Assembly: GCA_018667335.1 (NCBI GenBank)
Contig: JABIVD010000044.1
Location: forward strand, 1 to 64,000
Reading direction: 5' to 3'
Source: Rhodospirillaceae bacterium
GTDB taxonomy: Bacteria > Pseudomonadota > Alphaproteobacteria > UBA6615
DNA length: 64,000 nt
The notes beneath the pieces are model-generated. The model did no database searches, was not told where the DNA came from, and saw nothing but the letters and a program-made list of their open reading frames with translations. Positions 1-64,000 of this stretch are shown here, piece by piece; the stretch's first letter is position 1, and the number at the start of each line of letters is the position of its first letter. Both the position numbers and the translations under genes were made by a program.

Positions 1-1047
1 ATCATTCGGCCAGGTCGGCAACCACTCAAGCGAATGAAATATCTGCTGTGCGCCCTGAATCACGGCCGGCGTCTCGGGGCGCTCTGCCACATTCACGATA
101 CCCTTCACGCGCAACAGGTCGGGGCCCGCCTCCCGCGCCAGTGCATCGAGGAACATACGCAATGTCTCCATCGAGATCGGGTCTTCGCGCACCAGACAGA
201 AGGAATTGATCAGGGGATCGTGAGCATGAGTCGATTCGTCATCGTCGTCCTGCATGTCGGCAGGCTGGTGCCCGTAGCTCTCGTAATACGCCTTCGTGTC
301 GCCCTCGGCCTGGCCGCTGCGCGGCAACCGAACCCCTCCATTGGACACCGGTGTGCCGTCGGGTCTGGTATAGGCTTCGACCTGTAACCATGCCTCGACG
401 TCCACCGTATTGCTGCGCGGGTCCAGAAGACCGTGTCCGAACAGATCGGACGGTTTGATGTCGCGGGCGTCTGCCTGAACGATGTTCGCGCCGGGATTCA
501 TGGCTTTCAGACGCGCCTCGAGCGAACCGATGTGCGCGTCGCGCTCTGCGTCGTCCAGAAGATCGCCCTTGGTGACAAAAATACGATCGGCAATCGCGGC
601 CTGTTTGACCGATTCGGCAAACCGATCGAGCGTGTTCTCACCGTTGATGGCATCAATCGTGGTCACCACCCCATCCAGCGAGTAGCAGCTGCTCACCAGG
701 GGGTCGGTCAGAATGATCTGCAGGACCGGGCCCGGATCGGCGATGCCGGTGGTCTCGATCGCGACCCGGTCGAACTTCGGAAATTTACCGCTGAGGCGCA
801 GCAGATGCAGGTCGCGAAACGTGTCGATCAGATCACTTTTGACCGTGCAGCACAGGCAGCCATTCTCCAGCTGGACAACGGACTCGTCACTGCGCTCGAC
901 CAGATCATAGTCGAGACCAATCTCACCAAACTCGTTGACGATCACCGCGGCCTGGGACATGTCCGGGTGCTGCAGCAAGGCGTTGAGAAGGGTCGTCTTG
1001 CCGCTACCGAGAAAGCCGGTGATCAGCGTGACCTGAATACGCGCCAT
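1..1047 (-). CDS. CobW/P47K-family GTPase (G3E metallochaperone), C-terminus cut by window edge
   Basis: 349 codons are visible and no stop is reached, so the C-terminus lies left of the window. The N-terminus carries a Walker A loop (GFLGSGKTT, residues 11-19), NEFG (38-41), the CxCC metal-binding motif (GCLCC, 63-67) and a TKGD base-recognition motif. A short Asp/His-rich stretch near residues 262-275 separates the GTPase core from the CobW C-terminal domain. Members of this family use GTP hydrolysis to deliver zinc, cobalt or nickel to client proteins in the cytoplasm. The next gene is on the same strand about 100 bases upstream and is unrelated metabolically, so the client and metal cannot be named. 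Confidence 0.9.
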   Translation of the reverse strand, partial: MARIQVTLITGFLGSGKTTLLNALLQHPDMSQAAVIVNEFGEIGLDYDLVERSDESVVQLENGCLCCTVKSDLIDTFRDLHLLRLSGKFPKFDRVAIETTGIADPGPVLQIILTDPLVSSCYSLDGVVTTIDAINGENTLDRFAESVKQAAIADRIFVTKGDLLDDAERDAHIGSLEARLKAMNPGANIVQADARDIKPSDLFGHGLLDPRSNTVDVEAWLQVEAYTRPDGTPVSNGGVRLPRSGQAEGDTKAYYESYGHQPADMQDDDDESTHAHDPLINSFCLVREDPISMETLRMFLDALAREAGPDLLRVKGIVNVAERPETPAVIQGAQQIFHSLEWLPTWPND

Positions 1048-1147
1048 GAATGTCTGTCCTTGTCGTGACAAAGGCAGCCAAGGCCGCCGAAGCTTGAAAA
1101 GTCGTTACCGAATCCCGTCCTAATACGCCCGATGCGCAACCCGTCGG

Positions 1148-2050
1148 TCAGTCGCCCGACTTATCTCCAAGACCCGATAGATGTTCCATCAGCGTCACAT
1201 AGGCGAAGAAATCCAATTCCCCGCGACCCGTGGCCTCCATGGCACTCCAGTGCTGGCGCACCAGGGACGTGATCGGCAGCGGAATGCTCTCATCGCGCGC
1301 CGCATCCAGGGCCAGGTCGAAATCCTTCGACATCATCCAGGCCGGAAACGCGGGCGTGAAGTCGCGATTTTTCAGCGCATCGACCTTGTAGCCGACCAAA
1401 GGCGACGCAACCGCACTGCTGCCGATGATATCGATCATCTGGTTCCAGTCCACGCCACCCTTTTCGCTGAGGGTCAGCGCCTCTGCCATCATGCCGGCGG
1501 TGATGCCCACCATCATGTTGATCGACAGTTTGAGGTAACGTGCTTCTTCGGCCTCGCCGACATGGAACAGCTTGCCGCCCATCGCCTCGAACAAGCTGCG
1601 AGAGGCCTCGAAAACCTGCTCGGGGCCCGACGCAAAAATTGTCAGGGTCCCGGCGGCGGCCAAGCCAATACTGCCGGACACCGGCGCACGCAGATAGTGA
1701 ATCCCTTTTTCCGCGGCCACCAGCGCAACGCGCGCAGACATCGCCGGAGAGACCGTGCTCATGTCGATGAACACACTGCCCGCAGACATCGCCGCGAACG
1801 CGCCTCCATCGGCAATCGTGACAGCCTCCAGCGCCGCGTCGGCGGAAATCATGGAGACAAGCACATCACAGCCGGAAGCCAGGTCAGCGACACTGTCCGC
1901 GACACCCGCGCCATCCTTTTCCAGGTCGCGGACCTTGTCGCGCGTCCGGTTGTAGACCCGCAGCGGGAAACCGGCCTGCATCACGTTGCGGGCCATGGGT
2001 TCCCCCATCATACCCACTCCGATCCAGCCGACTTTGGTGTCATGCGCCAT
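1148..2050 (-). CDS. NAD(P)-dependent beta-hydroxyacid dehydrogenase (3-hydroxyisobutyrate dehydrogenase family)
   Basis: 300 residues, the usual family length. The Rossmann motif GVGMMGEPMA sits at the N-terminus and the catalytic Lys is in the KLSINMM segment. The substrate loop reads RAPVSGS where most members have DAPVSGG, so it is unlikely to be a plain 3-hydroxyisobutyrate enzyme; tartronate semialdehyde or succinic semialdehyde reductase-type activity is possible. It lies 29 bases downstream of the M24 gene on the same strand and is probably cotranscribed with it. It is one of three members of this family in the window, and the true valine-pathway copy is more likely the one at 50111-50998. 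Confidence 0.88.
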   Translation of the reverse strand: MAHDTKVGWIGVGMMGEPMARNVMQAGFPLRVYNRTRDKVRDLEKDGAGVADSVADLASGCDVLVSMISADAALEAVTIADGGAFAAMSAGSVFIDMSTVSPAMSARVALVAAEKGIHYLRAPVSGSIGLAAAGTLTIFASGPEQVFEASRSLFEAMGGKLFHVGEAEEARYLKLSINMMVGITAGMMAEALTLSEKGGVDWNQMIDIIGSSAVASPLVGYKVDALKNRDFTPAFPAWMMSKDFDLALDAARDESIPLPITSLVRQHWSAMEATGRGELDFFAYVTLMEHLSGLGDKSGD

Positions 2051-2079
2051 AGTCAGAACGTCCCCGGTCCGAAACCGAT

Positions 2080-3333
2080 CTAAAGGATTTCACAGCCGGG
2101 CAGACCGCAGGAAATCAGATGGTCGCTCGGATAGTTGGTGATGATTTCGCAACCATCCTTGGTGACGACGACCTCTTCCTCGATGCGCGCGGCACCGGAT
2201 CCATCCTCGGCGCCCTTCCAGCATTCGACCGCGAAGACCATGCCCTCTTTCAGGACCGTGTCCTGGCCGAGATAGCGTCGCGAGATGATCGGGCGCTCCC
2301 AAAGGCTCAGGCCAATGCCATGTCCGAACTGCAAGAGGAAGGCTTCTTCCTCGTTGTCGTAGCCGAATTCCTCGGCCTTCGGCCAGACTTCCGCTATCTC
2401 GTCGACCGTGACACCCGGCTTGATGGCATCGATCGCGGCGCTCACCCATTTGGAGCACTGCTCGTAGGCCTCGGTCTGAGCCTCATTGGGCACGCCGCAA
2501 ATGAAGGTCCGGTAGTAGCAGGTCCGGTAGCCGTTGAACGAATGCATGATGTCCAGGAAGATCATGTCCCCCGGCTGAATGATCCGGTCGGAGAAGGTGT
2601 GCGAATGGGGCGCACCGCGCGGGCCAGCAACGGAATTGACGCATTCGACCCGCTCGGATCCCATGCTGTAGAGCCGCTCGTGCGCGATCGCGACAAGATC
2701 GCTTTCGCGTGTCCCGGGACGGATCGCTTTGGCGATATCGTAGTAGGTACCGTCGACCATCGCGGCCGCCTGCTTGAGCAACTCGATTTCGTCCTGGGTT
2801 TTGACTTCGCGGGCGTTCAGCATGGCCTGCTGGCCGTCGACAACCTCGATGCCTTCAGCCTCCAAGGCGCGCAGCATCGGCAATTCCATCAGATCGATGC
2901 CGAGCGGCTGGTTTTCGATGCCGAGATCAATCATGGCCTTCTTGATCTGTTTGGCGAAATCATCCTGGATGCCGTGCTTCGGCGGCAGGGCACCCTGCAG
3001 CGTGCTGATCGGCGCATCGACCCGGCCTTCGAGCCAGGGCGCACTCTTGCGCTTGGCCGGCGGGGCCGGATCCCAGAGGAAGTAGTCACCCTCGGCGGGG
3101 CAGATCGCATAACGATCAAATTTGTCCCGACCCCATTCGCCGATATGGGTTCCTGTGATGTAGCGAATATTGTCGAAGGTGAAACACAGCACGGCCGCGA
3201 GGCCCGCTTCCTTGATCGCCGCCTGCGCACGCGCCGGACGTTCACGGTTCAGCCGCTGGAAATCGACACCGATTTCCCAATCCTTGGCCATCGTGCCCCA
3301 GGTGGCGGTGGAGCGAGGTCGATTGTAATGCAT
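2080..3333 (-). CDS. M24-fold protein (creatinase/Xaa-Pro aminopeptidase-like), altered metal site
   Basis: 417 residues with an N-terminal creatinase domain and a C-terminal pita-bread M24 domain. The first metal Asp is present (D261 in FLDIMHSF), as are the His (FGHGIGL), and both Glu ligands (FAVEC and ARIEEE). The second metal Asp, normally eleven residues after the first, is Cys272 (GYRTCYYRTF). Creatinase also lacks this Asp, so hydrolysis of creatine-like or other non-peptide C-N bonds is as plausible as peptidase action; the DMSP lyase DddP shares the fold as well. The start at 3333 has an AGGGAG ribosome site seven bases upstream. It precedes the beta-hydroxyacid dehydrogenase in a likely two-gene operon. 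Substrate unknown. Confidence 0.85.
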   Translation of the reverse strand: MHYNRPRSTATWGTMAKDWEIGVDFQRLNRERPARAQAAIKEAGLAAVLCFTFDNIRYITGTHIGEWGRDKFDRYAICPAEGDYFLWDPAPPAKRKSAPWLEGRVDAPISTLQGALPPKHGIQDDFAKQIKKAMIDLGIENQPLGIDLMELPMLRALEAEGIEVVDGQQAMLNAREVKTQDEIELLKQAAAMVDGTYYDIAKAIRPGTRESDLVAIAHERLYSMGSERVECVNSVAGPRGAPHSHTFSDRIIQPGDMIFLDIMHSFNGYRTCYYRTFICGVPNEAQTEAYEQCSKWVSAAIDAIKPGVTVDEIAEVWPKAEEFGYDNEEEAFLLQFGHGIGLSLWERPIISRRYLGQDTVLKEGMVFAVECWKGAEDGSGAARIEEEVVVTKDGCEIITNYPSDHLISCGLPGCEIL

Positions 3334-3489
3334 GCTGTGTCTCCCTAAGTTTCGCAGCCGGGTGCACCCGGCGTTTGTCTATTCTTATCCTCAGTCAGCG
3401 CCACGGTAAACGCCATCTCGACGATGGCCTGCCGGGATCGGATGGCCCGGTCACAACATTCCCGACCGGGCACCATCCGTGGCGTCAAC

Positions 3490-4575
3490 TCATCCCTCCA
3501 GGGTTGGGTAGTCGATGTAACCCTTGGGCCCCGGCGCATAGAACGTGTCCATGTCCCATTCGTTGAGCTCCGCACCGACCTCGAATCGCTTCGGCAGATC
3601 CGGGTTCGCCAGGAACATCTTCCCGAACGCCACCAAATCAGCCTCCCCCGACGCGATCGCCGCATCCGCACTCTCCGCGGTGTAGCCGCCATTGCGGATC
3701 AGCGTGCCGTCGAAATTGCTGCGGCACAGCTCCGTCATGTTCTCCGGCACGGCGTGGCTCATATGCGGGAACGGCGTGACCACATGCAGATAGACCGGGT
3801 TCAGCGGCCGCAGCCCCTGCAACAATGCCGTGTAGGTTTCTTCCGGGGCGTCGTCCTTCACGTCGTTGAAGGTGTTTCCCGGCGCGATGCGGATGCCCAC
3901 TTGGTCGGCCCCCATCACATCGATCAGCTGTTCCATGATCTCGATCGAGAACCGCACCCGGTTGGCAACCGAGCCGCCATACGCGTCGTCGCGCTGGTTC
4001 ACGTTGGGCGACAGGAACTGCATCGGCAGATAACCCTGCCCGGCATGCAGCTCAATCCCGTCAAACCCGGCCCGCTTGCAGCATTCGGCCGCGTGCCGGA
4101 ATTCCGCAATGGTCGCCTTCACCTCATCCGTCGTCAGCGCGTGGGGCACCGGATGGTCCTGCGGCCCCTCCTGCACAGTGAACATCTGGCCACCGGCCTG
4201 TACTGCCGACGCCGACACGATATTCCCGCCGCTCTTGTTCAGTGGATGGGCAATCCGGCCCGCATGCATCAGCTGGCAGACGATCCGACCGCCCTTCGCA
4301 TGTACCGCATCGGTGATCAGCTTCCAGCCTGCAACCTGCGCATCCGTGTGGATCCCCGGGGTGCGGCAATAGCCCTTGCCGTCGAGGCTCGGTTGCACAC
4401 CCTCCGTCACGATCAATGCTGCCGACGCGCGCTGTGCGTAATATTCCGCATTCATCTCGCCCTGAACATCGCCCTCGCCCGCGCGGCTGCGTGTCATCGG
4501 CGACATCACAATGCGATGCGGCAGCGACAGGCCGCGCATATCGTAGCTCTGAAACAAATTGCTGTAGTCGGACAT
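3490..4575 (-). CDS. Old Yellow Enzyme family NADH:flavin oxidoreductase (ene-reductase)
   Basis: 361-residue single-domain TIM-barrel FMN enzyme of the NemA/OYE class. FMN and core motifs include SPMTRSRA near residue 25, QLMHAGR, FLSPNVNQR(D)DAYGGS and the late LVAFGKMFLANPDLP. These enzymes reduce activated C=C bonds of enones, maleimides or nitro compounds with NAD(P)H. The substrate-binding pair is normally His plus Asn or His; here it reads H177-A-G-Q180-G-Y182, so the second member is Gln. The proton-donating Tyr182 is kept. It is divergent from a LysR regulator across a 203-base region, which suggests inducer-dependent control. Confidence 0.92.
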   Translation of the reverse strand: MSDYSNLFQSYDMRGLSLPHRIVMSPMTRSRAGEGDVQGEMNAEYYAQRASAALIVTEGVQPSLDGKGYCRTPGIHTDAQVAGWKLITDAVHAKGGRIVCQLMHAGRIAHPLNKSGGNIVSASAVQAGGQMFTVQEGPQDHPVPHALTTDEVKATIAEFRHAAECCKRAGFDGIELHAGQGYLPMQFLSPNVNQRDDAYGGSVANRVRFSIEIMEQLIDVMGADQVGIRIAPGNTFNDVKDDAPEETYTALLQGLRPLNPVYLHVVTPFPHMSHAVPENMTELCRSNFDGTLIRNGGYTAESADAAIASGEADLVAFGKMFLANPDLPKRFEVGAELNEWDMDTFYAPGPKGYIDYPTLEG

Positions 4576-4738
4576 TGGTGATTCCCCTTGGTTCTATTTC
4601 GGACGCGTTCAATTCGATCGGCGACGGCGGCGATACACCACGCCAAAACACAGGCGCACGGACATCGCACACCTGATCAGAAACGATCGCGTATTCGCTC
4701 TGAGACAGACCATCGCAATTTCCAAGAAATTCAGCAAT

Positions 4739-4773
4739 CCAATAGATTTCATTTTATTGGTGAAGTACCTTCA
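4739..4773. promoter_or_regulatory. Two adjacent inverted repeats between OYE and LysR genes (candidate LysR operator)
   Basis: CCAATA-N10-TATTGG (4739-4760) is directly followed by TGAAG-TAC-CTTCA (4761-4773), which ends five bases before the LysR start codon. No clear ribosome site other than GAAG within the second repeat is present. LysR proteins bind dyads with T-N11-A geometry between divergent genes and often repress their own gene, so this is the natural candidate site. The dyads are seen; the binding role is inferred. Confidence 0.45.
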
Positions 4774-4778
4774 TCATT

Positions 4779-5681
4779 ATGACGCTACCTTCCACCCGCT
4801 CTCTGGAGATGTTCAACGCCGTGTCGGAAACCGGCAGCTTTCGCGGCGCGGCCGAACAGCTGGGACTGTCCCCGTCGACCGTGAGCAAGGCCATCGCCGA
4901 CCTGGAAGCGCGGCTGGGCACGCGCCTGATTGCCCGCACGACGCGGCACCTCGCGCTCACCGAAGCCGGTCTGGCTTATCAGACCAGCGTCGCCACGGCC
5001 CTCGATGCCCTGGGCGAGGGTGCCGAGATGGTCCATGCGGTGACGGCGTCGCCGCGCGGTCTCGTGCGCGTCACCATGCCCGTCTCATTCGGCCATATGT
5101 TTGTATCGCCAATGCTGCCGCGATTCGTCGCGCGCTACCCCGAGGTGCGTGTCGACGCCGTGCTCTCCGATAATTATGCCGATCCGGTCGGCGACGGTTT
5201 TGACATTGTCATTCGCGCCGCCGCGAGTTTGCCGGATTCCTCCCTCGTCGCGCGCAAGATCATGGAAACACCGCATGTCGTCTGCGCGAGCCCCGACTAC
5301 ATCGAACGCCGGGGCACTCCGTCACACCCCAAAGAGCTGGTCGACCACGCCTGCCTGCCCCTGACCGCCGCGATCATGGCAACGGATTGGGTCTTTGACA
5401 TTGACGGCGTCGTACACACGGTCCGCGTCGACGGCCCGATCAGCAGCTCCAACCTTTCGGTCGCACGCGAGGCCGCGCTCGCCGGCGCGGGGATCGCGCG
5501 GGTGCCCTACCACGTGGTCGCGGCCGATATCGCGGCCGGCCGTCTGATCAGGCTCCTGCCCAACTTCGAGAGGGTCGAGGGTGCGGTTTTCATTCTTTAT
5601 CCGGCACAGCGCACACTGGCGCTAAAGACCCGCGCGTTCATCGACTTCCTCGTCGAAGAGATCGGTTCAATACGCGCGTAA
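4779..5681 (+). CDS. LysR-family transcriptional regulator
   Basis: 300 residues. The first 60 form the winged helix-turn-helix (SFRGAAEQLGLSPSTVSKAI) and the rest is the periplasmic-binding-protein-like effector domain, with motifs shared by the CrgA/AaeR-like subgroup (FVARYPEVRVD, DGFDIVIR). It is divergent from the Old Yellow Enzyme gene and is the likely regulator of it. Two inverted repeats just before its own start suggest autoregulation. The effector is unknown; a reactive electrophile or the OYE substrate would fit. Confidence 0.93.
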   Translation: MTLPSTRSLEMFNAVSETGSFRGAAEQLGLSPSTVSKAIADLEARLGTRLIARTTRHLALTEAGLAYQTSVATALDALGEGAEMVHAVTASPRGLVRVTMPVSFGHMFVSPMLPRFVARYPEVRVDAVLSDNYADPVGDGFDIVIRAAASLPDSSLVARKIMETPHVVCASPDYIERRGTPSHPKELVDHACLPLTAAIMATDWVFDIDGVVHTVRVDGPISSSNLSVAREAALAGAGIARVPYHVVAADIAAGRLIRLLPNFERVEGAVFILYPAQRTLALKTRAFIDFLVEEIGSIRA

Positions 5682-5762
5682 TCTTTCTGTTCGAGCGCGG
5701 CAGCGGTATCGTGATCGTGAATGCACCGCACGACGATGACAGCCGACAATGGGTGATGGGCC

Positions 5763-6674
5763 ATGAAGACAGAGGAATTCAGCCGCGAGGACGTCGTTTT
5801 CTACAGCGACGGCCAGAAGATCGCCGCGCATTTGTATCGACCCGAAAGCTGGAAACCAGGCGACCCGGCATTGCCCGCGATCATCAGCCTGACGGGCTAC
5901 TCCGGCCGCAAGAACATTGCGACCGTGGACATCCCCCGCCGCATGGCCCGCGAGGGGTTCGTGGCGCTGGCGCCGGACTATGTCGGCTATGGCGAGGCCG
6001 AGGGCGAACGTCGCCGCCACCGGCCGCTCGAGCAGGCACAGAATGTCTATGACGCCGTGACCTATCTGGAGACGGTGGACGGGGTCGATTCCGCCCGCGT
6101 CGGCGTCTACGGCTCCAGCTTCGGCGCCGCCAATGCGGTCTGGGCCGCGGCCTTCGACCCGCGCCTCAAGGTCGTCGTGTCCGCCGTCGGCGTGCATGAC
6201 GGCGAACGCTGGCTGCGTTCCGTGCGATCTGCGTACGACTGGTACAAGTTCCGCGACGCGGTCCGCGCGGAAGCGCGCCATCGGGTGGTGACCGGCGAGA
6301 AACAGGACATCTACCGCTACGACATCTACCCGCTCGATCCCGACGCAACTGACAAGCCGACGATGACCGTCGAGGAGCATGGCGCGGTGGATGACCCCTA
6401 TGTGGACATGGAGAGCGCGGAGGCCGCGTTCCGCTACAAGCCCGACTGGGTGGTGGACCGTATATCTCCGCGCCCGGTGCTGTTTTTCGCCGCCGGCTAT
6501 GACGTGATGGTGCCACCCGAAGAAGCGCGGCTCACCTTCGAGAAGTGCGGCGAGCCCAAGAAACTGGTCGAGCTGCCGGAGGCCCGCCACAACCAGGTCT
6601 ATGAATACTCGAACTCAGAGCATTTCGAGACCGTGGCCCGCGAGACCGCGGCCTGGTTCCGGGAATATCTCTAG
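5763..6674 (+). CDS. Alpha/beta hydrolase (dienelactone hydrolase/acetyl xylan esterase-like)
   Basis: 303 residues with the nucleophile elbow GSSFG (YGSSFGAAN), an early oxyanion region (LTGYSG), and a late Asp/His pair (AAGYDVMVPPE then EARHNQVY). No signal peptide is visible, so it acts in the cytoplasm. Proteins like this cleave esters, lactones or C-C bonds of small organic acids. It follows the LysR gene by 81 bases on the same strand and is convergent with the Gfo/Idh/MocA gene, whose stop is ten bases from its own. The substrate cannot be told from sequence. Confidence 0.88.
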   Translation: MKTEEFSREDVVFYSDGQKIAAHLYRPESWKPGDPALPAIISLTGYSGRKNIATVDIPRRMAREGFVALAPDYVGYGEAEGERRRHRPLEQAQNVYDAVTYLETVDGVDSARVGVYGSSFGAANAVWAAAFDPRLKVVVSAVGVHDGERWLRSVRSAYDWYKFRDAVRAEARHRVVTGEKQDIYRYDIYPLDPDATDKPTMTVEEHGAVDDPYVDMESAEAAFRYKPDWVVDRISPRPVLFFAAGYDVMVPPEEARLTFEKCGEPKKLVELPEARHNQVYEYSNSEHFETVARETAAWFREYL

Positions 6675-6683
6675 GGGTTGGGA

Positions 6684-7739
6684 CTAGCCGGTGGACGCAT
6701 CGTTGCGCGGCAACAGCACCGGCTCGCCGCGCTCCGCCGACAGGTCGGCCGCGTTGTAGAGCTCCATCACCTGGATGGCCTCGTCGGAGGTGACCATGGC
6801 CGGGCGGCCATAGGCGACGGCCTCGAGGAAATGCTTGGTCTCGTCATACATGGCACCCGCGAACACATGATCGACCGCCTCGCCGGGCATCGACGACATC
6901 GGATAACGGATTCCGTCTTTGACGGTGTTGAACTGCACTTCCTTGTGGGTGTCGTCGATGGTCAGCGCCCCGTCCGTGCCGATCACCTCGATCCAGGCCT
7001 GCACAAAGTTGGGATATCCCGCCGGCAGAATCCAGCCGATGCCGACGGTGATCGTCGTGCCGTCATCCATGGTGACCATGACCCATTGATGGTCGGGCGT
7101 GTCGCTCTTCTGGCTGAACAACTTGCCGGCCTGCTGGGAATAGACCCGCACCGGCTTGCGCGGCTGCAGGCACCAGAGGATGAAATCAAGATCATGGACG
7201 CCGCCGATCGACGTCGGTGACATCTTCGAGCGACCGGTGATCTTCTCGCCCAGTTCACGCGTGGAATGGCGCGAGATCAGGCAGGTCACCGGCTCTCCGA
7301 TCACGCCGTCCATCAACGCCTTGCGGACATAGACGTAACGCGGGTCGAACCGGCGCGAATACCCGATGGAGATTTTCAAATCCTTCGACGCCGCCAGCGC
7401 ATAGGCTTGTTCCGCCTCCGCAATGCTGGGTGCGATGGGTTTCTCGACGAAGACATGCTTTCCGGCCTCGAGCGCCGCCATGACGATCGGGAACCGCGCC
7501 GTCTCCGGCGTCATCGCAATGACAATCAGGTCGATCGAAGCATCGTCGATCAGGGTCTGCCAGTCATCGGTGATCGACGTGGGATCGGTCTCCGCGGCGA
7601 TCTCGGCCTGGCGCTTCGGGTCGATCTCGGCGATGTGCAGCTGGTCGACCAATGGGTTCTGGGCACAGGCGTTGGCGCGGATGCCGCCGACCCAACCGGT
7701 GCCGATCACCCCGACATTCAGGCGTTTGAATTCCGACAT
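6684..7739 (-). CDS. Gfo/Idh/MocA family NAD(P)-dependent oxidoreductase
   Basis: 351 residues from the ATG at 7739, which has a GGGGGA site six bases upstream; a longer open frame exists but its extra N-terminus overlaps the divergent gene and has no family similarity. The Rossmann motif GTGWVGG is near residue 12 and the family EKP motif (VFVEKPIA) near residue 95, followed by the GFO/IDH/MocA C-terminal sheet domain. Such enzymes oxidise polyols, inositols or sugar derivatives. It is divergent from an acyl-CoA dehydrogenase across 154 bases; no sugar genes are nearby, so the substrate is open. Confidence 0.9.
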   Translation of the reverse strand: MSEFKRLNVGVIGTGWVGGIRANACAQNPLVDQLHIAEIDPKRQAEIAAETDPTSITDDWQTLIDDASIDLIVIAMTPETARFPIVMAALEAGKHVFVEKPIAPSIAEAEQAYALAASKDLKISIGYSRRFDPRYVYVRKALMDGVIGEPVTCLISRHSTRELGEKITGRSKMSPTSIGGVHDLDFILWCLQPRKPVRVYSQQAGKLFSQKSDTPDHQWVMVTMDDGTTITVGIGWILPAGYPNFVQAWIEVIGTDGALTIDDTHKEVQFNTVKDGIRYPMSSMPGEAVDHVFAGAMYDETKHFLEAVAYGRPAMVTSDEAIQVMELYNAADLSAERGEPVLLPRNDASTG

Positions 7740-7893
7740 TGCGCATCCCCCGGTCGATTTATTCTTCCCGGCCAGCGTCCCGCGATTTCGACGGGATGTC
7801 CATGGCCAAACGGGCGATAGGCGAAGAGGATTGCCACCGGCCGTCCTGCACCGGAAGATACCTGCCGTCGACATCAGCATTGGGGGATGCGTT

Positions 7894-9102
7894 ATGGAAT
7901 TCCAACTCACCGAAGAACAGCTGCATTGGCGCGCCATCGCGCGCGACTTCACCGAACAGGTGATCAAACCTGACGTGCTGCGCCGGGACAGGCTGCCGAC
8001 GGCCGAGGAGCGAATTCCCTGGGACTGGATCCGCGCGGCGGACGCACTCGGACTGCGCACATTGGGTGTGTCCAAGGAATTTGGCGGCGTCGGTGTCGAC
8101 ATCGCAACCATGTGCATCGTCGGCGAGGAACTCGGCGTGGGTGACCTCGGTTTCGCGGTCATCATGGATCAATGCTGGAAGACGGCACATCTGTTCGCCG
8201 ATGCCATGACGCCGGAACAGCAGCAACGCTTCATCCCGCCCTTCGTCGCGGACCCGGAGGCGACCACCGCCATCGGCATCACCGAAGAAGGTGTCGGCTC
8301 CGATCACCAGGGCTATTACGACTCCCCCGACATCGAGCTGCACATGTCGGCCGTGCGTGACGGTGACGACTATGTGCTGAACGGCACCAAGCGCTACATC
8401 TCAAACGGCTCGATGGCCCGGCTCTATTTCATCATCGCGCGCATCGACAAGACCAAGACCCTCAGCGAGGGCGGCGCGGTGTTCGTCATCCCGCACGACA
8501 CCCCGGGTTTTCGGGCAGGCTTCTTCCACGAGAAGAGCAGCCAGCGCCTGGCGACCAACGGCACCTTCCATCTGGAAGATTGCCGGGTGCCGGTGACAAA
8601 TCTCATGATCGGGGAAGGCATGCTCGGCGAGTTGCGGGGCAAGTATCTGCCCGGCAGCAAGTCAGAGGCCGCCGCCACCGTGCTCGGCGTGGGACGCGCC
8701 GCCTATGAGTATGCCCTCGACTACGCCAAGCAACGGGTGCAGGGCGGCAAGCCCATCATCGAGCATCAGGCCGTCGCGCTGATGCTTGGCCGCATGGCCA
8801 TGTCACTCGACGCCGCGCGCCTGCAAATATGGAAGGCGGCGTGGCTGGCCGATCGCGGCCATCCCGATGCGCGGGTGCATGGGCTGCTGGCCAAGGTCAA
8901 CGCATCGGAAGCGGCATTCGAGACCTGCCGCCTCGCGGCCGAGGTGCTCGGCGGGGCCGGCATCATGCACGAGCATCCGGTCGAAAAGTATCTGCGCGAT
9001 GCGGCAAGCTTCCTGCACTCCGACGGCACCAATCAGCTTTGCCTGCTGCGCGCCGTGCGGGCCATCTCGTCCCAGGACGGCGCCGAGCTCTACGGTTTCT
9101 AA
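7894..9102 (+). CDS. Acyl-CoA dehydrogenase family flavoprotein
   Basis: 402 residues from the ATG at 7894, preceded by GGGGGA; reading further upstream gives no homologous sequence. It has the three-part ACAD fold: helical N-domain (MEFQLTEEQ...), beta domain with YVLNGTKRYISNG, and C-terminal helical domain ending with RDAASFLHSDGTNQLCLLR. The usual Glu of the LEGTNEI segment is replaced at that place by Ser-Asp-Gly-Thr-Asn (HSDGTNQ), so the catalytic base must lie elsewhere (as in isovaleryl-CoA or some dibenzothiophene-type relatives) or be Asp. It is divergent from the MocA-type oxidoreductase and convergent with upp. Confidence 0.9.
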   Translation: MEFQLTEEQLHWRAIARDFTEQVIKPDVLRRDRLPTAEERIPWDWIRAADALGLRTLGVSKEFGGVGVDIATMCIVGEELGVGDLGFAVIMDQCWKTAHLFADAMTPEQQQRFIPPFVADPEATTAIGITEEGVGSDHQGYYDSPDIELHMSAVRDGDDYVLNGTKRYISNGSMARLYFIIARIDKTKTLSEGGAVFVIPHDTPGFRAGFFHEKSSQRLATNGTFHLEDCRVPVTNLMIGEGMLGELRGKYLPGSKSEAAATVLGVGRAAYEYALDYAKQRVQGGKPIIEHQAVALMLGRMAMSLDAARLQIWKAAWLADRGHPDARVHGLLAKVNASEAAFETCRLAAEVLGGAGIMHEHPVEKYLRDAASFLHSDGTNQLCLLRAVRAISSQDGAELYGF

Positions 9103-9149
9103 CAGCGAACGAGCGCTCCGAATGCGTTCGACCCAGACCAGCCCGTCGA

Positions 9150-9779
9150 TCAGGTGGCGTAGCTGCGGTCCCCGGCATCGCCCAGACCCGGGACGATGTA
9201 GCCCTTCTCGTTGAGATGGGTGTCGACCGCCCCGACGAAGACCGGGACATCGGGATGCGCAGCGGACAAGGCCGCCAACCCCTCGGGCGCGGCGAGGATG
9301 CAGATCAGGCTCATGTTCGTCACACCGCGCGCCTTGAGCTGGGTGATCGCGGCGATCGACGAATTGGCGGTCGCAAGCATGGGGTCAACCAGGAGAAGCG
9401 CGCGCTCGGCGATATCGGGCGGCCCATTGAAGTAATACTCAACTGCCTCGAGCGTATCGTGATCCCGGTATATCCCGATATGGCAGACCCCGGCGGTCGG
9501 GATGATTTCCAGGGCGGCATCCAGCATCACGTTGCCCGCCCGCATGATCGAAACCAGCACGGGACCCGGCGTGGCGAGTACGGGGGCAGTCATCTTTGTC
9601 AGGGGGGTTTCGATGTCCCGCGCCGTCAGCTCCAGATCGCGGGTCGCCTCGAACAGCATGAGCTGGGCGATCTCGCGCACCAGAAGACGAAAGATGACGG
9701 ACGGTGTTTCCTTGTCGCGCAGCAGAGAAATCTTGTGCTGCAGCAACGGGTGATCGATCACGGCGGGACTGGACGTCAT
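9150..9779 (-). CDS. upp: Uracil phosphoribosyltransferase
   Basis: 209 residues, the standard length, starting at the ATG with a GAGGGA site six bases upstream. It makes UMP from uracil and PRPP in pyrimidine salvage. Visible family marks are [19 protein letters not shown], the PRPP loop [11 protein letters not shown] and the uracil-binding C-terminus [13 protein letters not shown]. The loop has Ala-Asn where many bacterial enzymes have Gly-Gly. It stands alone, convergent with the acyl-CoA dehydrogenase and divergent from the CoA ligase, with no uracil permease beside it. Confidence 0.95.
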
Positions 9780-9927
9780 GGATTTTCCCTCAACAAATAT
9801 TCGCACCCGGATTTAGCCCGACCCGGCGCCAAAATGCGAGAGGCTGGTAACCCCGGTTGCAGAGGCGAGATAGGCTCTGCCATTGTTCGGGCCTCCACAG
9901 ATAGTCCTGCACAACCGACGACGCCCC

Positions 9928-11691
9928 ATGCCCGCCGCCCCCATGTCCGACGACAACAGACTGGCACCCAACCAAATCGAGCGCGAGGATCGGCCCGACG
10001 GCTCCATCTTGCTGCACAACCGCGCACCCCTGCCCGATGTATTGCCCGACCTTCTCGAGCGGTTCGACCATTGGGTGGCCCTAGATCGCGGCGCGGCCTT
10101 CATCAGCGAACGCGAGAACGGCGACATTCAAACGACCAGCTATGGCGCGATGGACGAGTTTTCCGATGCGCTGGCGCAGGATCTCGTCGCACGCGGCCTC
10201 ACGCACGGTGATTGTGTGGCCGTCATCGCGGGTGCCGGGACCTTGCACGCCGCGCTGAAGCTCGCCTGCCTCAAGGCGGGCCTGGTTCATGTCCCGCTGT
10301 CGCCGCTTCTGCTGACATCGGAGCATGGCCGCGACCGGCTGGCGGGCCTGCTCGCCGCCGCGGAACCGCGCCTTACGGTTGTGCAGGCCGAGACGTTGAC
10401 CGGGAAACTGGCGGGTCTGTGCGGAACGGCGGTCGATCCTGTCGAACTGACCAATGTCACGGCCGCCCAGACAGCGTTCGCACGCGCCGCCGTCACGCCA
10501 GACGACTCCGCCGCGATCTATTTCACATCCGGATCCACCGGCGACCCCAAGGGGGTTTCGATAACCCGGCGCATGATCGCGTCCTGCCAGTGCGCCTATG
10601 GCGTTCACTGGCCGTTTCTCGCCGCGCGACGGCCCGCGCTTATCGACTGGCTGCCCTGGCACCATGTCTTCGGCGGTCTCGACAATTTCCACAAGATGGT
10701 CTGGTACGGCGGCGCCTATCATGTGGAGGTACCGCCCGGGCCCGATAATATGGAGGCCCTGGCCACCCGCATCCGGGACGTCCGCCCGACAATCCACATC
10801 AACGTGCCCTATGGCATTGATCTGCTGCTTGATCATCTGGACGGCGACGCGACCACCCGTGCGGCGTTGTTCGAACGCCTCGATCTGATCTTCTTCGCGG
10901 GCGCCGGCATGGGTGCGCAAACCTGGCAACGCATGCAAGCCGCCGTCGCGGCAGGACCCCATGGCCCCGGCGGCCCGCCGCTGGTCCTGTCGGGCTACGG
11001 CGCCACGGAGGCCGGGTCGACCATGTGCCTCGGGCATGAGCCGGCGGGGCGCACGGACGAGATCGGCCTGCCCCTGCCCGGTCACAGTCTGCATCTGGCA
11101 CCGGTCGACGATGCGCTGGAAGTTCGGTTCCGGGGGCCGAATGTGTCACCGGGCTATGTCGGGCCGGATGGCCTCACGCCGGTCTCGCTCGACGAGGAAG
11201 GGTTCCTGCGCACCGGCGATCTCGCCTGCGCGCGACAAGACGGCGCGCCCGAGCACGGCCTCTGTTTCGACGGTCGCCTCGCCGAAGATTTCAAACTCAC
11301 GACGGGAACCCGGGTCAAGGTCGGCGCCCTGCGCCATGCCATCCTGGCGGCATGCGCACCCCATGCGCAGGACGTCGCCATCGCCGGTGCCGGACAGGAC
11401 CGGATTGCCATCATCCTGTTTCCCACGCCAACGACACCGGCTGACGAAAACGACGATCCACAGGCGCGCATGGCCGAGGCGCTTGCCGCCCACAACGCCC
11501 GAATGCCGGCCAGCTCGACTTCCATCTTCCGCGCGGCAATCGCCGATGGGCCGCCGGACCGGGCCGCCGGCGAAATCAACGACAAGGGGCATCTTGTCCA
11601 GAAGGCCTGCCTGCGCAATCGCGCCGACCTGGTGGCACGGCTCTACACAGACCCGCCCGACCCGGTCATCATCTGCCCCGACAACGCCTGA
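9928..11691 (+). CDS. Feruloyl-CoA synthetase-like acyl-CoA ligase (AMP-binding)
   Basis: About 587 residues; starts at 9883, 9928 or 9943 are possible because none has a good ribosome site, and 9928 is chosen. Adenylation motifs are clear: FTSGSTGDPKG (A3), LSGYGATEAG (A5), RTGDLA (A7), GRLAEDFKLTTGT (A8) and a C-terminal Lys region (NDKGHLVQK). DWLPWHHVFGG and EDFKLTTGT are typical of the ferulate/aryl-CoA ligase branch rather than acetyl-CoA synthetases. It would activate an aromatic or substituted acrylic acid to its CoA thioester with ATP. The crotonase gene starts 34 bases downstream on the same strand, the pairing known for coenzyme-A-dependent side-chain removal of ferulate. Confidence 0.87.
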   Translation: MPAAPMSDDNRLAPNQIEREDRPDGSILLHNRAPLPDVLPDLLERFDHWVALDRGAAFISERENGDIQTTSYGAMDEFSDALAQDLVARGLTHGDCVAVIAGAGTLHAALKLACLKAGLVHVPLSPLLLTSEHGRDRLAGLLAAAEPRLTVVQAETLTGKLAGLCGTAVDPVELTNVTAAQTAFARAAVTPDDSAAIYFTSGSTGDPKGVSITRRMIASCQCAYGVHWPFLAARRPALIDWLPWHHVFGGLDNFHKMVWYGGAYHVEVPPGPDNMEALATRIRDVRPTIHINVPYGIDLLLDHLDGDATTRAALFERLDLIFFAGAGMGAQTWQRMQAAVAAGPHGPGGPPLVLSGYGATEAGSTMCLGHEPAGRTDEIGLPLPGHSLHLAPVDDALEVRFRGPNVSPGYVGPDGLTPVSLDEEGFLRTGDLACARQDGAPEHGLCFDGRLAEDFKLTTGTRVKVGALRHAILAACAPHAQDVAIAGAGQDRIAIILFPTPTTPADENDDPQARMAEALAAHNARMPASSTSIFRAAIADGPPDRAAGEINDKGHLVQKACLRNRADLVARLYTDPPDPVIICPDNA

Positions 11692-11725
11692 CCCCCGGCA
11701 ACGCCAACACCAAGGAACCCGGACC

Positions 11726-12538
11726 ATGACCGATGCCCCCGTTCTCCTGATCGATCGCGATCCCGACGATGCGTTCGTGACGCTGACAATGAACCGGCCC
11801 GACAAGCTGAACGCGCTCGATCTGGAGCTGCTCGACGCCATCGATACGGCCGTGCGCGACGCGCAGAAGGACCCCGATATCCGCGCGATCATCCTCACCG
11901 GCGCCGGGCGCGCCTTCACCACCGGGTTCGACCTGGTCAGCGACGACTTCGAGATGGACACGGAAGCCTGGCGCGCCGACATGTCGGCGAATTGCGACCG
12001 GCTGCGGGCGATCTGGAACTCGGAGGTGCCGGTCATTGCCGCCGTCAACGGCTTTGCGCTGGCGGGCGGCCTTGAACTCATGATGTGCTGCGACCTGGCG
12101 CTCGCCGCCGAAGACGCGATGCTCGGAGAGCCCGAGGTACGCCACGCCTCAGGGCCCCCGTCGCTGATGATGCCGTGGACCGTCCCGATCCGGCACGTGC
12201 GCTGGCTGATGTACACCGGCGATATGATCGATGGCCGCGAGGCCGAACGCATTCATCTGGTCAACCGGGCCGTGCCAGGCGATCAGCTGATGGATGAGGC
12301 CCGACGGCTCGCACGCAAGCTGTCACGGATTCCCGGGCCGGCGATCAAGTTCGCCAAGGCCTCGATCAACCACCAGCAGGAGACGGCCGGGCTGACCAGC
12401 TCATGGCTCTACAATGTCGAGGCGATCTCGTCCCTGCATGCCTCACCCCATGGGCGGGAGTGGATGCGCAAGATGCGTGACGAGCCCCTAAAAGACGTGC
12501 TCGCAGAGCGCGAGGCGCCCTTCCGAGATCTGGACTAG
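11726..12538 (+). CDS. Enoyl-CoA hydratase/isomerase (crotonase) family protein
   Basis: 270 residues from the ATG with AAGGA nine bases upstream. The crotonase core is present: oxyanion loop AFTTGFDL and NGFALAGGLELMMCCDL, with the first catalytic Glu in GGLEL and the second in LGEPEVRHASG. The segment after the second Glu (GPPSLMMPW) departs from the usual IPGAGGTQ, so hydratase versus lyase or isomerase activity is uncertain. It directly follows the ferulate-type CoA ligase and is expected to act on its product. It is convergent with the isochorismatase-fold gene, with ten bases between stops. Confidence 0.9.
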   Translation: MTDAPVLLIDRDPDDAFVTLTMNRPDKLNALDLELLDAIDTAVRDAQKDPDIRAIILTGAGRAFTTGFDLVSDDFEMDTEAWRADMSANCDRLRAIWNSEVPVIAAVNGFALAGGLELMMCCDLALAAEDAMLGEPEVRHASGPPSLMMPWTVPIRHVRWLMYTGDMIDGREAERIHLVNRAVPGDQLMDEARRLARKLSRIPGPAIKFAKASINHQQETAGLTSSWLYNVEAISSLHASPHGREWMRKMRDEPLKDVLAEREAPFRDLD

Positions 12539-12548
12539 CGGTTGCCGA

Positions 12549-13175
12549 TCAGCTGTTGCGCCCACGCAGGCGTTCGAACTGGGTCAGGACGGCTTCCGCA
12601 TCCACAACATCGGCATAGCGCCGGTCCACATCGCGCAAATTGGCCTGGTGGGGCTCCTCGTCGTGATCGCCGACACAGTCGGCGGGCACGATGGTCCGGA
12701 AGCCGAGGCTGAAGGCGTCGATCACGGATGCCCTCACACAACCCGACGTGATGCAGCCGGTTACGACGACCGTGTCCACGCCGTGCTTGATCAGGAAGGG
12801 TGCCACCTGGGTGTTGAAGAAGATCGACGGTGCACCCTTCATCACCACCAGATCGGGTTCCGCCGCCGCGATCCGCGGGTCGAGCTCGACCGACGGGTGG
12901 CCGACGACCAGTTCCTCGCGCAGGGGGGCAATCTTCCAGTGGGGCATCGCCGCCTGGGAGTGATAGCCCATCACACAGGCCGCGACCGGGAATCCGCAAT
13001 CCTTTGCGGCCCGGATCACATCCACCGTGCGTTCCACCGCCGCGTCGATCATCGGCGCGCCGCCCATCCGAAAATTCGGGTCGGTGAAGCCGCGCTGAAA
13101 GTCGACGACCACCACCCCGGGGCGCTCACCCCAGCCGACGTCGCCGTCACCATATCCCCGTTCGGCGTAATCCAT
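12549..13175 (-). CDS. Isochorismatase-fold amidohydrolase, N-carbamoylsarcosine amidase-like
   Basis: 208 residues with the cysteine hydrolase triad D25 (VVDFQRGF), K113 (VMKGAPS) and C146 (TSGCVRAS), and the cis-peptide before it (VVTGCITSG). The C-terminal part (NLRDVDRRYADV) resembles N-carbamoylsarcosine amidase and maleamate amidase more than isochorismatase itself. It is divergent from hyuA/hyuB across 123 bases. N-methylhydantoinase makes N-carbamoylsarcosine, which a carbamoylsarcosine amidase splits to sarcosine, carbon dioxide and ammonia, so the neighbours support that function. Related N-carbamoyl amino acids are alternative substrates. Confidence 0.85.
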   Translation of the reverse strand: MDYAERGYGDGDVGWGERPGVVVVDFQRGFTDPNFRMGGAPMIDAAVERTVDVIRAAKDCGFPVAACVMGYHSQAAMPHWKIAPLREELVVGHPSVELDPRIAAAEPDLVVMKGAPSIFFNTQVAPFLIKHGVDTVVVTGCITSGCVRASVIDAFSLGFRTIVPADCVGDHDEEPHQANLRDVDRRYADVVDAEAVLTQFERLRGRNS

Positions 13176-13298
13176 TCTTCAAACTCCGTTGCGTCCCCTG
13201 CGCGGGTGAGAGAGTATTAAAGCATGACGCATCAGGCGCGTCTCGCCGCAGGCAAACGCGAAGCAAAAGCCGCGGTGTTTATTCAGGGGGAAGAGTAA

Positions 13299-15374
13299 AT
13301 GGGTTACCGAATTTCCGTCGATACCGGCGGCACTTTTACTGACATGGTTCTGCTCGATCCGGATGGGAAGTTCCATGTCGGCAAGTCGCTGACAACGCCC
13401 GAGCGCATCTCCGAGGGCATGTTTTCCGCCCTCGACGTGGTGGCCGAAGCCGTCGGAAAATCGACCCAGGATCTGCTCGCCGAGACAGACCTTCTTATCT
13501 ACGGCACGACCCGCGCGACGAACGCCATCGTCACCAAGCAAACCGCACGCACCGCGTTCCTGACGACGACCGGCTTCCGCGATATCCTGGTGTTCAAGGA
13601 GGGCGGCAAGCACGGCCCCCATGACTACAGCTACGATTACCCGCAGCCCTATATTCCGCGACGACGCACCTTCGAGATCAACGAACGCATCGGCGCCTCC
13701 GGCGAGGTCGTCCGCCCCCTCGACAAGGCCCAGGCCCGCGAGGTCATCCAGACCCTCAAGGACAGGGGCTTCGAGGCAATTGCCGTATCGCTGCTCTGGT
13801 CGATCGCGAACAACACCCATGAGGCCAAACTCGGCGAGCTGATCGAGGAGATCATGCCGGACGTGCCCTACACGCTGTCCCATCGGATCGCACCCATCCT
13901 ACGCGAGTACCGCCGCGCCTCGGCGACCGCGATCGATGCCTCACTCAAGCCCCTGATGCAGGCGCATCTGCGCGGGATGCAGACGGATCTTCGCGATATT
14001 GGCTTTACCGGCGACCTGCTGGTGTCCACGTCGGTCGGCGGCTGCCAGGAGGTCGAGACCCTCGTCGAGCGCCCAATCAACACGCTCAAATCCGGGCCGG
14101 CCATGGCGCCGGTCGCCGGGCGCGCCTATTCCGCGCTGGAACGGATGGGCGGCGACGTGATCGTCTGCGACGCGGGCGGCACGACCTTCGATGTCGGCCT
14201 CGTGCGTGACAATCAACTCGTCTATTCCCGCGACAGCTGGCTTGGCCCGCAATGGACCGGCGACATCATCGGCGCCTCGACCGTCGACGTCCGCTCCGTC
14301 GGCGCGGGCGGCGGCTCCATCGCCTGGGTCGATCCCGGCGGGCTCCTGCAGGTCGGCCCCCAATCGGCGGGCTCGGTCCCGGGCCCGGCCTGTTATGGCG
14401 CCGGCGGCACGGAGCCGACAGTGACCGACGCCGCACTGGTGCTCGGTTACATCGACCCTGATTACTTCAACGGCGGACGGCTCACCCTCGATCGCAGTGC
14501 GGCCGAGAAGGTGATCGCGACCCTGGCCAAGACGCTGGGCAAGGAGGTCGACGAGACAGCCCACTCGATCCTGGTCATCGCCAACGAATTGATGATCAAG
14601 GCGATCGGCGAAATCACGGTGAATGACGGCCTCAATCCGCGCGAAAGCGTGATCGTCGCCGGCGGCGGGGCCGCGGGCTTCAACATCATGCCCATCGCCC
14701 ACGAACTCGGCTGCGCCACGGTGATCCTGCCCCAGACGGCGTCGGCCCTGTCGGCCTGCGGCATGCAGTATTCCTCGATCGTCTTCGAGGCGACCCGCAG
14801 CCGGTTTACCGACACCAACGGGTTCGACCGCGACGGGGTAAATTCCGCGCTCGACGAGATCGAGGCCGATCTCATGCAGTTCCGCGACAGCCTGGGAACC
14901 GCGAAGGACGCGACGGTCTCGATCGAATTCTTCGTCGAGGCACGCTATCGCGCCCAGGTCTGGGAACTCGACACCCAGCTGCCCAAGCCACGCCTCGAGA
15001 CCGACGCCGATGTGGACGAGCTGGTCGAGACGTTCCATCTCACCCATGAGCGGGTCTACGCGGTGCGCGATGAGGGCAGCCCGGTGGAATGTGTGAACTG
15101 GAAGGGACGGATATCGATCCGCCCCTTCGATCCACCGCCCTCGCCCGAACCATCGGATGTGCACAACACGCCCACGCCCAACGCCAGCCGCAGCTGCTTC
15201 TTCGGCGGCAGCGACCGCGTGGACACACCCATTTTCCGGGGTGCGAACATGGTGATCGGCGACGAGGTCCAGGGGCCCGCGATCATCGAAGAGCCGACGA
15301 CCACGATCGTCGTCTATCCGGATATGTCGGCGCGCCTGAGCGCGGCCGGCGACTACATCCTCGACTGTCGTTGA
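13299..15374 (+). CDS. hyuA: Hydantoinase/oxoprolinase subunit A (N-methylhydantoinase A-like)
   Basis: 691 residues, full length. The N-terminal ASKHA-type ATPase domain opens with RISVDTGGTFTDMV, followed by STSVGGCQE, KSGPAMAPVAG and the second phosphate loop CDAGGTTFDVG near residue 290; VAGGGAAGF lies near 450. A GGGGGAAGAG ribosome site precedes the ATG by three bases. With subunit B it makes an ATP-driven ring-opening amidohydrolase or, in related families, acetone/acetophenone carboxylase. The presence of a carbamoylsarcosine-amidase-like gene on the other side of the shared promoter favours a hydantoin-type ring as substrate. Confidence 0.93.
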   Translation: MGYRISVDTGGTFTDMVLLDPDGKFHVGKSLTTPERISEGMFSALDVVAEAVGKSTQDLLAETDLLIYGTTRATNAIVTKQTARTAFLTTTGFRDILVFKEGGKHGPHDYSYDYPQPYIPRRRTFEINERIGASGEVVRPLDKAQAREVIQTLKDRGFEAIAVSLLWSIANNTHEAKLGELIEEIMPDVPYTLSHRIAPILREYRRASATAIDASLKPLMQAHLRGMQTDLRDIGFTGDLLVSTSVGGCQEVETLVERPINTLKSGPAMAPVAGRAYSALERMGGDVIVCDAGGTTFDVGLVRDNQLVYSRDSWLGPQWTGDIIGASTVDVRSVGAGGGSIAWVDPGGLLQVGPQSAGSVPGPACYGAGGTEPTVTDAALVLGYIDPDYFNGGRLTLDRSAAEKVIATLAKTLGKEVDETAHSILVIANELMIKAIGEITVNDGLNPRESVIVAGGGAAGFNIMPIAHELGCATVILPQTASALSACGMQYSSIVFEATRSRFTDTNGFDRDGVNSALDEIEADLMQFRDSLGTAKDATVSIEFFVEARYRAQVWELDTQLPKPRLETDADVDELVETFHLTHERVYAVRDEGSPVECVNWKGRISIRPFDPPPSPEPSDVHNTPTPNASRSCFFGGSDRVDTPIFRGANMVIGDEVQGPAIIEEPTTTIVVYPDMSARLSAAGDYILDCR

Positions 15375-15388
15375 GCAGGGAGACCAAG

Positions 15389-17188
15389 ATGTCTGAACCC
15401 GAAACCACCCTCGATCCCATCCTGATCTCCGTCATGGCGAACCGCCTCGACGGCATCGTCAGGGAAATGACCAACACGCTGCTGCGCTCGGCGCGTTCCG
15501 CCGTGATCTCGTCGGCCCGGGATTTCTCCTGTTGCCTGGTAACCGGCAATGACGAGTTGCTCGCGCCCGCCGAAGGCCTGCCGGTACATATCTTCGGCTG
15601 TCACATCCAGACGGCGAACATGCGCGAATATCACAAGGGCGACATCCAGCGCGGCGACGCCTATCTGGACAACGATCCCTATGGCGGCAACACCCACCCT
15701 GCGGACCACACGTTCATGGTGCCGGTCTTCTTCGAGGGCGAGCATCTGTTCACCGCCGTCTCGAAATGCCACATGGCCGATATCGGCAACTCGATCCCGT
15801 CGAGTTACTTCGTGCGTGCGCGCGACGTCTATGAGGAAGGCGCGCTGGTCTTCCCCGGCGTGCGCATTCAGCGCGATTTCAAAAATAATGAAGACATCAT
15901 GCGGATGTGCCGGGCGCGCATCCGGGTGCCCGACCAATGGTATGGCGATTACCTGGCCGGGCTCGGCTCCGCCCGCATCGCGGAACGCCGTCTTGAGACC
16001 TTCTGTGAGAAATACGGCAAGGAGACGGTCAAAGCCTTCATGCGCGAATGGTTCGACTATTCCGAGCGCCGCATGATCGACAATATCCGTCGACTGCCGA
16101 AGGCGCGCCTGGTCAACAAGGGCCGCTCGGACCCGCTGGAAGGCATTCTGCCCGACGGCCTGGAGCTGACGGTGAAGATCGACATCGACCCGGACGAGGG
16201 GAACATTAATGTTGATCTGCGCGACAACCCGCCCTCCGTCGACGCCGGATTGAACACCTCGCTGGGCTCGGCCACGTCGGCCGTGGTGGGCGCGATCTTC
16301 AATGCGCTGGACAAGGATTTGCCACGCAACGAAGGCGCCTTCCGGCGCCTGCACTTCCAATATGCCGAAGACAGCGTCGTCGCGGCGCCGACCTTCCCCC
16401 ACTCCTGCTCGGTCTCGACGACCAATGTGTCGGAACGACTGGTCAACATCACCCAGTCCGCGTTCGCGCAGCTGGGTGACGGCATGGGCCTGTCCGAAGG
16501 TGGCGCGGGGCTCGGCGCCGGGATGGCCGTGATTTCCGGCCAGGATTTGCGGCGCGAGCCCGAGCCCTATGTGAACCGGCTGATGCTGTCGACCAACGGC
16601 GGCCCCGCCAGCGCCGTGGCCGACGGCTGGGTGAACTACGCCATCCCGGTGATCGCCGGGCTGATGTACCGGGACTCGGTCGAAGTGGACGAACTCAAGC
16701 ACCCGATCCGCGTGGAATCACTTACCCTCGTGACCGATTCCGCCGGTGCGGGCCGGCGGCGCGGCGCCCCGGCACAGCAGATCGAGTACGGACCGACACA
16801 TGCACCGATGATGGCCGTGATTTCCTGCGACGGCCAGCACAGCCAGCCACGCGGCGTGCTTGGCGGCCTGCCGGGGACGTCGGGCGAGACATGGCTGATC
16901 GAGGACGAGACCCAGCCGGTACGGCTACCAAACGTGGCCCAAGTCACCATCAATATGGGCCAGCGTGTCCGCGGCCGGGATTCCGCCGGCGGCGGCTACG
17001 GCGACCCGCTCGACCGCGAAACCGAACGGGTGATCGTCGATGTGCTGGAGGGTTGGGAGACCCTCGAGAAGGCGAAAGACATCTACGGCGTGATTTTCAC
17101 CGGCGAGATCGATGACGAGTCACTTGAGGTCGATGAGGCCGCCACGGCGGCGCGTCGCAAGGAGTTGCGCGAGGCCCGGGCGGCCTGA
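15389..17188 (+). CDS. hyuB: Hydantoinase/oxoprolinase subunit B (N-methylhydantoinase B-like)
   Basis: 599 residues from the ATG with AGGGAG six bases upstream and only 14 bases after the hyuA stop. Family marks are the DPILISVMANRLDGIVREM start, the metal-site region DPYGGNTHPADHT near residue 98 and GGGYGDPLDRE near the C-terminus. It forms the catalytic zinc or iron-bearing half of the heteromeric enzyme with HyuA. No third small subunit, as found in acetone carboxylase, follows; this supports a hydantoinase or oxoprolinase over a carboxylase. Confidence 0.93.
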   Translation: MSEPETTLDPILISVMANRLDGIVREMTNTLLRSARSAVISSARDFSCCLVTGNDELLAPAEGLPVHIFGCHIQTANMREYHKGDIQRGDAYLDNDPYGGNTHPADHTFMVPVFFEGEHLFTAVSKCHMADIGNSIPSSYFVRARDVYEEGALVFPGVRIQRDFKNNEDIMRMCRARIRVPDQWYGDYLAGLGSARIAERRLETFCEKYGKETVKAFMREWFDYSERRMIDNIRRLPKARLVNKGRSDPLEGILPDGLELTVKIDIDPDEGNINVDLRDNPPSVDAGLNTSLGSATSAVVGAIFNALDKDLPRNEGAFRRLHFQYAEDSVVAAPTFPHSCSVSTTNVSERLVNITQSAFAQLGDGMGLSEGGAGLGAGMAVISGQDLRREPEPYVNRLMLSTNGGPASAVADGWVNYAIPVIAGLMYRDSVEVDELKHPIRVESLTLVTDSAGAGRRRGAPAQQIEYGPTHAPMMAVISCDGQHSQPRGVLGGLPGTSGETWLIEDETQPVRLPNVAQVTINMGQRVRGRDSAGGGYGDPLDRETERVIVDVLEGWETLEKAKDIYGVIFTGEIDDESLEVDEAATAARRKELREARAA

Positions 17189-17221
17189 CCGACTGCACGT
17201 CCGGAGCCCAGGCGCCGGTGA

Positions 17222-17920
17222 TCACATGGTTCCGATAACCTGCAGAGCGCTTGGCAGGATCGTGACGTTGTCCTCGACGCCGCGCACGCCCGGCACGCCT
17301 TCTGCTGCAACACGAACGGCTGTCTTTTCGGATTCTGTCAGCACCCCACCCCAAAGCTGCACGGTGCCATCCCGCACGACATAGCTGACGAAGTTCCCGA
17401 CGCTGGGCAGATCCTCCACCAGCGTCTTGGACAGGGTTTCGCGAATCTGGCGATCGTCACTCTGAACCTCATGGGGCGGCGCAAGCGCGACCAAACCATG
17501 CAACAGGTTGGCACGGCTAACGATCCCCACGAGGCGGCCGTCACGGACGACCGGCACACGCTTGATGCGATGCCGTTCAAGGAGTTGCGCGATGTCGGAC
17601 AACTGGGTGTCCTCGGTGATGGTGATCACCTTCGGGGTCATCACATCGCGCGCATGATGCCCATGGGTCGACACGAACTCCTGGGCCCGTTCCGCCGGGC
17701 TCGTGAACATGTGCAACCACCATGACGTCTGGCGTGCGGTCTGGTTTTCCGACCGACGCATGAGGTCACCCTCGCTGACGATGCCCTGGAGCAACCCCGC
17801 ATCGTCAACGACCGGTACGGCGCTGACATGGCGGGACAGGAATATCCGCGCGATATCCTCAACGCTGGTGTCGGGGGTGACCGTCACCACCTCCGGGGTC
17901 ATAACATCTGCCGCTTGCAT
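17222..17920 (-). CDS. Tandem CBS domain protein with C-terminal BON domain
   Basis: 232 residues from the ATG at 17920 (GGAGAG upstream); a longer open frame starting at a GTG adds 58 residues that look random. CBS1 spans about 3-58 (DVMTPEVVTV...VPVVDDAG), CBS2 about 91-146 (DVMTPKVITI...VPVVRDGR), and a BON domain about 160-225 (SVGNFVSYVVRDGTVQLWGGV). CBS pairs bind adenosyl ligands and sense energy state; BON domains bind phospholipid or membrane. No signal peptide is present. The gene stands alone and divergent from an MFS transporter; its partner is unknown. Confidence 0.9.
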   Translation of the reverse strand: MQAADVMTPEVVTVTPDTSVEDIARIFLSRHVSAVPVVDDAGLLQGIVSEGDLMRRSENQTARQTSWWLHMFTSPAERAQEFVSTHGHHARDVMTPKVITITEDTQLSDIAQLLERHRIKRVPVVRDGRLVGIVSRANLLHGLVALAPPHEVQSDDRQIRETLSKTLVEDLPSVGNFVSYVVRDGTVQLWGGVLTESEKTAVRVAAEGVPGVRGVEDNVTILPSALQVIGTM

Positions 17921-18165
17921 GTCTCTCTCCATCTGCAGCCGGTGAGATGCATATGATCCCCCCGGCACTCGGACAGAGCATTGCGTTGGATCAACCGCTT
18001 CGGCTTCGAACTCAGCGGTAAAAGTCATCCCGGCCGAGCAGCACGTCCAGCCGCTCGCCGCCAGCCCGATTCCCTTCTTTTCTTTCACTGTCACGGCTCC
18101 CGCCGATGACGTCGGCGATGTATGGTAGACGACGCCATCTCCGCCCCAGCCCTTTTCCCGGACAT

Positions 18166-19449
18166 ATGCAGAGCGAAACGCCCTCCGCGCCCTACAGCCG
18201 CCGCGCCGCGATCATCCGGATGGCTCCAATTTTGGGGCTGACGTTCATCCTGGCGCATTTTCTGCGCTCCGCACCGGCCGTGATCGCGCCGAACCTGCGC
18301 GCGGAACTCGGGTTGACCCCGGGCGAGCTCTCGAGCCTGCCCGCGGCGATTTTCCTGGGCGCAGCCCTGATGCAGCTTCCTGTTGGAGTCTTGCTCGACC
18401 GCTTCGGACCCCGGCGCACCATGGCCGGGCTCTTCTCGCTGGCAGCACTCGGCGCCATTGTCTTTTCGGTCGCACAGGGTGTGGTCGGCCTGGCCATCGG
18501 CCTGTTCCTCATCGGGTGCGGGGCCGCGCCGGTCTTTATGGGCGTGATCCTCCTGCTGTCGCGCTGGATCGCCCGCGACCGGCTGGCGACCGGCACCGCC
18601 ATCTCGATCGCCGTCGGCGGCGCGGGGATGCTGTTGTCCGCATCGCCTTTCGCCGCCGCCGTGGAACTCTATGGCTGGAGGACGAGCCTGTTTGTCGTGG
18701 GGGTGATCTCTTTCGTGGTGGCCGGCGCCCTGCTGGTGATGGTGCGCGATAGACCGGACGACGCGCCCCATCCGGCCAGCACCGAAACCCTGCTCGAGAC
18801 GATCCTCGGCCTGCGCCATGTTTTGCGTGACACGCGCATCTATTCGTTTGCCGCCGTCACCGCCGTGTCGGTGGGGACATTGGTGACCATCCGCAATCTC
18901 TGGATCGGGCCCTATCTGAACGATGTGTTCAACCTGGATCTCATCGCGCGCGGCAATGTCATCTTCGTGGTGTCGCTCACCTGGATCATCGCGGCAGTGC
19001 TTTACGGGCCGCTCGATCGAAAATTCGACACGCGGCGCGGGGTCGTGACTTGCGGCATGCTGGCGTTCACCACGATGACCGCCGTGCTGGCGATCAACAG
19101 CAGCAACTCCGTGCTGGTCGTCACCATATTGCTTTCGGGGTTCGCGCTGTTCGCGCCGATGGCACCCCCCATCTTCGCCCACGCCCGCAGCCTGTTTCCC
19201 GACAGCCATTCCGGGCGGGTGTTCACCGCCATAAATGTCTGCACCTGGTCGGGTGTATTTCTGATGCAGATGGGCACCGGCGCGATCCTCGACGCCTTCC
19301 CGGTCGACGAGCTGGGCCGCAGCCCGGCGATCGCCTATCGCACCATGTTCGGGGTGCTGGTGATCATCTTGCTGCTGTCGCTGGTCATCTATCGCCGTGT
19401 CGAGGACGTCCCGCCCTCGACCGAGCGGGAGCATCTTCGCGAGGACTAA
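18166..19449 (+). CDS. MFS transporter
   Basis: About 427 residues with 12 predicted membrane helices in two bundles joined by a polar loop near residues 190-205 (RDRPDDAPHP). The family signature between helices 2 and 3 is GVLLDRFGPRRTM. The start at 18166 gives a normal short cytoplasmic N-terminus; an ATG at 18106 in the same frame is the alternative and neither has a strong ribosome site. It resembles general anion or metabolite carriers of the NarK/ACS type, but no substrate can be assigned. Its stop overlaps the convergent aldo/keto reductase stop. Confidence 0.88.
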   Translation: MQSETPSAPYSRRAAIIRMAPILGLTFILAHFLRSAPAVIAPNLRAELGLTPGELSSLPAAIFLGAALMQLPVGVLLDRFGPRRTMAGLFSLAALGAIVFSVAQGVVGLAIGLFLIGCGAAPVFMGVILLLSRWIARDRLATGTAISIAVGGAGMLLSASPFAAAVELYGWRTSLFVVGVISFVVAGALLVMVRDRPDDAPHPASTETLLETILGLRHVLRDTRIYSFAAVTAVSVGTLVTIRNLWIGPYLNDVFNLDLIARGNVIFVVSLTWIIAAVLYGPLDRKFDTRRGVVTCGMLAFTTMTAVLAINSSNSVLVVTILLSGFALFAPMAPPIFAHARSLFPDSHSGRVFTAINVCTWSGVFLMQMGTGAILDAFPVDELGRSPAIAYRTMFGVLVIILLLSLVIYRRVEDVPPSTEREHLRED

Positions 19450-20465
19450 TTCGCAGCCGAATCGACGAAGACCTTCTTCATCTGGGCATCGGGATAACGC
19501 GTGCCCGCCGCAGCACCGACCGGCACCGCTGCAGAGATCGCTGCCAACTCGTCCGCCGACAGGGACACGCCCATCGCGGCCACATTCTCATCGAACCGCG
19601 AGGCGCGCTTGGTGCCCGGGATGGCCACTACATCGTCGCCCTGCCCGAGCAACCAGGCCAAAGCCAGCTGCGGCGGGGAGCACTTCTTCTGCACCGCGAA
19701 TTCGGCGACCCGAAGGGCCAGCTCACGGTTCTGCTGGAAATTGCCCTGGGAGAACCGGGGGTGACGATAATGGGGATCGTCCTCCGCGACAGTTTCCGCA
19801 TTGATGAAGTCATCGGTCAGCAGGCCACGTCCGAGCGGCGAATAGGCCACGAAGGAAATACCCAGCTCGCTGGTGGCCGCGCGGATCTGCTCGGCCTCAT
19901 CGCGATAGAGTAGCGAATACTCGCTCTGCACCGCGGCCAGCGGATGGGTTGCATGGGCGCGGCGAATGGTTTCGGGCTTGGCCTCGCAGATACCGATCGC
20001 CCGGACCTTGCCGGCATCGATCAGCTTGGCCATGGCGCCGACAGTGTCCTCGATCGGAACATCCTGATCGACACGGTGCTGGAAATAGAGATCAATCACA
20101 TCGACACCGAGGCGCTTCAGGCTCGCGTCGCAGGCTTCGGGGACATACTCGGGGCGCCCGTTCACACCCATGCCACCGCCTTCGAGCTGAACCTGGCCAA
20201 ACTTGCTCGCCAGCACCACCTTGTCGCGATAGCCGTCAGCAAGCGCACGCGCCAGCACCTCCTCGTTATGGCCCCAGCCATACATGTCGGAGGAATCCAG
20301 AAAATCGATGCCCTGATCGATCGCATAGCGGACGAACTTCACATTTTCCTCGTCGTCCGCCGCGCCATAGGCGCCCGACAGGGACATACAGCCCAGTCCG
20401 ACGGGCGCGCATTTCAGATCACTGCTGCCGAGCTGGCGTTTCGTTACCTTGCTGATGCCGGTCAT
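19446..20465 (-). CDS. Aldo/keto reductase
   Basis: 339 residues from the ATG at 20465, nine bases after AAGGGGAA. TIM-barrel NADPH enzyme with the catalytic tetrad Asp (FLDSSDMYG), Tyr (DMYGWG), Lys (VLASKFG) and His (LYFQHRVD). It groups with the AKR13/YakC-type bacterial reductases of small aldehydes and quinones. Its stop overlaps that of the convergent MFS gene by a few bases. It precedes the ThDP enzyme by 139 bases in genome order but is downstream of it on the same strand, so cotranscription is possible. Confidence 0.93.
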   Translation of the reverse strand: MTGISKVTKRQLGSSDLKCAPVGLGCMSLSGAYGAADDEENVKFVRYAIDQGIDFLDSSDMYGWGHNEEVLARALADGYRDKVVLASKFGQVQLEGGGMGVNGRPEYVPEACDASLKRLGVDVIDLYFQHRVDQDVPIEDTVGAMAKLIDAGKVRAIGICEAKPETIRRAHATHPLAAVQSEYSLLYRDEAEQIRAATSELGISFVAYSPLGRGLLTDDFINAETVAEDDPHYRHPRFSQGNFQQNRELALRVAEFAVQKKCSPPQLALAWLLGQGDDVVAIPGTKRASRFDENVAAMGVSLSADELAAISAAVPVGAAAGTRYPDAQMKKVFVDSAAN

Positions 20466-20604
20466 GATTTTCACTTCCCCTTGTCTACCGCGAATGGGCA
20501 GGATTTATCTCTCCGGTTTCGATCCGGTGTGAACATGGCAGCAGCATAACTGCGCCGAACGGTAGATGCGAGGCACCCGCCGTGAGAAATCCACCGGGGA
20601 CCGA

Positions 20605-22275
20605 TCAGGGCGCCCAAGCATCCGGCGTGATGCTGCCGATATCGGTTTTCACATCGATCATAGCCGGTCGCCCGCTGGCGATCGCCTGATCCAGCGCACC
20701 CTCGAATTCGCCCGGTTTCTCGACAGTCAGCCCCAGCCCACCCATGGACTCCGCGATCTGCGCGAAGTCCGTATCCTGGAAGATCCAGAGATCATCCGAC
20801 CCCGGCGTCTGGCCGCCATAGGTCGCTTCGTTGATCCCCTTTTCCTGATTGAGCGAGTGGTTGTTGTTGACCACCGTGACGGTGTTGATGCCGTTGCGGA
20901 CCGCCGTTTCCATTTCCGTGAGGTGGTACCACATGGCCCCATCCCCGGCGAAGCAGATGACCGGCCGGTCCGGGGCGGCACACTTCGCCCCCATAGCGGC
21001 CGGAAACGCCCAGCCGAGCGATCCCGCACAGCGGATATAGGTCTGCCCGGGATGCTTCAGGTCGATCATCGAGCCGGTCCACACGCCCGAATGGCCCGTG
21101 TCGGAAACCAGAATCGCGTCACTCGGTAAATGGGCCGTGTATTCCGCGCACAGGCGCTCGGTGCGAAACGGCACATCATCCGATGCCATCAGGGGCGCCA
21201 CCTCGGCCCGCCATTCGGCGACGAGTGCGCGCGTGCGCTCCAGCCAGGACGCGCGGTCGGCGGTTTTCTCGGTTGCCGTCAGCAGCGCCGACAGCCCGGC
21301 GCGGGCATCGCACTGCATGGCCGCGCGGACCGGATAGCTCCGGCCCAGTTCGCGCGGGTCGATATCGATCTGCACGATCGCGGCCTCGGGGCCCGGCACC
21401 CGCCACTCGTTGGTCACCATGCCGCCGGTGCTGCAGCCGACATAAATCACGAGATCGGCCTCGCAGACGGCCCGGTTGGCACACCAGCGCGAATAGGCGC
21501 CGACCACCCCGACGCACAGAGGATGGATATCGGGGATCATGCCCTTGCCGTTGAGCGAGGTGGCCACGGGGATCGAAAGCGCCTCCGCCAACGCCACGAG
21601 TTCCGCGCCCGCGCCGCTGTGTTTGACACCGCCACCGGCCACGATGATCGGTTTCCTGGCCGCCGCAATTTCCCGGGCGACAGCCGCGACACCGGCCGGA
21701 TCGGGTTCGGGCCGGAACGGCGGGATCTGCTTGAATTGCTCCTCGATCAGAACCTCAAGATCCGCTTCGACCTCGAGGATGTCCTGACCGACAATCCCGT
21801 CGAAATCGAGATGGACCGGTGCGGGCTGCCCGCTGACCGCCTCACGAAATGCCTGTCGCAGGGCCCGGGGCAGTTGATCGATGTTGGTGATCGCGTTGCT
21901 GTATTTCGTCACCGCCTCGAAGGGTCCGCGATGGTCCACCTCCTGATAGGCATGCCGCTGCTGATAGGCCTGTGAGCGCCGGCCCGTCAACGCGATCACA
22001 GGCGATCCGGCCAGATAGGGGTCCTGAAGGCCTGCCGCCAGGTTGGCCGCGCCGACCGCCTGGGCCATACAGACCCCGGGATGTCCCGCGATCCGCGCAT
22101 AGCCGTCGGCCATGTAGGCCGCCGGCTTCTCGCCATGCACCATGATCCGGCGCATGCCCAACTCCTCGATCTCCTTAAGCACGCCGATGCCGAAAACCGG
22201 CATGAAGAAGACGTGGCTCAACCCATAGCCTTTCAGGGTTTCCGCCAGAAACCGCGAACCTGTCATTTTTGTCAT
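20605..22275 (-). CDS. Thiamine diphosphate-dependent enzyme (acetolactate synthase/benzoylformate decarboxylase family)
   Basis: 556 residues from the ATG at 22275 with GGGAGA seven bases upstream. PYR domain with catalytic Glu49 (MVHGEKPAAYMADGYA), central DHAP-binding domain, and PP domain with the GDGAMW...NN ThDP/Mg motif (GDGAMWYHLTEMET then VVNNNHSLNQ). It is close in layout to IlvB-like large subunits but no regulatory IlvH-type subunit is present, and the annotation of the reaction must stay open: decarboxylation or carboligation of a 2-oxo acid. The first ATG overlaps the stop of the decayed hydrolase upstream (ATGA), so the two were once one transcription and translation unit. Confidence 0.9.
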   Translation of the reverse strand: MTKMTGSRFLAETLKGYGLSHVFFMPVFGIGVLKEIEELGMRRIMVHGEKPAAYMADGYARIAGHPGVCMAQAVGAANLAAGLQDPYLAGSPVIALTGRRSQAYQQRHAYQEVDHRGPFEAVTKYSNAITNIDQLPRALRQAFREAVSGQPAPVHLDFDGIVGQDILEVEADLEVLIEEQFKQIPPFRPEPDPAGVAAVAREIAAARKPIIVAGGGVKHSGAGAELVALAEALSIPVATSLNGKGMIPDIHPLCVGVVGAYSRWCANRAVCEADLVIYVGCSTGGMVTNEWRVPGPEAAIVQIDIDPRELGRSYPVRAAMQCDARAGLSALLTATEKTADRASWLERTRALVAEWRAEVAPLMASDDVPFRTERLCAEYTAHLPSDAILVSDTGHSGVWTGSMIDLKHPGQTYIRCAGSLGWAFPAAMGAKCAAPDRPVICFAGDGAMWYHLTEMETAVRNGINTVTVVNNNHSLNQEKGINEATYGGQTPGSDDLWIFQDTDFAQIAESMGGLGLTVEKPGEFEGALDQAIASGRPAMIDVKTDIGSITPDAWAP

Positions 22276-23119
22276 TGTTTTCTCCCGCTTGGTTCGGCCC
22301 CCGGTTTCACCGGTGGTCCCGCATGTTCCTGTCTTTCGAGTTCCGCGACGCCGCCCGCGCCGAACAGGCGCGCAGCGTTCCCGTGTGCGATGCCCCGGGC
22401 AATGTCCGGCGGTAACTGGGCCAGCCAGACGCGGTGTCGGTCGGTCACATAGGTGTCCGACGGCGTCATAAATCGTTTGGGATGAGTTGTAAACAGATCT
22501 CGCCACACCGGATCGAGCGCCCCGCCGGGCGCAATCTCGAAACCCCGGATCTAAATCTCAGCCCAGAGGTTTTCATGGGCAGCGAGTGTCCGCGCGATCA
22601 CCTCGGGCGGGTCGGCCATGCCCGCATGGGCCCAGAGAATACGAGCGTCCGGCGTGTGGGCGAATATGGCCTCGATCACCTGTGAGTCCGCATGAACATG
22701 CAGCAGCCGGTTGGTCTCAGCCGTCATCCGCGCCACCGCGCGCACGGTTTCACTATCCGCAGAATTGACCTGATGGAGATTGAACTCGCCGATCCCGGCA
22801 TAGCGATCGGGGCGCCAACGCGCCTTGAGATACGGCAGCGCGTCGGGATGCCTGAACCAGTTGCCGGCGTGCACGTCGCCGCCATAGGGGCGCAGGAACG
22901 GGACCACCAGACCGGGCCCGCCTGCTTTCAGCAGGGCCAGCGTATTGTCATCCGACGTGCCGGACACGAGCGCCCGGGGCACCCCGGCCGCGTGCATCTT
23001 CTCGACGATCTGGGCCGGGCTGTAGGCGACCGCGGCATCCTCGTTGTAATGGACGGAACCGCGGCGATGGCGGCACCCGCCACCAGCAGCCGCGCAACCT
23101 GTTTCATCTCGAATTTCAT
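22272..23119 (-). pseudogene. Decayed exported amidohydrolase-superfamily metal-dependent hydrolase
   Basis: The ATG at 23119 opens a clean signal peptide (MKFEMKQVARLLVAGAAIA) but the frame then changes near 23046-23052, where the reading frame of a TIM-barrel hydrolase takes over (VHYNEDAAVAYSPAQIVEKM). The N-terminal metal motif DAHxHxS is reduced to VHYNED, so one metal His is missing. The hydrolase frame then runs through ILWAHAGM and stops at an in-frame TAG (22551-22553), after which the same frame continues with homologous sequence (FEIAPGGALDPVWRDLF, HGNAARLF) to a TGA at 22272. A single base change TCG to TAG would explain the stop. The end overlaps the ThDP enzyme start. Confidence 0.82.
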
Positions 23120-23219
23120 GGTCCGATGCTGCCGCGCTTGGCGGGCTGCCGCAACACGGGGCACATGCTAGTTTCCGTCGATCGAAAGAAGTTTCCGCCT
23201 CAACAGCGGAGGCGCGGTG

Positions 23220-24104
23220 ATGCGCTCGTTCCCAGGTTCCAGCCTGATTTCCGGACTTCTCGCGGTGGGCCTGATGGCCACCGTGATAGCCGCTCTGATG
23301 GCTATTGTGATAGCAACTGGCTCGATCGCATCCGCGCAGGACGCGACCACCAAATACGTCCGGTTCACCCATGATGGGCAGACAGGCTTCGGAATTCTGA
23401 ACGGAACCAGCATCGCCACCCTGGATGGCGATCCGATCGCGGGGGCGAAGCCGACCGGGCAAACCGTCGCGCTCGACAGCGTCAGGCTTCTGCCGCCGGC
23501 CGATGCGAGCAAGGTTTTCGCCGTCGGCATGAACTTCGCCAGTCACATTTCCTCGGCGTCGGACCGCCCGCCGCCCCTGTTCCTGAAGCTCCCGACCTCG
23601 CTGACGGGCAGCGGCAGCGATGTCGAATTACCGCCGGACGCCAACAATGTGCATTTCGAGGGCGAGCTGGTTCTGGTCATCGGCAAGCAGGCGAAGAACG
23701 TGTCCGAGGCCGACGCGCTGGATTATGTTTTCGGTCTGACCGCCGGCAACAACCTGACCGAGCGCAGCCGGCAGGGCCGTGACCTGCAGTGGATGCGCGC
23801 CAAGGCGGCCGACGGATTCGGTCCGGCGGGACCAGCGCTGGTGACCGGCCTCGATCCGAATAATATCCTGCTTACCACCCGGCTGAACGGCGAAATCGTG
23901 CAGCAGGAAAACACCCGAAACATGATCCACAAGCCGGCCAAGGTCGTCAGCTATCTGAGCCGATACTTCACCTTCAACCCCGGCGACATGATTTTCATGG
24001 GTACGCCGGGCCGCACCTCCGCGCTCGATAATGGTGACGTCGTGACGGTCACAATCGAGGGCATCGGCACCCTGTCCAACAGGACCGTCAGGCCAGGCGG
24101 CTGA
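23220..24104 (+). CDS. Exported fumarylacetoacetate hydrolase-fold protein
   Basis: 294 residues from the ATG at 23220 with GGAGG seven bases upstream. The first 35 residues form an N-terminal hydrophobic signal or anchor ending at SIASAQDA, which is unusual because FAH-fold enzymes are cytoplasmic. The catalytic domain keeps the metal Glu pair E147-x-E149 (FEGELVLVIG) but the metal Asp that follows in the family is Asn178 (TAGNNLTER). It may hydrolyse or decarboxylate a 2-oxo acid in the periplasm, or be a binding relative. It is divergent from the decayed exported hydrolase across 100 bases, which points to a former shared periplasmic role. Confidence 0.85.
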   Translation: MRSFPGSSLISGLLAVGLMATVIAALMAIVIATGSIASAQDATTKYVRFTHDGQTGFGILNGTSIATLDGDPIAGAKPTGQTVALDSVRLLPPADASKVFAVGMNFASHISSASDRPPPLFLKLPTSLTGSGSDVELPPDANNVHFEGELVLVIGKQAKNVSEADALDYVFGLTAGNNLTERSRQGRDLQWMRAKAADGFGPAGPALVTGLDPNNILLTTRLNGEIVQQENTRNMIHKPAKVVSYLSRYFTFNPGDMIFMGTPGRTSALDNGDVVTVTIEGIGTLSNRTVRPGG

Positions 24105-24255
24105 TCGGCACCGTCCAGACACGCCAGGTCAGAGGGCATACCGGTTCTCGATCCGAACCCCGCACTTGCCCGCCGACCAATCCTTGCTAGGGTAGCGGAA
24201 GATCGGACCACATAGGATTCGGCGCGCAATTACACGTGTTCCCGGAGAACGTCAG

Positions 24256-26583
24256 ATGGAAAAATTCGGTGTTGGCCAAAGTGTGCGCCGCGAGGAAGAC
24301 CCGCGCCTGCTACGTGGGCGCGGGCTGTTCACAAACGATGTGAATCTGCCCAACCAGACCTACGCGATTATGCTGCGCTCGCCTCATGCCCATGCCGAGA
24401 TCAGATCGATCGACACGGCTGCGGCCAGTTCCGCACCCGGCGTGCAAGGGGTTTTCACCGGCGAGAACGTCGCGGCAGACAATCTGGGTGTCCCCGGCAT
24501 GCCGGCTAAATGGAAGCGCCCCGACGGCGAACCCATGAAGTATCGGCCGCAGCCGCCGCTAGCCCTGGGCCGCGTGCGCTATGTCGGCGATCCGGTCGCA
24601 CTCGTAGTCGCCGATACCCTCGATCAGGCGCGCGACGCCGCGGAACTGATTGACGTGGACTACCAGGACCTGCCGTCGATCACGAACACGGCCAAGACGG
24701 TCGATCCCGACGCCGCGCTGGTGTGGGACGATTCCCCCGACAACGTCTCCGGCCAGTTCCAGGCCGGTAACGCCGACGCCGTGGAAGCGGCGTTCGCGAA
24801 CGCGGCACGCATCGTGAAACGACGCTTCGTCATCAGCCGTGTGTTCGCCCAGTATATGGAGCCGCGCGGCGCCATCGGTGACTATGACGAGCATGAGGAC
24901 CGCTACACGCTGCACGCCGACGTGCAGTACCCCCACCGGGTCCGTCAGCTCCTGTCCGAGAAGATCTTCGGCGTTCCCGAGCAGGCGATGCGGGTCGTCG
25001 CGCGCGATGTGGGCGGCGGTTTCGGCACCAAGGGCTGGCAGTATGCCGAGCACCGGCTCGTGCTGTGGGCCTCGCGCAAGATCGGCCGGCCCGTGAAGTG
25101 GAATTGCGAACGCAGCGAGGCGGTCCAGGCCGACGAGCATGGACGCGACAATGTCACCGAAGCTGAACTCGCCTTCGATGCCGACAACAATGTGATCGGC
25201 CTACGGGTCAACACCATCGCGAATATCGGTGCCTACCTGTCGGCAATCCGGAACCTGCTGTCGGTGTTCACCAATGTGGGCACACTGATCGGCGTCTATG
25301 ACATCCCGGCGGCCCATGTGACCGTGCGCACGGTGCATTCGAACACCAACCCCACCGCGCCTTATCGCGGCGCCGGGCGGCCCGAGGCCACCTATGTGAT
25401 CGAGCGTATGTTGGATGAATCGGCCCGCGAGATCGGCATCGACCCGGCAGAGCTGCGCGCCCGGAACATGATCGCGTCGGATGCCATGCCGCTGACGACG
25501 GCGCTCGGGCTGTCCTATGACTGCGGTGCCTTCACGGAGAACCAGGCCAAGGTGCTGGAGATGGCCGACTATCCGGGCTTCACGGCGCGACGCGAAGGCT
25601 CAAACGCCCGCGGCAAGCTGCGCGGCATCGGCATCGCTAACCCGATCGAACGCGCGGGCTCGCCGTCCCCCGATTTCGCCGAGGTGCGGTTCAACACCGA
25701 CGGCAGCACCACGGTCTTGATGGGCACAAAGAGCCAGGGCCAGGGCCATGAGACCATGTACAAGCAGATCGTCGGCGAGCGGCTGGGCCTTGACCCGCGC
25801 GACGTGCGGGTTATCGACGGCGACACCGACCGGGTCGCCTTCGGCATCGGGACAATGGGCTCGCGATCGACCGTGATCGGCGGATCGGCACTCTACTATG
25901 CCTCAGAGAAAATAATCACAAAGGCGCGCCAGATCGCGGCACATCTGCTCGAAGCGGACGGCACTGATATCGAGTTCGCCGACGGCATCTTCACGGTCGC
26001 GGGCACCGACAAATCGATGCCGCTCAAGGACGTGGCCAAGGCCGCATTCCTGCCCGCCAAGCTGCCCGCCGGGATCGAACCTGGCCTGTTTGAAACGGCG
26101 ACCTTCGTCCCCGAGGACGACACCTACCCCAACGGCAGCCATGTCTGCGAGGTCGAGATCGACCCAGAAACGGGTGTCGTGGAACTGGTCGGCTACTGGG
26201 TGGTCGACGATGTGGGCGTGATGGTCAACCCGACCATCGTGAAGGGCCAGATCCACGGCGGAATCGCCCAGGGGCTCGGCCAGGTGCTGATGGAGCAGGT
26301 CGTCTACGATCCGGACAACGGCCAGCTTCTGAGCGGCTCATTCATGGATTACGCGATGCCGCGGGCCGACAATTTCTCGAACATCGAGATTGTCGGCAAC
26401 GCCGTCCCGACCAAGCGCAACCCGCTGGGGGTCAAGGGCGCCGGTGAAGCCGGCACCGTGGGCGCGCTGCCCGCCATGATGAATGCGATCATGAACGCGC
26501 TGGCCGAGGTCGGGGTGGAGCATCTCGACATGCCCGCGTCACCCGACCGGGTCTGGCAGGCGATCGCCGAGGCGCGAGGCTAG
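24256..26583 (+). CDS. Xanthine dehydrogenase-family molybdopterin-binding large subunit (CoxL form II-like)
   Basis: 775 residues with a GGAGAA site six bases before the ATG. N-terminal domain opens with VGQSVRREEDPRLLRG; the active-site loop near residue 369 is PYRGAGRPEA, the form II pattern, not the AYRCSFR of true carbon monoxide dehydrogenase. The catalytic Glu is near residue 730 (GAGEAGTVG). These subunits hydroxylate heteroaromatic or aldehyde substrates at a molybdenum cytosine dinucleotide centre. The FAD and 2Fe-2S subunits that complete such enzymes are absent on both sides, so it must pair with distant genes. Confidence 0.92.
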   Translation: MEKFGVGQSVRREEDPRLLRGRGLFTNDVNLPNQTYAIMLRSPHAHAEIRSIDTAAASSAPGVQGVFTGENVAADNLGVPGMPAKWKRPDGEPMKYRPQPPLALGRVRYVGDPVALVVADTLDQARDAAELIDVDYQDLPSITNTAKTVDPDAALVWDDSPDNVSGQFQAGNADAVEAAFANAARIVKRRFVISRVFAQYMEPRGAIGDYDEHEDRYTLHADVQYPHRVRQLLSEKIFGVPEQAMRVVARDVGGGFGTKGWQYAEHRLVLWASRKIGRPVKWNCERSEAVQADEHGRDNVTEAELAFDADNNVIGLRVNTIANIGAYLSAIRNLLSVFTNVGTLIGVYDIPAAHVTVRTVHSNTNPTAPYRGAGRPEATYVIERMLDESAREIGIDPAELRARNMIASDAMPLTTALGLSYDCGAFTENQAKVLEMADYPGFTARREGSNARGKLRGIGIANPIERAGSPSPDFAEVRFNTDGSTTVLMGTKSQGQGHETMYKQIVGERLGLDPRDVRVIDGDTDRVAFGIGTMGSRSTVIGGSALYYASEKIITKARQIAAHLLEADGTDIEFADGIFTVAGTDKSMPLKDVAKAAFLPAKLPAGIEPGLFETATFVPEDDTYPNGSHVCEVEIDPETGVVELVGYWVVDDVGVMVNPTIVKGQIHGGIAQGLGQVLMEQVVYDPDNGQLLSGSFMDYAMPRADNFSNIEIVGNAVPTKRNPLGVKGAGEAGTVGALPAMMNAIMNALAEVGVEHLDMPASPDRVWQAIAEARG

Positions 26584-26765
26584 CGGCGGCGGAGCCAGAC
26601 GATTCCGGCCACGACGCCGACGGCCAGCAGTACCAGCAGGTGATCGATGCCGAGCACCGGGTGGCCCGCACCTGCGCTGTGCTCAAATCCCGTGACATGG
26701 GCAAAGGCCGGCACGGTCGCGATGGTTGCGGCAAACGTAACGGCCGTGGCAAAGAACTTCTGCAT
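26580..26765 (-). CDS. Mini HupE/UreJ-like membrane protein at the urease operon end
   Basis: 61 residues from the ATG at 26765, eight bases after AGGA. A signal peptide (MQKFFATAVTFAATIATVPAFA) is followed by HVTGFEHSAGAGHPVLGIDHLL and one membrane helix ending in WLRRR. The GHPxxGxDHLL pattern is the first metal-binding segment of HupE/UreJ nickel permeases, which normally have about 190 residues and six helices; here only this segment remains. It sits 21 bases after ureG and is likely cotranscribed. It could be a degraded UreJ or a genuine short nickel-handling protein. Its stop overlaps the stop of the convergent molybdenum-enzyme gene. Confidence 0.72.
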   Translation of the reverse strand: MQKFFATAVTFAATIATVPAFAHVTGFEHSAGAGHPVLGIDHLLVLLAVGVVAGIVWLRRR

Positions 26766-26786
26766 CTTGATCATCCTGTTGGCTTC

Positions 26787-27440
26787 TTATTGAGCGGCGG
26801 CACCGGCCGAATGGCCGGAAGCATCGTCAGGTTTATCGTCGAACCCACCCGCAGTCAAAACGAAGCGGGCAACGTCCTCGAGGCCGAGCCCCGTCTTCAG
26901 ATTCGTGAACAGGAACGGGCGTTCTCCGCGCATGCGGCGTGAATCCCTGTCCATCACATCAAGATCCGCACCCACATAAGGCGCCAGGTCGATCTTGTTG
27001 ATCACCAGAAGATCGGATCGTGTGATCCCCGGGCCACCCTTGCGGGGAATCTTATCACCGGCCGAGACGTCGATCACATAGATCGTGATATCGGCAAGTT
27101 CAGGCGAGAAAGTAGCGGCCAGATTGTCTCCACCGGATTCGATGAGCACGATGTCCAGCGCCGGGAAACGCGTCACCATCTGAGCAATCGCCGCCAGATT
27201 GATCGAGGCATCCTCGCGGATCGCCGTATGGGGACAGCCGCCGGTTTCAACGCCCATGATCCGTTCCGGCGGCAGCGCACCCGAGCGGGTCAGGAACTGC
27301 GCATCCTCTTCGGTGTAAATGTCGTTCGTAATGGCCGCGATGTCGAAATCGTCCCGCAACTTCTTGCAGAGCGCATCCATGAGCGCGGTTTTTCCCGTGC
27401 CGACGGGGCCGCCGATACCGACGCGAAGGGGTTTGGTCAT
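26787..27440 (-). CDS. ureG: Urease accessory GTPase UreG
   Basis: 217 residues. Walker [11 protein letters not shown] near residue 9, the nickel-binding CPH motif ([13 protein letters not shown]) and the [13 protein letters not shown] base-recognition region are all present. UreG uses GTP to drive nickel insertion into apo-urease with UreD, UreF and UreE. The start overlaps the ureF stop as ATGA (27437-27440), indicating coupled translation. Confidence 0.98.
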
Positions 27441-28156
27441 GAGCGAAATAACCTCGAATATTGGGTTTCATGAATGGCGGAGGCCCAGTCGACCATGATG
27501 GCCGCCGAACCCATGTCGTCAACCGGGCGATCAAGCGCCGCGCCGGCAGCTGCGACAACCACAGGCTCGAGCGCCGCGAGGACATGCAGCCCGTCGCTTT
27601 GCCCCAGCGGAATGGCGCGCACGCCCGCCGACACGATGTTCGCCGCAAAGGCGTGCAGATAGGCCTCAAGCGCAGGCAGTTCCGCAATTCCATGATCCGC
27701 GGCCGTGACGCCGACCGCGACCGGATAGGCTATCTCGCGCGCCGTTTCGGCGGCGATGTCGCTCAGACGCCCGACCCAGGGGCTGGACCAGTGACGGGCT
27801 GCAGCGCTGACGAACGCCGCGCCCTGGCTCAGGGTCTCCAGCCCCAATTCCCGCGTCGATCGCATGGCGTCGCCCCGTTCCAGCGCCCAGGCCAGGCCCT
27901 CTGTATCGTCGCTGATAACTGCGTCATAGGCCGCGCGGAACAGGGCCGCATCGACCCGCCCGGCGCCAGACGAAACAATCGTCTCGACCCAGGACGACAG
28001 ATCTTCGCGGTTCTCCAGCATGCCGGCCTCGACTGCGGATTCCAGGCCGTGGGAATAGCTGAACGCCCCGACCGGAAAGGCGGGCGAGAGCCAGGTCATC
28101 AGGCGCTGCAGGCGTACGCCGGATAATTCCGTTCCCGGGGACATGTCAGTGGTCAT
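27437..28156 (-). CDS. ureF: Urease accessory protein UreF
   Basis: 239 residues from the ATG at 28156, eight bases after AAGGA; a second ATG at 28144 is possible. All-helical UreF with the family start [17 protein letters not shown] and the C-terminal conserved end. It acts as the scaffold and GTPase-gating partner of UreG and UreD in the activation complex. It overlaps ureE by 11 bases and ureG by four. Confidence 0.96.
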
Positions 28157-28643
28157 GGCTGTGTCCTTGTGCGTATTCATGCCCATAGCCATGTCCGGCA
28201 CCCTCGTCATAGGCACCGGGTTCGGGGTTGAAGGACGCAGCCTTGGCCTCGACTTCCGCACCAAGCCGAACCAGCATCTGCGCGATCACATGATCGGCGC
28301 GGATACGCAGCCCGCCGTCTTCGAGCACCTGGGTCGGGAGATGACGATTGCCGATATGCCAGGCCATGCGCGCCGTGTCGCGCGGATCGTCGCAGCGCAC
28401 ATCGAGCACATCCTCGTCCGCCGCGCGGACATGCACGATGCCACCCGTGTCCAGACGCAAGCCGTCGCCGTCGCCCATGCGCGTGGCGTCGTCCAGATCG
28501 AGCAGAAAGGCCTCACCGGCATCGTCGACAAGCCGCACCCGGCGGCGGTGGCGGTCATCGAACGCCAGCGTCACCGTCGCAACGGCGTCGGACGCTGGCC
28601 AGGCGCCGGCCTCCAGAACTTGTGTGGCGCGGCGGAGGGTCAA
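28146..28643 (-). CDS. ureE: Urease nickel metallochaperone UreE
   Basis: 165 residues. N-terminal peptide-binding domain and C-terminal metal-binding domain ([22 protein letters not shown]), ending in a His-rich tail ([16 protein letters not shown]) that binds nickel. The likely start is a TTG overlapping the ureC stop (TTGA), with no separate ribosome site, so translation probably depends on ureC. It supplies nickel to the UreDFG complex. Confidence 0.95.
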
Positions 28644-30349
28644 AACAGGAAATAGCGCTGGGCCATCGCCAGCTCCTCCGCCGGCTCGCAGGTCAATAGT
28701 TCGCCGTCTGCGCGCACCTCATAGGTCTCCGGATCGACCTCCATGACCGGAGTTGCATCGTTCAGGATCATGTCCTTTTTCGTGACCGAACGCGTGCCGG
28801 TGACCGCCAGAAGTTCGCGCGACAGGCCGAGTTGTGCGGCCATGTCCGTAGCCGCGGCAGCCGCCGACACGAACGTCACCGCACCGGCCGTTTGCGACGC
28901 GCCGAAGCTGCCGAACATAGGCCGGTAGTGGACCGGTTGCGGTGTCGGGATCGAGGCGTTGGGATCACCCATCGCGGCCCCGGCGATAGTTCCCGCCTTG
29001 ATGATGATGTCGGGCTTCACCCCGAAGAACATGGGTTTCCACAGCACCAGATCGGCCAGTTTGCCAACTTCGACCGAGCCCACATGATCGGCGATCCCGT
29101 GACAAAGCGCCGGGTTGATCGTGTATTTTGCGATGTAGCGGCGCACGCGCAGATTGTCGTTGTCGCCGGTCTCACCGGGCAGCGCCCCGCGCTGGCGCTT
29201 CATTTTGTCGGCCGTCTGCCAGGTCCGGATAATTACCTCACCGACCCGGCCCATCGCCTGGCTGTCGGATGCGATCATCGAGAACGCGCCGAGGTCATGG
29301 AGAATATCCTCGGCCGCGATCGTCTCGCGCCGGATCCGGCTTTCGGCGAACGCCACATCCTCGGGAATGCGTTGATCCAGATGATGGCAGACCATCAGCA
29401 TATCGAGATGTTCGTCGACCGTGTTGACGGTGTAGGGTCGTGTCGGATTGGTCGAGGACGGCAATACATTTTCCTCACCACACAGGCGAATGATATCGGG
29501 CGCGTGGCCGCCCCCCGCGCCCTCCGTGTGAAACGCATGGATCGTCCGCCCCTTGAAGGCGGCGATGGTGTCTTCGACGAAACCGGACTCGTTGAGTGTG
29601 TCGGTGTGGATCGCCACCTGCACGTCCATCTCTTCGGCCACGGTCAGGCAGGCATCGATCGCCGCCGGGGTCGTGCCCCAATCCTCATGCAGCTTGAGGC
29701 CGCACGCGCCGCCCTCGACCTGTTCTATCAACGCCGCCGGCAGGGTCGCATTGCCCTTGCCGAAGAAACCGAGATTGACCGGAAACCCTTCCGCAGCCTG
29801 AAGCATGCGACCCAGATGCCAGGGCCCGGGCGTGCAGGTGGTGGCGTTGGTGCCCTCGGCCGGGCCCGTCCCGCCACCCAGCATCGTGGTGACGCCGGAA
29901 TACATGGCTTCTTCGATCTGCTGCGGGCTGATCCAGTGGATATGGGCGTCAATGGCGCCCGCCGTGACGATACGGCCCTCGCCCGCGATCACTTCCGTGC
30001 CTGGCCCGATGATGATATCGATCCCCGGCTGCACGTCGGGATTCCCCGCCTTGCCAACGCCGACGATGCGGCCGGCGCGAATACCGATATCAGCCTTCAC
30101 AATCCCCCAGTGATCGACGATCAGCGCGTTGGTGATGACCGTATCCACCGCACCTTCGGCGCGGCTGGCCTGAGATTGTCCCATGCCGTCGCGGATGACC
30201 TTGCCACCGCCAAATTTGACCTCTTCGCCGTAGATCGTGTGGTCGCGCTCGACCTCGATGACCAACTCCGTGTCGGCGAGCCGCACCCGGTCACCCACCG
30301 TGGGACCGAACATGGACGCGTAGTCGGCATGATTTATGGAGTACGCCAT
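28640..30349 (-). CDS. ureC: Urease alpha subunit (catalytic)
   Basis: 569 residues, normal length. Nickel and catalytic residues are all recognisable: HIH (DAHIHWISP), the carbamylated Lys (GLKLHEDWG), His of [10 protein letters not shown], His of [14 protein letters not shown], the flap Cys-His (MVCHHLD) and the metal Asp (ASDSQAMG). It hydrolyses urea to ammonia and carbamate in the cytoplasm. Start at 30349 lies three bases after the ureB stop. Confidence 0.99.
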
Positions 30350-30352
30350 CGT

Positions 30353-30664
30353 CTAGCCCTCCAGCGCGCCGTTGACGCGGCCGTTGAAGCCAAACACCCG
30401 GCCTGACCCGGCGTAGCGGACCAGGGCGACTTCACGGGTCTGGCCCGGCTCGAACCGCACGGCGGTGCCGGCCGGAATATCGAGCCGGAACCCACGGGCC
30501 GCAGCTCGGTCGAATTCCAGTGCGCCGTTGGTCTCGTGGAAGTGGAAATGGGAGCCGATCTGGATCGGACGGTCGCCGCTGTTGGCCACCGACAGGGCCA
30601 GTGTTTCGCGGCCCTCGTTCAGCAGAATTTCGCCGTCGGCGGGGAAGAATTCACCTGGGATCAT
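30353..30664 (-). CDS. ureB: Urease beta subunit
   Basis: 103 residues from the ATG at 30664 (MIPGEFF). Conserved core [10 protein letters not shown] and the C-terminal [11 protein letters not shown] identify UreB, a structural partner of UreC in the (UreABC)3 assembly. Separate ureA and ureB genes are the common proteobacterial layout, unlike the fused UreA of Helicobacter. It lies eight bases after ureA. Confidence 0.97.
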
Positions 30665-30671
30665 GTCTGCC

Positions 30672-30974
30672 TCACCGGATCGGATTGTGGACGGTGACCA
30701 GCTTGGTCCCATCGGGAAATGTTGCCTCGACCTGGACGTCGTGGATCATCTCCGCGATCCCCTCCATCACATCCGCGCGGGCCAAAACCTCGCCCCCCGC
30801 GCTCATCAGATCGGCAACCGAGCGCCCGTCACGGGCGCCCTCGACGACGTAATCGGAGATCAGCGCGATCGCCTCGGGATAGTTGAGCTTCACGCCGCGC
30901 GCCATACGTTTGCGCGCCACCTCGGCGGCGAGCGCGACGAGAAGCTTGTCCTTCTCTCTCGGTGTCAGGTGCAT
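30672..30974 (-). CDS. ureA: Urease gamma subunit
   Basis: 100 residues, exact family length. Conserved [12 protein letters not shown] start, [13 protein letters not shown] and the end TVHNPIR are unmistakable. A strong TAGGAGGA site stands six bases before the ATG, the best ribosome site in the urease block, which may help set the level of structural subunits. The ureD stop is 11 bases upstream. Confidence 0.98.
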
Positions 30975-30985
30975 CGTCTATCCTC

Positions 30986-31810
30986 CTAAATCGCCCACAG
31001 GCGCGGCATCGCCGCCGGTAAATCCGCCACGTGATGCCGAAATTCAGCCCAAAACTTCCCATATGCGTCGCGCAGACGCTGGGCATCACGGTCGAGCCAG
31101 CGCACGATCAGCACATCGCCGACACAGGTCGCACCGACGCGCAGTCCGGTCGGATCCAGTCCTTCGGGCAGAAGCTCGCGGGCAAGCGGCAGGGCGGATG
31201 CCGCGTCGTCGCTCACATAGATGATGCTCGCGAACGCGCGCGCGCCGTTCAGGCCCGCATTGGCCGCGAGGGTCACCGGGAGGTCGTCGTCCAGATGCAC
31301 CGCATCCGCCCAGACCAGCCGATCGTCACGCCGGACATCCCACGCCTCGTGGATGAGCCCGCCGGTGACGCTCTCACCCATGGCGGTGCGCCCGAGAACA
31401 ATGATCTCCCCGGCCAGAACGCGCGCGCCGGTCGCGACCTCGAGCACGGTTCGCCGCCGCAGGCGTGCGGTATCGAAGATGATGGTTTCCTGGGGCAGCC
31501 ATTCGAGCCAGCTGCCGGGTTCGGCGATGAGGGACATGTCGATGCACACGTCCTTGCCCGTCGAGCGGTATATTTTTTCAGCCGCCTGTCCGACGATCCG
31601 CGCCACCGCCCCGGTGCCACACCTGATCACGATCGAAATTTGGTCCCCGCCGACGAGCCCGCCGGACGTCGTCACCAGCGCGCCGGTTTCGGGCTCTCCC
31701 GGGCCGGAATTCGGGAACAAAATACGTAACGGATCGCTTTGATACAGATGCGCCAGACGGGTACAACCGCCAGCGTCAACGAACTCGATTTCTGCCCGCC
31801 CCGTTGCCAT
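30986..31810 (-). CDS. ureD: Urease accessory protein UreD
   Basis: 274 residues with family segments SGGLVGGDQ, TQSAEKIY-type (GQAAEKIYRS), WLPQETIIFD and GRTAMGE. UreD binds apo-urease first and recruits UreF and UreG. It is the first gene of the urease part and follows urtE by 20 bases, so transporter and enzyme appear to be one transcription unit. Confidence 0.96.
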   Translation of the reverse strand: MATGRAEIEFVDAGGCTRLAHLYQSDPLRILFPNSGPGEPETGALVTTSGGLVGGDQISIVIRCGTGAVARIVGQAAEKIYRSTGKDVCIDMSLIAEPGSWLEWLPQETIIFDTARLRRRTVLEVATGARVLAGEIIVLGRTAMGESVTGGLIHEAWDVRRDDRLVWADAVHLDDDLPVTLAANAGLNGARAFASIIYVSDDAASALPLARELLPEGLDPTGLRVGATCVGDVLIVRWLDRDAQRLRDAYGKFWAEFRHHVADLPAAMPRLWAI

Positions 31811-31830
31811 CCGTATCCAGCCTGTTTGAA

Positions 31831-32526
31831 TTAGACCGTAAGGTGCCGACGAATCTCGGATTCGCGCAAATCACCGATCGGCCCGGACAAGACAATCTCG
31901 CCCCTGTCCATCACCACCACGTCGTCTGCAAGGTCGCGCGCAAACTCGTAATATTGCTCGACCAGCAGAATCGCCATGTCACCGCTGCCGGCAAGCAGCC
32001 GTATAACCGCCTCGATATCCTTGATGATCGACGGCTGGATGCCCTCGGTGGGCTCATCGAGAACCAGCAGTTTCGGCTGGGTCACGAGCGCCCGGCCGAT
32101 CGCCAGCTGCTGCTGCTGACCGCCGGACAGATCTCCGCCGCGGCGCTGCAGCATGTCCGACAGGACGGGAAACAATTCGAACACCTGGTCGGGAATGCGC
32201 GCCTCGCTGCGCGGCAAACAGGCAAAACCCGTCATCAGATTCTCCTCGACGCTGAGCCGGGGAAACACGTCGCGCCCCTGGGGCACATAGGCAATGCCTC
32301 GACGGGCCCGCGCGAAGGGCGGCAGACGAGAGATATTCTCACCGTCCCACGTAACCGACCCGCTGCGGATGGGCGTATGCCCGGTCAGGCCACGCAGGAG
32401 CGACGTCTTGCCGACGCCATTGCGCCCGAGCAGACAGGTGATCTTGCCGCGGGTGGCAGAGACATGGGCGCCGCGCAGAATATGGCTGGCACCGTAGTAG
32501 AGATTGATGTCGGAGGCTTCGAGCAT
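31831..32526 (-). CDS. urtE: Urea ABC transporter ATP-binding protein UrtE
   Basis: 231 residues from the ATG at 32526. Walker A GRNGVGKTS, ABC signature LSGGQQQ and Walker B LLVLDEPTEGIQP are present; the EGIQPSII segment is typical of UrtE and LivF. It powers urea uptake together with UrtD. It follows the urtD stop by two bases. Confidence 0.95.
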   Translation of the reverse strand: MLEASDINLYYGASHILRGAHVSATRGKITCLLGRNGVGKTSLLRGLTGHTPIRSGSVTWDGENISRLPPFARARRGIAYVPQGRDVFPRLSVEENLMTGFACLPRSEARIPDQVFELFPVLSDMLQRRGGDLSGGQQQQLAIGRALVTQPKLLVLDEPTEGIQPSIIKDIEAVIRLLAGSGDMAILLVEQYYEFARDLADDVVVMDRGEIVLSGPIGDLRESEIRRHLTV

Positions 32527-32528
32527 GG

Positions 32529-33308
32529 TCAACGACCCAGATAGACTTCAATAACGCGCGGATCCGACTGGACGGATTCCATCGGTCCCTCCGCAAGGAC
32601 GCTGCCCTCATGCAGCACCGAGACCGTGCAATCGAGATTTCGTACAAACTTCATATCGTGCTCGACGACGACCAGTGAATGGTCCTTTGCGATCTCCATT
32701 AGCAGCGTCACGGTCTGTTCGGTCTCGGCGTCGCTCATGCCCGCCACAGGCTCATCGAGCAGCATCAGCTCGGGCTCCTGCGCCAGCAACATGCCGATCT
32801 CGAGCCATTGCTTCTGGCCGTGACTGAGATCACCGGCGAGGTCTGCGCTACGCTCGGTCAGCCGGATGGTTTCCAACGTGGCCTCGATCCGGGTGAGTTG
32901 TTCACCACGAATACGCGCAAACAGAGTTTCGGCGATCGAACGCTTGGTCTTCTGGGCCAGATAGATATTCTCGAAGACTGTCAGGCTCTCGAACACCGTC
33001 GGCTTCTGGAACTTCCGGCCGATCCCCAGATTGGCAATATCGGTCTCATCAAGATGCGCGAGGTTCACATCGTCGGCGAACAGCACCCGACCCGTATCCG
33101 GGCGGGTTTTGCCGGTTACCACATCCATCATCGTGGTCTTGCCCGCCCCGTTGGGGCCGATGATCGCGCGCATCTCACCGCGCCGGATGATCAGGTTCAG
33201 GCTATTGAGTGCCTTGAACCCGTCGAAGCTGACCGACACGCCCTCGAGATAGAGGATCGACGGTTCACGCGCGGTCACGGCGTCTGGTCCAGAAGCAGGT
33301 TCAGGCAT
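32529..33308 (-). CDS. urtD: Urea ABC transporter ATP-binding protein UrtD
   Basis: 259 residues from the ATG at 33308, which overlaps the urtC stop by eight bases. Walker A GPNGAGKTT, signature LSHGQKQWLEIG and Walker B LMLLDEPVAGM; the LSHGQKQWLEIGM form and VAGMSDAET are characteristic of UrtD. An upstream TTG would add 11 residues inside urtC and is less likely. Confidence 0.95.
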   Translation of the reverse strand: MPEPASGPDAVTAREPSILYLEGVSVSFDGFKALNSLNLIIRRGEMRAIIGPNGAGKTTMMDVVTGKTRPDTGRVLFADDVNLAHLDETDIANLGIGRKFQKPTVFESLTVFENIYLAQKTKRSIAETLFARIRGEQLTRIEATLETIRLTERSADLAGDLSHGQKQWLEIGMLLAQEPELMLLDEPVAGMSDAETEQTVTLLMEIAKDHSLVVVEHDMKFVRNLDCTVSVLHEGSVLAEGPMESVQSDPRVIEVYLGR

Positions 33309-34443
33309 CGCCACGTCGCAGCCTCCGTCCAATCGCTTCAATCAATTCGCCCGAGCGCAGGAATTTGTAGACCCCGACAATCCCCTGGGGCATGACGAGA
33401 GTCACGAGAATGAACAGCGAGCCGAGGAAGAACAGCCAGATTTCCGGCGCCGCGGCGGTGAAATATGTCCGCGCGCCGTTGATGGCGAACGCCCCGATGA
33501 TCGCGCCAAACAACGTGCCGCGCCCTCCGACGGCGACCCAGATTGCCATTTCGATGGATTTGGCGGGCGCGAACTCACCCGGATTGATGATGCCGACCTG
33601 GGGCACATAGAGCGCGCCCGCAAGCCCGGCGATCATCGCCGACAATGTGAAAACGAAAAGCTTTGCATTGGTGACCGAGTAGCCAAGAAACCGGACCCGG
33701 TTCTCCGCGTCGCGCACCGCGATCAACAACCGGCCAAGCTTCGAGCTCACCACCGTACGGCAGATCAAATAGACGATCAGAAGCGACACCGCCGAGGCGA
33801 TATAGAGCCCGACCTTGGTCGTGTCGCGCGACAGTTCAAATCCCAGTATGTCCTTGAAGTCCGTCAGCCCGTTGTTGCCGCCGAACCCCATCTCGTTGCG
33901 GAAGAAGGCGAGCATGAAGGCGAAGACCATCGCCTGGCTGATAATCGAGAAATAGACACCCGTGATCCGCGAGCGGAACGCAAGCCAGCCGAAGACAAAC
34001 GCCAGGGCACCCGGCACGGCCAGCACCATCAGGGCAGCGAACCAGAACTGGTCGAAGCCGAGCCAGTACCAGGGGACCGAATCCCAGTTCAGGAACACCA
34101 TGAAATCCGGCAGGTCCGGGTTACCGTAGACACTCCGCTCGCCGATCTGGCGCATCATATACATGCCCATGGCGTAGCCGCCGAGGCCGAAGAATGCCCC
34201 GTGGCCAAGGCTCAGTATACCCGCGTAACCCCAGATCAAGTCGAGCGACAGGGCGAGAATCGCAAATGCCAGATACTTACCCAGCGTGGTCACCCAGAAG
34301 GTCGGGATGTGAAACAGCGATCCTTCTGGCACCGCCAGATTGAGGATCGGCACCACGAAGATCGCGATCGCCGCGAGCACGAGGATAGCGGCCCAACCGC
34401 GTTTGCTTTCCATGGCCACAAGCCGTGATGAGATGGGTCCCAT
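33301..34443 (-). CDS. urtC: Urea ABC transporter permease UrtC
   Basis: 380 residues with about ten membrane helices and the LivM-type segments LDLIWGYAGILSLGHGAFF and the cytoplasmic loop RDAENRVRFLGYS. A GGAGGA site lies seven bases before the ATG. It forms the membrane channel with UrtB. It is 15 bases downstream of urtB. Confidence 0.96.
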   Translation of the reverse strand: MGPISSRLVAMESKRGWAAILVLAAIAIFVVPILNLAVPEGSLFHIPTFWVTTLGKYLAFAILALSLDLIWGYAGILSLGHGAFFGLGGYAMGMYMMRQIGERSVYGNPDLPDFMVFLNWDSVPWYWLGFDQFWFAALMVLAVPGALAFVFGWLAFRSRITGVYFSIISQAMVFAFMLAFFRNEMGFGGNNGLTDFKDILGFELSRDTTKVGLYIASAVSLLIVYLICRTVVSSKLGRLLIAVRDAENRVRFLGYSVTNAKLFVFTLSAMIAGLAGALYVPQVGIINPGEFAPAKSIEMAIWVAVGGRGTLFGAIIGAFAINGARTYFTAAAPEIWLFFLGSLFILVTLVMPQGIVGVYKFLRSGELIEAIGRRLRRGDA

Positions 34444-34458
34444 AATCCGTTCCTCCGA

Positions 34459-36168
34459 TCAGGAATCGGCCGCGCGCCCTTTGAGGGCGAACAGACCGCG
34501 TGGGCGTCTCTGGATGAACAGGATGATGATCACGAGCACGACCACCTTGCCGAGGATCGCGCCGGAGACCGGTTCGAGGAACTTGTTGACGATGCCGAGG
34601 CTGAAGGCGCCGACGATCGTACCCCACAGACTTCCCACGCCGCCGAAGACGACGACCATGAAGCTGTCGACGACGAAGTTCTGACCCAGGTTGGGGCTGA
34701 CATTCGAGATCTGGCTCAACGCCACGCCGGCCACACCGGCGATGCCGGATCCCAGGGCAAAGGTCAGCGCATCCACCTGGCCGGTACGAATGCCCATCGC
34801 CGACGCCATGCCCCGATTCTGGGTCACGGCCCGCATCTGCAGCCCGAACCGGCTATATCGGATAAAGGCCGCCAGCGCCGCCACGACCATGAGGCAGAAG
34901 ATGATGATGTAGATACGGCTGACGGTCACGGACACGCCGCCGCCGAACGCGACCGCGCCGGAGATCCAGTCGGGGTTTGCAACCTCTTGGTTGTTCGCAC
35001 CGAACACCGTGCGCACGAGCTGCTGCAGGATCAGGCTGACCCCCCAGGTGGCCAGCAGGGTCTCCAGCGGCCGGCCGTACAGGAAGCGGATGCAGCCGCG
35101 TTCGATCAGTACGCCGAAGGCCGCGGCGACGAAGAACGCCGCAGGAATGGACACCAGCACATACATCCCGAAAAGCTCGGGCGGCATCGTGGAGCGGAAG
35201 ATCTCCTGCACCACAAACGTGGTGTAGGCCCCAAGCATGATCATCTCGCCATGGGCCATGTTGATCACACCCATGACGCCAAACGTAATCGCCAGGCCGA
35301 TCGCGGCCAGCAGCAGGACCGAGCCAAGGCTGAGCCCAAAGATCAGGTTCTCCACCAGGCCGAAGAGCGCGAGACGGTCGTCGATATCGTCGACCGCCTC
35401 CCGCAGCGCCGCACGCACCTCGGCATCGGGCTCGGTAAATTCACCATTATTTTTGAGCAGACGCTGTTCGAGCGCCGATTTGATATTCGGATCGCTGCGG
35501 TCGGCCAGCGTCGCCACGGCCGCCAGGCGCAGGGCGCGATCGTCCGATGCGAGTTCGAGCACGGCGATGCCTGACTCAAGTGTCGCGCGAATTTTCGAAA
35601 CCGTCTCGCGGTCACGCGCGCGTTTCAGCAGGCCCAGGGCGTCTTCGGTGGGGCTGGCAATGACGTTACGCGCCGCGTCGAGCCGGTCGTCGGCATTCGG
35701 GCTGAACAGGGCAAGCTGCCCGAGAACGCCCCGGATCTGGCCGCGCAGCTTGTTATTGGCGATGATCTTCTTGATTTCGCCGCTGGCCGCGGTGCCGGCG
35801 GTCGCACCAGTTACGGGACTGGTCAGGCTGAATCCATCGCCGTCGCGATCACCGATGATGACGGCCTTGTCTGCCTTGCGACGATAGAGGCGCCCGTCGG
35901 CAAACGCCTGAAGAACGACAATGGCGCGCTCGTCACCCAGCACACCCAGTGCGTCGATGGCCTTGGCCTTGTCGGAAAACTTGCGAGCGTCCAGCGCCTG
36001 GACCGCTGCGGCGAAGGGATCATCTGCCGTCTGTGTGAACTGCGGTGCGGACTGTGCGGCGGCGGGCAGCGTCACCGCTGCCATGAGCGCCAGAAACAGC
36101 AACGCACTGCCAAGAAAGGCAATGTAGCCGCGTATACGCACTGCGCACGTTGAATGGCCCGTAGCCAT
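34459..36168 (-). CDS. urtB: Urea ABC transporter permease UrtB with N-terminal extension
   Basis: 569 residues. A signal sequence (ALMAAVTLPAAAQS) leads a helical domain of about 230 residues with HEAT-like repeats (DDRALRLAAVATLADRSD), then a LivH-type permease of about 290 residues (SLGSVLLLAAIGLAITFGVMG... FGGVGSLWGT). Such an exported N-terminal domain is usual for UrtB but absent from amino-acid LivH proteins and confirms the urea assignment. It lies 101 bases after urtA, a gap that holds a stem-loop. Confidence 0.95.
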   Translation of the reverse strand: MATGHSTCAVRIRGYIAFLGSALLFLALMAAVTLPAAAQSAPQFTQTADDPFAAAVQALDARKFSDKAKAIDALGVLGDERAIVVLQAFADGRLYRRKADKAVIIGDRDGDGFSLTSPVTGATAGTAASGEIKKIIANNKLRGQIRGVLGQLALFSPNADDRLDAARNVIASPTEDALGLLKRARDRETVSKIRATLESGIAVLELASDDRALRLAAVATLADRSDPNIKSALEQRLLKNNGEFTEPDAEVRAALREAVDDIDDRLALFGLVENLIFGLSLGSVLLLAAIGLAITFGVMGVINMAHGEMIMLGAYTTFVVQEIFRSTMPPELFGMYVLVSIPAAFFVAAAFGVLIERGCIRFLYGRPLETLLATWGVSLILQQLVRTVFGANNQEVANPDWISGAVAFGGGVSVTVSRIYIIIFCLMVVAALAAFIRYSRFGLQMRAVTQNRGMASAMGIRTGQVDALTFALGSGIAGVAGVALSQISNVSPNLGQNFVVDSFMVVVFGGVGSLWGTIVGAFSLGIVNKFLEPVSGAILGKVVVLVIIILFIQRRPRGLFALKGRAADS

Positions 36169-36227
36169 AAGAAACCGTTCCGATTTTCGTTTAAAATTAT
36201 TATTTAATATTTGAGACCGACACCGGC

Positions 36228-36249
36228 CGCCCCGAAAACACTGGGGGCG
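36228..36249 (-). other. Stem-loop between urtA and urtB
   Basis: CGCCCC and GGGGCG form a six-pair GC stem around a ten-base loop, flanked on both sides by near-identical 12-base copies of a GACCGACACCGG-type sequence. An AT-rich stretch follows about 15 bases later in the direction of transcription but there is no immediate T-run. In operons of binding-protein transporters such a structure often protects or partly terminates the binding-protein message, giving more UrtA than permease. That role is inferred. Confidence 0.45.
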
Positions 36250-36269
36250 ACCGACATCGGGATACGCAC

Positions 36270-37553
36270 TTAGTTTGACAGGTACTTGGGCTTCTCGCAG
36301 TTGCCGCAGATCCAGGGGTAGGTCCAGTCGGCGGTCAGCTTGGCGCTTTCGGGAATGAAGTCGCTCCAGGCATCACCCACGACCACTCCTTCGGTTTCCC
36401 ATACGGTGGCAAACTGGCCGTCATCCTGAATTTCGCCGATGAGAACCGGCTTCGAGAGATGATGGTTGGTGTTCATCACCGCGACGCCACCGGTCAGGTT
36501 CGGTACTTCCTGGCCATACATGGCCTGGCGAACCGCATCGATGTTCGTGGTGCCGGCCTGCTCAACCGCCTGGGTCCACATGTTGAAGCCGATATAGTGG
36601 GCTTCCATCGGGTCGTTGAAGACGCGCTTGTCGCTGCCGATAAACGCATGCCACTTCGAGATCAGCGCGGCATTTTCGGGTGCATCGACACTCATGAAGT
36701 AGTTCCACGCCGCGAGATGGCCGACGAGCGGTGCGGTGTCGATACCCGCAAGCTCTTCCTCACCGACCGAGAAGGCGATGACCGGAATGTCTTCGGCCTT
36801 GATCCCCTGGTTGGCGAGTTCCTTATAGAACGGCACATTCGCGTCACCATTGATCGTCGAGACCACGGCGGTCTTCTTGCCGCCCGCGGCGAACTTCTTG
36901 ATGTCCGACACGATGGTCTGCCAATCGGAATGACCGAACGGCGTGTAGTTGATCATGATGTCCTCGGCCGGAACGCCCTTGGCCTTGAGGAATGCTTCGA
37001 GGATCTTGTTGGTCGTGCGGGGATACACATAGTCGGTTCCCGCGAGGACCCAACGCTTGGCCTCGCCACCATCTTCGCTCATCAGATACTCGACGGCGGG
37101 GATGGCCTGCTGGTTCGGCGCGGCGCCCGTGTAGAAGATATTGCGCGAGGATTCCTCACCCTCATACTGGACCGGATAGAAGAGCATACCGTTCAGCTCT
37201 TCAAAGACCGGCAGCACCGACTTGCGCGACACCGAGGTCCAGTTGCCGAACACGACATCGACCTTGTGCTGCTCGATCAGCTCACGCGCCTTCTCGGCAA
37301 ACAGCGGCCAGTCGGACGCCGGATCGACGACAACCGCCTCGATCTGCTTCCCGAGCAATCCGCCCTTCTTGTTCTGCTCGTCGATCAGAAACAGCATGAC
37401 GTCCTTCAGCGCGGTTTCGCTGATCGCCATGGTTCCGGACAGGGAGTGAAGGATCCCCACCTTGATGGTGTCGGCCGCCTGTGCCGACGCGCTCATCGCG
37501 AGCGATCCAGCGAGCACGCTCGCCGCTGCGATGGTTTTTAGGCTTTTGAACAT
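36270..37553 (-). CDS. urtA: Urea ABC transporter substrate-binding protein UrtA
   Basis: 427 residues from the ATG at 37553 with GGAGG upstream; an upstream TTG would add 16 basic residues. Signal peptide MFKSLKTIAAASVLAGSL...ASAQA, then the type I periplasmic fold with VGILHSLSGTMAISE, WTSVSRKSVLPVFE and FYPVQYEGEE, all typical of UrtA. It captures urea in the periplasm for UrtBCDE. As the first gene of the block it is directly controlled by the sigma-54 promoter upstream. Confidence 0.97.
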   Translation of the reverse strand: MFKSLKTIAAASVLAGSLAMSASAQAADTIKVGILHSLSGTMAISETALKDVMLFLIDEQNKKGGLLGKQIEAVVVDPASDWPLFAEKARELIEQHKVDVVFGNWTSVSRKSVLPVFEELNGMLFYPVQYEGEESSRNIFYTGAAPNQQAIPAVEYLMSEDGGEAKRWVLAGTDYVYPRTTNKILEAFLKAKGVPAEDIMINYTPFGHSDWQTIVSDIKKFAAGGKKTAVVSTINGDANVPFYKELANQGIKAEDIPVIAFSVGEEELAGIDTAPLVGHLAAWNYFMSVDAPENAALISKWHAFIGSDKRVFNDPMEAHYIGFNMWTQAVEQAGTTNIDAVRQAMYGQEVPNLTGGVAVMNTNHHLSKPVLIGEIQDDGQFATVWETEGVVVGDAWSDFIPESAKLTADWTYPWICGNCEKPKYLSN

Positions 37554-37596
37554 TCTCCGCCTCCGGGCTTTATGGTTTTTGCGATGCAAGATAATT

Positions 37597-37612
37597 TGCA
37601 AAGCGCGTGCCA
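37597..37612 (-). promoter_or_regulatory. Sigma-54 (RpoN) promoter of the urt-ure operon
   Basis: On the minus strand the sequence is TGGCACG-N4-TTGCA, a full match to the -24/-12 consensus with correct spacing. Transcription would start near 37586, giving a 5' leader of about 33 bases before urtA. Sigma-54 promoters need an enhancer-binding activator; for urea uptake genes this is usually NtrC under nitrogen limitation. No clear NtrC dyad (GCAC-N5-TGGTGC type) was found, but an ATCACT-N21-AGTGAT dyad is centred near 37702, about 116 bases upstream. The rest of the 284-base gap up to 37837 holds nothing else recognised. Confidence 0.85.
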
Positions 37613-37837
37613 GACGGAGGAAATCTGGTTAGTTGCTGTAATCATTGTGATATTTTCCGGAAGAATGGAAAATGGCACTTTATCGATCACTCTTTCTGCC
37701 TATGATCTGGGCAGTGATAATTAGTTGCCTATTTTTTGTACATAATACGCGGCGATGCCAGTAACCGGCCGGTGTCCATGGTTGCCCGGAGCCGGATTTC
37801 CGGGCACGCTTTGATTCATCGAACGGAGTGATTACCC

Positions 37838-38281
37838 ATGCCCAGCCTGACCGGTGCCTGCCATTGCCAGAATCTCAGCGTTTCCTTCGAAACCAGCTTG
37901 TCGCCGGCTGAAATGGTCCCACGCGCGTGCCAATGTTCGTTCTGCCGCATGCATTCGACCGCCGCCCTTTCGGACCCAGACGGACATCTCACCTTTACGG
38001 TGCGCAACCCGGGACTCCTGAACCGCTACACATTCGGGCTCGGCAGCACGGAATTTCTGATCTGCCGGACCTGCGGCGTCTATGTCGGCGCGTTCATGCC
38101 CGACGGTGACCCCGGCGACGAGGCGGCGTTCGCCAATGTGATGGCGGGCGTGCTCGACGCGCGTGAAGAGATCATCAGCGCCACGGTCCCGGTCCATCGA
38201 TCGCAGGAAAATCTGGAAGAACGACGCAGACGGCGCAGGGCCATGTGGACTCCAGCGACTCTCGTTCAGGAATCGCGGTAA
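37838..38281 (+). CDS. GFA/CENP-V family zinc protein
   Basis: 147 residues with the family cysteines: CHC (GACHCQNL), CQCSFC and CRTCG, which bind structural and active zinc. The family was named after a glutathione-dependent formaldehyde-activating enzyme, but most members have no proven activity. The C-terminus is basic (LEERRRRRRAM). A GGAGT site precedes the ATG. It is convergent with the CitE-like gene and divergent from the urea operon; no glutathione or formaldehyde gene is adjacent. Confidence 0.88.
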   Translation: MPSLTGACHCQNLSVSFETSLSPAEMVPRACQCSFCRMHSTAALSDPDGHLTFTVRNPGLLNRYTFGLGSTEFLICRTCGVYVGAFMPDGDPGDEAAFANVMAGVLDAREEIISATVPVHRSQENLEERRRRRRAMWTPATLVQESR

Positions 38282-38316
38282 CGCCAAGGAGTGCGCTCAA
38301 CCAGGACACTTGGGGC

Positions 38317-39165
38317 CTAGTCGTCCTTCGCAGCCGCCCTGGCGGCGGCAATAATATGCTGCGCCGCCACGACTACCGGGTTATCGATCATTTCGCCATC
38401 GACCGTGGCGATGCCGCCATTCGCCGCCTCGGACGCGGCGACGATCCGCCGGGCGCGCGCAACCTCTTCTTCGCCCGGCGCAAACACCGCGTGAATCACA
38501 CTCACCTGACGCGGATGGATCGCAATTTTTCCATCAAACCCCATGCTGCGGATTAACTCTGTATCGCCGCGCAGACCCTCATCGTCCTTAAAGTCAGGCC
38601 AGATGCCGTCAATTGCGGCAATGCCTGCCTGCCCGGCCGCCGCGGCAATACGCCCGCGCCCATAGGCCAGGGCTGCGACGCTCATGTCACTCCCCAGCTC
38701 TGCCGCATAGTCGGCGGACCCGAACCCCAATGCGACATTGCGAAGAACCGAACCGGCGATCTCCACCGCCCGGTCGAGACCCTCTGCCGATTCGATAACA
38801 GGTAGAAGATCGATATTCCGGTCGGCCGCCGACAACAAATCATCGAGCCAGCGCATCTCTTCGCCGCTCGACGCCTTGGGAATGAACAACGCATCGGGTG
38901 CAGCCTCGCTTGACAGGAGGGCCAGCAAATCATGCAGGCCCAACTCGGTACGGGGGCTGTTGATACGCAACACCCAGCGCGGACCGGCCGGCAACGATCC
39001 CGCGAGATACCCCAGTGCCGTGTCGCGGGCCGTTTCCTTATCAGCCGTCGCGACGGCGTCCTCAAGATCGATGCAAACCATATCGGCACCTGCCGCCGCC
39101 GCTTTTTCAAACCGGTCGGGGCGTGTTGCGGGAACAAACAGAAGGCTTCGCCAGAGGGGATTCAT
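38317..39165 (-). CDS. HpcH/HpaI aldolase/citrate lyase family protein (CitE-like)
   Basis: 282 residues from the ATG at 39165, preceded by AAGGAA. TIM-barrel lyase with the family start RSLLFVPATRPDRFEKA, the metal Asp/Glu pair DLEDAV and E in PVIESAEG, and the C-terminal GKIAIHPRQV. Stand-alone CitE-like proteins cleave malyl-CoA, beta-methylmalyl-CoA or citramalyl-CoA into acetyl- or propionyl-CoA and a 2-oxo acid. No citrate lyase alpha or gamma genes are near, so a CoA-ester lyase is favoured. It is divergent from an MFS carrier that may import its precursor. Confidence 0.9.
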   Translation of the reverse strand: MNPLWRSLLFVPATRPDRFEKAAAAGADMVCIDLEDAVATADKETARDTALGYLAGSLPAGPRWVLRINSPRTELGLHDLLALLSSEAAPDALFIPKASSGEEMRWLDDLLSAADRNIDLLPVIESAEGLDRAVEIAGSVLRNVALGFGSADYAAELGSDMSVAALAYGRGRIAAAAGQAGIAAIDGIWPDFKDDEGLRGDTELIRSMGFDGKIAIHPRQVSVIHAVFAPGEEEVARARRIVAASEAANGGIATVDGEMIDNPVVVAAQHIIAAARAAAKDD

Positions 39166-39265
39166 CGCGATTTTCCTTGGGGTTGGGTTAGACTTGATGG
39201 ACGGTCGGAACAAGAATCATCCTGATGCATATTCATGTCAATTCCGACAATTGTGACAACCCCGA

Positions 39266-40468
39266 ATGAGTGAAACTCCCGACAGCTCGCGGCGCCTGTG
39301 GCTGGTTCTCTTCGCCGTCACAATGGTGCAGGCACTGGCCACCTTCGCCAGCCTGACGATCGCCGCCATCGCACCGGCGGTGGCCGACGGCGTCGGCGTT
39401 CCGGTCGAATTCATCGGCTTTCAGGTTGCTGTGATCTACACCGGCGCCTCATCCATCTCGTCGCTGTCGGACTTTCTACTCCGGCGCTGGGGCCCGGCGC
39501 GGGTCAGCCAGATCAGCCTGGCCCTGTGCGGCGGCGGCGTGGCCTTGTCGGCCGTCCCCTTGGTCCCTGTCATGGCACTGGGCGCGCTGTTTCTGGGGTT
39601 CGGCTACGGCATGACGAACCCCTCGTCGACCCAGATCCTGATGCGGCTGACCCCAAATCACGCGCGCAATTTCGTATTCTCGGTCAAGCAGACGGGTGTG
39701 CCGTTCGGCGGCATGGCCGCCGGGCTGGTCGCACCGGGCGCCACCGAGGCATTCGGCTGGCAGGCAGCACCCCTCATCGTGGCGGTGTGCTGCGTGATCG
39801 CGATTTTTGCCCTTCAGCCCTGGCGCAACCGGTGGGATGCGGACCGCAACTCCGGCGCGCGGCTCGACGCCAGCGCCTTCGCGGCCATGTCGATGGTCTG
39901 GCGCGTGCCCGCGCTACGCTGGCTCAGCATCGGTGGTTTTACCTATGCCTTCACACAGCTTTCGCTCTCGACCTTCGCCGTGACGATTCTGGTAGTGGAG
40001 GCGCAGTTTTCACTGGTCGCCGCAGGCGCTGTCCTCGCGGCGATCCAGGCGGCAGGCATCATCGGCCGCGTGGCCTGGGGCCTGATCGCCGACCGCTGGG
40101 GCATCGGTGACAATCTGCTGGTCATCATGGGCGTGATGAATTTAACCGGCGCCTTCGCGATGATCTGGATCGGGCCGGACTGGCCGGTCTGGGCGATATA
40201 CTTCTTCTTCGTCGCCTTCGCGGCGAGCGCACTCGGCTGGACGGGCGTGTTCATCAGCTCGACCGTGGGACACGCGCCGCGCGCGCAATCGGGTGCGGTG
40301 GCCGGCGGGATCGGCGTGCCGGTCTATGCCGGCGTCATCTTCGGGGCAGCAATCCTGTCGGCCCTGGCGGACACCATGGGCAGCGTGTCGAACACGTATG
40401 CGGTGGTGATGGGGGTCGTTTCGGTCGGGCTGATCGCATTCGTCATGGCCCGTCGCCACACCAGCTAG
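39266..40468 (+). CDS. MFS transporter
   Basis: 400 residues with 12 predicted membrane helices; signature loops LLRRWGPARVSQ and RWGIGDNLL lie after helices 2 and 8. It resembles CynX/organic acid type carriers. It is divergent from the CitE-like lyase across 100 bases that include an imperfect dyad TGTCAATT...AATTGTGACA (39237-39258), a possible shared operator. The substrate is not known; a dicarboxylate would suit the neighbour. Confidence 0.88.
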   Translation: MSETPDSSRRLWLVLFAVTMVQALATFASLTIAAIAPAVADGVGVPVEFIGFQVAVIYTGASSISSLSDFLLRRWGPARVSQISLALCGGGVALSAVPLVPVMALGALFLGFGYGMTNPSSTQILMRLTPNHARNFVFSVKQTGVPFGGMAAGLVAPGATEAFGWQAAPLIVAVCCVIAIFALQPWRNRWDADRNSGARLDASAFAAMSMVWRVPALRWLSIGGFTYAFTQLSLSTFAVTILVVEAQFSLVAAGAVLAAIQAAGIIGRVAWGLIADRWGIGDNLLVIMGVMNLTGAFAMIWIGPDWPVWAIYFFFVAFAASALGWTGVFISSTVGHAPRAQSGAVAGGIGVPVYAGVIFGAAILSALADTMGSVSNTYAVVMGVVSVGLIAFVMARRHTS

Positions 40469-40479
40469 GGGCGGGAATC

Positions 40480-40502
40480 ACGCACAGAATTCGACCGTGC
40501 GT
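40480..40502. terminator. Possible bidirectional terminator hairpin
   Basis: ACGCAC and GTGCGT pair around an 11-base loop between the convergent MFS gene and the small conserved gene, the right arm touching the stop codon of the latter. The stem is short and there is no T-run, so termination is only suggested by position. Confidence 0.3.
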
Positions 40503-40765
40503 CAGGCCTTGCCAATCCGTGGCACGTCGGACGAGCGATCGCCGAAGGCTTTCTGCAGGACCGAGGTGCTGTTTTCGGCCAGCGTAATGCTCTCGGCGAG
40601 ATGATTCAGGATCTTGATGTTGTTGTTGACGACCATGTTCGCCTCGGGGCGTCCATCATCCGTGATCTTCGTGGCGCGCTGGATGACCTCATTGCGAATG
40701 GCCGTGAGAATATCCTCCAGCTTGTAGCCTTCGGGATTGTCGTCCGTGATCAGAAACCCAGACAT
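40502..40765 (-). CDS. Conserved small protein of unknown function
   Basis: 87 residues, acidic and polar, no membrane segment. It begins MSGFLITDDNPEGYKLEDIL and is predicted mostly helical (NNNIKILNHLAESITLAENS), ending with a short basic tail. A GGAGT site lies six bases before the ATG, and codon use matches neighbouring genes, so it is judged real. It lies 75 bases after the start region of the Baeyer-Villiger gene end, on the same strand and downstream of it. No family is recognised. Confidence 0.75.
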   Translation of the reverse strand: MSGFLITDDNPEGYKLEDILTAIRNEVIQRATKITDDGRPEANMVVNNNIKILNHLAESITLAENSTSVLQKAFGDRSSDVPRIGKA

Positions 40766-40840
40766 GATCGCACTCCGCGTTAGATACCAATCATGCCGTT
40801 GTAAATTATCGGGATAAACAAACCCTTACCGGTCGAGCGG

Positions 40841-42439
40841 CTAACTCAGCGCGAACCCGCTATAGCCATTGGCCGCGACCTCGTCGCATTTGCGGACATA
40901 CACCGGAAATCCGCCGCTATAGGGCAAAACCACCCGCGGCTTCCCTGGAATATTCGAGCCGAAATACCAGGACTGGCATGTCGCGCGCAGTGACAGGTCG
41001 CCCACTTCGTTGACATGCTCGACCCAGGCCTCCTCGGCCTCGGCCTCGGCCTCGATCCGGCTTTTGTCGTGGCTGCGCATATGGTCGATACAATCCGCGA
41101 TCCAGTCTACATGCTGTTCAATCGAGGGGATCATGTTGGTCAACACGGACGGGCTGCCCGGCCCCGTGATCGTGAACAGGTTCGGGAACCCGGCGATGCC
41201 GAGGCCCAGATAGGCCCGCGGACCATCTTCCCACTTGTCCCGCAATGTAATGGCGCCGACGCCCTGGATATCGATCCGCTTGAGCGCCCCCGTCACCGCA
41301 TCGAAGCCGGTGGCAAGAACAAGCGCATCGACTTCGTAGACCCGCCCGTCGACGCACACACCTTCGGGCGTGATCCGCTCAATCGTCGTCTCGCTGATGT
41401 CTATCAATGCGACGCTGTCGCGGTTGTAGGCCTCGTAATAGCCGGCACCGACGCACAGCCGCTTGCATAGGAAAAGCTGTTTGGGTGCAAGCAACTCCGC
41501 CACTTCGGAGTCGTCGACAATCCCGCGGATCTTGTTGCGGATAAACGCCGACGCGGTCTCGTTGGCTTCGTCACTGGTCTGGAAATCCGCGTAGGCGGCC
41601 ATGAAGGCAAGTCCACCCTGCGCCCAGCGCGCCTCGTATTCGCGGTCGCGTTCTTCTTTCGATACCGCCAGTGCCGACGGCCCGGCGACGGGAAAATAAT
41701 TGCCCGAGAAACTCTTCTTCGCCCGCGCCCGAAGCTCGGGATAGTTGGCCTTGATCTCGGCCACCTCGTCAGCCTCCATCGCCCGGTTGTGGGACGGGAT
41801 CACATAATTCGCGGTCCGCTGGAAAACGTGAAGCGACGCAGCCTGTTCGGCGATCACCGGAATGGACTGCACGCCTGAAGACCCGGTCCCGATCACCGCA
41901 ACCCGCTTGCCGGTGAAATCCACGCCCTCATCTGGCCAGTGCGCCGTGTGGTAGGTCTCGCCCGCGAAGTCATTGAGACCGTCGAATTCGGGAGTGTTCA
42001 CCGCCGACAGGCAGCCGGTGGCCATGATGCAGTAGCGCGCCATGGTGCTGGCACCGTCGCCCGTCTCGACGCGCCATAGTCCGGCATCTTCATCCCAAAC
42101 AGTCGAATCGACGCGGGTCTCAAACTGGATATCGGGCCGGAGTTCGAACCGGTCGGCGACATGGCGGGCATAGGCCGACAGTTCCGCCTGGGCCGGATAG
42201 CGCTCCTTCCATTCCCATTCCTGCTGCAGTTCCTCGGAGAACTGATAGGAATAGAACATGGTCTCGGTGTCGACACGCGCACCGGGGTAGCGGTTCCAGT
42301 ACCAGGTGCCGCCAACGTCGGTCCCGGTCTCGAAAACCCGGACCGACAGCCCGCGCTCACGCAACCGGTAGAGCATGTACATGCCGGCAAAGCCGGCACC
42401 GACCACAACGGCGTCAAAATCGGGCTTCGCGTTCGCCAT
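40841..42439 (-). CDS. Baeyer-Villiger-type flavin monooxygenase
   Basis: 532 residues. FAD motif GAGFAGMYML near residue 14, NADPH motif GTGSSGVQS near 185 and, between them, the Baeyer-Villiger fingerprint F158-A-G-E-T-Y-H-T-A-H-W-P169. YWNRYPGARVD is typical of cyclohexanone/phenylacetone monooxygenases. The enzyme inserts one oxygen atom next to a ketone to give an ester or lactone, using NADPH and O2. It follows the ketopantoate-reductase-like gene by six bases in an operon. Hydrolases at 45-47 kb could process the products, but the ketone is unknown. Confidence 0.95.
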   Translation of the reverse strand: MANAKPDFDAVVVGAGFAGMYMLYRLRERGLSVRVFETGTDVGGTWYWNRYPGARVDTETMFYSYQFSEELQQEWEWKERYPAQAELSAYARHVADRFELRPDIQFETRVDSTVWDEDAGLWRVETGDGASTMARYCIMATGCLSAVNTPEFDGLNDFAGETYHTAHWPDEGVDFTGKRVAVIGTGSSGVQSIPVIAEQAASLHVFQRTANYVIPSHNRAMEADEVAEIKANYPELRARAKKSFSGNYFPVAGPSALAVSKEERDREYEARWAQGGLAFMAAYADFQTSDEANETASAFIRNKIRGIVDDSEVAELLAPKQLFLCKRLCVGAGYYEAYNRDSVALIDISETTIERITPEGVCVDGRVYEVDALVLATGFDAVTGALKRIDIQGVGAITLRDKWEDGPRAYLGLGIAGFPNLFTITGPGSPSVLTNMIPSIEQHVDWIADCIDHMRSHDKSRIEAEAEAEEAWVEHVNEVGDLSLRATCQSWYFGSNIPGKPRVVLPYSGGFPVYVRKCDEVAANGYSGFALS

Positions 42440-42445
42440 CGCGGT

Positions 42446-43471
42446 TCAGGCCTTCATCATTTCGTGGGCGAGTTCGAGGTTCGACAGATCGGGCTCGATC
42501 TCGCCGGCCTGAATGCGCCGGGTGATCTCGGTCACCGCGGCATTCACCGGCGTCACCTGGCCGTGCTTTTGACCTTCCTCAACCACGAGGCCATTGATCA
42601 GATCGACCTCGCTGTAGCGGCCCTTCAGATGATCCTGGAGGACACAGTCACGGGCCGCCGGCCCGATGTCGGCCGCCAGTTTGTCGAGCATCTTCTCGAG
42701 CAAACGGTTCGTATCCTTCACGTCCTCCGGCGTCAGGCCGAAAATCGGCTCGATGGTGTGGCCGAGCGATTGGCCAACGGCAAGCGCCTCCGTGCCCGCC
42801 CGGAGCGTGAACTCGCGCATGCCCGGGACCTTCATGGCCTCATACAAAGTCAGGCCCATCATCGCGAGCGGACCGAGGCACATGGTGTTGACCACGAGCT
42901 TCATCCATTTTGCCGATATGATCTCGGTCGAGATCGAAACATTTCCGACATGACTCAGCAGCTCCTCGATCTCGGCCACGCGGCCCGCAGTGGCTTCGTT
43001 GATGCTGCCGAGCCCAAACCAGGTGTGCGACTGCGTTGTATTCCGCTGCACAATGCCGGGGGTAAAAATCTCGGACGACATCTCCATGACGCAGCCCAGG
43101 GTGCGTTCCGGGCCGACGATCTCTTCGATATCACCCAACATCATCGCGTTCTGGACACCCACCAGGAGGCCGTCTTCCTTGAGATAGGGCTTGATGAGCT
43201 CGCAGGCCCAGCGCGTGTCGTAGGCCTTCACCATCACGAGCACGACGTCGAACATCTGGTTGAGCGTGCAGACATCGCAGAGGTGATACGCCTCGACCGG
43301 CACGTTGATGGTCTCATCGGGAAAATTGATCTGCAGCCCGTTGGCGCGCATCGCCTCGACATGCGCCGGCCACTGATCGATCAGGACCACGTCATACCCG
43401 GCCTGCGTGATGGCCGCGGCGGTGCCGCCGCCGTTGGCGCCTGTTCCCACGACTGCGATTTTCTTGCTCAT
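42446..43471 (-). CDS. Ketopantoate reductase (ApbA/PanE)-family oxidoreductase
   Basis: 341 residues with a GGGGGA site before the ATG. N-terminal Rossmann motif GTGANGGGTAAA, then the helical ApbA_C domain with the conserved Lys (SAKWMKLVVNTM). True PanE makes pantoate, but this gene sits upstream of a Baeyer-Villiger monooxygenase and lacks other pantothenate genes, so a reductase of another 2-oxo or 3-oxo acid in a catabolic pathway is more likely. Confidence 0.9.
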   Translation of the reverse strand: MSKKIAVVGTGANGGGTAAAITQAGYDVVLIDQWPAHVEAMRANGLQINFPDETINVPVEAYHLCDVCTLNQMFDVVLVMVKAYDTRWACELIKPYLKEDGLLVGVQNAMMLGDIEEIVGPERTLGCVMEMSSEIFTPGIVQRNTTQSHTWFGLGSINEATAGRVAEIEELLSHVGNVSISTEIISAKWMKLVVNTMCLGPLAMMGLTLYEAMKVPGMREFTLRAGTEALAVGQSLGHTIEPIFGLTPEDVKDTNRLLEKMLDKLAADIGPAARDCVLQDHLKGRYSEVDLINGLVVEEGQKHGQVTPVNAAVTEITRRIQAGEIEPDLSNLELAHEMMKA

Positions 43472-43522
43472 TCATTCCCCCTGTCGGCCCCTTGGTTTGC
43501 AGCGTGCAGTCACCGAGACCTT

Positions 43523-43620
43523 GATTGTGGTGTGCATACTAGACAATCCGGCGGGGAATCCCAAAATTCCTGTGTGATTTGCCGCACCGAAACGTGAAGA
43601 CAAAAATTCGTCGTACGACG
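43523..43620. promoter_or_regulatory. Inverted repeats in divergent promoter region
   Basis: Two perfect dyads lie in the 227-base gap between the ketopantoate-reductase-like gene and the flavoprotein: GATTGT-N13-ACAATC (43523-43548) and the 12-base palindrome CGTCGTACGACG (43609-43620). Both are suited to dimeric regulators, but no regulator gene is adjacent. Seen directly; function inferred. Confidence 0.35.
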
Positions 43621-43698
43621 TGACCAGAACACCCGGCAGCCCATAATAGCGGGGATGAAACGCACGGTGATCCGAATGCGCGGAAAAGGAGAGAAACC

Positions 43699-45032
43699 AT
43701 GAGCAACAAGTTCGATATAGTCATCATTGGCGGCGGCAATGCGGGGTTCGGCGTGTCCGCCGTAGCCAGCGAGGCCGGGAAAACAATCGCCTTCGTCGAG
43801 GAATGGGATTTCAGCGGAACCTGCCCCAATCGCGGCTGCACACCGAAGAAAGTTCTGGTGGCGGCCGCCCATGCGCTGCACGAGATCGAGCTGGCGAGCG
43901 TGCACGGCATCGATGTGGGTAAACCCAAACTCGACTGGGCGAAGCTGATCAACCGGGAAAAGGACATGATCGATTTCATCCCCGACGCGATGGCCGGTGT
44001 GGCCGAGAAGCGCGGCAAGGTGTTTCGCGGACATGCCAAATTCGTCGGACCGAACAGCATCGATGTCGACGGCACCCTTCTTGAGGCCGACAACATTGTC
44101 ATCGCGACGGGGTCCAAGCCGCGCGCGCTGCCAATACCCGGCGCCGAACTGATGATCACCTCCGACAAGATCCTGTCGGAGCGCGAGCGGCCGGACGCCG
44201 TCATCTTTATAGGCGGCGGCGTGATCGCCATGGAGTTCAGCCATGTCTATGCCCGCGCGGGCACGGACGTCACGATCCTCGAGGCCGTGCCGCAGCTGCT
44301 GCCGCGGCTCGATGTCGACGCCGTCGCGGCCATCCAGGGCGAGACCGAACGGATCGGCGTGAATGTGAAGACCCGCGTCCGGGTCATTGAAATCCGCAAA
44401 GATGGTGGACAGCTAACGGTCGAGTTCGAGCATGACGGCGCAACCCACACCGTCAGCGCAGACCGCGTGGTCAACGGCGCCGGCCGGGTCGCCAATGTCG
44501 ACACGCTCGATCTCGAAGCCGGGAACGTCAAACATGACGGCGTCGCGGTCGACGTCGATGCGCATCTGCGCTCGACCTCCAACCCGTCAGTCTGGGTCTG
44601 CGGCGACGCGCTCGTCACGTCGCCCCAGCTTTCGCCGCTCGCCACCTATGAAGGGCGCATCATCGGCAAGAACATCGTCGAGGGGCCGGTTGAGACGGCT
44701 GATTACGCGGTGGTGCCAAACTGCGTCTACACGGTGCCCGCGCTGGCCAGCGTCGGGCTGACGGAGGCCGAGGCCGAGGCACAGGGCCTCAAGGTCAAGG
44801 CGACCACCAACGACATGACCGGCTGGTTTTCCGGCAAGGCCTATGGCGAGACGGTGGCCTGGTCGACGAGGACACGGACCGGATCGTCGGCGCCCAGATG
44901 GTCGGGCACAGTGGCGAGGAGATGATTCAGCTGTTCGCCTTCGCCATGACCCACGGAATCACGGCGAGCCAGATCAAGAACACGCCGACCGCGTTCCCGA
45001 CCTTTGCGTCGGACGTCAAAAACCTGTTCTAG
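43699..45032 (+). pseudogene. Pyridine nucleotide-disulfide oxidoreductase, frameshifted near the C-terminus
   Basis: AAGGAGAG precedes the ATG. FAD motif GGGNAGFG, redox disulfide C42-PNRG-C47, NAD motif GGGVIAMEF and second FAD motif (VWVCGDAL) give a class I enzyme like glutathione, mercuric or dihydrolipoyl reductase. After AYGETVA (about 44858) the original frame runs into unrelated sequence ending at 44925, while the dimer domain continues in another frame (LVDEDTDRIVGAQMVGH... TFASDVKNLF) to the stop at 45032. A sequence CCTGGTCG at the junction suggests loss of a few bases, or a sequencing error. The usual C-terminal His-Pro-x-x-x-E dyad is also absent (TAFPTFASD). Confidence 0.85.
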
Positions 45033-45055
45033 GAATGCGCCTGCTCTAGAAATGC

Positions 45056-45091
45056 GAAAGGGGCATGACCGGCAGCGGTCATGCCCCTTTC
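45056..45091. terminator. Strong bidirectional terminator hairpin
   Basis: GAAAGGGGCATGACC and its exact reverse complement form a 15-pair stem with the six-base loop GGCAGC. It lies between the convergent flavoprotein (stop 45032) and FAH gene (stop 45111). T-rich ends are short (CCTTTC) on both strands, but stem strength and position make termination in both directions very likely. Confidence 0.85.
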
Positions 45092-45110
45092 ACCAAATCA
45101 GTAATCTGGA

Positions 45111-46049
45111 TCAGCTACCGGGTGCGTACTTGCCGGTGAGCTGCGGTGTGAACCGGCCCTCATTGCCCTCTTTCGAGGTGTGCCCGGAACGGGTCACACG
45201 GGCCCAGGTACGCTTCAGTTCATCCTCGATATTGATCGTCAGGCGGCCACAGCCCTCAACCTCGAGTTCGACCTTGTCACCATCCTGGAACGGGTTGAGC
45301 CCGCCATGGTTAGTGCCTGTCGCAATGACGTCGCCGACCTCCAGCGTGTGGACCGCACTCAGATATTCGATCAGGCGCGGAATTTTGTGCGCCATGTCGT
45401 CGGTGTTGAAGTCCTGCATCAGGTCCCCGTTCACCCAAAGCTTTACGTCCAGATTCTGCGGGTCATCGAACTCGTCGGCCGTCACGATCCACGGACCCAG
45501 TGGCGCGAACGTGTCGCGGTTCTTGGCCTCGAAGAAGACGTTGAACGGCGTCGGCATGTCACGCGCAGATCCGTCGATAAAGTTGAAATAGCCGAAGATG
45601 TAATCCATCGCCTCGCTGGCCGGCACATTCTTCGCACGCTTGCCGATCACAAGACCCAGTTCCGCTTCACCCTCGAAGATCGACGCTGGAATGTCGGAAA
45701 GCACCATGGAGTCACCCTCACCGATGACCGTGCTCCCGGCCTTGTTGAAGGCGTTGATCGGTGCCGGCTTCGGCAGGGTGCCGTTCTCCATGTAATTGAC
45801 CGCCATGCAGTCGATGTTACCGGGCCGCGGCAGAGGCGGGCGAATGCGCACGTTGGCCAGCGGGATGCCCTCTCCGTCGGCGGCCGCCTTCTCGAGGCGC
45901 TCGCGATAGTCGTCGAACTGCGCGATCAGGCCATTGATCAGGTCATGCGGGCCGGTGCGCGGGATATCCTGCACTTCGGCGGACACATCCACCACATCGT
46001 CGCCGCGCAGAACGCCAAGCCTGAAATCGTCGAAATAGAGTATTTTCAT
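45111..46049 (-). CDS. Fumarylacetoacetate hydrolase-family protein
   Basis: 312 residues. N-terminal cap region followed by the FAH fold with metal Glu pair (FEGEAELGLVIGK) and metal Asp (NFIDGSARD), so the metal site is complete, unlike the exported paralogue at 23.2 kb. Relatives hydrolyse acylpyruvates or hydrate or decarboxylate 2-oxo-pentenoates from ring-cleavage pathways. It is divergent from the quinone oxidoreductase gene across 194 bases in which no site was recognised. Confidence 0.92.
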   Translation of the reverse strand: MKILYFDDFRLGVLRGDDVVDVSAEVQDIPRTGPHDLINGLIAQFDDYRERLEKAAADGEGIPLANVRIRPPLPRPGNIDCMAVNYMENGTLPKPAPINAFNKAGSTVIGEGDSMVLSDIPASIFEGEAELGLVIGKRAKNVPASEAMDYIFGYFNFIDGSARDMPTPFNVFFEAKNRDTFAPLGPWIVTADEFDDPQNLDVKLWVNGDLMQDFNTDDMAHKIPRLIEYLSAVHTLEVGDVIATGTNHGGLNPFQDGDKVELEVEGCGRLTINIEDELKRTWARVTRSGHTSKEGNEGRFTPQLTGKYAPGS

Positions 46050-46243
46050 CCCGCTTCCCCAATTGTTCGGTCAATCCGTTGCCCTTCCGGCCCGGCCTTT
46101 TAGCAGACCCGGCGCCACGGATGCGAGCCCGGACGTCCGCGATGCGACCACGGCGGATGATCCCCCTCGCGCCGACCGGGCCGATCCGCTAGCCTTCTGC
46201 GCAACGCATAGACGCCTGACACGAACGCAAGGACGCAACGACG

Positions 46244-47170
46244 ATGAAAGCTTCATATTTCGAAGGCCATGGTGGACCCGAGGTCCTGATTTATGGAGAC
46301 CTGCCGGATCCGGTACCGGGCCCCGGCGAAGTCATCGTCGATATCCATGCCGCGAGCGTGAACGCGGCAGACGTCAAGGTCCTCGAGGGTGGCACCTATG
46401 GCGAGGTCGAATCCTTCCCCTACATCCTCGGTCGTGACTTCTCGGGTGTGGTTGCCAGCCTCGGCGAAGGCGCGAACGATTTCGCGGTCGGCGATCCGGT
46501 GTTCGGCGTGTGCGAACGCGGACAGGAAGGCACCTACGCAGAGAAGATCGCCATGGACCAGGCGCTCCTGACGTCGAAGCCCGACAACCTGTCCCACATC
46601 GACGCGGCCGCGTTGGCCCTGCCGGGGCTCACGGCGATCATTTCTATCGAGGAGACGATCAAACTACAGGCGGACGAGAAAATTCTGATCCAGGGCGGCG
46701 CGGGCGGCGTGGCCGGGTTCGCCATCGAGCTCGCCAAGCATATTGGCGCCCATGTCATCACCACCTGCAGCGCGCGGAATATCGACTATGTGCGCCGCCT
46801 CGGCGCCGACGAGGTGATCGACTACAACGCCCAGGACTTCACTGAAATTCTGACAGACTGCGATGCCGTGTTCGAAACCGTTGGCGGGGGCGTGACGCAG
46901 AAATCATTCGCGGTCCTGAAACCCGGCGGCCGACTGGCCGGGATCGCCTCGGGCCCGAAGGCACCGGACTCTCCACGCGATGACGTCGAGTCCCTGCGCC
47001 CAGCCGTTGGCCGAGATCGGAAATATATGGAGCGGATCATCGCCCTGCGTGACGCCGGTGTCGTGCAAGTACCGCCGATCGAGACATATGCCCTTGAGAA
47101 CGCGGCGGCGGCCTTGACGAAGAGCGCTGGCCGTCACCTCACAGGCAAGCTGGTCCTGCAGGTCCGCTAG
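46244..47170 (+). CDS. Zinc-independent MDR alcohol dehydrogenase/quinone oxidoreductase
   Basis: 308 residues of the medium-chain dehydrogenase fold: GroES-like N-domain (VNAADVKVLEGG) without the catalytic zinc ligands and Rossmann motif GGAGGVAGFAIELAKH. It matches zeta-crystallin-like NADPH quinone or enone reductases. An AAGGA site lies ten bases before the ATG. It leads a plus-strand run with YciI and RidA genes, which together look like a small enone/reactive-metabolite set. Confidence 0.92.
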   Translation: MKASYFEGHGGPEVLIYGDLPDPVPGPGEVIVDIHAASVNAADVKVLEGGTYGEVESFPYILGRDFSGVVASLGEGANDFAVGDPVFGVCERGQEGTYAEKIAMDQALLTSKPDNLSHIDAAALALPGLTAIISIEETIKLQADEKILIQGGAGGVAGFAIELAKHIGAHVITTCSARNIDYVRRLGADEVIDYNAQDFTEILTDCDAVFETVGGGVTQKSFAVLKPGGRLAGIASGPKAPDSPRDDVESLRPAVGRDRKYMERIIALRDAGVVQVPPIETYALENAAAALTKSAGRHLTGKLVLQVR

Positions 47171-47175
47171 GGACG

Positions 47176-47490
47176 ATGCTCTACATCATCTACCAGGAGG
47201 ACGGGCCGGATTCGCCGGCGTTGCGCGCCGCACACAAGCCGGCCCACTTCGCCTATCTGGAAGAGCATAAGGACATCCTCGTGCTTGGCGGCGCCATGCT
47301 GGCCGATGACGACGAAGCCCGGATCGGCAGCGTGTTGATCATCAACGTGCCGGACCGTGCGGCGGCCGACCGGTTCTCGGAAAACGAGCCCTTGCGCATG
47401 GCCGGCACTTTCAAGAGCGTCCGGATCACACGGATGCGCCGCGGCCAATGGAACCCCGACGCGGCACCAGACTCCGCGGAAGGGAATTAG
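47176..47490 (+). CDS. YciI-family protein
   Basis: 104 residues. Begins MLYIIYQEDGPDSP, with the family His-Asp features (RAAHKPAHFAYLEEH and DRAAADRFSENEP) of a ferredoxin-like dimer. YciI-like domains include muconolactone-isomerase-like and chlorohydroquinone dehydrochlorinase enzymes, but most are uncharacterised. It starts five bases after the quinone oxidoreductase stop, so the pair is likely translated together. Confidence 0.9.
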   Translation: MLYIIYQEDGPDSPALRAAHKPAHFAYLEEHKDILVLGGAMLADDDEARIGSVLIINVPDRAAADRFSENEPLRMAGTFKSVRITRMRRGQWNPDAAPDSAEGN

Positions 47491-47515
47491 GGCCGACGAC
47501 GCCAGAGGAACATCC

Positions 47516-47917
47516 ATGACCAAGACACAGATCATATCGCCGAAGATGAAGTCGCCAGGCGGCCATTTTTCCCACGCCACCACCGTGGCGGCGCGCGGTC
47601 AGATGGTCTTCATCTCCGGCATGACGGCGCACACGCCGGACGGATCGGTGGCCGGGGTCGGAGATCCCGAGGTGCAGACCCGGCAGGTCTGTGAAAATCT
47701 GAAAGCGGCGATCGAGGAGGCCGGCGGCACCATGGCTGATATCTGCCGGGTCGACGTCTATGTCCGGAACATGGAGCATTTCGATGCGGTCCATAAAGTG
47801 CGGCGCGAGTATTTCGAGCCACCCCTGCCCGCCTCGACCATGGTCGAGGTCAGCAAGATGACCCACCCGGACTATCTGGTCGAAATCAGCGCCATTGCCG
47901 TCCTCGAGGACGGCTAG
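47516..47917 (+). CDS. RidA/YjgF-family protein
   Basis: 133 residues from the ATG with AGAGGAA upstream. Family marks: FISGMTAHTPDG, QVCENLKAAIEEAGG, DVYVRNMEHF and the end ASTMVEVSKMTHPDYLVEISAIAV. The deaminase Arg of true RidA (in the segment R-x-x-x-x-V near 105) is not seen; the corresponding site reads PASTMVEV, so it is probably a relative acting on other substrates in catabolism rather than a 2-aminoacrylate deaminase. Confidence 0.9.
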   Translation: MTKTQIISPKMKSPGGHFSHATTVAARGQMVFISGMTAHTPDGSVAGVGDPEVQTRQVCENLKAAIEEAGGTMADICRVDVYVRNMEHFDAVHKVRREYFEPPLPASTMVEVSKMTHPDYLVEISAIAVLEDG

Positions 47918-47926
47918 CCAAGAGCC

Positions 47927-49573
47927 CTAGGCGTAAACCTCGGGCTTCGGTGCCGGCCGGCCGAGAATCATGTCTGCGGCCTTCTCGGCGATCATCACCG
48001 TTGGCGCGTGGGTGTTGCCCCCGACCAGGGTCGGCATTACGGAGGCATCGACCACGCGCAACCCGTCTACACCGCGCACCTGCAGGGTCTCGTCCACCAC
48101 GGCCTCCTCATCACTCCCCATGCGGCAGGTGCCGACCGGGTGATAGACCGTGCCACCGCTGTTCTGAATGAAGCTGTCGATCTCGGCGTCCGAACGCACG
48201 TTCGGATCGGGCCAGATCTCGCCGTCGCTCAACGCCGCCAGCGCCGGCTGGTGCATCACCTCCCGCATGATCTTGAAGGCCGCGCGCATCGTTTCGCGGT
48301 CCCGTGCCTCCGACAGATAATTGGGGGCAATGACCGGCGCTTCGCGGGGGTCTGCGGAACGCAGCGTGATCTCGCCGCGGCTTTCCGGGCGCAACTGGCA
48401 GACGTGGCACATGAACGCGTCGGGTCGTGTGTGATCGGGGGTATGGCTGGCGAAGGGCCGCCGGATCAGCGACAGCAGGTTCCCGGCGCTGAAGTGAAAC
48501 TGGACGTCGGGCATCTCCAGGCTGTCCGACGTGCGCAGAAATGCCCCGCCCTCCAGCGGAAAGCCCGCCGCCGGGCCGGACCGCAGGAGTGCGGCGCGCG
48601 CCAACGACACCGCGCCGCGCTCAGTCCGGGTCAGATCATCTGTAAGGGTGCGAACCTTGGACGTGTGCACCGTGTGCACGCAGAGATGGTCCTGCAGGTT
48701 TCCACCCACATCGGCCCGGTCCACATGCACATCGATGCCGAGCGACCGCAGTTCGTCTGCGCGCCCTACGCCGGACAGCATCAACAGCTGGGGCGAGTTC
48801 ACGACGCCGCCGGACAGCAGCACCTCACGATCGGCCCGCACCAAGTGCTCATGGCGGCCCTGCGCATAGCGAACCCCGACCGCTCGGCCACCCTCGAACA
48901 CCACGCGCTGGGTCAACGCCCCGGTCTCGACCGTCAGGTTCGGGCGGGCGAGTGCGGGGCGCAGATAGGCAGCGGCCGCGCTCCAGCGCCGCGCGTCCCG
49001 AATGTTGAACTGGTAGCGCCCGAAGCCTTCCTGCTCGGGGCCATTGAAATCATTGTTGGTCGGGTACCCGGCCTGGGCGCCGGCGGCGACGAACGCGTCG
49101 AAGAGCGAATGATCATGCACCGCATCACTGACCGTCAATGGACCGTCGCCGCCGTGGAACGCATCGCCGCCGCGCACGTTGCCCTCCGCCCGTTTGAAGT
49201 ATGGCAGGACATCGGCATAGGACCAGCCGGCGAGCCCGAATTGGCGCCACAGGTCATAGTCTCGCGCATGTCCGCGGATGTAGATCATGCCGTTCAGGGA
49301 GGATGACCCGCCGAGGGTCTTGCCGCGCGGCCAGGGGATGCGTCGGCCGGCCAGGTTTTCCTGGGGTTCGGTCTCGAACTGCCAGTTATATTTCGGATTC
49401 GGAATGATCTTCCCATTGCCGACGGGAATGTGGATCAACGGATGCGCATCGCGCGGCCCCGCCTCGAGCAGCAAAACGCTTATATCCGGATCGGCGCTCA
49501 GGCGATTTGCCAGAACACATCCGGCGCTTCCGGCGCCGACGATGATGTAGTCAAAACTGTTCACTGAACCCAT
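47927..49573 (-). CDS. GMC-family FAD oxidoreductase (choline dehydrogenase-like)
   Basis: 548 residues from the ATG at 49573; a GTG four codons upstream is an alternative. FAD motif GAGSAGCVLANRLS, GMC signature 1 (GKTLGGSSSLNGMIYIRG) and signature 2 (SGGVVNSPQLLMLSG), with catalytic His in GTVYHPVGTCRMG and Asn in GGNTHAPTVMIAEKAAD. It oxidises an alcohol to an aldehyde. It is convergent with ridA, nine bases apart. Choline is unlikely as no bet genes are near; alkanol or polyethylene glycol-type alcohols are possible. Confidence 0.93.
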   Translation of the reverse strand: MGSVNSFDYIIVGAGSAGCVLANRLSADPDISVLLLEAGPRDAHPLIHIPVGNGKIIPNPKYNWQFETEPQENLAGRRIPWPRGKTLGGSSSLNGMIYIRGHARDYDLWRQFGLAGWSYADVLPYFKRAEGNVRGGDAFHGGDGPLTVSDAVHDHSLFDAFVAAGAQAGYPTNNDFNGPEQEGFGRYQFNIRDARRWSAAAAYLRPALARPNLTVETGALTQRVVFEGGRAVGVRYAQGRHEHLVRADREVLLSGGVVNSPQLLMLSGVGRADELRSLGIDVHVDRADVGGNLQDHLCVHTVHTSKVRTLTDDLTRTERGAVSLARAALLRSGPAAGFPLEGGAFLRTSDSLEMPDVQFHFSAGNLLSLIRRPFASHTPDHTRPDAFMCHVCQLRPESRGEITLRSADPREAPVIAPNYLSEARDRETMRAAFKIMREVMHQPALAALSDGEIWPDPNVRSDAEIDSFIQNSGGTVYHPVGTCRMGSDEEAVVDETLQVRGVDGLRVVDASVMPTLVGGNTHAPTVMIAEKAADMILGRPAPKPEVYA

Positions 49574-49874
49574 CACTTGTCTCACAGATTGGGATGTCGA
49601 GAATGCCGCATTGACTTTTCCGCCATTGTGACCTTTTTTACGGGTGCTGCTGGAGTGGCTCCTGGCGCTGTTGTCTCGAAATTTTAGTCAGTGTTTTCAA
49701 CGCATTACGCTGAATGATGGCCCAAATCAGAATGGCTGGGCGGTCATATTTCGCGCGACCGGCGGACCGGAAATAGCATTTTACAGCACGATCCTGCCGC
49801 AATAGGGGCACGTTCGTGGGGGAATATTGGTGGCGTTCGGGACACGACGAGCGCCATTTAAGAAGGAGCAGGCC
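49574..49874. other. 301-base intergenic stretch with no recognised element
   Basis: This gap between the divergent GMC gene and the zinc-ribbon gene has lower GC than its surroundings. No tRNA, repeat, palindrome longer than a few bases or convincing coding frame was found; it probably holds the two promoters. Confidence 0.6.
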
Positions 49875-50087
49875 GTGACACAGATCGGTGCAGAGTTGGA
49901 AAGCGCAAACACCCAGACGACCAGCGGAGACGCGGTCAGCGAGACGGAAGCCTATGGCCGCGCGCGCGCTCAGGGCGACGACGCGATCGAGCGCTCGTGC
50001 ATGGTGTGTGGCAACAAGTTCGAGAGCGAAGGCTGGCATAACCGTCTGTGCGGCAGCTGTCGCAAGCGCAGCGTCGCGGCCGGCTGA
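49875..50087 (+). CDS. Small zinc-ribbon protein
   Basis: 70 residues from a GTG at 49875, chosen because AAGGAG stands six bases upstream. The N-terminal half is polar and acidic; the C-terminal half is CMVCGNKFESEGWHNRLCGSC, two CxxC knuckles fifteen residues apart that should bind one zinc, with a basic tail (RKRSVAAG). Such ribbons occur in small regulators and RNA- or DNA-binding proteins. No named family is recognised. It ends 24 bases before the convergent mmsB stop. Confidence 0.78.
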   Translation: MTQIGAELESANTQTTSGDAVSETEAYGRARAQGDDAIERSCMVCGNKFESEGWHNRLCGSCRKRSVAAG

Positions 50088-50110
50088 CGCCGCCACTGTC
50101 TGACGCCGCC

Positions 50111-50998
50111 TCACCGGCCGGTGATGTGCCGGATGATCGCCGAAAAATCGAGACCGTCATTTCCGAGCGCCGCATAGGCGTCGAACAGTTCGGTCGCCTG
50201 CGCCCCGAGTGGCGTGTTGGCGCCCGTCGTGTCGGCGGCCTCCTGTGACAGCTTCAGATCCTTCAGCATCATCGCCACGGTGAAGCCGGCGGCGTAGTCG
50301 TTGTTGGCCGGTGACGTGGGCACCGGGCCGGGTACCGGGCAATAGCTGGTCATCGCCCAGCACTGGCTGGTCGCCGTCGAGGCGATGTCGAATAGTTTCT
50401 GGGGGTCCAGATCGAGCTTCTCGGCCAGGCCGAACCCTTCCGACACCGCGATCATCTGGATCGCGAGCATCAGATTGTTGCAGACCTTCGCGGACTGGCC
50501 GGCACCCGCAGCACCCGCATGGAATATGTTCTTCCCCATGGCCTGGAGGATCGGTTCCGCACGCCCGAAGGCGCTGTCCGTGCCGCCACACATGAAGGTG
50601 AGTGTTCCCGCAGCCGCACCGCCGACGCCGCCCGATACGGGCGCATCGATCATCTCGATTCCGCGGCTCTCCGCCTCGACGATCATGTCGCGCGCCGTCG
50701 GCACGTCGATGGTCGAGCAATCGATCACCAGCGCGCCTTTCCCGAGCGCGTCCAGGACCGCGTCATCGGCGACATACACCGAACGCACATGCGCGCCCGC
50801 CGGAAGCATAGTGATGATCACGTCGGCACCATCGGCCGTCGCGACGGCGCTGTCGGCGGCCACGCCACCGCCATCCACCGCGCGTTTCACCGCATCCGCG
50901 GAGATATCGAACACCGATACGCTGTGTCCGGCCGCGATCAGGTTGGCGACCATCGGGCCACCCATGTTGCCCAATCCAATAAATCCGATCTTCGCCAT
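50111..50998 (-). CDS. mmsB: 3-hydroxyisobutyrate dehydrogenase
   Basis: 295 residues; the second of two adjacent ATGs is preferred for its spacing to GGGAG. Classical motifs are all kept: GLGNMGGPM, DAPVSGGVGGA and catalytic Lys in SAKVCNNLML. It oxidises 3-hydroxyisobutyrate to methylmalonate semialdehyde with NAD. It is downstream of the 3-hydroxyisobutyryl-CoA hydrolase and isobutyryl-CoA dehydrogenase genes, which fixes its place in valine degradation. Confidence 0.95.
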   Translation of the reverse strand: MAKIGFIGLGNMGGPMVANLIAAGHSVSVFDISADAVKRAVDGGGVAADSAVATADGADVIITMLPAGAHVRSVYVADDAVLDALGKGALVIDCSTIDVPTARDMIVEAESRGIEMIDAPVSGGVGGAAAGTLTFMCGGTDSAFGRAEPILQAMGKNIFHAGAAGAGQSAKVCNNLMLAIQMIAVSEGFGLAEKLDLDPQKLFDIASTATSQCWAMTSYCPVPGPVPTSPANNDYAAGFTVAMMLKDLKLSQEAADTTGANTPLGAQATELFDAYAALGNDGLDFSAIIRHITGR

Positions 50999-51020
50999 CA
51001 TTCTCTCCCTGATTTACGCG

Positions 51021-52070
51021 TCACCCGAAGGTCGGCTCGCCCGCCACGGGTACGAAATACTCATCGACGTCGGCATCGCTGACCGCATCGAGTGTCGTCG
51101 GGTCCCATTTCGGTGCCCCGTCCTTGTCGATCACGACCGCCCGGATGCCCTCGAACAAATCATGACCACGGAAACTGCGGTCGGCAAGGCGGTACTCCAT
51201 CGCCATGATCTCCGCGATCGATTCAATTCGCGCACCCAGACGCAGCTGCCGGAACGTGACCTTCAGCGCGGTCGGCGATTTCGTTGAAAGAGTTTCGATT
51301 TGCGCGCGCCCCCAATCGCCGTCCTCGGCCGCGAGGCGGGCCAGGATGTCCTCGACGCTGTCGCCCGAAAAACACCGGTCGATTGCCGCGCGATGCGCCG
51401 CCAGGGGTGCCTCCCCCGGATCGACGGCAAAGTTTCGCAGAATGGCCGCGACCCCATCCCCATCGAGCGCCTCGGCCCCCGCCAACGCATCAAGCAGAGC
51501 GGCGAGCCGGTCGGCCGGGACATGCACATCCCCGATGCCCGCATACAGGGTGTCGGCGGCGCGCAGGCGCTGCCCGGTCAGCCCGAGATACATGCCGATC
51601 TCGCCCGGACAACAGGGCAGGAACCAGCTGGCGCCAATGTCGGGAAACAGGCCGATGCCGGTCTCCGGCATCGCGAACAGAATCCGGTCCGAGACGACAC
51701 GGTGCGACCCATGGACCGACATGCCCACGCCGCCCCCCATGGTCACGCCGTCCATCAGCGCGATGTACGGCTTGGGATAGGTGTGAATCAGCACGTTCAG
51801 CTTGTATTCCGCGGCGTAGTAGGTCGGGCCGAAATCGGTGCCGCGCCCCTCATACAGATCGCGAATGTCGCCGCCGGCACAGAACGCCTTCTCGCCGGCC
51901 CCCTGGATGACGACCGCATCGACGCCGTCATCCGTGGCCCAGGATTCGAGCTGTGGCTCGATCGCATGGATCATGGACAGGGACAACGCATTCAGCGCCT
52001 TGGGCTTGTTCATCGTGATCAAGCCAATCCGCCCGCGTTGTTCGAGCAGGACTTCGGGTTCGTCATTCAT
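51021..52070 (-). CDS. 3-hydroxyisobutyryl-CoA hydrolase (crotonase fold)
   Basis: 349 residues, longer than a plain hydratase because of the C-terminal extension seen in HIBCH. Oxyanion loops KAFCAGGDIRDLY and TMGGGVGMSVHGSHRVV, catalytic Glu in MPETGIGLFPDIGASW. It cleaves 3-hydroxyisobutyryl-CoA to the free acid. No good ribosome site precedes the ATG. It follows the dehydrogenase gene by 39 bases and precedes mmsB by 22. Confidence 0.95.
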   Translation of the reverse strand: MNDEPEVLLEQRGRIGLITMNKPKALNALSLSMIHAIEPQLESWATDDGVDAVVIQGAGEKAFCAGGDIRDLYEGRGTDFGPTYYAAEYKLNVLIHTYPKPYIALMDGVTMGGGVGMSVHGSHRVVSDRILFAMPETGIGLFPDIGASWFLPCCPGEIGMYLGLTGQRLRAADTLYAGIGDVHVPADRLAALLDALAGAEALDGDGVAAILRNFAVDPGEAPLAAHRAAIDRCFSGDSVEDILARLAAEDGDWGRAQIETLSTKSPTALKVTFRQLRLGARIESIAEIMAMEYRLADRSFRGHDLFEGIRAVVIDKDGAPKWDPTTLDAVSDADVDEYFVPVAGEPTFG

Positions 52071-52109
52071 GGGGAAGCCTAATTTGGGGAAGACCTACTT
52101 ATGGGAAAA

Positions 52110-53249
52110 CTACTGGCGCAGAAGATCGCGGGAAATAATCACACGCATGATCTCGTTGGTACCCTCGAGAATCTGATGCACCCGCAGATCGCGCAGATAT
52201 CGCTGGATGGGGAACTCTTTCAGGTAGCCGTAGCCGCCGTGCAGCTGCAGGGCCTGGTTCACCACCTCGAACCCCGTGTCGGTCGCCACCCGCTTGGCCA
52301 TCGCCGCCGCCACGGTGGTGCCGTGCATCTTGTTGTCGAGCATCCAGGCGGCGCGGTGGATCATCAGCCGCGCGGATTCGAGCTCGGTCGCCATATCGGC
52401 CAGGCGAAATTGCAACGCCTGGAATTCCGCCAGGGGCTGGCCGAATTGCTTGCGCTCCTTCATGTAATCGCGCGTCGCATCGAGCGTGGCCCGCGCGCCG
52501 CCGATCGAGCAGGCGCCAATATTCAGGCGGCCGCCATCGAGCCCCTGCATCGCGATCTTGAACCCCTCACCCTCGGCGCCGATCAGATTCTCGGCCGGCA
52601 CCCGGCAATCCTCGAAGATCACCGCCGCCGTCGGCTGGCTGTTCCAGCCGAGCTTCTTCTCCAGCTTGCCGAACGAGAGCCCCGGCGCGTCGGCCTCGAC
52701 GACGATGCAGCTGATGCCGTTGGGCGTGTCGTCACCCGTGCGCACCATGCAGACATAGACATCCGCCACCGACCCGCCCGAGATGAATGCCTTGGAGCCG
52801 TTCAGGACGTAATCGTCCCCATCGCGCACGGCGCTGGTCCGCAGGGCCGCCGCGTCGGAGCCCGAGCCGGGTTCCGTCAGGCAGTAGCTCGCGAAATGTT
52901 CCATCGTCGTCAGCTTCGGCAGGAACTTCGCGCGCTGCGCGTCACCACCAAAACTGTCGATCATCCACGCGCACATGTTGTGGATGGAGATATAGGCCGC
53001 CGTCGACGGGCAGGCACTCGCCAGCTCTTCGAAGATGATCGTCGAATCCAGGCGCCCGAGGCCGGACCCGCCATGCTCGGGATCGCAGTAGATCCCGGCC
53101 AATCCGAGCGCCGCAGCCGCGCGCAGAGTGTCGACCGGAAAGATGCACTCATCGTCCCATTTCTCGGCGTGGGGCAGCATTTCGTCGGTCGCGAAACCGC
53201 GCGCCATGTCTTGAATCGCGGACTGTTCTTCGGTGAGTTGAAAATCCAC
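52110..53249 (-). CDS. Isobutyryl-CoA dehydrogenase-like acyl-CoA dehydrogenase
   Basis: 379 residues, starting at a GTG (MDFQLTEEQ). ACAD signatures [10 protein letters not shown] and LQLHGGYGY, with the catalytic Glu in [10 protein letters not shown] near the C-terminus, as in short/branched-chain enzymes. It oxidises isobutyryl-CoA to methacrylyl-CoA and feeds ETF. First gene of the three-gene valine operon; a methacrylyl-CoA hydratase and methylmalonate-semialdehyde dehydrogenase are not in the window. Confidence 0.93.
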
Positions 53250-53372
53250 TTTGCGGCCCTGTCTGTCTTCGAATTGCGTGAGCGGCGGAGTCTAACCGCT
53301 CGCACAGACGGAACCAATCCCCAGACCACACCCGCCCGAGTGCGCTAGAATGGGCGAACAAGGAGCATTGGT

Positions 53373-54347
53373 ATGACCACCCAGATCGACCCCACCCGCC
53401 GGCTAATTCTCATGACGGTGAAAGAGAATGTCAGCCTGACCGCGCTGGACGCCGAGACCGGCGCGACGGTCGCATGCGTCGAGGTGGGCACGCTCAACAC
53501 AGGCAAGCCCCACGAGCTGGCGATTTCCAAGGACGGCACGCGTGGTTTCATCTCCCTCTACGGCAGCGCCGACTATGGCCCCAACGTCCCGGACAACCGC
53601 ATCGCCGTGGTCGACCTCACCGACATGACGCTGGCCGGGCATATCGACCTCAACCTCTACAAGGGCCCGCATGCGCTGGTCATCGACGAGCAGGGCAAAC
53701 TCTGGGCGACGGTCGACCACAGCCGCTGCGTCCTCGTGATCGATCCTGTTAGCTGGGAGATCGAGCACACGATCTGGCTCCAGACCCCGGGTCATTTTCT
53801 GGCGGCCGCGCCGGACGGCAAGACGCTCTATGCGTCATCCAAGGAGTATCCGGTGATCACCGAGATCGACATCGAAAGCCGGTCGGTCACGGCGCAGATC
53901 CCGGTCCCGGTCGGCGCCCAGGCGATCCGGGTGTCCAAGGACGGGTCGCGGCTGTTCGTCGGAGATTTCCACCGCCCGTTGCTGCACGTGATCGACTGCA
54001 AGAAACGCGAACTCGCCAGCACCCACGCACTGACCGGCGTGCCCGGCTGGCCGTTCCTGTCGCCAGACGGGAAGACACTGGCGGTCAGCACCTTCGATGA
54101 ACTCAACGACAAGGGTTACGTCGAAATTCTCGATGCGAACGCCCCAGACTCACGCCGGGTTGTGGACGTCGTGGACGAACCGTTCCATCTGCTGTTCAGC
54201 GATGACAGCCAACATCTCCACGCCGCGCTGGGGAATGGCGAGGTCCCGAAGATCGATGTCACGAAGGCCGAAATCGTCGACGGCGGATATCACGCCGGCG
54301 GCAGCATGCCCGAGGCGATCGTCGCCTATGATCCGATTGCGGGTTAA
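53373..54347 (+). CDS. YVTN-type beta-propeller repeat protein, cytoplasmic
   Basis: 324 residues with six or seven repeats of about 45 residues (for example ISKDGTRGFISLYG, AAPDGKTLYASSKEY, VSKDGSRLFVGDF, LSPDGKTLAVSTFDE). No signal peptide is visible, unlike most YVTN/surface-layer propellers. Distant similarity to lactonase or quinohaemoprotein beta-chain propellers suggests lactone hydrolysis or a scaffold role. A strong AAGGAG site precedes the ATG. It is convergent with the SDR gene five bases away. Confidence 0.85.
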   Translation: MTTQIDPTRRLILMTVKENVSLTALDAETGATVACVEVGTLNTGKPHELAISKDGTRGFISLYGSADYGPNVPDNRIAVVDLTDMTLAGHIDLNLYKGPHALVIDEQGKLWATVDHSRCVLVIDPVSWEIEHTIWLQTPGHFLAAAPDGKTLYASSKEYPVITEIDIESRSVTAQIPVPVGAQAIRVSKDGSRLFVGDFHRPLLHVIDCKKRELASTHALTGVPGWPFLSPDGKTLAVSTFDELNDKGYVEILDANAPDSRRVVDVVDEPFHLLFSDDSQHLHAALGNGEVPKIDVTKAEIVDGGYHAGGSMPEAIVAYDPIAG

Positions 54348-54352
54348 CCGCA

Positions 54353-55111
54353 TCACGTCACCGTCATGCCGCCGTCGACCGCCAGCACGTGCCCGGTCAC
54401 ATAGGCCGCCGCGGGGCTCGCGAGATACGAGACCGCCCCGGCGATGTCTTCCGGTTCTGTGAAACGACCGAGCGGGATTTTCGACAGGCCCGCGTCCCTG
54501 CGCGTTTGGTCGTTGTCGAAGATCTCGGCCCGCAGCTTGGTCATCGACGTGCCGGGCGCGACCGCGTTCACGCGGATGTCGTGGGGTGCCCACTCAGCCG
54601 CCAGATGCCGGGTCATACCGCCGATCGCCGCCTTCGAGATGCCGTAGGGCGACACATTCACCGCACCAACGGTCGTAAACGTCGAGGCGATGTTGATGAT
54701 CTGGCCAGGCCGCCCTTCTTCAATCAAATGCCGCGCCACATGCTGGGTCATCATGTAGGTGCCCGTGACGTTGATCCGCATCACCGCCTCGAACTCCGCC
54801 GCCGCCACATCCAGCGCCGGCTTCGCGAGCAACATGGCCGCATTGTTGACCAGCAGATCGATGCGCCCGAAATGGTCCAGCACCGCGCTTGCAGCGGCGG
54901 CGATGCTGTTATCGGATTGCAGGTCGAGCGCGACGCCAAGGGACTGGCCACCCCCCGCCTCGATCGCGGCAAGTGTGCCGGACAAGTCCGCCGGGTCGAG
55001 CTCCGTGACGGCGACGTCGAAGCCGTCGCCCGCCAGCTTTTCCGCGATGGCGGCACCCAATCCGTAAGACGCACCCGTGACCAGGGCAACCGGCCGTGCA
55101 TCGTTACTCAT
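54353..55111 (-). CDS. Short-chain dehydrogenase/reductase
   Basis: 252 residues, classical SDR: cofactor motif TGASYGLG, NNAA, catalytic Ser in NIASTF, and Y-x-x-x-K in YGISKAA. Oxidises or reduces an alcohol/ketone with NAD(P). Its start overlaps the stop of the beta-hydroxyacid dehydrogenase gene as ATGA (55108-55111), so the two act together; a secondary alcohol intermediate of the neighbouring cluster is the likely substrate. Confidence 0.93.
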   Translation of the reverse strand: MSNDARPVALVTGASYGLGAAIAEKLAGDGFDVAVTELDPADLSGTLAAIEAGGGQSLGVALDLQSDNSIAAAASAVLDHFGRIDLLVNNAAMLLAKPALDVAAAEFEAVMRINVTGTYMMTQHVARHLIEEGRPGQIINIASTFTTVGAVNVSPYGISKAAIGGMTRHLAAEWAPHDIRVNAVAPGTSMTKLRAEIFDNDQTRRDAGLSKIPLGRFTEPEDIAGAVSYLASPAAAYVTGHVLAVDGGMTVT

Positions 55112-55986
55112 GTCGTCTCTCCGTCTGAATCACCGCGCAGGTATTTGTAGATTTCGGTGAAGTCGGCGCCCGGCATGGCGCCGTCGGCGGCGTTCCACAG
55201 GCCCGTCATGGTCGTGCCAACCTTGTTGGACGAACCTGACTTCTGGACCTCGTCGAAATACAGCGCCACATCCTTGGTCATCAGCGCCATCGCGAAGCCC
55301 GCATCGAAGCTCTCCGTGGCGACCCGTTTCGGGAACTTGTCCGCCGACGCGGTGTTCTGGCCCGTCGAGACATTCACCACGTCGAGAATGGTCTCCATGG
55401 CCACCCCGTGGCCGAGCCCGAACTGGACCGCCTCGCTGGTCGCCGCCATGGCGGTCGCCGACAGGAAATTGTTGAGCAGCTTCACCGCCTGACCCTGCCC
55501 GGGATTCACCCCGACGTGAAAGACGTTGCCGCCCACGGCCTCGAAGGGCGCCGACAATGCCGCCACGGCTTCGTCCGGTCCCGACGCGATGACGGTCACG
55601 GACCCGGCGATGGCCCCCGCGCGCCCGCCGCTGACCGGCGCATCCACGAAGGTGATCCCCCCCGCTGCCAGGGCCGCGCCGATCTCACCCGCGGCCTGCG
55701 GTCCCGTGGTCGAGAAATCCACGACCGTGGAGACGGTGCGACCGGGTGCATTCAGAATTTCGTCGCAGACCGAGGCGACAATCCGCCCGTCGGGCAGGCT
55801 CAGGAATACCGTGTCCTGCTGCGCCACCGCGGCGACATCATCTGCGACAATCGTCCCTGCCGGTGCACGCTCTGCCGTGCCCGCCGCATCGAACACGCAC
55901 GGGACAATGCCCGCGGCGCACAGGTTGGCGCACATGGGCGCGCCCATGTTTCCCAGCCCGATAAACCCGTAAGATATGTCCGGCAT
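55108..55986 (-). CDS. Beta-hydroxyacid dehydrogenase (3-hydroxyisobutyrate dehydrogenase family)
   Basis: 292 residues from the ATG at 55986 (GGGGA upstream). Motifs GLGNMGAPMCANL, DAPVSGGRAGA and catalytic Lys in AVKLLNNFL are intact. It differs from the valine-pathway copy and belongs with catabolic relatives near CoA-transferase and SDR genes. It is divergent from the metallo-beta-lactamase-fold gene across 81 bases. Confidence 0.92.
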   Translation of the reverse strand: MPDISYGFIGLGNMGAPMCANLCAAGIVPCVFDAAGTAERAPAGTIVADDVAAVAQQDTVFLSLPDGRIVASVCDEILNAPGRTVSTVVDFSTTGPQAAGEIGAALAAGGITFVDAPVSGGRAGAIAGSVTVIASGPDEAVAALSAPFEAVGGNVFHVGVNPGQGQAVKLLNNFLSATAMAATSEAVQFGLGHGVAMETILDVVNVSTGQNTASADKFPKRVATESFDAGFAMALMTKDVALYFDEVQKSGSSNKVGTTMTGLWNAADGAMPGADFTEIYKYLRGDSDGETT

Positions 55987-56067
55987 GCTCAGCGTCCCCA
56001 CATATGGCCGGTCGTGCGCCAGCCTTCACGGGACATTATAGCGGAGCAGCCGAATGGGGAGGGAAGA

Positions 56068-56874
56068 ATGACATCACCGAAAACCTGGGAACTCTATGCG
56101 GTCAAATACGGCACCCTCGTCGAGCGGATGCGCCGCGAGAGCTTCGTCAAACTCGACCCCCATGACGACGGCCCCATGCCCATCGACTATTACGTCTGGG
56201 CCGCCGTGTCCGACGACCAGACGATCGTCATCGACACCGGCTTCGATGATGCCGAGGCGACGCGGCGCGGCCGCAGCCTGATCCGCAGCGTCACCGACGG
56301 GCTTTCCACCATCGGCGTCGAGGCCGCGACCGTGTCGGACGTGATCGTCACCCACCTGCATTACGACCATATCGGCGGGCACGCCCAGTTCCCGGCCGCG
56401 AAGTTCCACCTGCAGGAAAAGGAAATGCAGTTCGCGACCGGCCCGCACATGTGCAGCCACGTGGTGAACGGGTCCTTCACGCCCGACCATGTGGCGGACA
56501 TGGTGCGCAACGTCTTCGAGGGCCGGGTGTCGTTCAGCGACGGCACGGCCGAGATCGCGCCGGGCATCACCGTCCATCTGGTCGGTGGCCATTCCATGGG
56601 GTTGCAGTTCGTGCGCGTGCTGACCAAGCGCGGCTGGGTCGTCGTGGCGTCGGACGTCACCCATTTCTACGAGAACATGGAGCGGCGCATGCCGTTCCCG
56701 GTGATCTACAACCTCGCGGACATGGTGCGCGGCTTCGATGCGCTGGAGGCCCAGGCGGAGACGCCGGGACATATCGTGCCCGGGCATGACCCGTTGGTCC
56801 TGGAACGCTATCCGGCGCCCGACCCCCGCCTCGAGGGGATCGCGGTCCGGCTCGACGTCACACCCAACGCTTAG
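56068..56874 (+). CDS. Metallo-beta-lactamase-fold hydrolase (lactonase-like)
   Basis: 268 residues from the ATG with GGGGAGGGA just upstream. Zinc motif H-x-H-x-D-H (THLHYDHIGG) plus later His (GGHSMG), Asp (ASDVTHF) and C-terminal His (VPGHDPL) complete a two-metal site. The arrangement resembles N-acyl-homoserine lactonases of the AiiA/AttM type, but AttM-like enzymes also open simple lactones in catabolism. Placed opposite a degradation operon, a metabolic lactone is more likely than quorum quenching. Convergent with the VOC gene. Confidence 0.92.
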   Translation: MTSPKTWELYAVKYGTLVERMRRESFVKLDPHDDGPMPIDYYVWAAVSDDQTIVIDTGFDDAEATRRGRSLIRSVTDGLSTIGVEAATVSDVIVTHLHYDHIGGHAQFPAAKFHLQEKEMQFATGPHMCSHVVNGSFTPDHVADMVRNVFEGRVSFSDGTAEIAPGITVHLVGGHSMGLQFVRVLTKRGWVVVASDVTHFYENMERRMPFPVIYNLADMVRGFDALEAQAETPGHIVPGHDPLVLERYPAPDPRLEGIAVRLDVTPNA

Positions 56875-56885
56875 CTCTTTGGTGC

Positions 56886-57443
56886 CTAGTCCTTTGCCAT
56901 TTCGCCGGCGAGGTCCGCCGACCATTCGCCGCGCGGGCGATAGCCCTCGGTCGCCTGGCACATCTGCTCGGTCAGCTTGACGATCTCGTCGTCGGACAGA
57001 TCGAATTCGAGATACTCGCCGAAGGGCTGCGGCACGTGGAAGGGCGAGTCCAGATACACTTCGAGATTGTTGCCCTCGGGGTCATCGAAATAGACCGACC
57101 AGGCATTGCCGTGATTGCGCGGCAGCAGGTTCTCGACGCCCTCATCCACCACGCGGCGATACATCACCCGCAGCTCGCTCAACGAGTTCACCGTGAACGA
57201 CAGCTGGTTGATCGTGCTGGGCACGCCCTCGGGCCGCCCCTCGGCCAGGACGACCTGATGGTGCATCGAGGGGTCGTTGGACATGAAGGTGATGTGCCCG
57301 CCATAGCGTTCCACAAAACCCCTGTCAGTAACGTTGAACCCCAGCACGCGGGTGTAGAACGAAACCATCTGGTCCATATCGCGAACCCACATGCCCGCGT
57401 GGGAGAGCTGGGGGTTGATCTGATCGGTCATGGCGTTCTTCAT
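56886..57443 (-). CDS. VOC/glyoxalase-family protein (extradiol dioxygenase-like)
   Basis: 185 residues with one VOC domain of two beta-alpha-beta-beta-beta units (SHAGMWVRDMDQMVSFYTRVLGF and INQLSFTVNSLSELRVMYRRV). Metal ligands His (SHAGM), His (TINQLSF lacks one; HH in SMHHQVV) and Glu (DPEGNNLEVYLD) fit a biphenyl-diol dioxygenase-like domain, followed by an acidic tail of about 45 residues. Start at 57443 overlaps the CoA-transferase stop as ATGA; an ATG at 57431 is the alternative. May cleave or isomerise an intermediate of the cluster. Confidence 0.88.
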   Translation of the reverse strand: MKNAMTDQINPQLSHAGMWVRDMDQMVSFYTRVLGFNVTDRGFVERYGGHITFMSNDPSMHHQVVLAEGRPEGVPSTINQLSFTVNSLSELRVMYRRVVDEGVENLLPRNHGNAWSVYFDDPEGNNLEVYLDSPFHVPQPFGEYLEFDLSDDEIVKLTEQMCQATEGYRPRGEWSADLAGEMAKD

Positions 57444-58645
57444 CCTTCCGATGCAACGACGCCGGCGGCGACCAGCGCTGCTATTTCGCCTTTGTCATAT
57501 CCGAGATCGCTGAGAATCTCAGCCGTGTGTTCGCCGACTTCCGGCGGTGCGACCGCGAATGAACTCGGGGTGCGCGACAGGGACACCGGCTGGCGCATGA
57601 AGCGCATCTCGCCCAGCGCCGGCGATGTCAGCGGTTGGGCCAGCCCCAGATGCTGCACCTGGGGATCGTCGAACACCTGTTGAATGTCGTTGATCGGGCC
57701 GCACGGCACGCCAGCATCGTTGAACTTATCGACCCAGCCGGTAGACGTGTCGGTCGCGATCACCTCGCCGATCAACCCGTTCAGCCGGTCTCGGTTTTCC
57801 GATCGCCCGGATGCGTCCTCGAACTCCGGGTCGGTCATCCATTCCTCATGGTCGACGATCCGGCAGAATCGCCCCCAGATTTCCTGGCCCGCCACAGCGA
57901 TGTTGATATGCCCGTCTTTCGTCTCGAAGACGCCCGTCGGGATACTGGTCGGATGGTTGTTCCCCGCCTGCCCCGGCACGTCCTCGTCGACCAGCCAGCG
58001 CGCCGATTGGAAGTCGAGCATGAAGACCTGCGCCTCCAGCAGCGAGGTCTGGAGCCACTGGCCCTTGCCGGACTTCTCCCGCTCGAGCAGCGCCAGCAGG
58101 ATACCCTGGGCCGCGAAAAGACCCGCCGTCAGATCCGCGATGGGAATGCCGACCCGCATCGGGCCCTGGCCCGGCGCCCCGGTGATCGACATCAGGCCGC
58201 CCATGCCCTGGGCGATCTGGTCGAAGCCCGGGCGTTTCGCATAGGGCCCGTCCTGGCCGAAGCCGGAGATGCTCGCGAGGATGATCCGCGGGTTGATCGC
58301 GGCCAGCGCCTCATAGTCGATGCCCAGCCGGTTCTTCACGTCGGGCCGGTAGTTCTCGACCACCACATCGGCGTCGGCGACGAGCTTGCGGAACACCTCC
58401 TTGCCTTCCTCGGCCTTGAGGTCGAGCGCGAGGGATCTCTTGTTGCGGTGCAGGTTCTGGAAGTCCGAGCCGTGGCGCGAGCCCCCGAGCGCTGCACCAC
58501 CTTCGACGGCAGGCGGCATCTCGACCTTGATCACGTCGGCCCCCCAGTCGGCGAGCTGGCGCACACAGGTCGGGCCCGAACGGACCCGGGTCAGGTCGAG
58601 GACGGTGACATGGTCGAGGACCGCGGCGGCGGGATTATGAGGCAT
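57440..58645 (-). CDS. Class III CoA-transferase (CaiB/BaiF family)
   Basis: 401 residues from the ATG at 58645. Family start VLDLTRVRSGPTCVRQLADWGADVIKVE, and the catalytic Asp in GIPIADLTAG near residue 170; FLDFQSARWL and GVFETKDGHINIAV are further marks. It moves CoA from one carboxylic acid to another, here presumably activating the substrate of the operon without ATP. It lies 28 bases after the amidohydrolase gene. Confidence 0.94.
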   Translation of the reverse strand: MPHNPAAAVLDHVTVLDLTRVRSGPTCVRQLADWGADVIKVEMPPAVEGGAALGGSRHGSDFQNLHRNKRSLALDLKAEEGKEVFRKLVADADVVVENYRPDVKNRLGIDYEALAAINPRIILASISGFGQDGPYAKRPGFDQIAQGMGGLMSITGAPGQGPMRVGIPIADLTAGLFAAQGILLALLEREKSGKGQWLQTSLLEAQVFMLDFQSARWLVDEDVPGQAGNNHPTSIPTGVFETKDGHINIAVAGQEIWGRFCRIVDHEEWMTDPEFEDASGRSENRDRLNGLIGEVIATDTSTGWVDKFNDAGVPCGPINDIQQVFDDPQVQHLGLAQPLTSPALGEMRFMRQPVSLSRTPSSFAVAPPEVGEHTAEILSDLGYDKGEIAALVAAGVVASEG

Positions 58646-58673
58646 GATTTTTCTCTGCTTGAACAAAAAGCAT

Positions 58674-59639
58674 CTAGAGCTTGAGCAGCCGCTTGGCGTT
58701 GCCGTTGAGGATCTTGGCCTTGTCCTCGGCATTCAGATGCACCCGCTCGATCCAGTCCATCCCCGGCGCATTCGGCACAAAGGGGTAGTCGACGGAGAAC
58801 AGAATCCGATCGGCGCCCATCTCGGCGATCGAGCACATCAGGGCCGGGTCGGAGAAGTTGCCGCTGGTGGTGATGTGGAAATTGCGGCTGAACACCTCGC
58901 GGAACGACAGGGACTTGTTGCCCGGCCGGGACAGCGCGTGGTCGATCCGCCAGAGCAGGAACGGCAGCCCCTCGCCCAGATGGCCGAGGATGATGTTGCA
59001 GTCGGGATACTTCTCGAGCACGCCGCTCAGCACGATCCGGATACCCTGGGTCGCGGTCTCGACCGTGAAGCCCCAGCCCGCGCTCAGCAGCGACGGAAAA
59101 TCTTCGACGTAGGGCTCGTAGTATCTCTCGACGACGGTTTTGTCCGGGACGGCCGGGTGCATATACAGCGGCACGTCGAGGGCCTGGGCCCGCTCGAACA
59201 CCGGCCAGAAGCGCTCGTCATCGAAGAACACGCCATGGGTCAGGCCATGGATCATCGCGCCCTTGAAGCCGAGCTCATTGACGCAGCGCGTCAGCTCGTC
59301 GGCGCAAGCCGCCGGGTCGGGTGTGGGCAGGTTTGCGAAGGCCGCGAACCGGTCCGGCCGCTGGGCAACGATGTCGCGCAGCCGGTCATTGGTGGCGCGG
59401 GTCACCTCGGCCGCCGTGGCCGGCTCCAACCGTTGGGTCGAAGGCGCGCCGTGGGACAGAACCTGGATGTCGACGCCCGTGGCGTCCATCTCGGCGATCC
59501 GGGCATCGAACAGATCCTCGAGCTTGGCCTGCATCACGCCGGCCCCGCCCCGGTCTTCCTCGGCGACATGCGGCGTCAGCTCGGGGTCCCAGTAATGCTC
59601 CTCGATCGCGATGACCTGCTCGCCGTTCGACGTCGCCAT
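58674..59639 (-). CDS. Amidohydrolase-superfamily decarboxylase-like enzyme (gamma-resorcylate decarboxylase/LigW type)
   Basis: 321 residues from the ATG at 59639 with GGAGAG upstream. The metal site follows the decarboxylase branch, not the hydrolase HxH branch: E13-x-H15 (AIEEHYWDP), His in YMHPAVPD, and Asp in FSVDYPF. GHLGEGLPFLLWRIDHAL is shared with gamma-resorcylate and 5-carboxyvanillate decarboxylases. Such enzymes remove the carboxyl group of hydroxybenzoates with a manganese or zinc ion; dihydroxybenzoate or a related ring acid could be the substrate. First gene of the operon that continues with CaiB and VOC. Confidence 0.9.
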   Translation of the reverse strand: MATSNGEQVIAIEEHYWDPELTPHVAEEDRGGAGVMQAKLEDLFDARIAEMDATGVDIQVLSHGAPSTQRLEPATAAEVTRATNDRLRDIVAQRPDRFAAFANLPTPDPAACADELTRCVNELGFKGAMIHGLTHGVFFDDERFWPVFERAQALDVPLYMHPAVPDKTVVERYYEPYVEDFPSLLSAGWGFTVETATQGIRIVLSGVLEKYPDCNIILGHLGEGLPFLLWRIDHALSRPGNKSLSFREVFSRNFHITTSGNFSDPALMCSIAEMGADRILFSVDYPFVPNAPGMDWIERVHLNAEDKAKILNGNAKRLLKL

Positions 59640-59863
59640 GTGCCTCTCCCCAAGTAACGTTTGTTGGTCTTGCACCGGATCGTACCGGCTCACCATGCGG
59701 ATAAGCAAAGGACCCGACGCAAGAAAAATATTTTTCCAATAGTCAAAATCGTGGTTCACTTCCCACAGCACACTTCGCGACGCGGCCATTCACGTACGGC
59801 CCGCGAAGCGTGGGAACTGGCGTCGATCAAGATCGCCAGCCATCGAATACGGGAGGATTGAAC

Positions 59864-61588
59864 ATGAAAATGATCATCGAACGCGATGTACCGGTCACAA
59901 TGGATGACGGTCAGGTTCTGCGGGTGGACGTCTACCGGCCCGACACGAAGAAGAAGGTGCCGGTCGTCATGGCCGGCGGCCCCTATGGCAAGGGCGTGAA
60001 ATACCAGGAGCATTACAAGCCGCTCTGGGATTCCCTGCTCAAGATGCACCCCGACATCCTGCCGGACTCCCAGCATCGCTGGCTGACATGGGAAACCGTC
60101 GATCCCGAGATCTGGGTCCCCTGGGGCTATGCCTGCGTGCGCCTCGATTCCCGCGGCGCCGGGCGCTCACCGGGTTACCTCGATATCTTCTCGCCACGCG
60201 AGACCCAGGATTACGCCAACGCCATCGAATGGGCCGGCGAACAGAAATGGTCGAACGGCAATGTCGGCCTGAACGGCGTGTCCTATTACGCGATCAACCA
60301 GTGGCAGGTCGCCGCTCTGCAGCCCAAGCATCTGACGGCGATGATCCCCTGGGAGGGCGCGGCGGATCAGTATCGTGACTGGGCGCGCCATGGCGGCATC
60401 CTGTCCAACGTGTTCATGGAGATCTGGTATCCACGTCAGGTCGAGAATGTGCAGCACGGCAATGCGAAGGGCCCAAAGGACCGCTGGATGGGCGAAAGCG
60501 CCACCGGCCCCGCCAAGCTGTCGCCGGCCGAGCTCAAGGCCAACCGCGCCGACACAATGGAGAATTTCCGTGTCCGCGAGATGGATGACGACTGGTACCA
60601 GTCGCGTTCTCCCGACTGGTCGAAGGTGAAAGTCCCCTTCCTGAGTGCCGCGAGCTGGGCCGGGTTCGGTCTTCACCCGCGCGGCAACTTCGAGGCCTAC
60701 ACCCAGGCCGCATCGCGTCAGAAATGGCTCGAAGGCCATCCGGGGCGCCACGAGGAATGGTTCTATCTCGAATACGGCATGGAGCTGCAGAAGCGCTTCT
60801 TCGACTATTTCCTGAAGGGCGAGAAGAACGGCTGGAACCGGGAACCCAAGGTCTGGGTCAACCTGCGCCGCCCGTTCACCGACGATGTCGAGCTGCGCAA
60901 GGAAAGCGAGTGGCCGCTCAAGGGCACCAAGTGGACCAAGTATTTTCTCGATGCCGGCGGCAAGGGGAAGATGGACACGAAGGTCCCGAAGACGAACCGG
61001 AAGAAGGAATTCCGGGCACTCACCCGCGGCATCACCTGGAAGTCCACACCGCTCGCGCGGGAGACCGAGTTCACCGGGCCGATGGCAGCCAAGCTCTTCG
61101 TCTCATCCTCGACCGAGGATTGCGATCTCTTCGTCACCGTCCAGGGCTGGTCGGACAAGGGCCGCGAGGTTCACTTCCAGGGCACGGTCGACCCAAAGAC
61201 GCCGCTGGCCCAGGGTTGGCTGCGCGTCTCCCATCGCAAGCTGGACGAGGAAAAATCCGATCCCTGGCGGCCGTATCACACCCATGACGACAAGCAGATG
61301 CTCACACCGGGTCAGGTCTATGAGGTCGATGTCGAGATCTGGCCCCAGTGCGTCGAGTTGCCGAAGGGTTTCCAGATCTCGATCAACATCGCCGGGCAGG
61401 ATTACGATCGGCCAGGACCGGCGGTCGACGCCTATGTTCCGTCGCGGGGCTCGGGCGTCTTCCTGCACGATCATCCGACGGACCGGCCGAAGGAAATCTT
61501 CGGCGGCAAGACGACGATCCACACCGGACCGAAGCACAAATCCTATCTGCTGATGCCGGTGATCCCGAAGAATCGCAAATCGACCTAG
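59864..61588 (+). CDS. CocE/NonD family hydrolase (S15 fold)
   Basis: 574 residues from the ATG with GGGAGGA seven bases upstream. Alpha/beta hydrolase domain with PVVMAGGPYG oxyanion region, RLDSRGAGRSPG, nucleophile S140 in GLNGVSYYA, late catalytic His in HPGRHEEWF, then the C-terminal jelly-roll X-Pro peptidase domain (from about residue 390). Relatives hydrolyse esters (cocaine esterase) or glutaryl-acylamides. No signal peptide. It is divergent from the decarboxylase operon across 224 bases and leads a two-gene unit with OsmC; likely opens an ester or amide form of the substrate. Confidence 0.93.
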   Translation: MKMIIERDVPVTMDDGQVLRVDVYRPDTKKKVPVVMAGGPYGKGVKYQEHYKPLWDSLLKMHPDILPDSQHRWLTWETVDPEIWVPWGYACVRLDSRGAGRSPGYLDIFSPRETQDYANAIEWAGEQKWSNGNVGLNGVSYYAINQWQVAALQPKHLTAMIPWEGAADQYRDWARHGGILSNVFMEIWYPRQVENVQHGNAKGPKDRWMGESATGPAKLSPAELKANRADTMENFRVREMDDDWYQSRSPDWSKVKVPFLSAASWAGFGLHPRGNFEAYTQAASRQKWLEGHPGRHEEWFYLEYGMELQKRFFDYFLKGEKNGWNREPKVWVNLRRPFTDDVELRKESEWPLKGTKWTKYFLDAGGKGKMDTKVPKTNRKKEFRALTRGITWKSTPLARETEFTGPMAAKLFVSSSTEDCDLFVTVQGWSDKGREVHFQGTVDPKTPLAQGWLRVSHRKLDEEKSDPWRPYHTHDDKQMLTPGQVYEVDVEIWPQCVELPKGFQISINIAGQDYDRPGPAVDAYVPSRGSGVFLHDHPTDRPKEIFGGKTTIHTGPKHKSYLLMPVIPKNRKST

Positions 61589-61598
61589 GGACACACAC

Positions 61599-62129
61599 AT
61601 GACCACGTCAGACGAGGCGGCCTCCTCCAGTACCGGGGAGGCCGCCTCCGAGCTGCGCACCGTCGACATCAAGTTTGATGCCAGGGCCCGCACCCTCGGA
61701 AAGATGAAAAGCGAGGTGACCATCACCTCGCAATTCTCCAACTTCTCGGTCACGCTGGAGACCGACGAGGGCAAGCTTCACGGCGGCGATGCCTCCGCAC
61801 CCATGCCGCTGCACTATTTCGCGGCCGGCGTCGTAACCTGCCTGATGACCCAGATGAAGGCCTTCGCCAAGCGCCTGCGCATCCCGGTCGAGAACATCGA
61901 GATGAACGCCAACTTTCACTGGCGCCTCGAACAGCAGGGGCGCGAGCCCTATGTCTCGCAACCCGTGGGCTTTGACATCGATATCGATGTGGACAGCGAT
62001 GCGCCGCTGGAAGACCTGAAGCGCCTGATCGAGGCTGCCAAGAAGGGATGCTTCGCCGAGCAGGCACTCACCCTGCCCTGCGCGATCGGCCACCGCCTGA
62101 AGGTCGGCGAAGACTGGGTCGACGTCTAG
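61599..62129 (+). CDS. OsmC-family peroxiredoxin-like protein
   Basis: 176 residues with the two redox cysteines C81 (AGVVTCLMTQ) and C151 (KKGCFAEQAL) of OsmC/Ohr proteins, which reduce organic hydroperoxides with lipoyl or thiol donors. The first 20 residues are Ser/Ala/Glu-rich and not conserved. It starts 11 bases after the CocE-type gene and overlaps the convergent serine hydrolase stop by four bases, so it may protect against peroxides formed in the pathway. Confidence 0.9.
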   Translation: MTTSDEAASSSTGEAASELRTVDIKFDARARTLGKMKSEVTITSQFSNFSVTLETDEGKLHGGDASAPMPLHYFAAGVVTCLMTQMKAFAKRLRIPVENIEMNANFHWRLEQQGREPYVSQPVGFDIDIDVDSDAPLEDLKRLIEAAKKGCFAEQALTLPCAIGHRLKVGEDWVDV

Positions 62130-63379
62130 TTTCGCCTGGCGACCACCTGATCGGCAATCAGCCGGTGGACTCCCAACGATTCGCAACGGCGGTCGTTGAT
62201 CCTGCCAGATTCCCATTTCGCGAATTGAACAACGACCACCCCCTGTTCCGGAAAAATGTGAAGAAACTGGCCGCCGGACCCCCAACCCGTGAATCCGTCG
62301 TTCGGGTCCTCGAACACCCACCACTGGAACCCGTAGCGATACTGGAGATCAAAGTCGCGGAAATCGCATCCGCGGCCCGTATCGCGATTGTCGTTCACCG
62401 ACAGGCGCAGCCAGTTACCCATGAAGCCACGGTCCGCTTTGTACAGGTCCAGGATATGTGCACCGATCAGAGCCATGTCTCCGGCTGACATCCGGAAACA
62501 GCAATGGGACGGAGACCGGTATTGATAGTCCGCCTTCCAGCGAGCGCGCTTGCGCGGGCCCAGCGCGCGCCAGAAATAATGGTCGAACCCCCGCGTCAGG
62601 TTCGGCGCCTCGTGATCAGGCAAGATGTCCATGAACTCGGGAATCTGTGACAAACGTTCTTCAGCAAGGATACCGAGCAACTGGCTGTCGAGCCCCGAGT
62701 AGTTGAATGGTCGTCGTTCGCCTGAACCGGGATCGAATTCCACATCTTTCAAAATCTCAGCTGTTACCCCGCGCAGCGTGCAATCGGAACCCTGCGGGTC
62801 GCGATTGCAGTCATCACTCTCCAGCACCTTGACCCTTGGTTTATCACGTTCATCATCCCACTCCATCGCGCTCGACATCTGAAGCAAGTCACGCACGGTG
62901 ACCGCACGATCGGGATACACAATCTCCGTAGGCAATAGGTCGATCAGACGGGATGAAATATCCAGTGGCACGCCAAGCGCCGGATCCATAAAAATGCGCC
63001 CGAAGAGCAGTGACGTGATCGACTTTGTGGTGGAGGCGAGACCATAGAGTTCATCTTCCACACCGCGCTGGCACCGACCCGCGCCATGCATGGGGCGCTC
63101 TGCATGGAAGTAGGGTGCCGCGCGATCAACGACAAAAAGCGCGCACACCGCATTGCGCTCGAGAAACTGTTCCAGATCGCAACGCCCCCCAAAGAGGCCG
63201 CACCTGTAGTCCACGTCGAGCGATTTGACGGGACGTGGCGTCGCACCGGCGTCCGTGGGTTCAAGCCAGTTTCGGTGCTTCCAATCCCGGGTTTCGTCAG
63301 CCAAAGCACCTTCAGGTAGAGCCCCAGACATGACCGCGATCAGGGACAGGAGGAGGAGACACCTCAGAGCTAACGACAT
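62126..63379 (-). CDS. Exported beta-lactamase-fold serine hydrolase, Cys-rich
   Basis: 417 residues from the ATG at 63379 (AGAAGG eight bases upstream); an upstream TTG would add 16 residues. Signal peptide to about residue 28 (ALA then DETRD). Class C-like S116-x-x-K119 (ASTTKSITS) and the Tyr-Ser-Gly box (FNYSGLDSQLL) are present, and GFQWW resembles esterase-type relatives. It has an unusual number of cysteines (CGLFGGRC, SDDCNRDPQGSDC, SHCCF, GRGCDF), probably periplasmic disulfides. It likely acts on esters or D-peptides rather than as an antibiotic-resistance enzyme. Confidence 0.9.
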   Translation of the reverse strand: MSLALRCLLLLSLIAVMSGALPEGALADETRDWKHRNWLEPTDAGATPRPVKSLDVDYRCGLFGGRCDLEQFLERNAVCALFVVDRAAPYFHAERPMHGAGRCQRGVEDELYGLASTTKSITSLLFGRIFMDPALGVPLDISSRLIDLLPTEIVYPDRAVTVRDLLQMSSAMEWDDERDKPRVKVLESDDCNRDPQGSDCTLRGVTAEILKDVEFDPGSGERRPFNYSGLDSQLLGILAEERLSQIPEFMDILPDHEAPNLTRGFDHYFWRALGPRKRARWKADYQYRSPSHCCFRMSAGDMALIGAHILDLYKADRGFMGNWLRLSVNDNRDTGRGCDFRDFDLQYRYGFQWWVFEDPNDGFTGWGSGGQFLHIFPEQGVVVVQFAKWESGRINDRRCESLGVHRLIADQVVARRN

Positions 63380-63407
63380 GTGGAACGCCTTCTTAATCAA
63401 CCCTGCG

Positions 63408-64000
63408 TTAGTGCCTTGCATGCACAAACATAGCGAACCCTAGCGCAACCGCGCTCAGCGCGGCCATGGCATAGAATGCACCGCCGGTGAAACTGCTGTA
63501 GAGCGCGCCGGACGCGATCAGCGCCAGCCCCATGATGATCCCCGATATGGAGGCGTAGGCGCCCTGCGCGGTCGCCTTCAGGCCTTCAGGCGCGTTCCCG
63601 GCGATGTAATGCATCGTCGCCAGGTAGGTCGCACCGAAGGTGATGGCATGCATCGCCTGGGCCACGATCAGCCCCGGTAGAGCGACCGTCTCGGCCAGAA
63701 TCAGCCAGCGCACCAAAGCCGTGCCCGCGCCCAGCAGGAGCAGCCGGGAGGCGCCAAGCCGCGCCACCACTGCACCGCTGAAGGCGAACAGGACGATCTC
63801 GACGACGACGCTGCCGCCCCAGAGCAGCCCGACCATGAGTTCCGAATGCCCTGCCGCCTTCCAGTGGATGCCGGAGAACCCGTTGAGCACGGCATGGCTC
63901 GCCTGCACCGCACTGGCCGCCAGCACGAAGGCGAGGAAACGCCGGTTGCGGACAAACGCCAGCACATCCGTCCAGCGCGCATGGCCGCGCGCCTCGTTCT
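63408..64000 (-). CDS. MFS transporter, HcaT/3-phenylpropionate permease-like, N-terminus beyond window
   Basis: The last 197 codons are visible and the frame is open to the window edge. It includes about six membrane helices with GFSGIHWKAAGHSELMVGLLW and GATYLATMHYIAGNAPE, typical of the phenylpropionate/nucleoside-proton symporter branch. It lies 28 bases before the start of the serine hydrolase on the same strand. An aromatic or acrylic acid substrate would agree with the nearby decarboxylase cluster, but this is inference. Confidence 0.87.
   Translation of the reverse strand, partial: NEARGHARWTDVLAFVRNRRFLAFVLAASAVQASHAVLNGFSGIHWKAAGHSELMVGLLWGGSVVVEIVLFAFSGAVVARLGASRLLLLGAGTALVRWLILAETVALPGLIVAQAMHAITFGATYLATMHYIAGNAPEGLKATAQGAYASISGIIMGLALIASGALYSSFTGGAFYAMAALSAVALGFAMFVHARH

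Follow-up and report, generated by a model that had tools for sequence, protein, structure and literature searches.

A predicted NtrC/sigma-54 promoter with tandem NtrC-type dyads upstream of a twelve-gene urt-ure cluster

The urea uptake and urease genes

The window, namely the whole 64-kb stretch of DNA analysed here, carries on one strand a complete set of genes for urea uptake and hydrolysis, urtABCDE and ureDABCEFG, as assigned by protein family models:

36270..37553, minus strand: urtA, urea ABC transporter substrate-binding protein (TIGR03407, 573 bits against a cut-off of 493)
34459..36168, minus strand: urtB, permease (TIGR03409, above cut-off)
33301..34443, minus strand: urtC, permease (TIGR03408, above cut-off)
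32529..33341, minus strand: urtD, ATP-binding protein, whose true start may be later (TIGR03411, above cut-off)
31831..32532, minus strand: urtE, ATP-binding protein (TIGR03410, above cut-off)
30986..31810, minus strand: ureD, urease accessory protein (PF01774)
30672..30974, minus strand: ureA, urease gamma subunit (PF00547)
30353..30712, minus strand: ureB, urease beta subunit (PF00699); among alternative starts, the true one may be 30664
28640..30349, minus strand: ureC, urease alpha subunit (TIGR01792, above cut-off)
28146..28643, minus strand: ureE, urease accessory protein (PF05194 and PF02814)
27437..28264, minus strand: ureF, urease accessory protein (PF01730); among alternative starts, the true one is probably near 28144
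26787..27440, minus strand: ureG, urease accessory GTPase (TIGR00101, above cut-off)

These assignments bear out an earlier, sequence-only reading of this DNA, which had described twelve genes of urea uptake and hydrolysis following one another with almost no gaps: the intergenic distances from urtA to ureG range from -119 to +20 bases, with the sole exception of the 101 bases between urtA and urtB. The same order of the twelve genes is found in four related genomes, and urtA through ureG are probably transcribed as one unit. The neighbouring genes were searched for a link to urea metabolism, and none was found.

The sigma-54 element before urtA

A sequence with a ten-base distance between GG and GC, in the TGGCACG-N4-TTGCW form of the -24/-12 element, stands before urtA, 44 bases upstream of its ATG:

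37597..37612, minus strand: sigma-54 (-24/-12) promoter TGGCACG-CGCT-TTGCA, assigned by full consensus match and conservation
37586, minus strand: predicted transcription start, placed by geometry only, 12 bases past the -12 GC
37553-37551, minus strand: ATG of urtA, preceded by the ribosome site GGAGGCGGAG

The sequence-only reading had proposed here a full match, TGGCACG-N4-TTGCA at 37612-37597, and both letters and position are correct; the absence of rpoN would have undermined that proposal, and a check of the genome found the gene, encoding a protein of 491 aa (PF04552 at 220 bits). The exact sequence TGGCACGNNNNTTGCW occurs once in the 64-kb window, at the urtA promoter, and exact -24/-12 matches in the whole 3.55 Mb genome number three, against one for the reversed-pattern control. 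Therefore, the bare match is modest evidence, and the case for the urtA promoter is made by position and conservation, beyond the count alone.

For conservation, a UrtA search of the genome collection yielded 80 related loci and 24 same-family genomes were searched in addition, for a total of 93 distinct loci at which UrtA matched strongly, the window being counted once. Scanning of the 400 bases upstream of urtA found the element exactly in 23 of the 93 loci, with at most one mismatch in 48 and with at most two in 54, counts that do not represent independent events because the loci share descent. The controls were empty when one mismatch was allowed; allowing two brought one hit in the reversed sequence and four on the opposite strand. 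Most of the conserved elements lie 39-77 bases upstream of urtA, and six further urtA loci carry a variant -12 letter, TGGCA-N6-TTG; in about half of the related loci, no sigma-54 site was found within 400 bp of urtA. The three exact genomic matches against one in the control would fit a match arisen by chance, with a sigma-70 promoter driving the operon. However, no sigma-70-like promoter is among the sites listed near urtA, and the element keeps its position and sequence in relatives while the upstream controls are empty at up to one mismatch, and we regard a chance match as hardly credible, the least probable of the explanations weighed here.

Tandem NtrC-type dyads before urtA and glnK-amtB

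Aligned upstream regions of urtA relatives gave a 17-bp dyad with the family consensus TGNNYAANNNTTRNNCA, and two copies, 29 bp apart, lie upstream of the sigma-54 element in the window, their centres being numbered from the predicted transcription start:

37697..37713, minus strand: proximal NtrC-type dyad TGCCCAGATCATAGGCA, centred at about -119 (family alignment and PWM, 13.0 bits)
37726..37742, minus strand: distal NtrC-type dyad TGTACAAAAAATAGGCA, centred at about -148 (PWM, 19.6 bits)

The sequence-only reading had seen no clear copy of the known NtrC site, a view that is not supported, since these two tandem NtrC-type dyads occupy 37742-37726 and 37713-37697. The activator site suggested in its place, the dyad ATCACT-N21-AGTGAT, does exist at 37686-37718 and surrounds the proximal dyad, but the letters that compose it are not conserved, the exact pattern occurring in none of the other related urtA loci fetched; with its centre at -116 against -119 for the proximal dyad, it indicated the correct location but not the correct sequence.

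The two dyads form the only pair with a spacing of 27-31 bp in the 64-kb window, and a PWM whose training left the window out ranks the distal dyad first and the proximal one second among all 64-kb positions, although its training loci had been chosen using the dyad consensus. When pairs were counted at a spacing of 27-32 bp with at most two mismatches per dyad, 32 of the 45 urtA loci that have a sigma-54 element contained one, shuffled sequence giving 0.10 on average and never more than 2, and so did 4 of the 46 loci lacking the element; among loci outside the derivation of the consensus, the corresponding counts were 21/33 and 3/45. The spacings of the conserved pairs are mostly 28 or 29, and the most conserved positions are the outer TG/CA letters at 17-bp spacing. 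Between the activator sites and the promoter, a candidate IHF site with at most one mismatch occurs in 18 of 50 loci versus 3.5 in shuffles, but the candidate in the window has two mismatches and is unconvincing.

The proximal dyad matches exactly, and the distal one with one letter off, the pattern TGC-N11-GCA, which is the footprint-mapped NtrC site of Sinorhizobium meliloti (PMC10746234). NtrX was also considered as the protein that binds the dyads in place of NtrC, since YAA-N3-TTR, at the core of the family consensus, overlaps the NtrX motif CAA-N2-5-TTG (PMC9223101). However, the outer TG/CA letters, where conservation is highest, belong to the NtrC motif, and CAA-N2-5-TTG is found in neither dyad of the window; binding by NtrX is accordingly judged extremely improbable.

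The operon glnK-amtB is a classical target of NtrC. In the genome, the zero-mismatch consensus has two occurrences, and the one that precedes glnK-amtB ties the dyad to a core NtrC target. There, the perfect dyad comes second in a pair spaced 29 bp, after which stands the variant element TGGCACG-N4-TTGTA, and a dyad pair in matching arrangement is also present before the glnK orthologues of the family; before the P-II paralogues (69-71% identity), no dyad pair was found. The glutamine synthetase operon glnB-glnA, with a single dyad that deviates at one position and a poor -24/-12 candidate that deviates at three, was not counted as evidence. The other zero-mismatch site, TGCGCAATAATTGCGCA at L128:1501-1517, is located some 70 bases ahead of the ATG that opens a 432-aa ORF whose translation resembles a purine/uracil permease, and it has neither a partner dyad nor a sigma-54 element. 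In one relative (L136), the glnK upstream region holds four dyads instead of two, arranged as two overlapping pairs, the members of each pair being 13 bp apart.

On the far side of the dyads, a gene of the GFA family (PF04828; 37838-38281) is divergent from urtA, as it is in two same-genus relatives, and because the two genes have the intergenic region in common, NtrC could affect both. Between the distal dyad and this gene lies a G+C-rich inverted repeat, TGCCCGGAGCCGGATTTCCGGGCA (37783-37806), and the nearest relatives have a similar GCCCGGA..TCCGGG at this place; it may be the leader hairpin of the divergent gene.

Regulators, proposed control and known systems

Acting on sigma-54 requires the GAFTGA loop of the activator. 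Besides RpoN, the genome encodes NtrB and NtrC, the latter with an intact GAFTGA loop, and also NtrX, which is without the loop and so could not open a sigma-54 promoter by the known mechanism; for the missing loop and the motif mismatch, NtrX was rejected as the activator. The loop is also carried by a DctD-like regulator on the same contig and by a truncated sigma-54 activator gene at a contig start (L003/L008, genome contig 44, 1-1454), and either could in principle be the enhancer-binding protein that serves a real urtA promoter. Nevertheless, the tandem dyads also precede glnK-amtB and match the published NtrC motif (PMC10746234), and the DctD-like gene adjoins genes read from their translations as a DctB-like kinase and a TRAP-type transporter binding protein, neighbours that suggest dicarboxylate control. 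Another activator of this kind is therefore very unlikely, if a little less so than NtrX as the binder. On contig 44, two -24/-12 matches lie directly downstream of the truncated activator gene, on the other strand.

The NtrC of Caulobacter and Rhodobacterales is without GAFTGA and is reported to be active at sigma-70 promoters (PMC10274813). Comparison of 30 genomes showed G(A/S)FTGA in the NtrC of all 12 that have the sigma-54 element before urtA, while in two (L031 and L042) the closest NtrC is without the loop and urtA is without the element, L042 keeping several dyads nonetheless; these are the only two negative genomes, and the best NtrC match of L031 is just 48% identical. In 16 other genomes the element is missing though the best NtrC match keeps the loop, and therefore loop loss is not the usual reason for the absence of the element. 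The direction of the comparison agrees with the NtrC model, two cases being few. A broader proposal is that the tandem NtrC-type pair with its nearly fixed 28-29 bp has been conserved as a regulatory unit in many urtA and glnK promoters of Alphaproteobacteria, and that the urtA sigma-54 element was lost where NtrC lost GAFTGA, so that NtrC sites outlive the sigma factor; we advance it tentatively, as rather less likely to be right than wrong.

Based on these findings, we propose, with high confidence, that the urtABCDE-ureDABCEFG operon is under ordinary NtrC/sigma-54 control under nitrogen limitation. First, when nitrogen is short, NtrB would phosphorylate NtrC, which would bind the tandem dyads at about -148 and -119 and oligomerise. 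Upon looping of the DNA, NtrC would be brought to the sigma-54 polymerase held at the -24/-12 element, and its GAFTGA loop, together with ATP hydrolysis, would open the promoter. The urt-ure genes are thus predicted to be induced on nitrogen limitation, with the outcome that urea would be imported and split to ammonium.

Control of urea genes by NtrC and sigma-54 has already been reported or proposed elsewhere, and the window is a well-supported further case. In Sinorhizobium meliloti, the 17-bp dyad is alike, to the point of an exact match of the proximal window site, but there a single site represses a small-RNA promoter, whereas in the window a tandem pair lies upstream of a sigma-54 promoter (PMC10746234). 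Tandem NtrC sites were also sought in Rhodobacter capsulatus, without result. In Paraburkholderia, mutation of rpoN affects urea use, and the urea transporter has an RpoN site in front of it (PMC5979394). The PurtA promoter of Pseudomonas putida is induced when nitrate replaces ammonium and has been called similar to NtrC-activated sigma-54 promoters; however, ureD is PP_2842 and urtA is PP_4841 (PMC8050072), and with locus numbers so distant urt and ure apparently do not form one cluster there. Herbaspirillum seropedicae has a sigma-54 promoter before urtA, ure adjoining urt, expression under nitrogen deprivation and a suggested Ntr control, although this organism belongs to another bacterial group and activator sites are not described in the portion of the source consulted (PMC3093359). 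Comparative-genomic reconstruction of NtrC regulons, a prediction over reference genomes, assigned urease and urtABCDEF to NtrC in Rhizobiales, Rhodobacterales, Alteromonadales and Oceanospirillales, the family of the window not being named for urea genes in the portion of that source consulted (PMC5343134). Therefore, the general view is unchanged, as NtrC/sigma-54 control of urea transport was already reported, while this work adds, for urea use in this bacterial family, a regulatory assignment that is firm and open to testing, and a fixed-spacing motif that could serve to list NtrC targets in such genomes.
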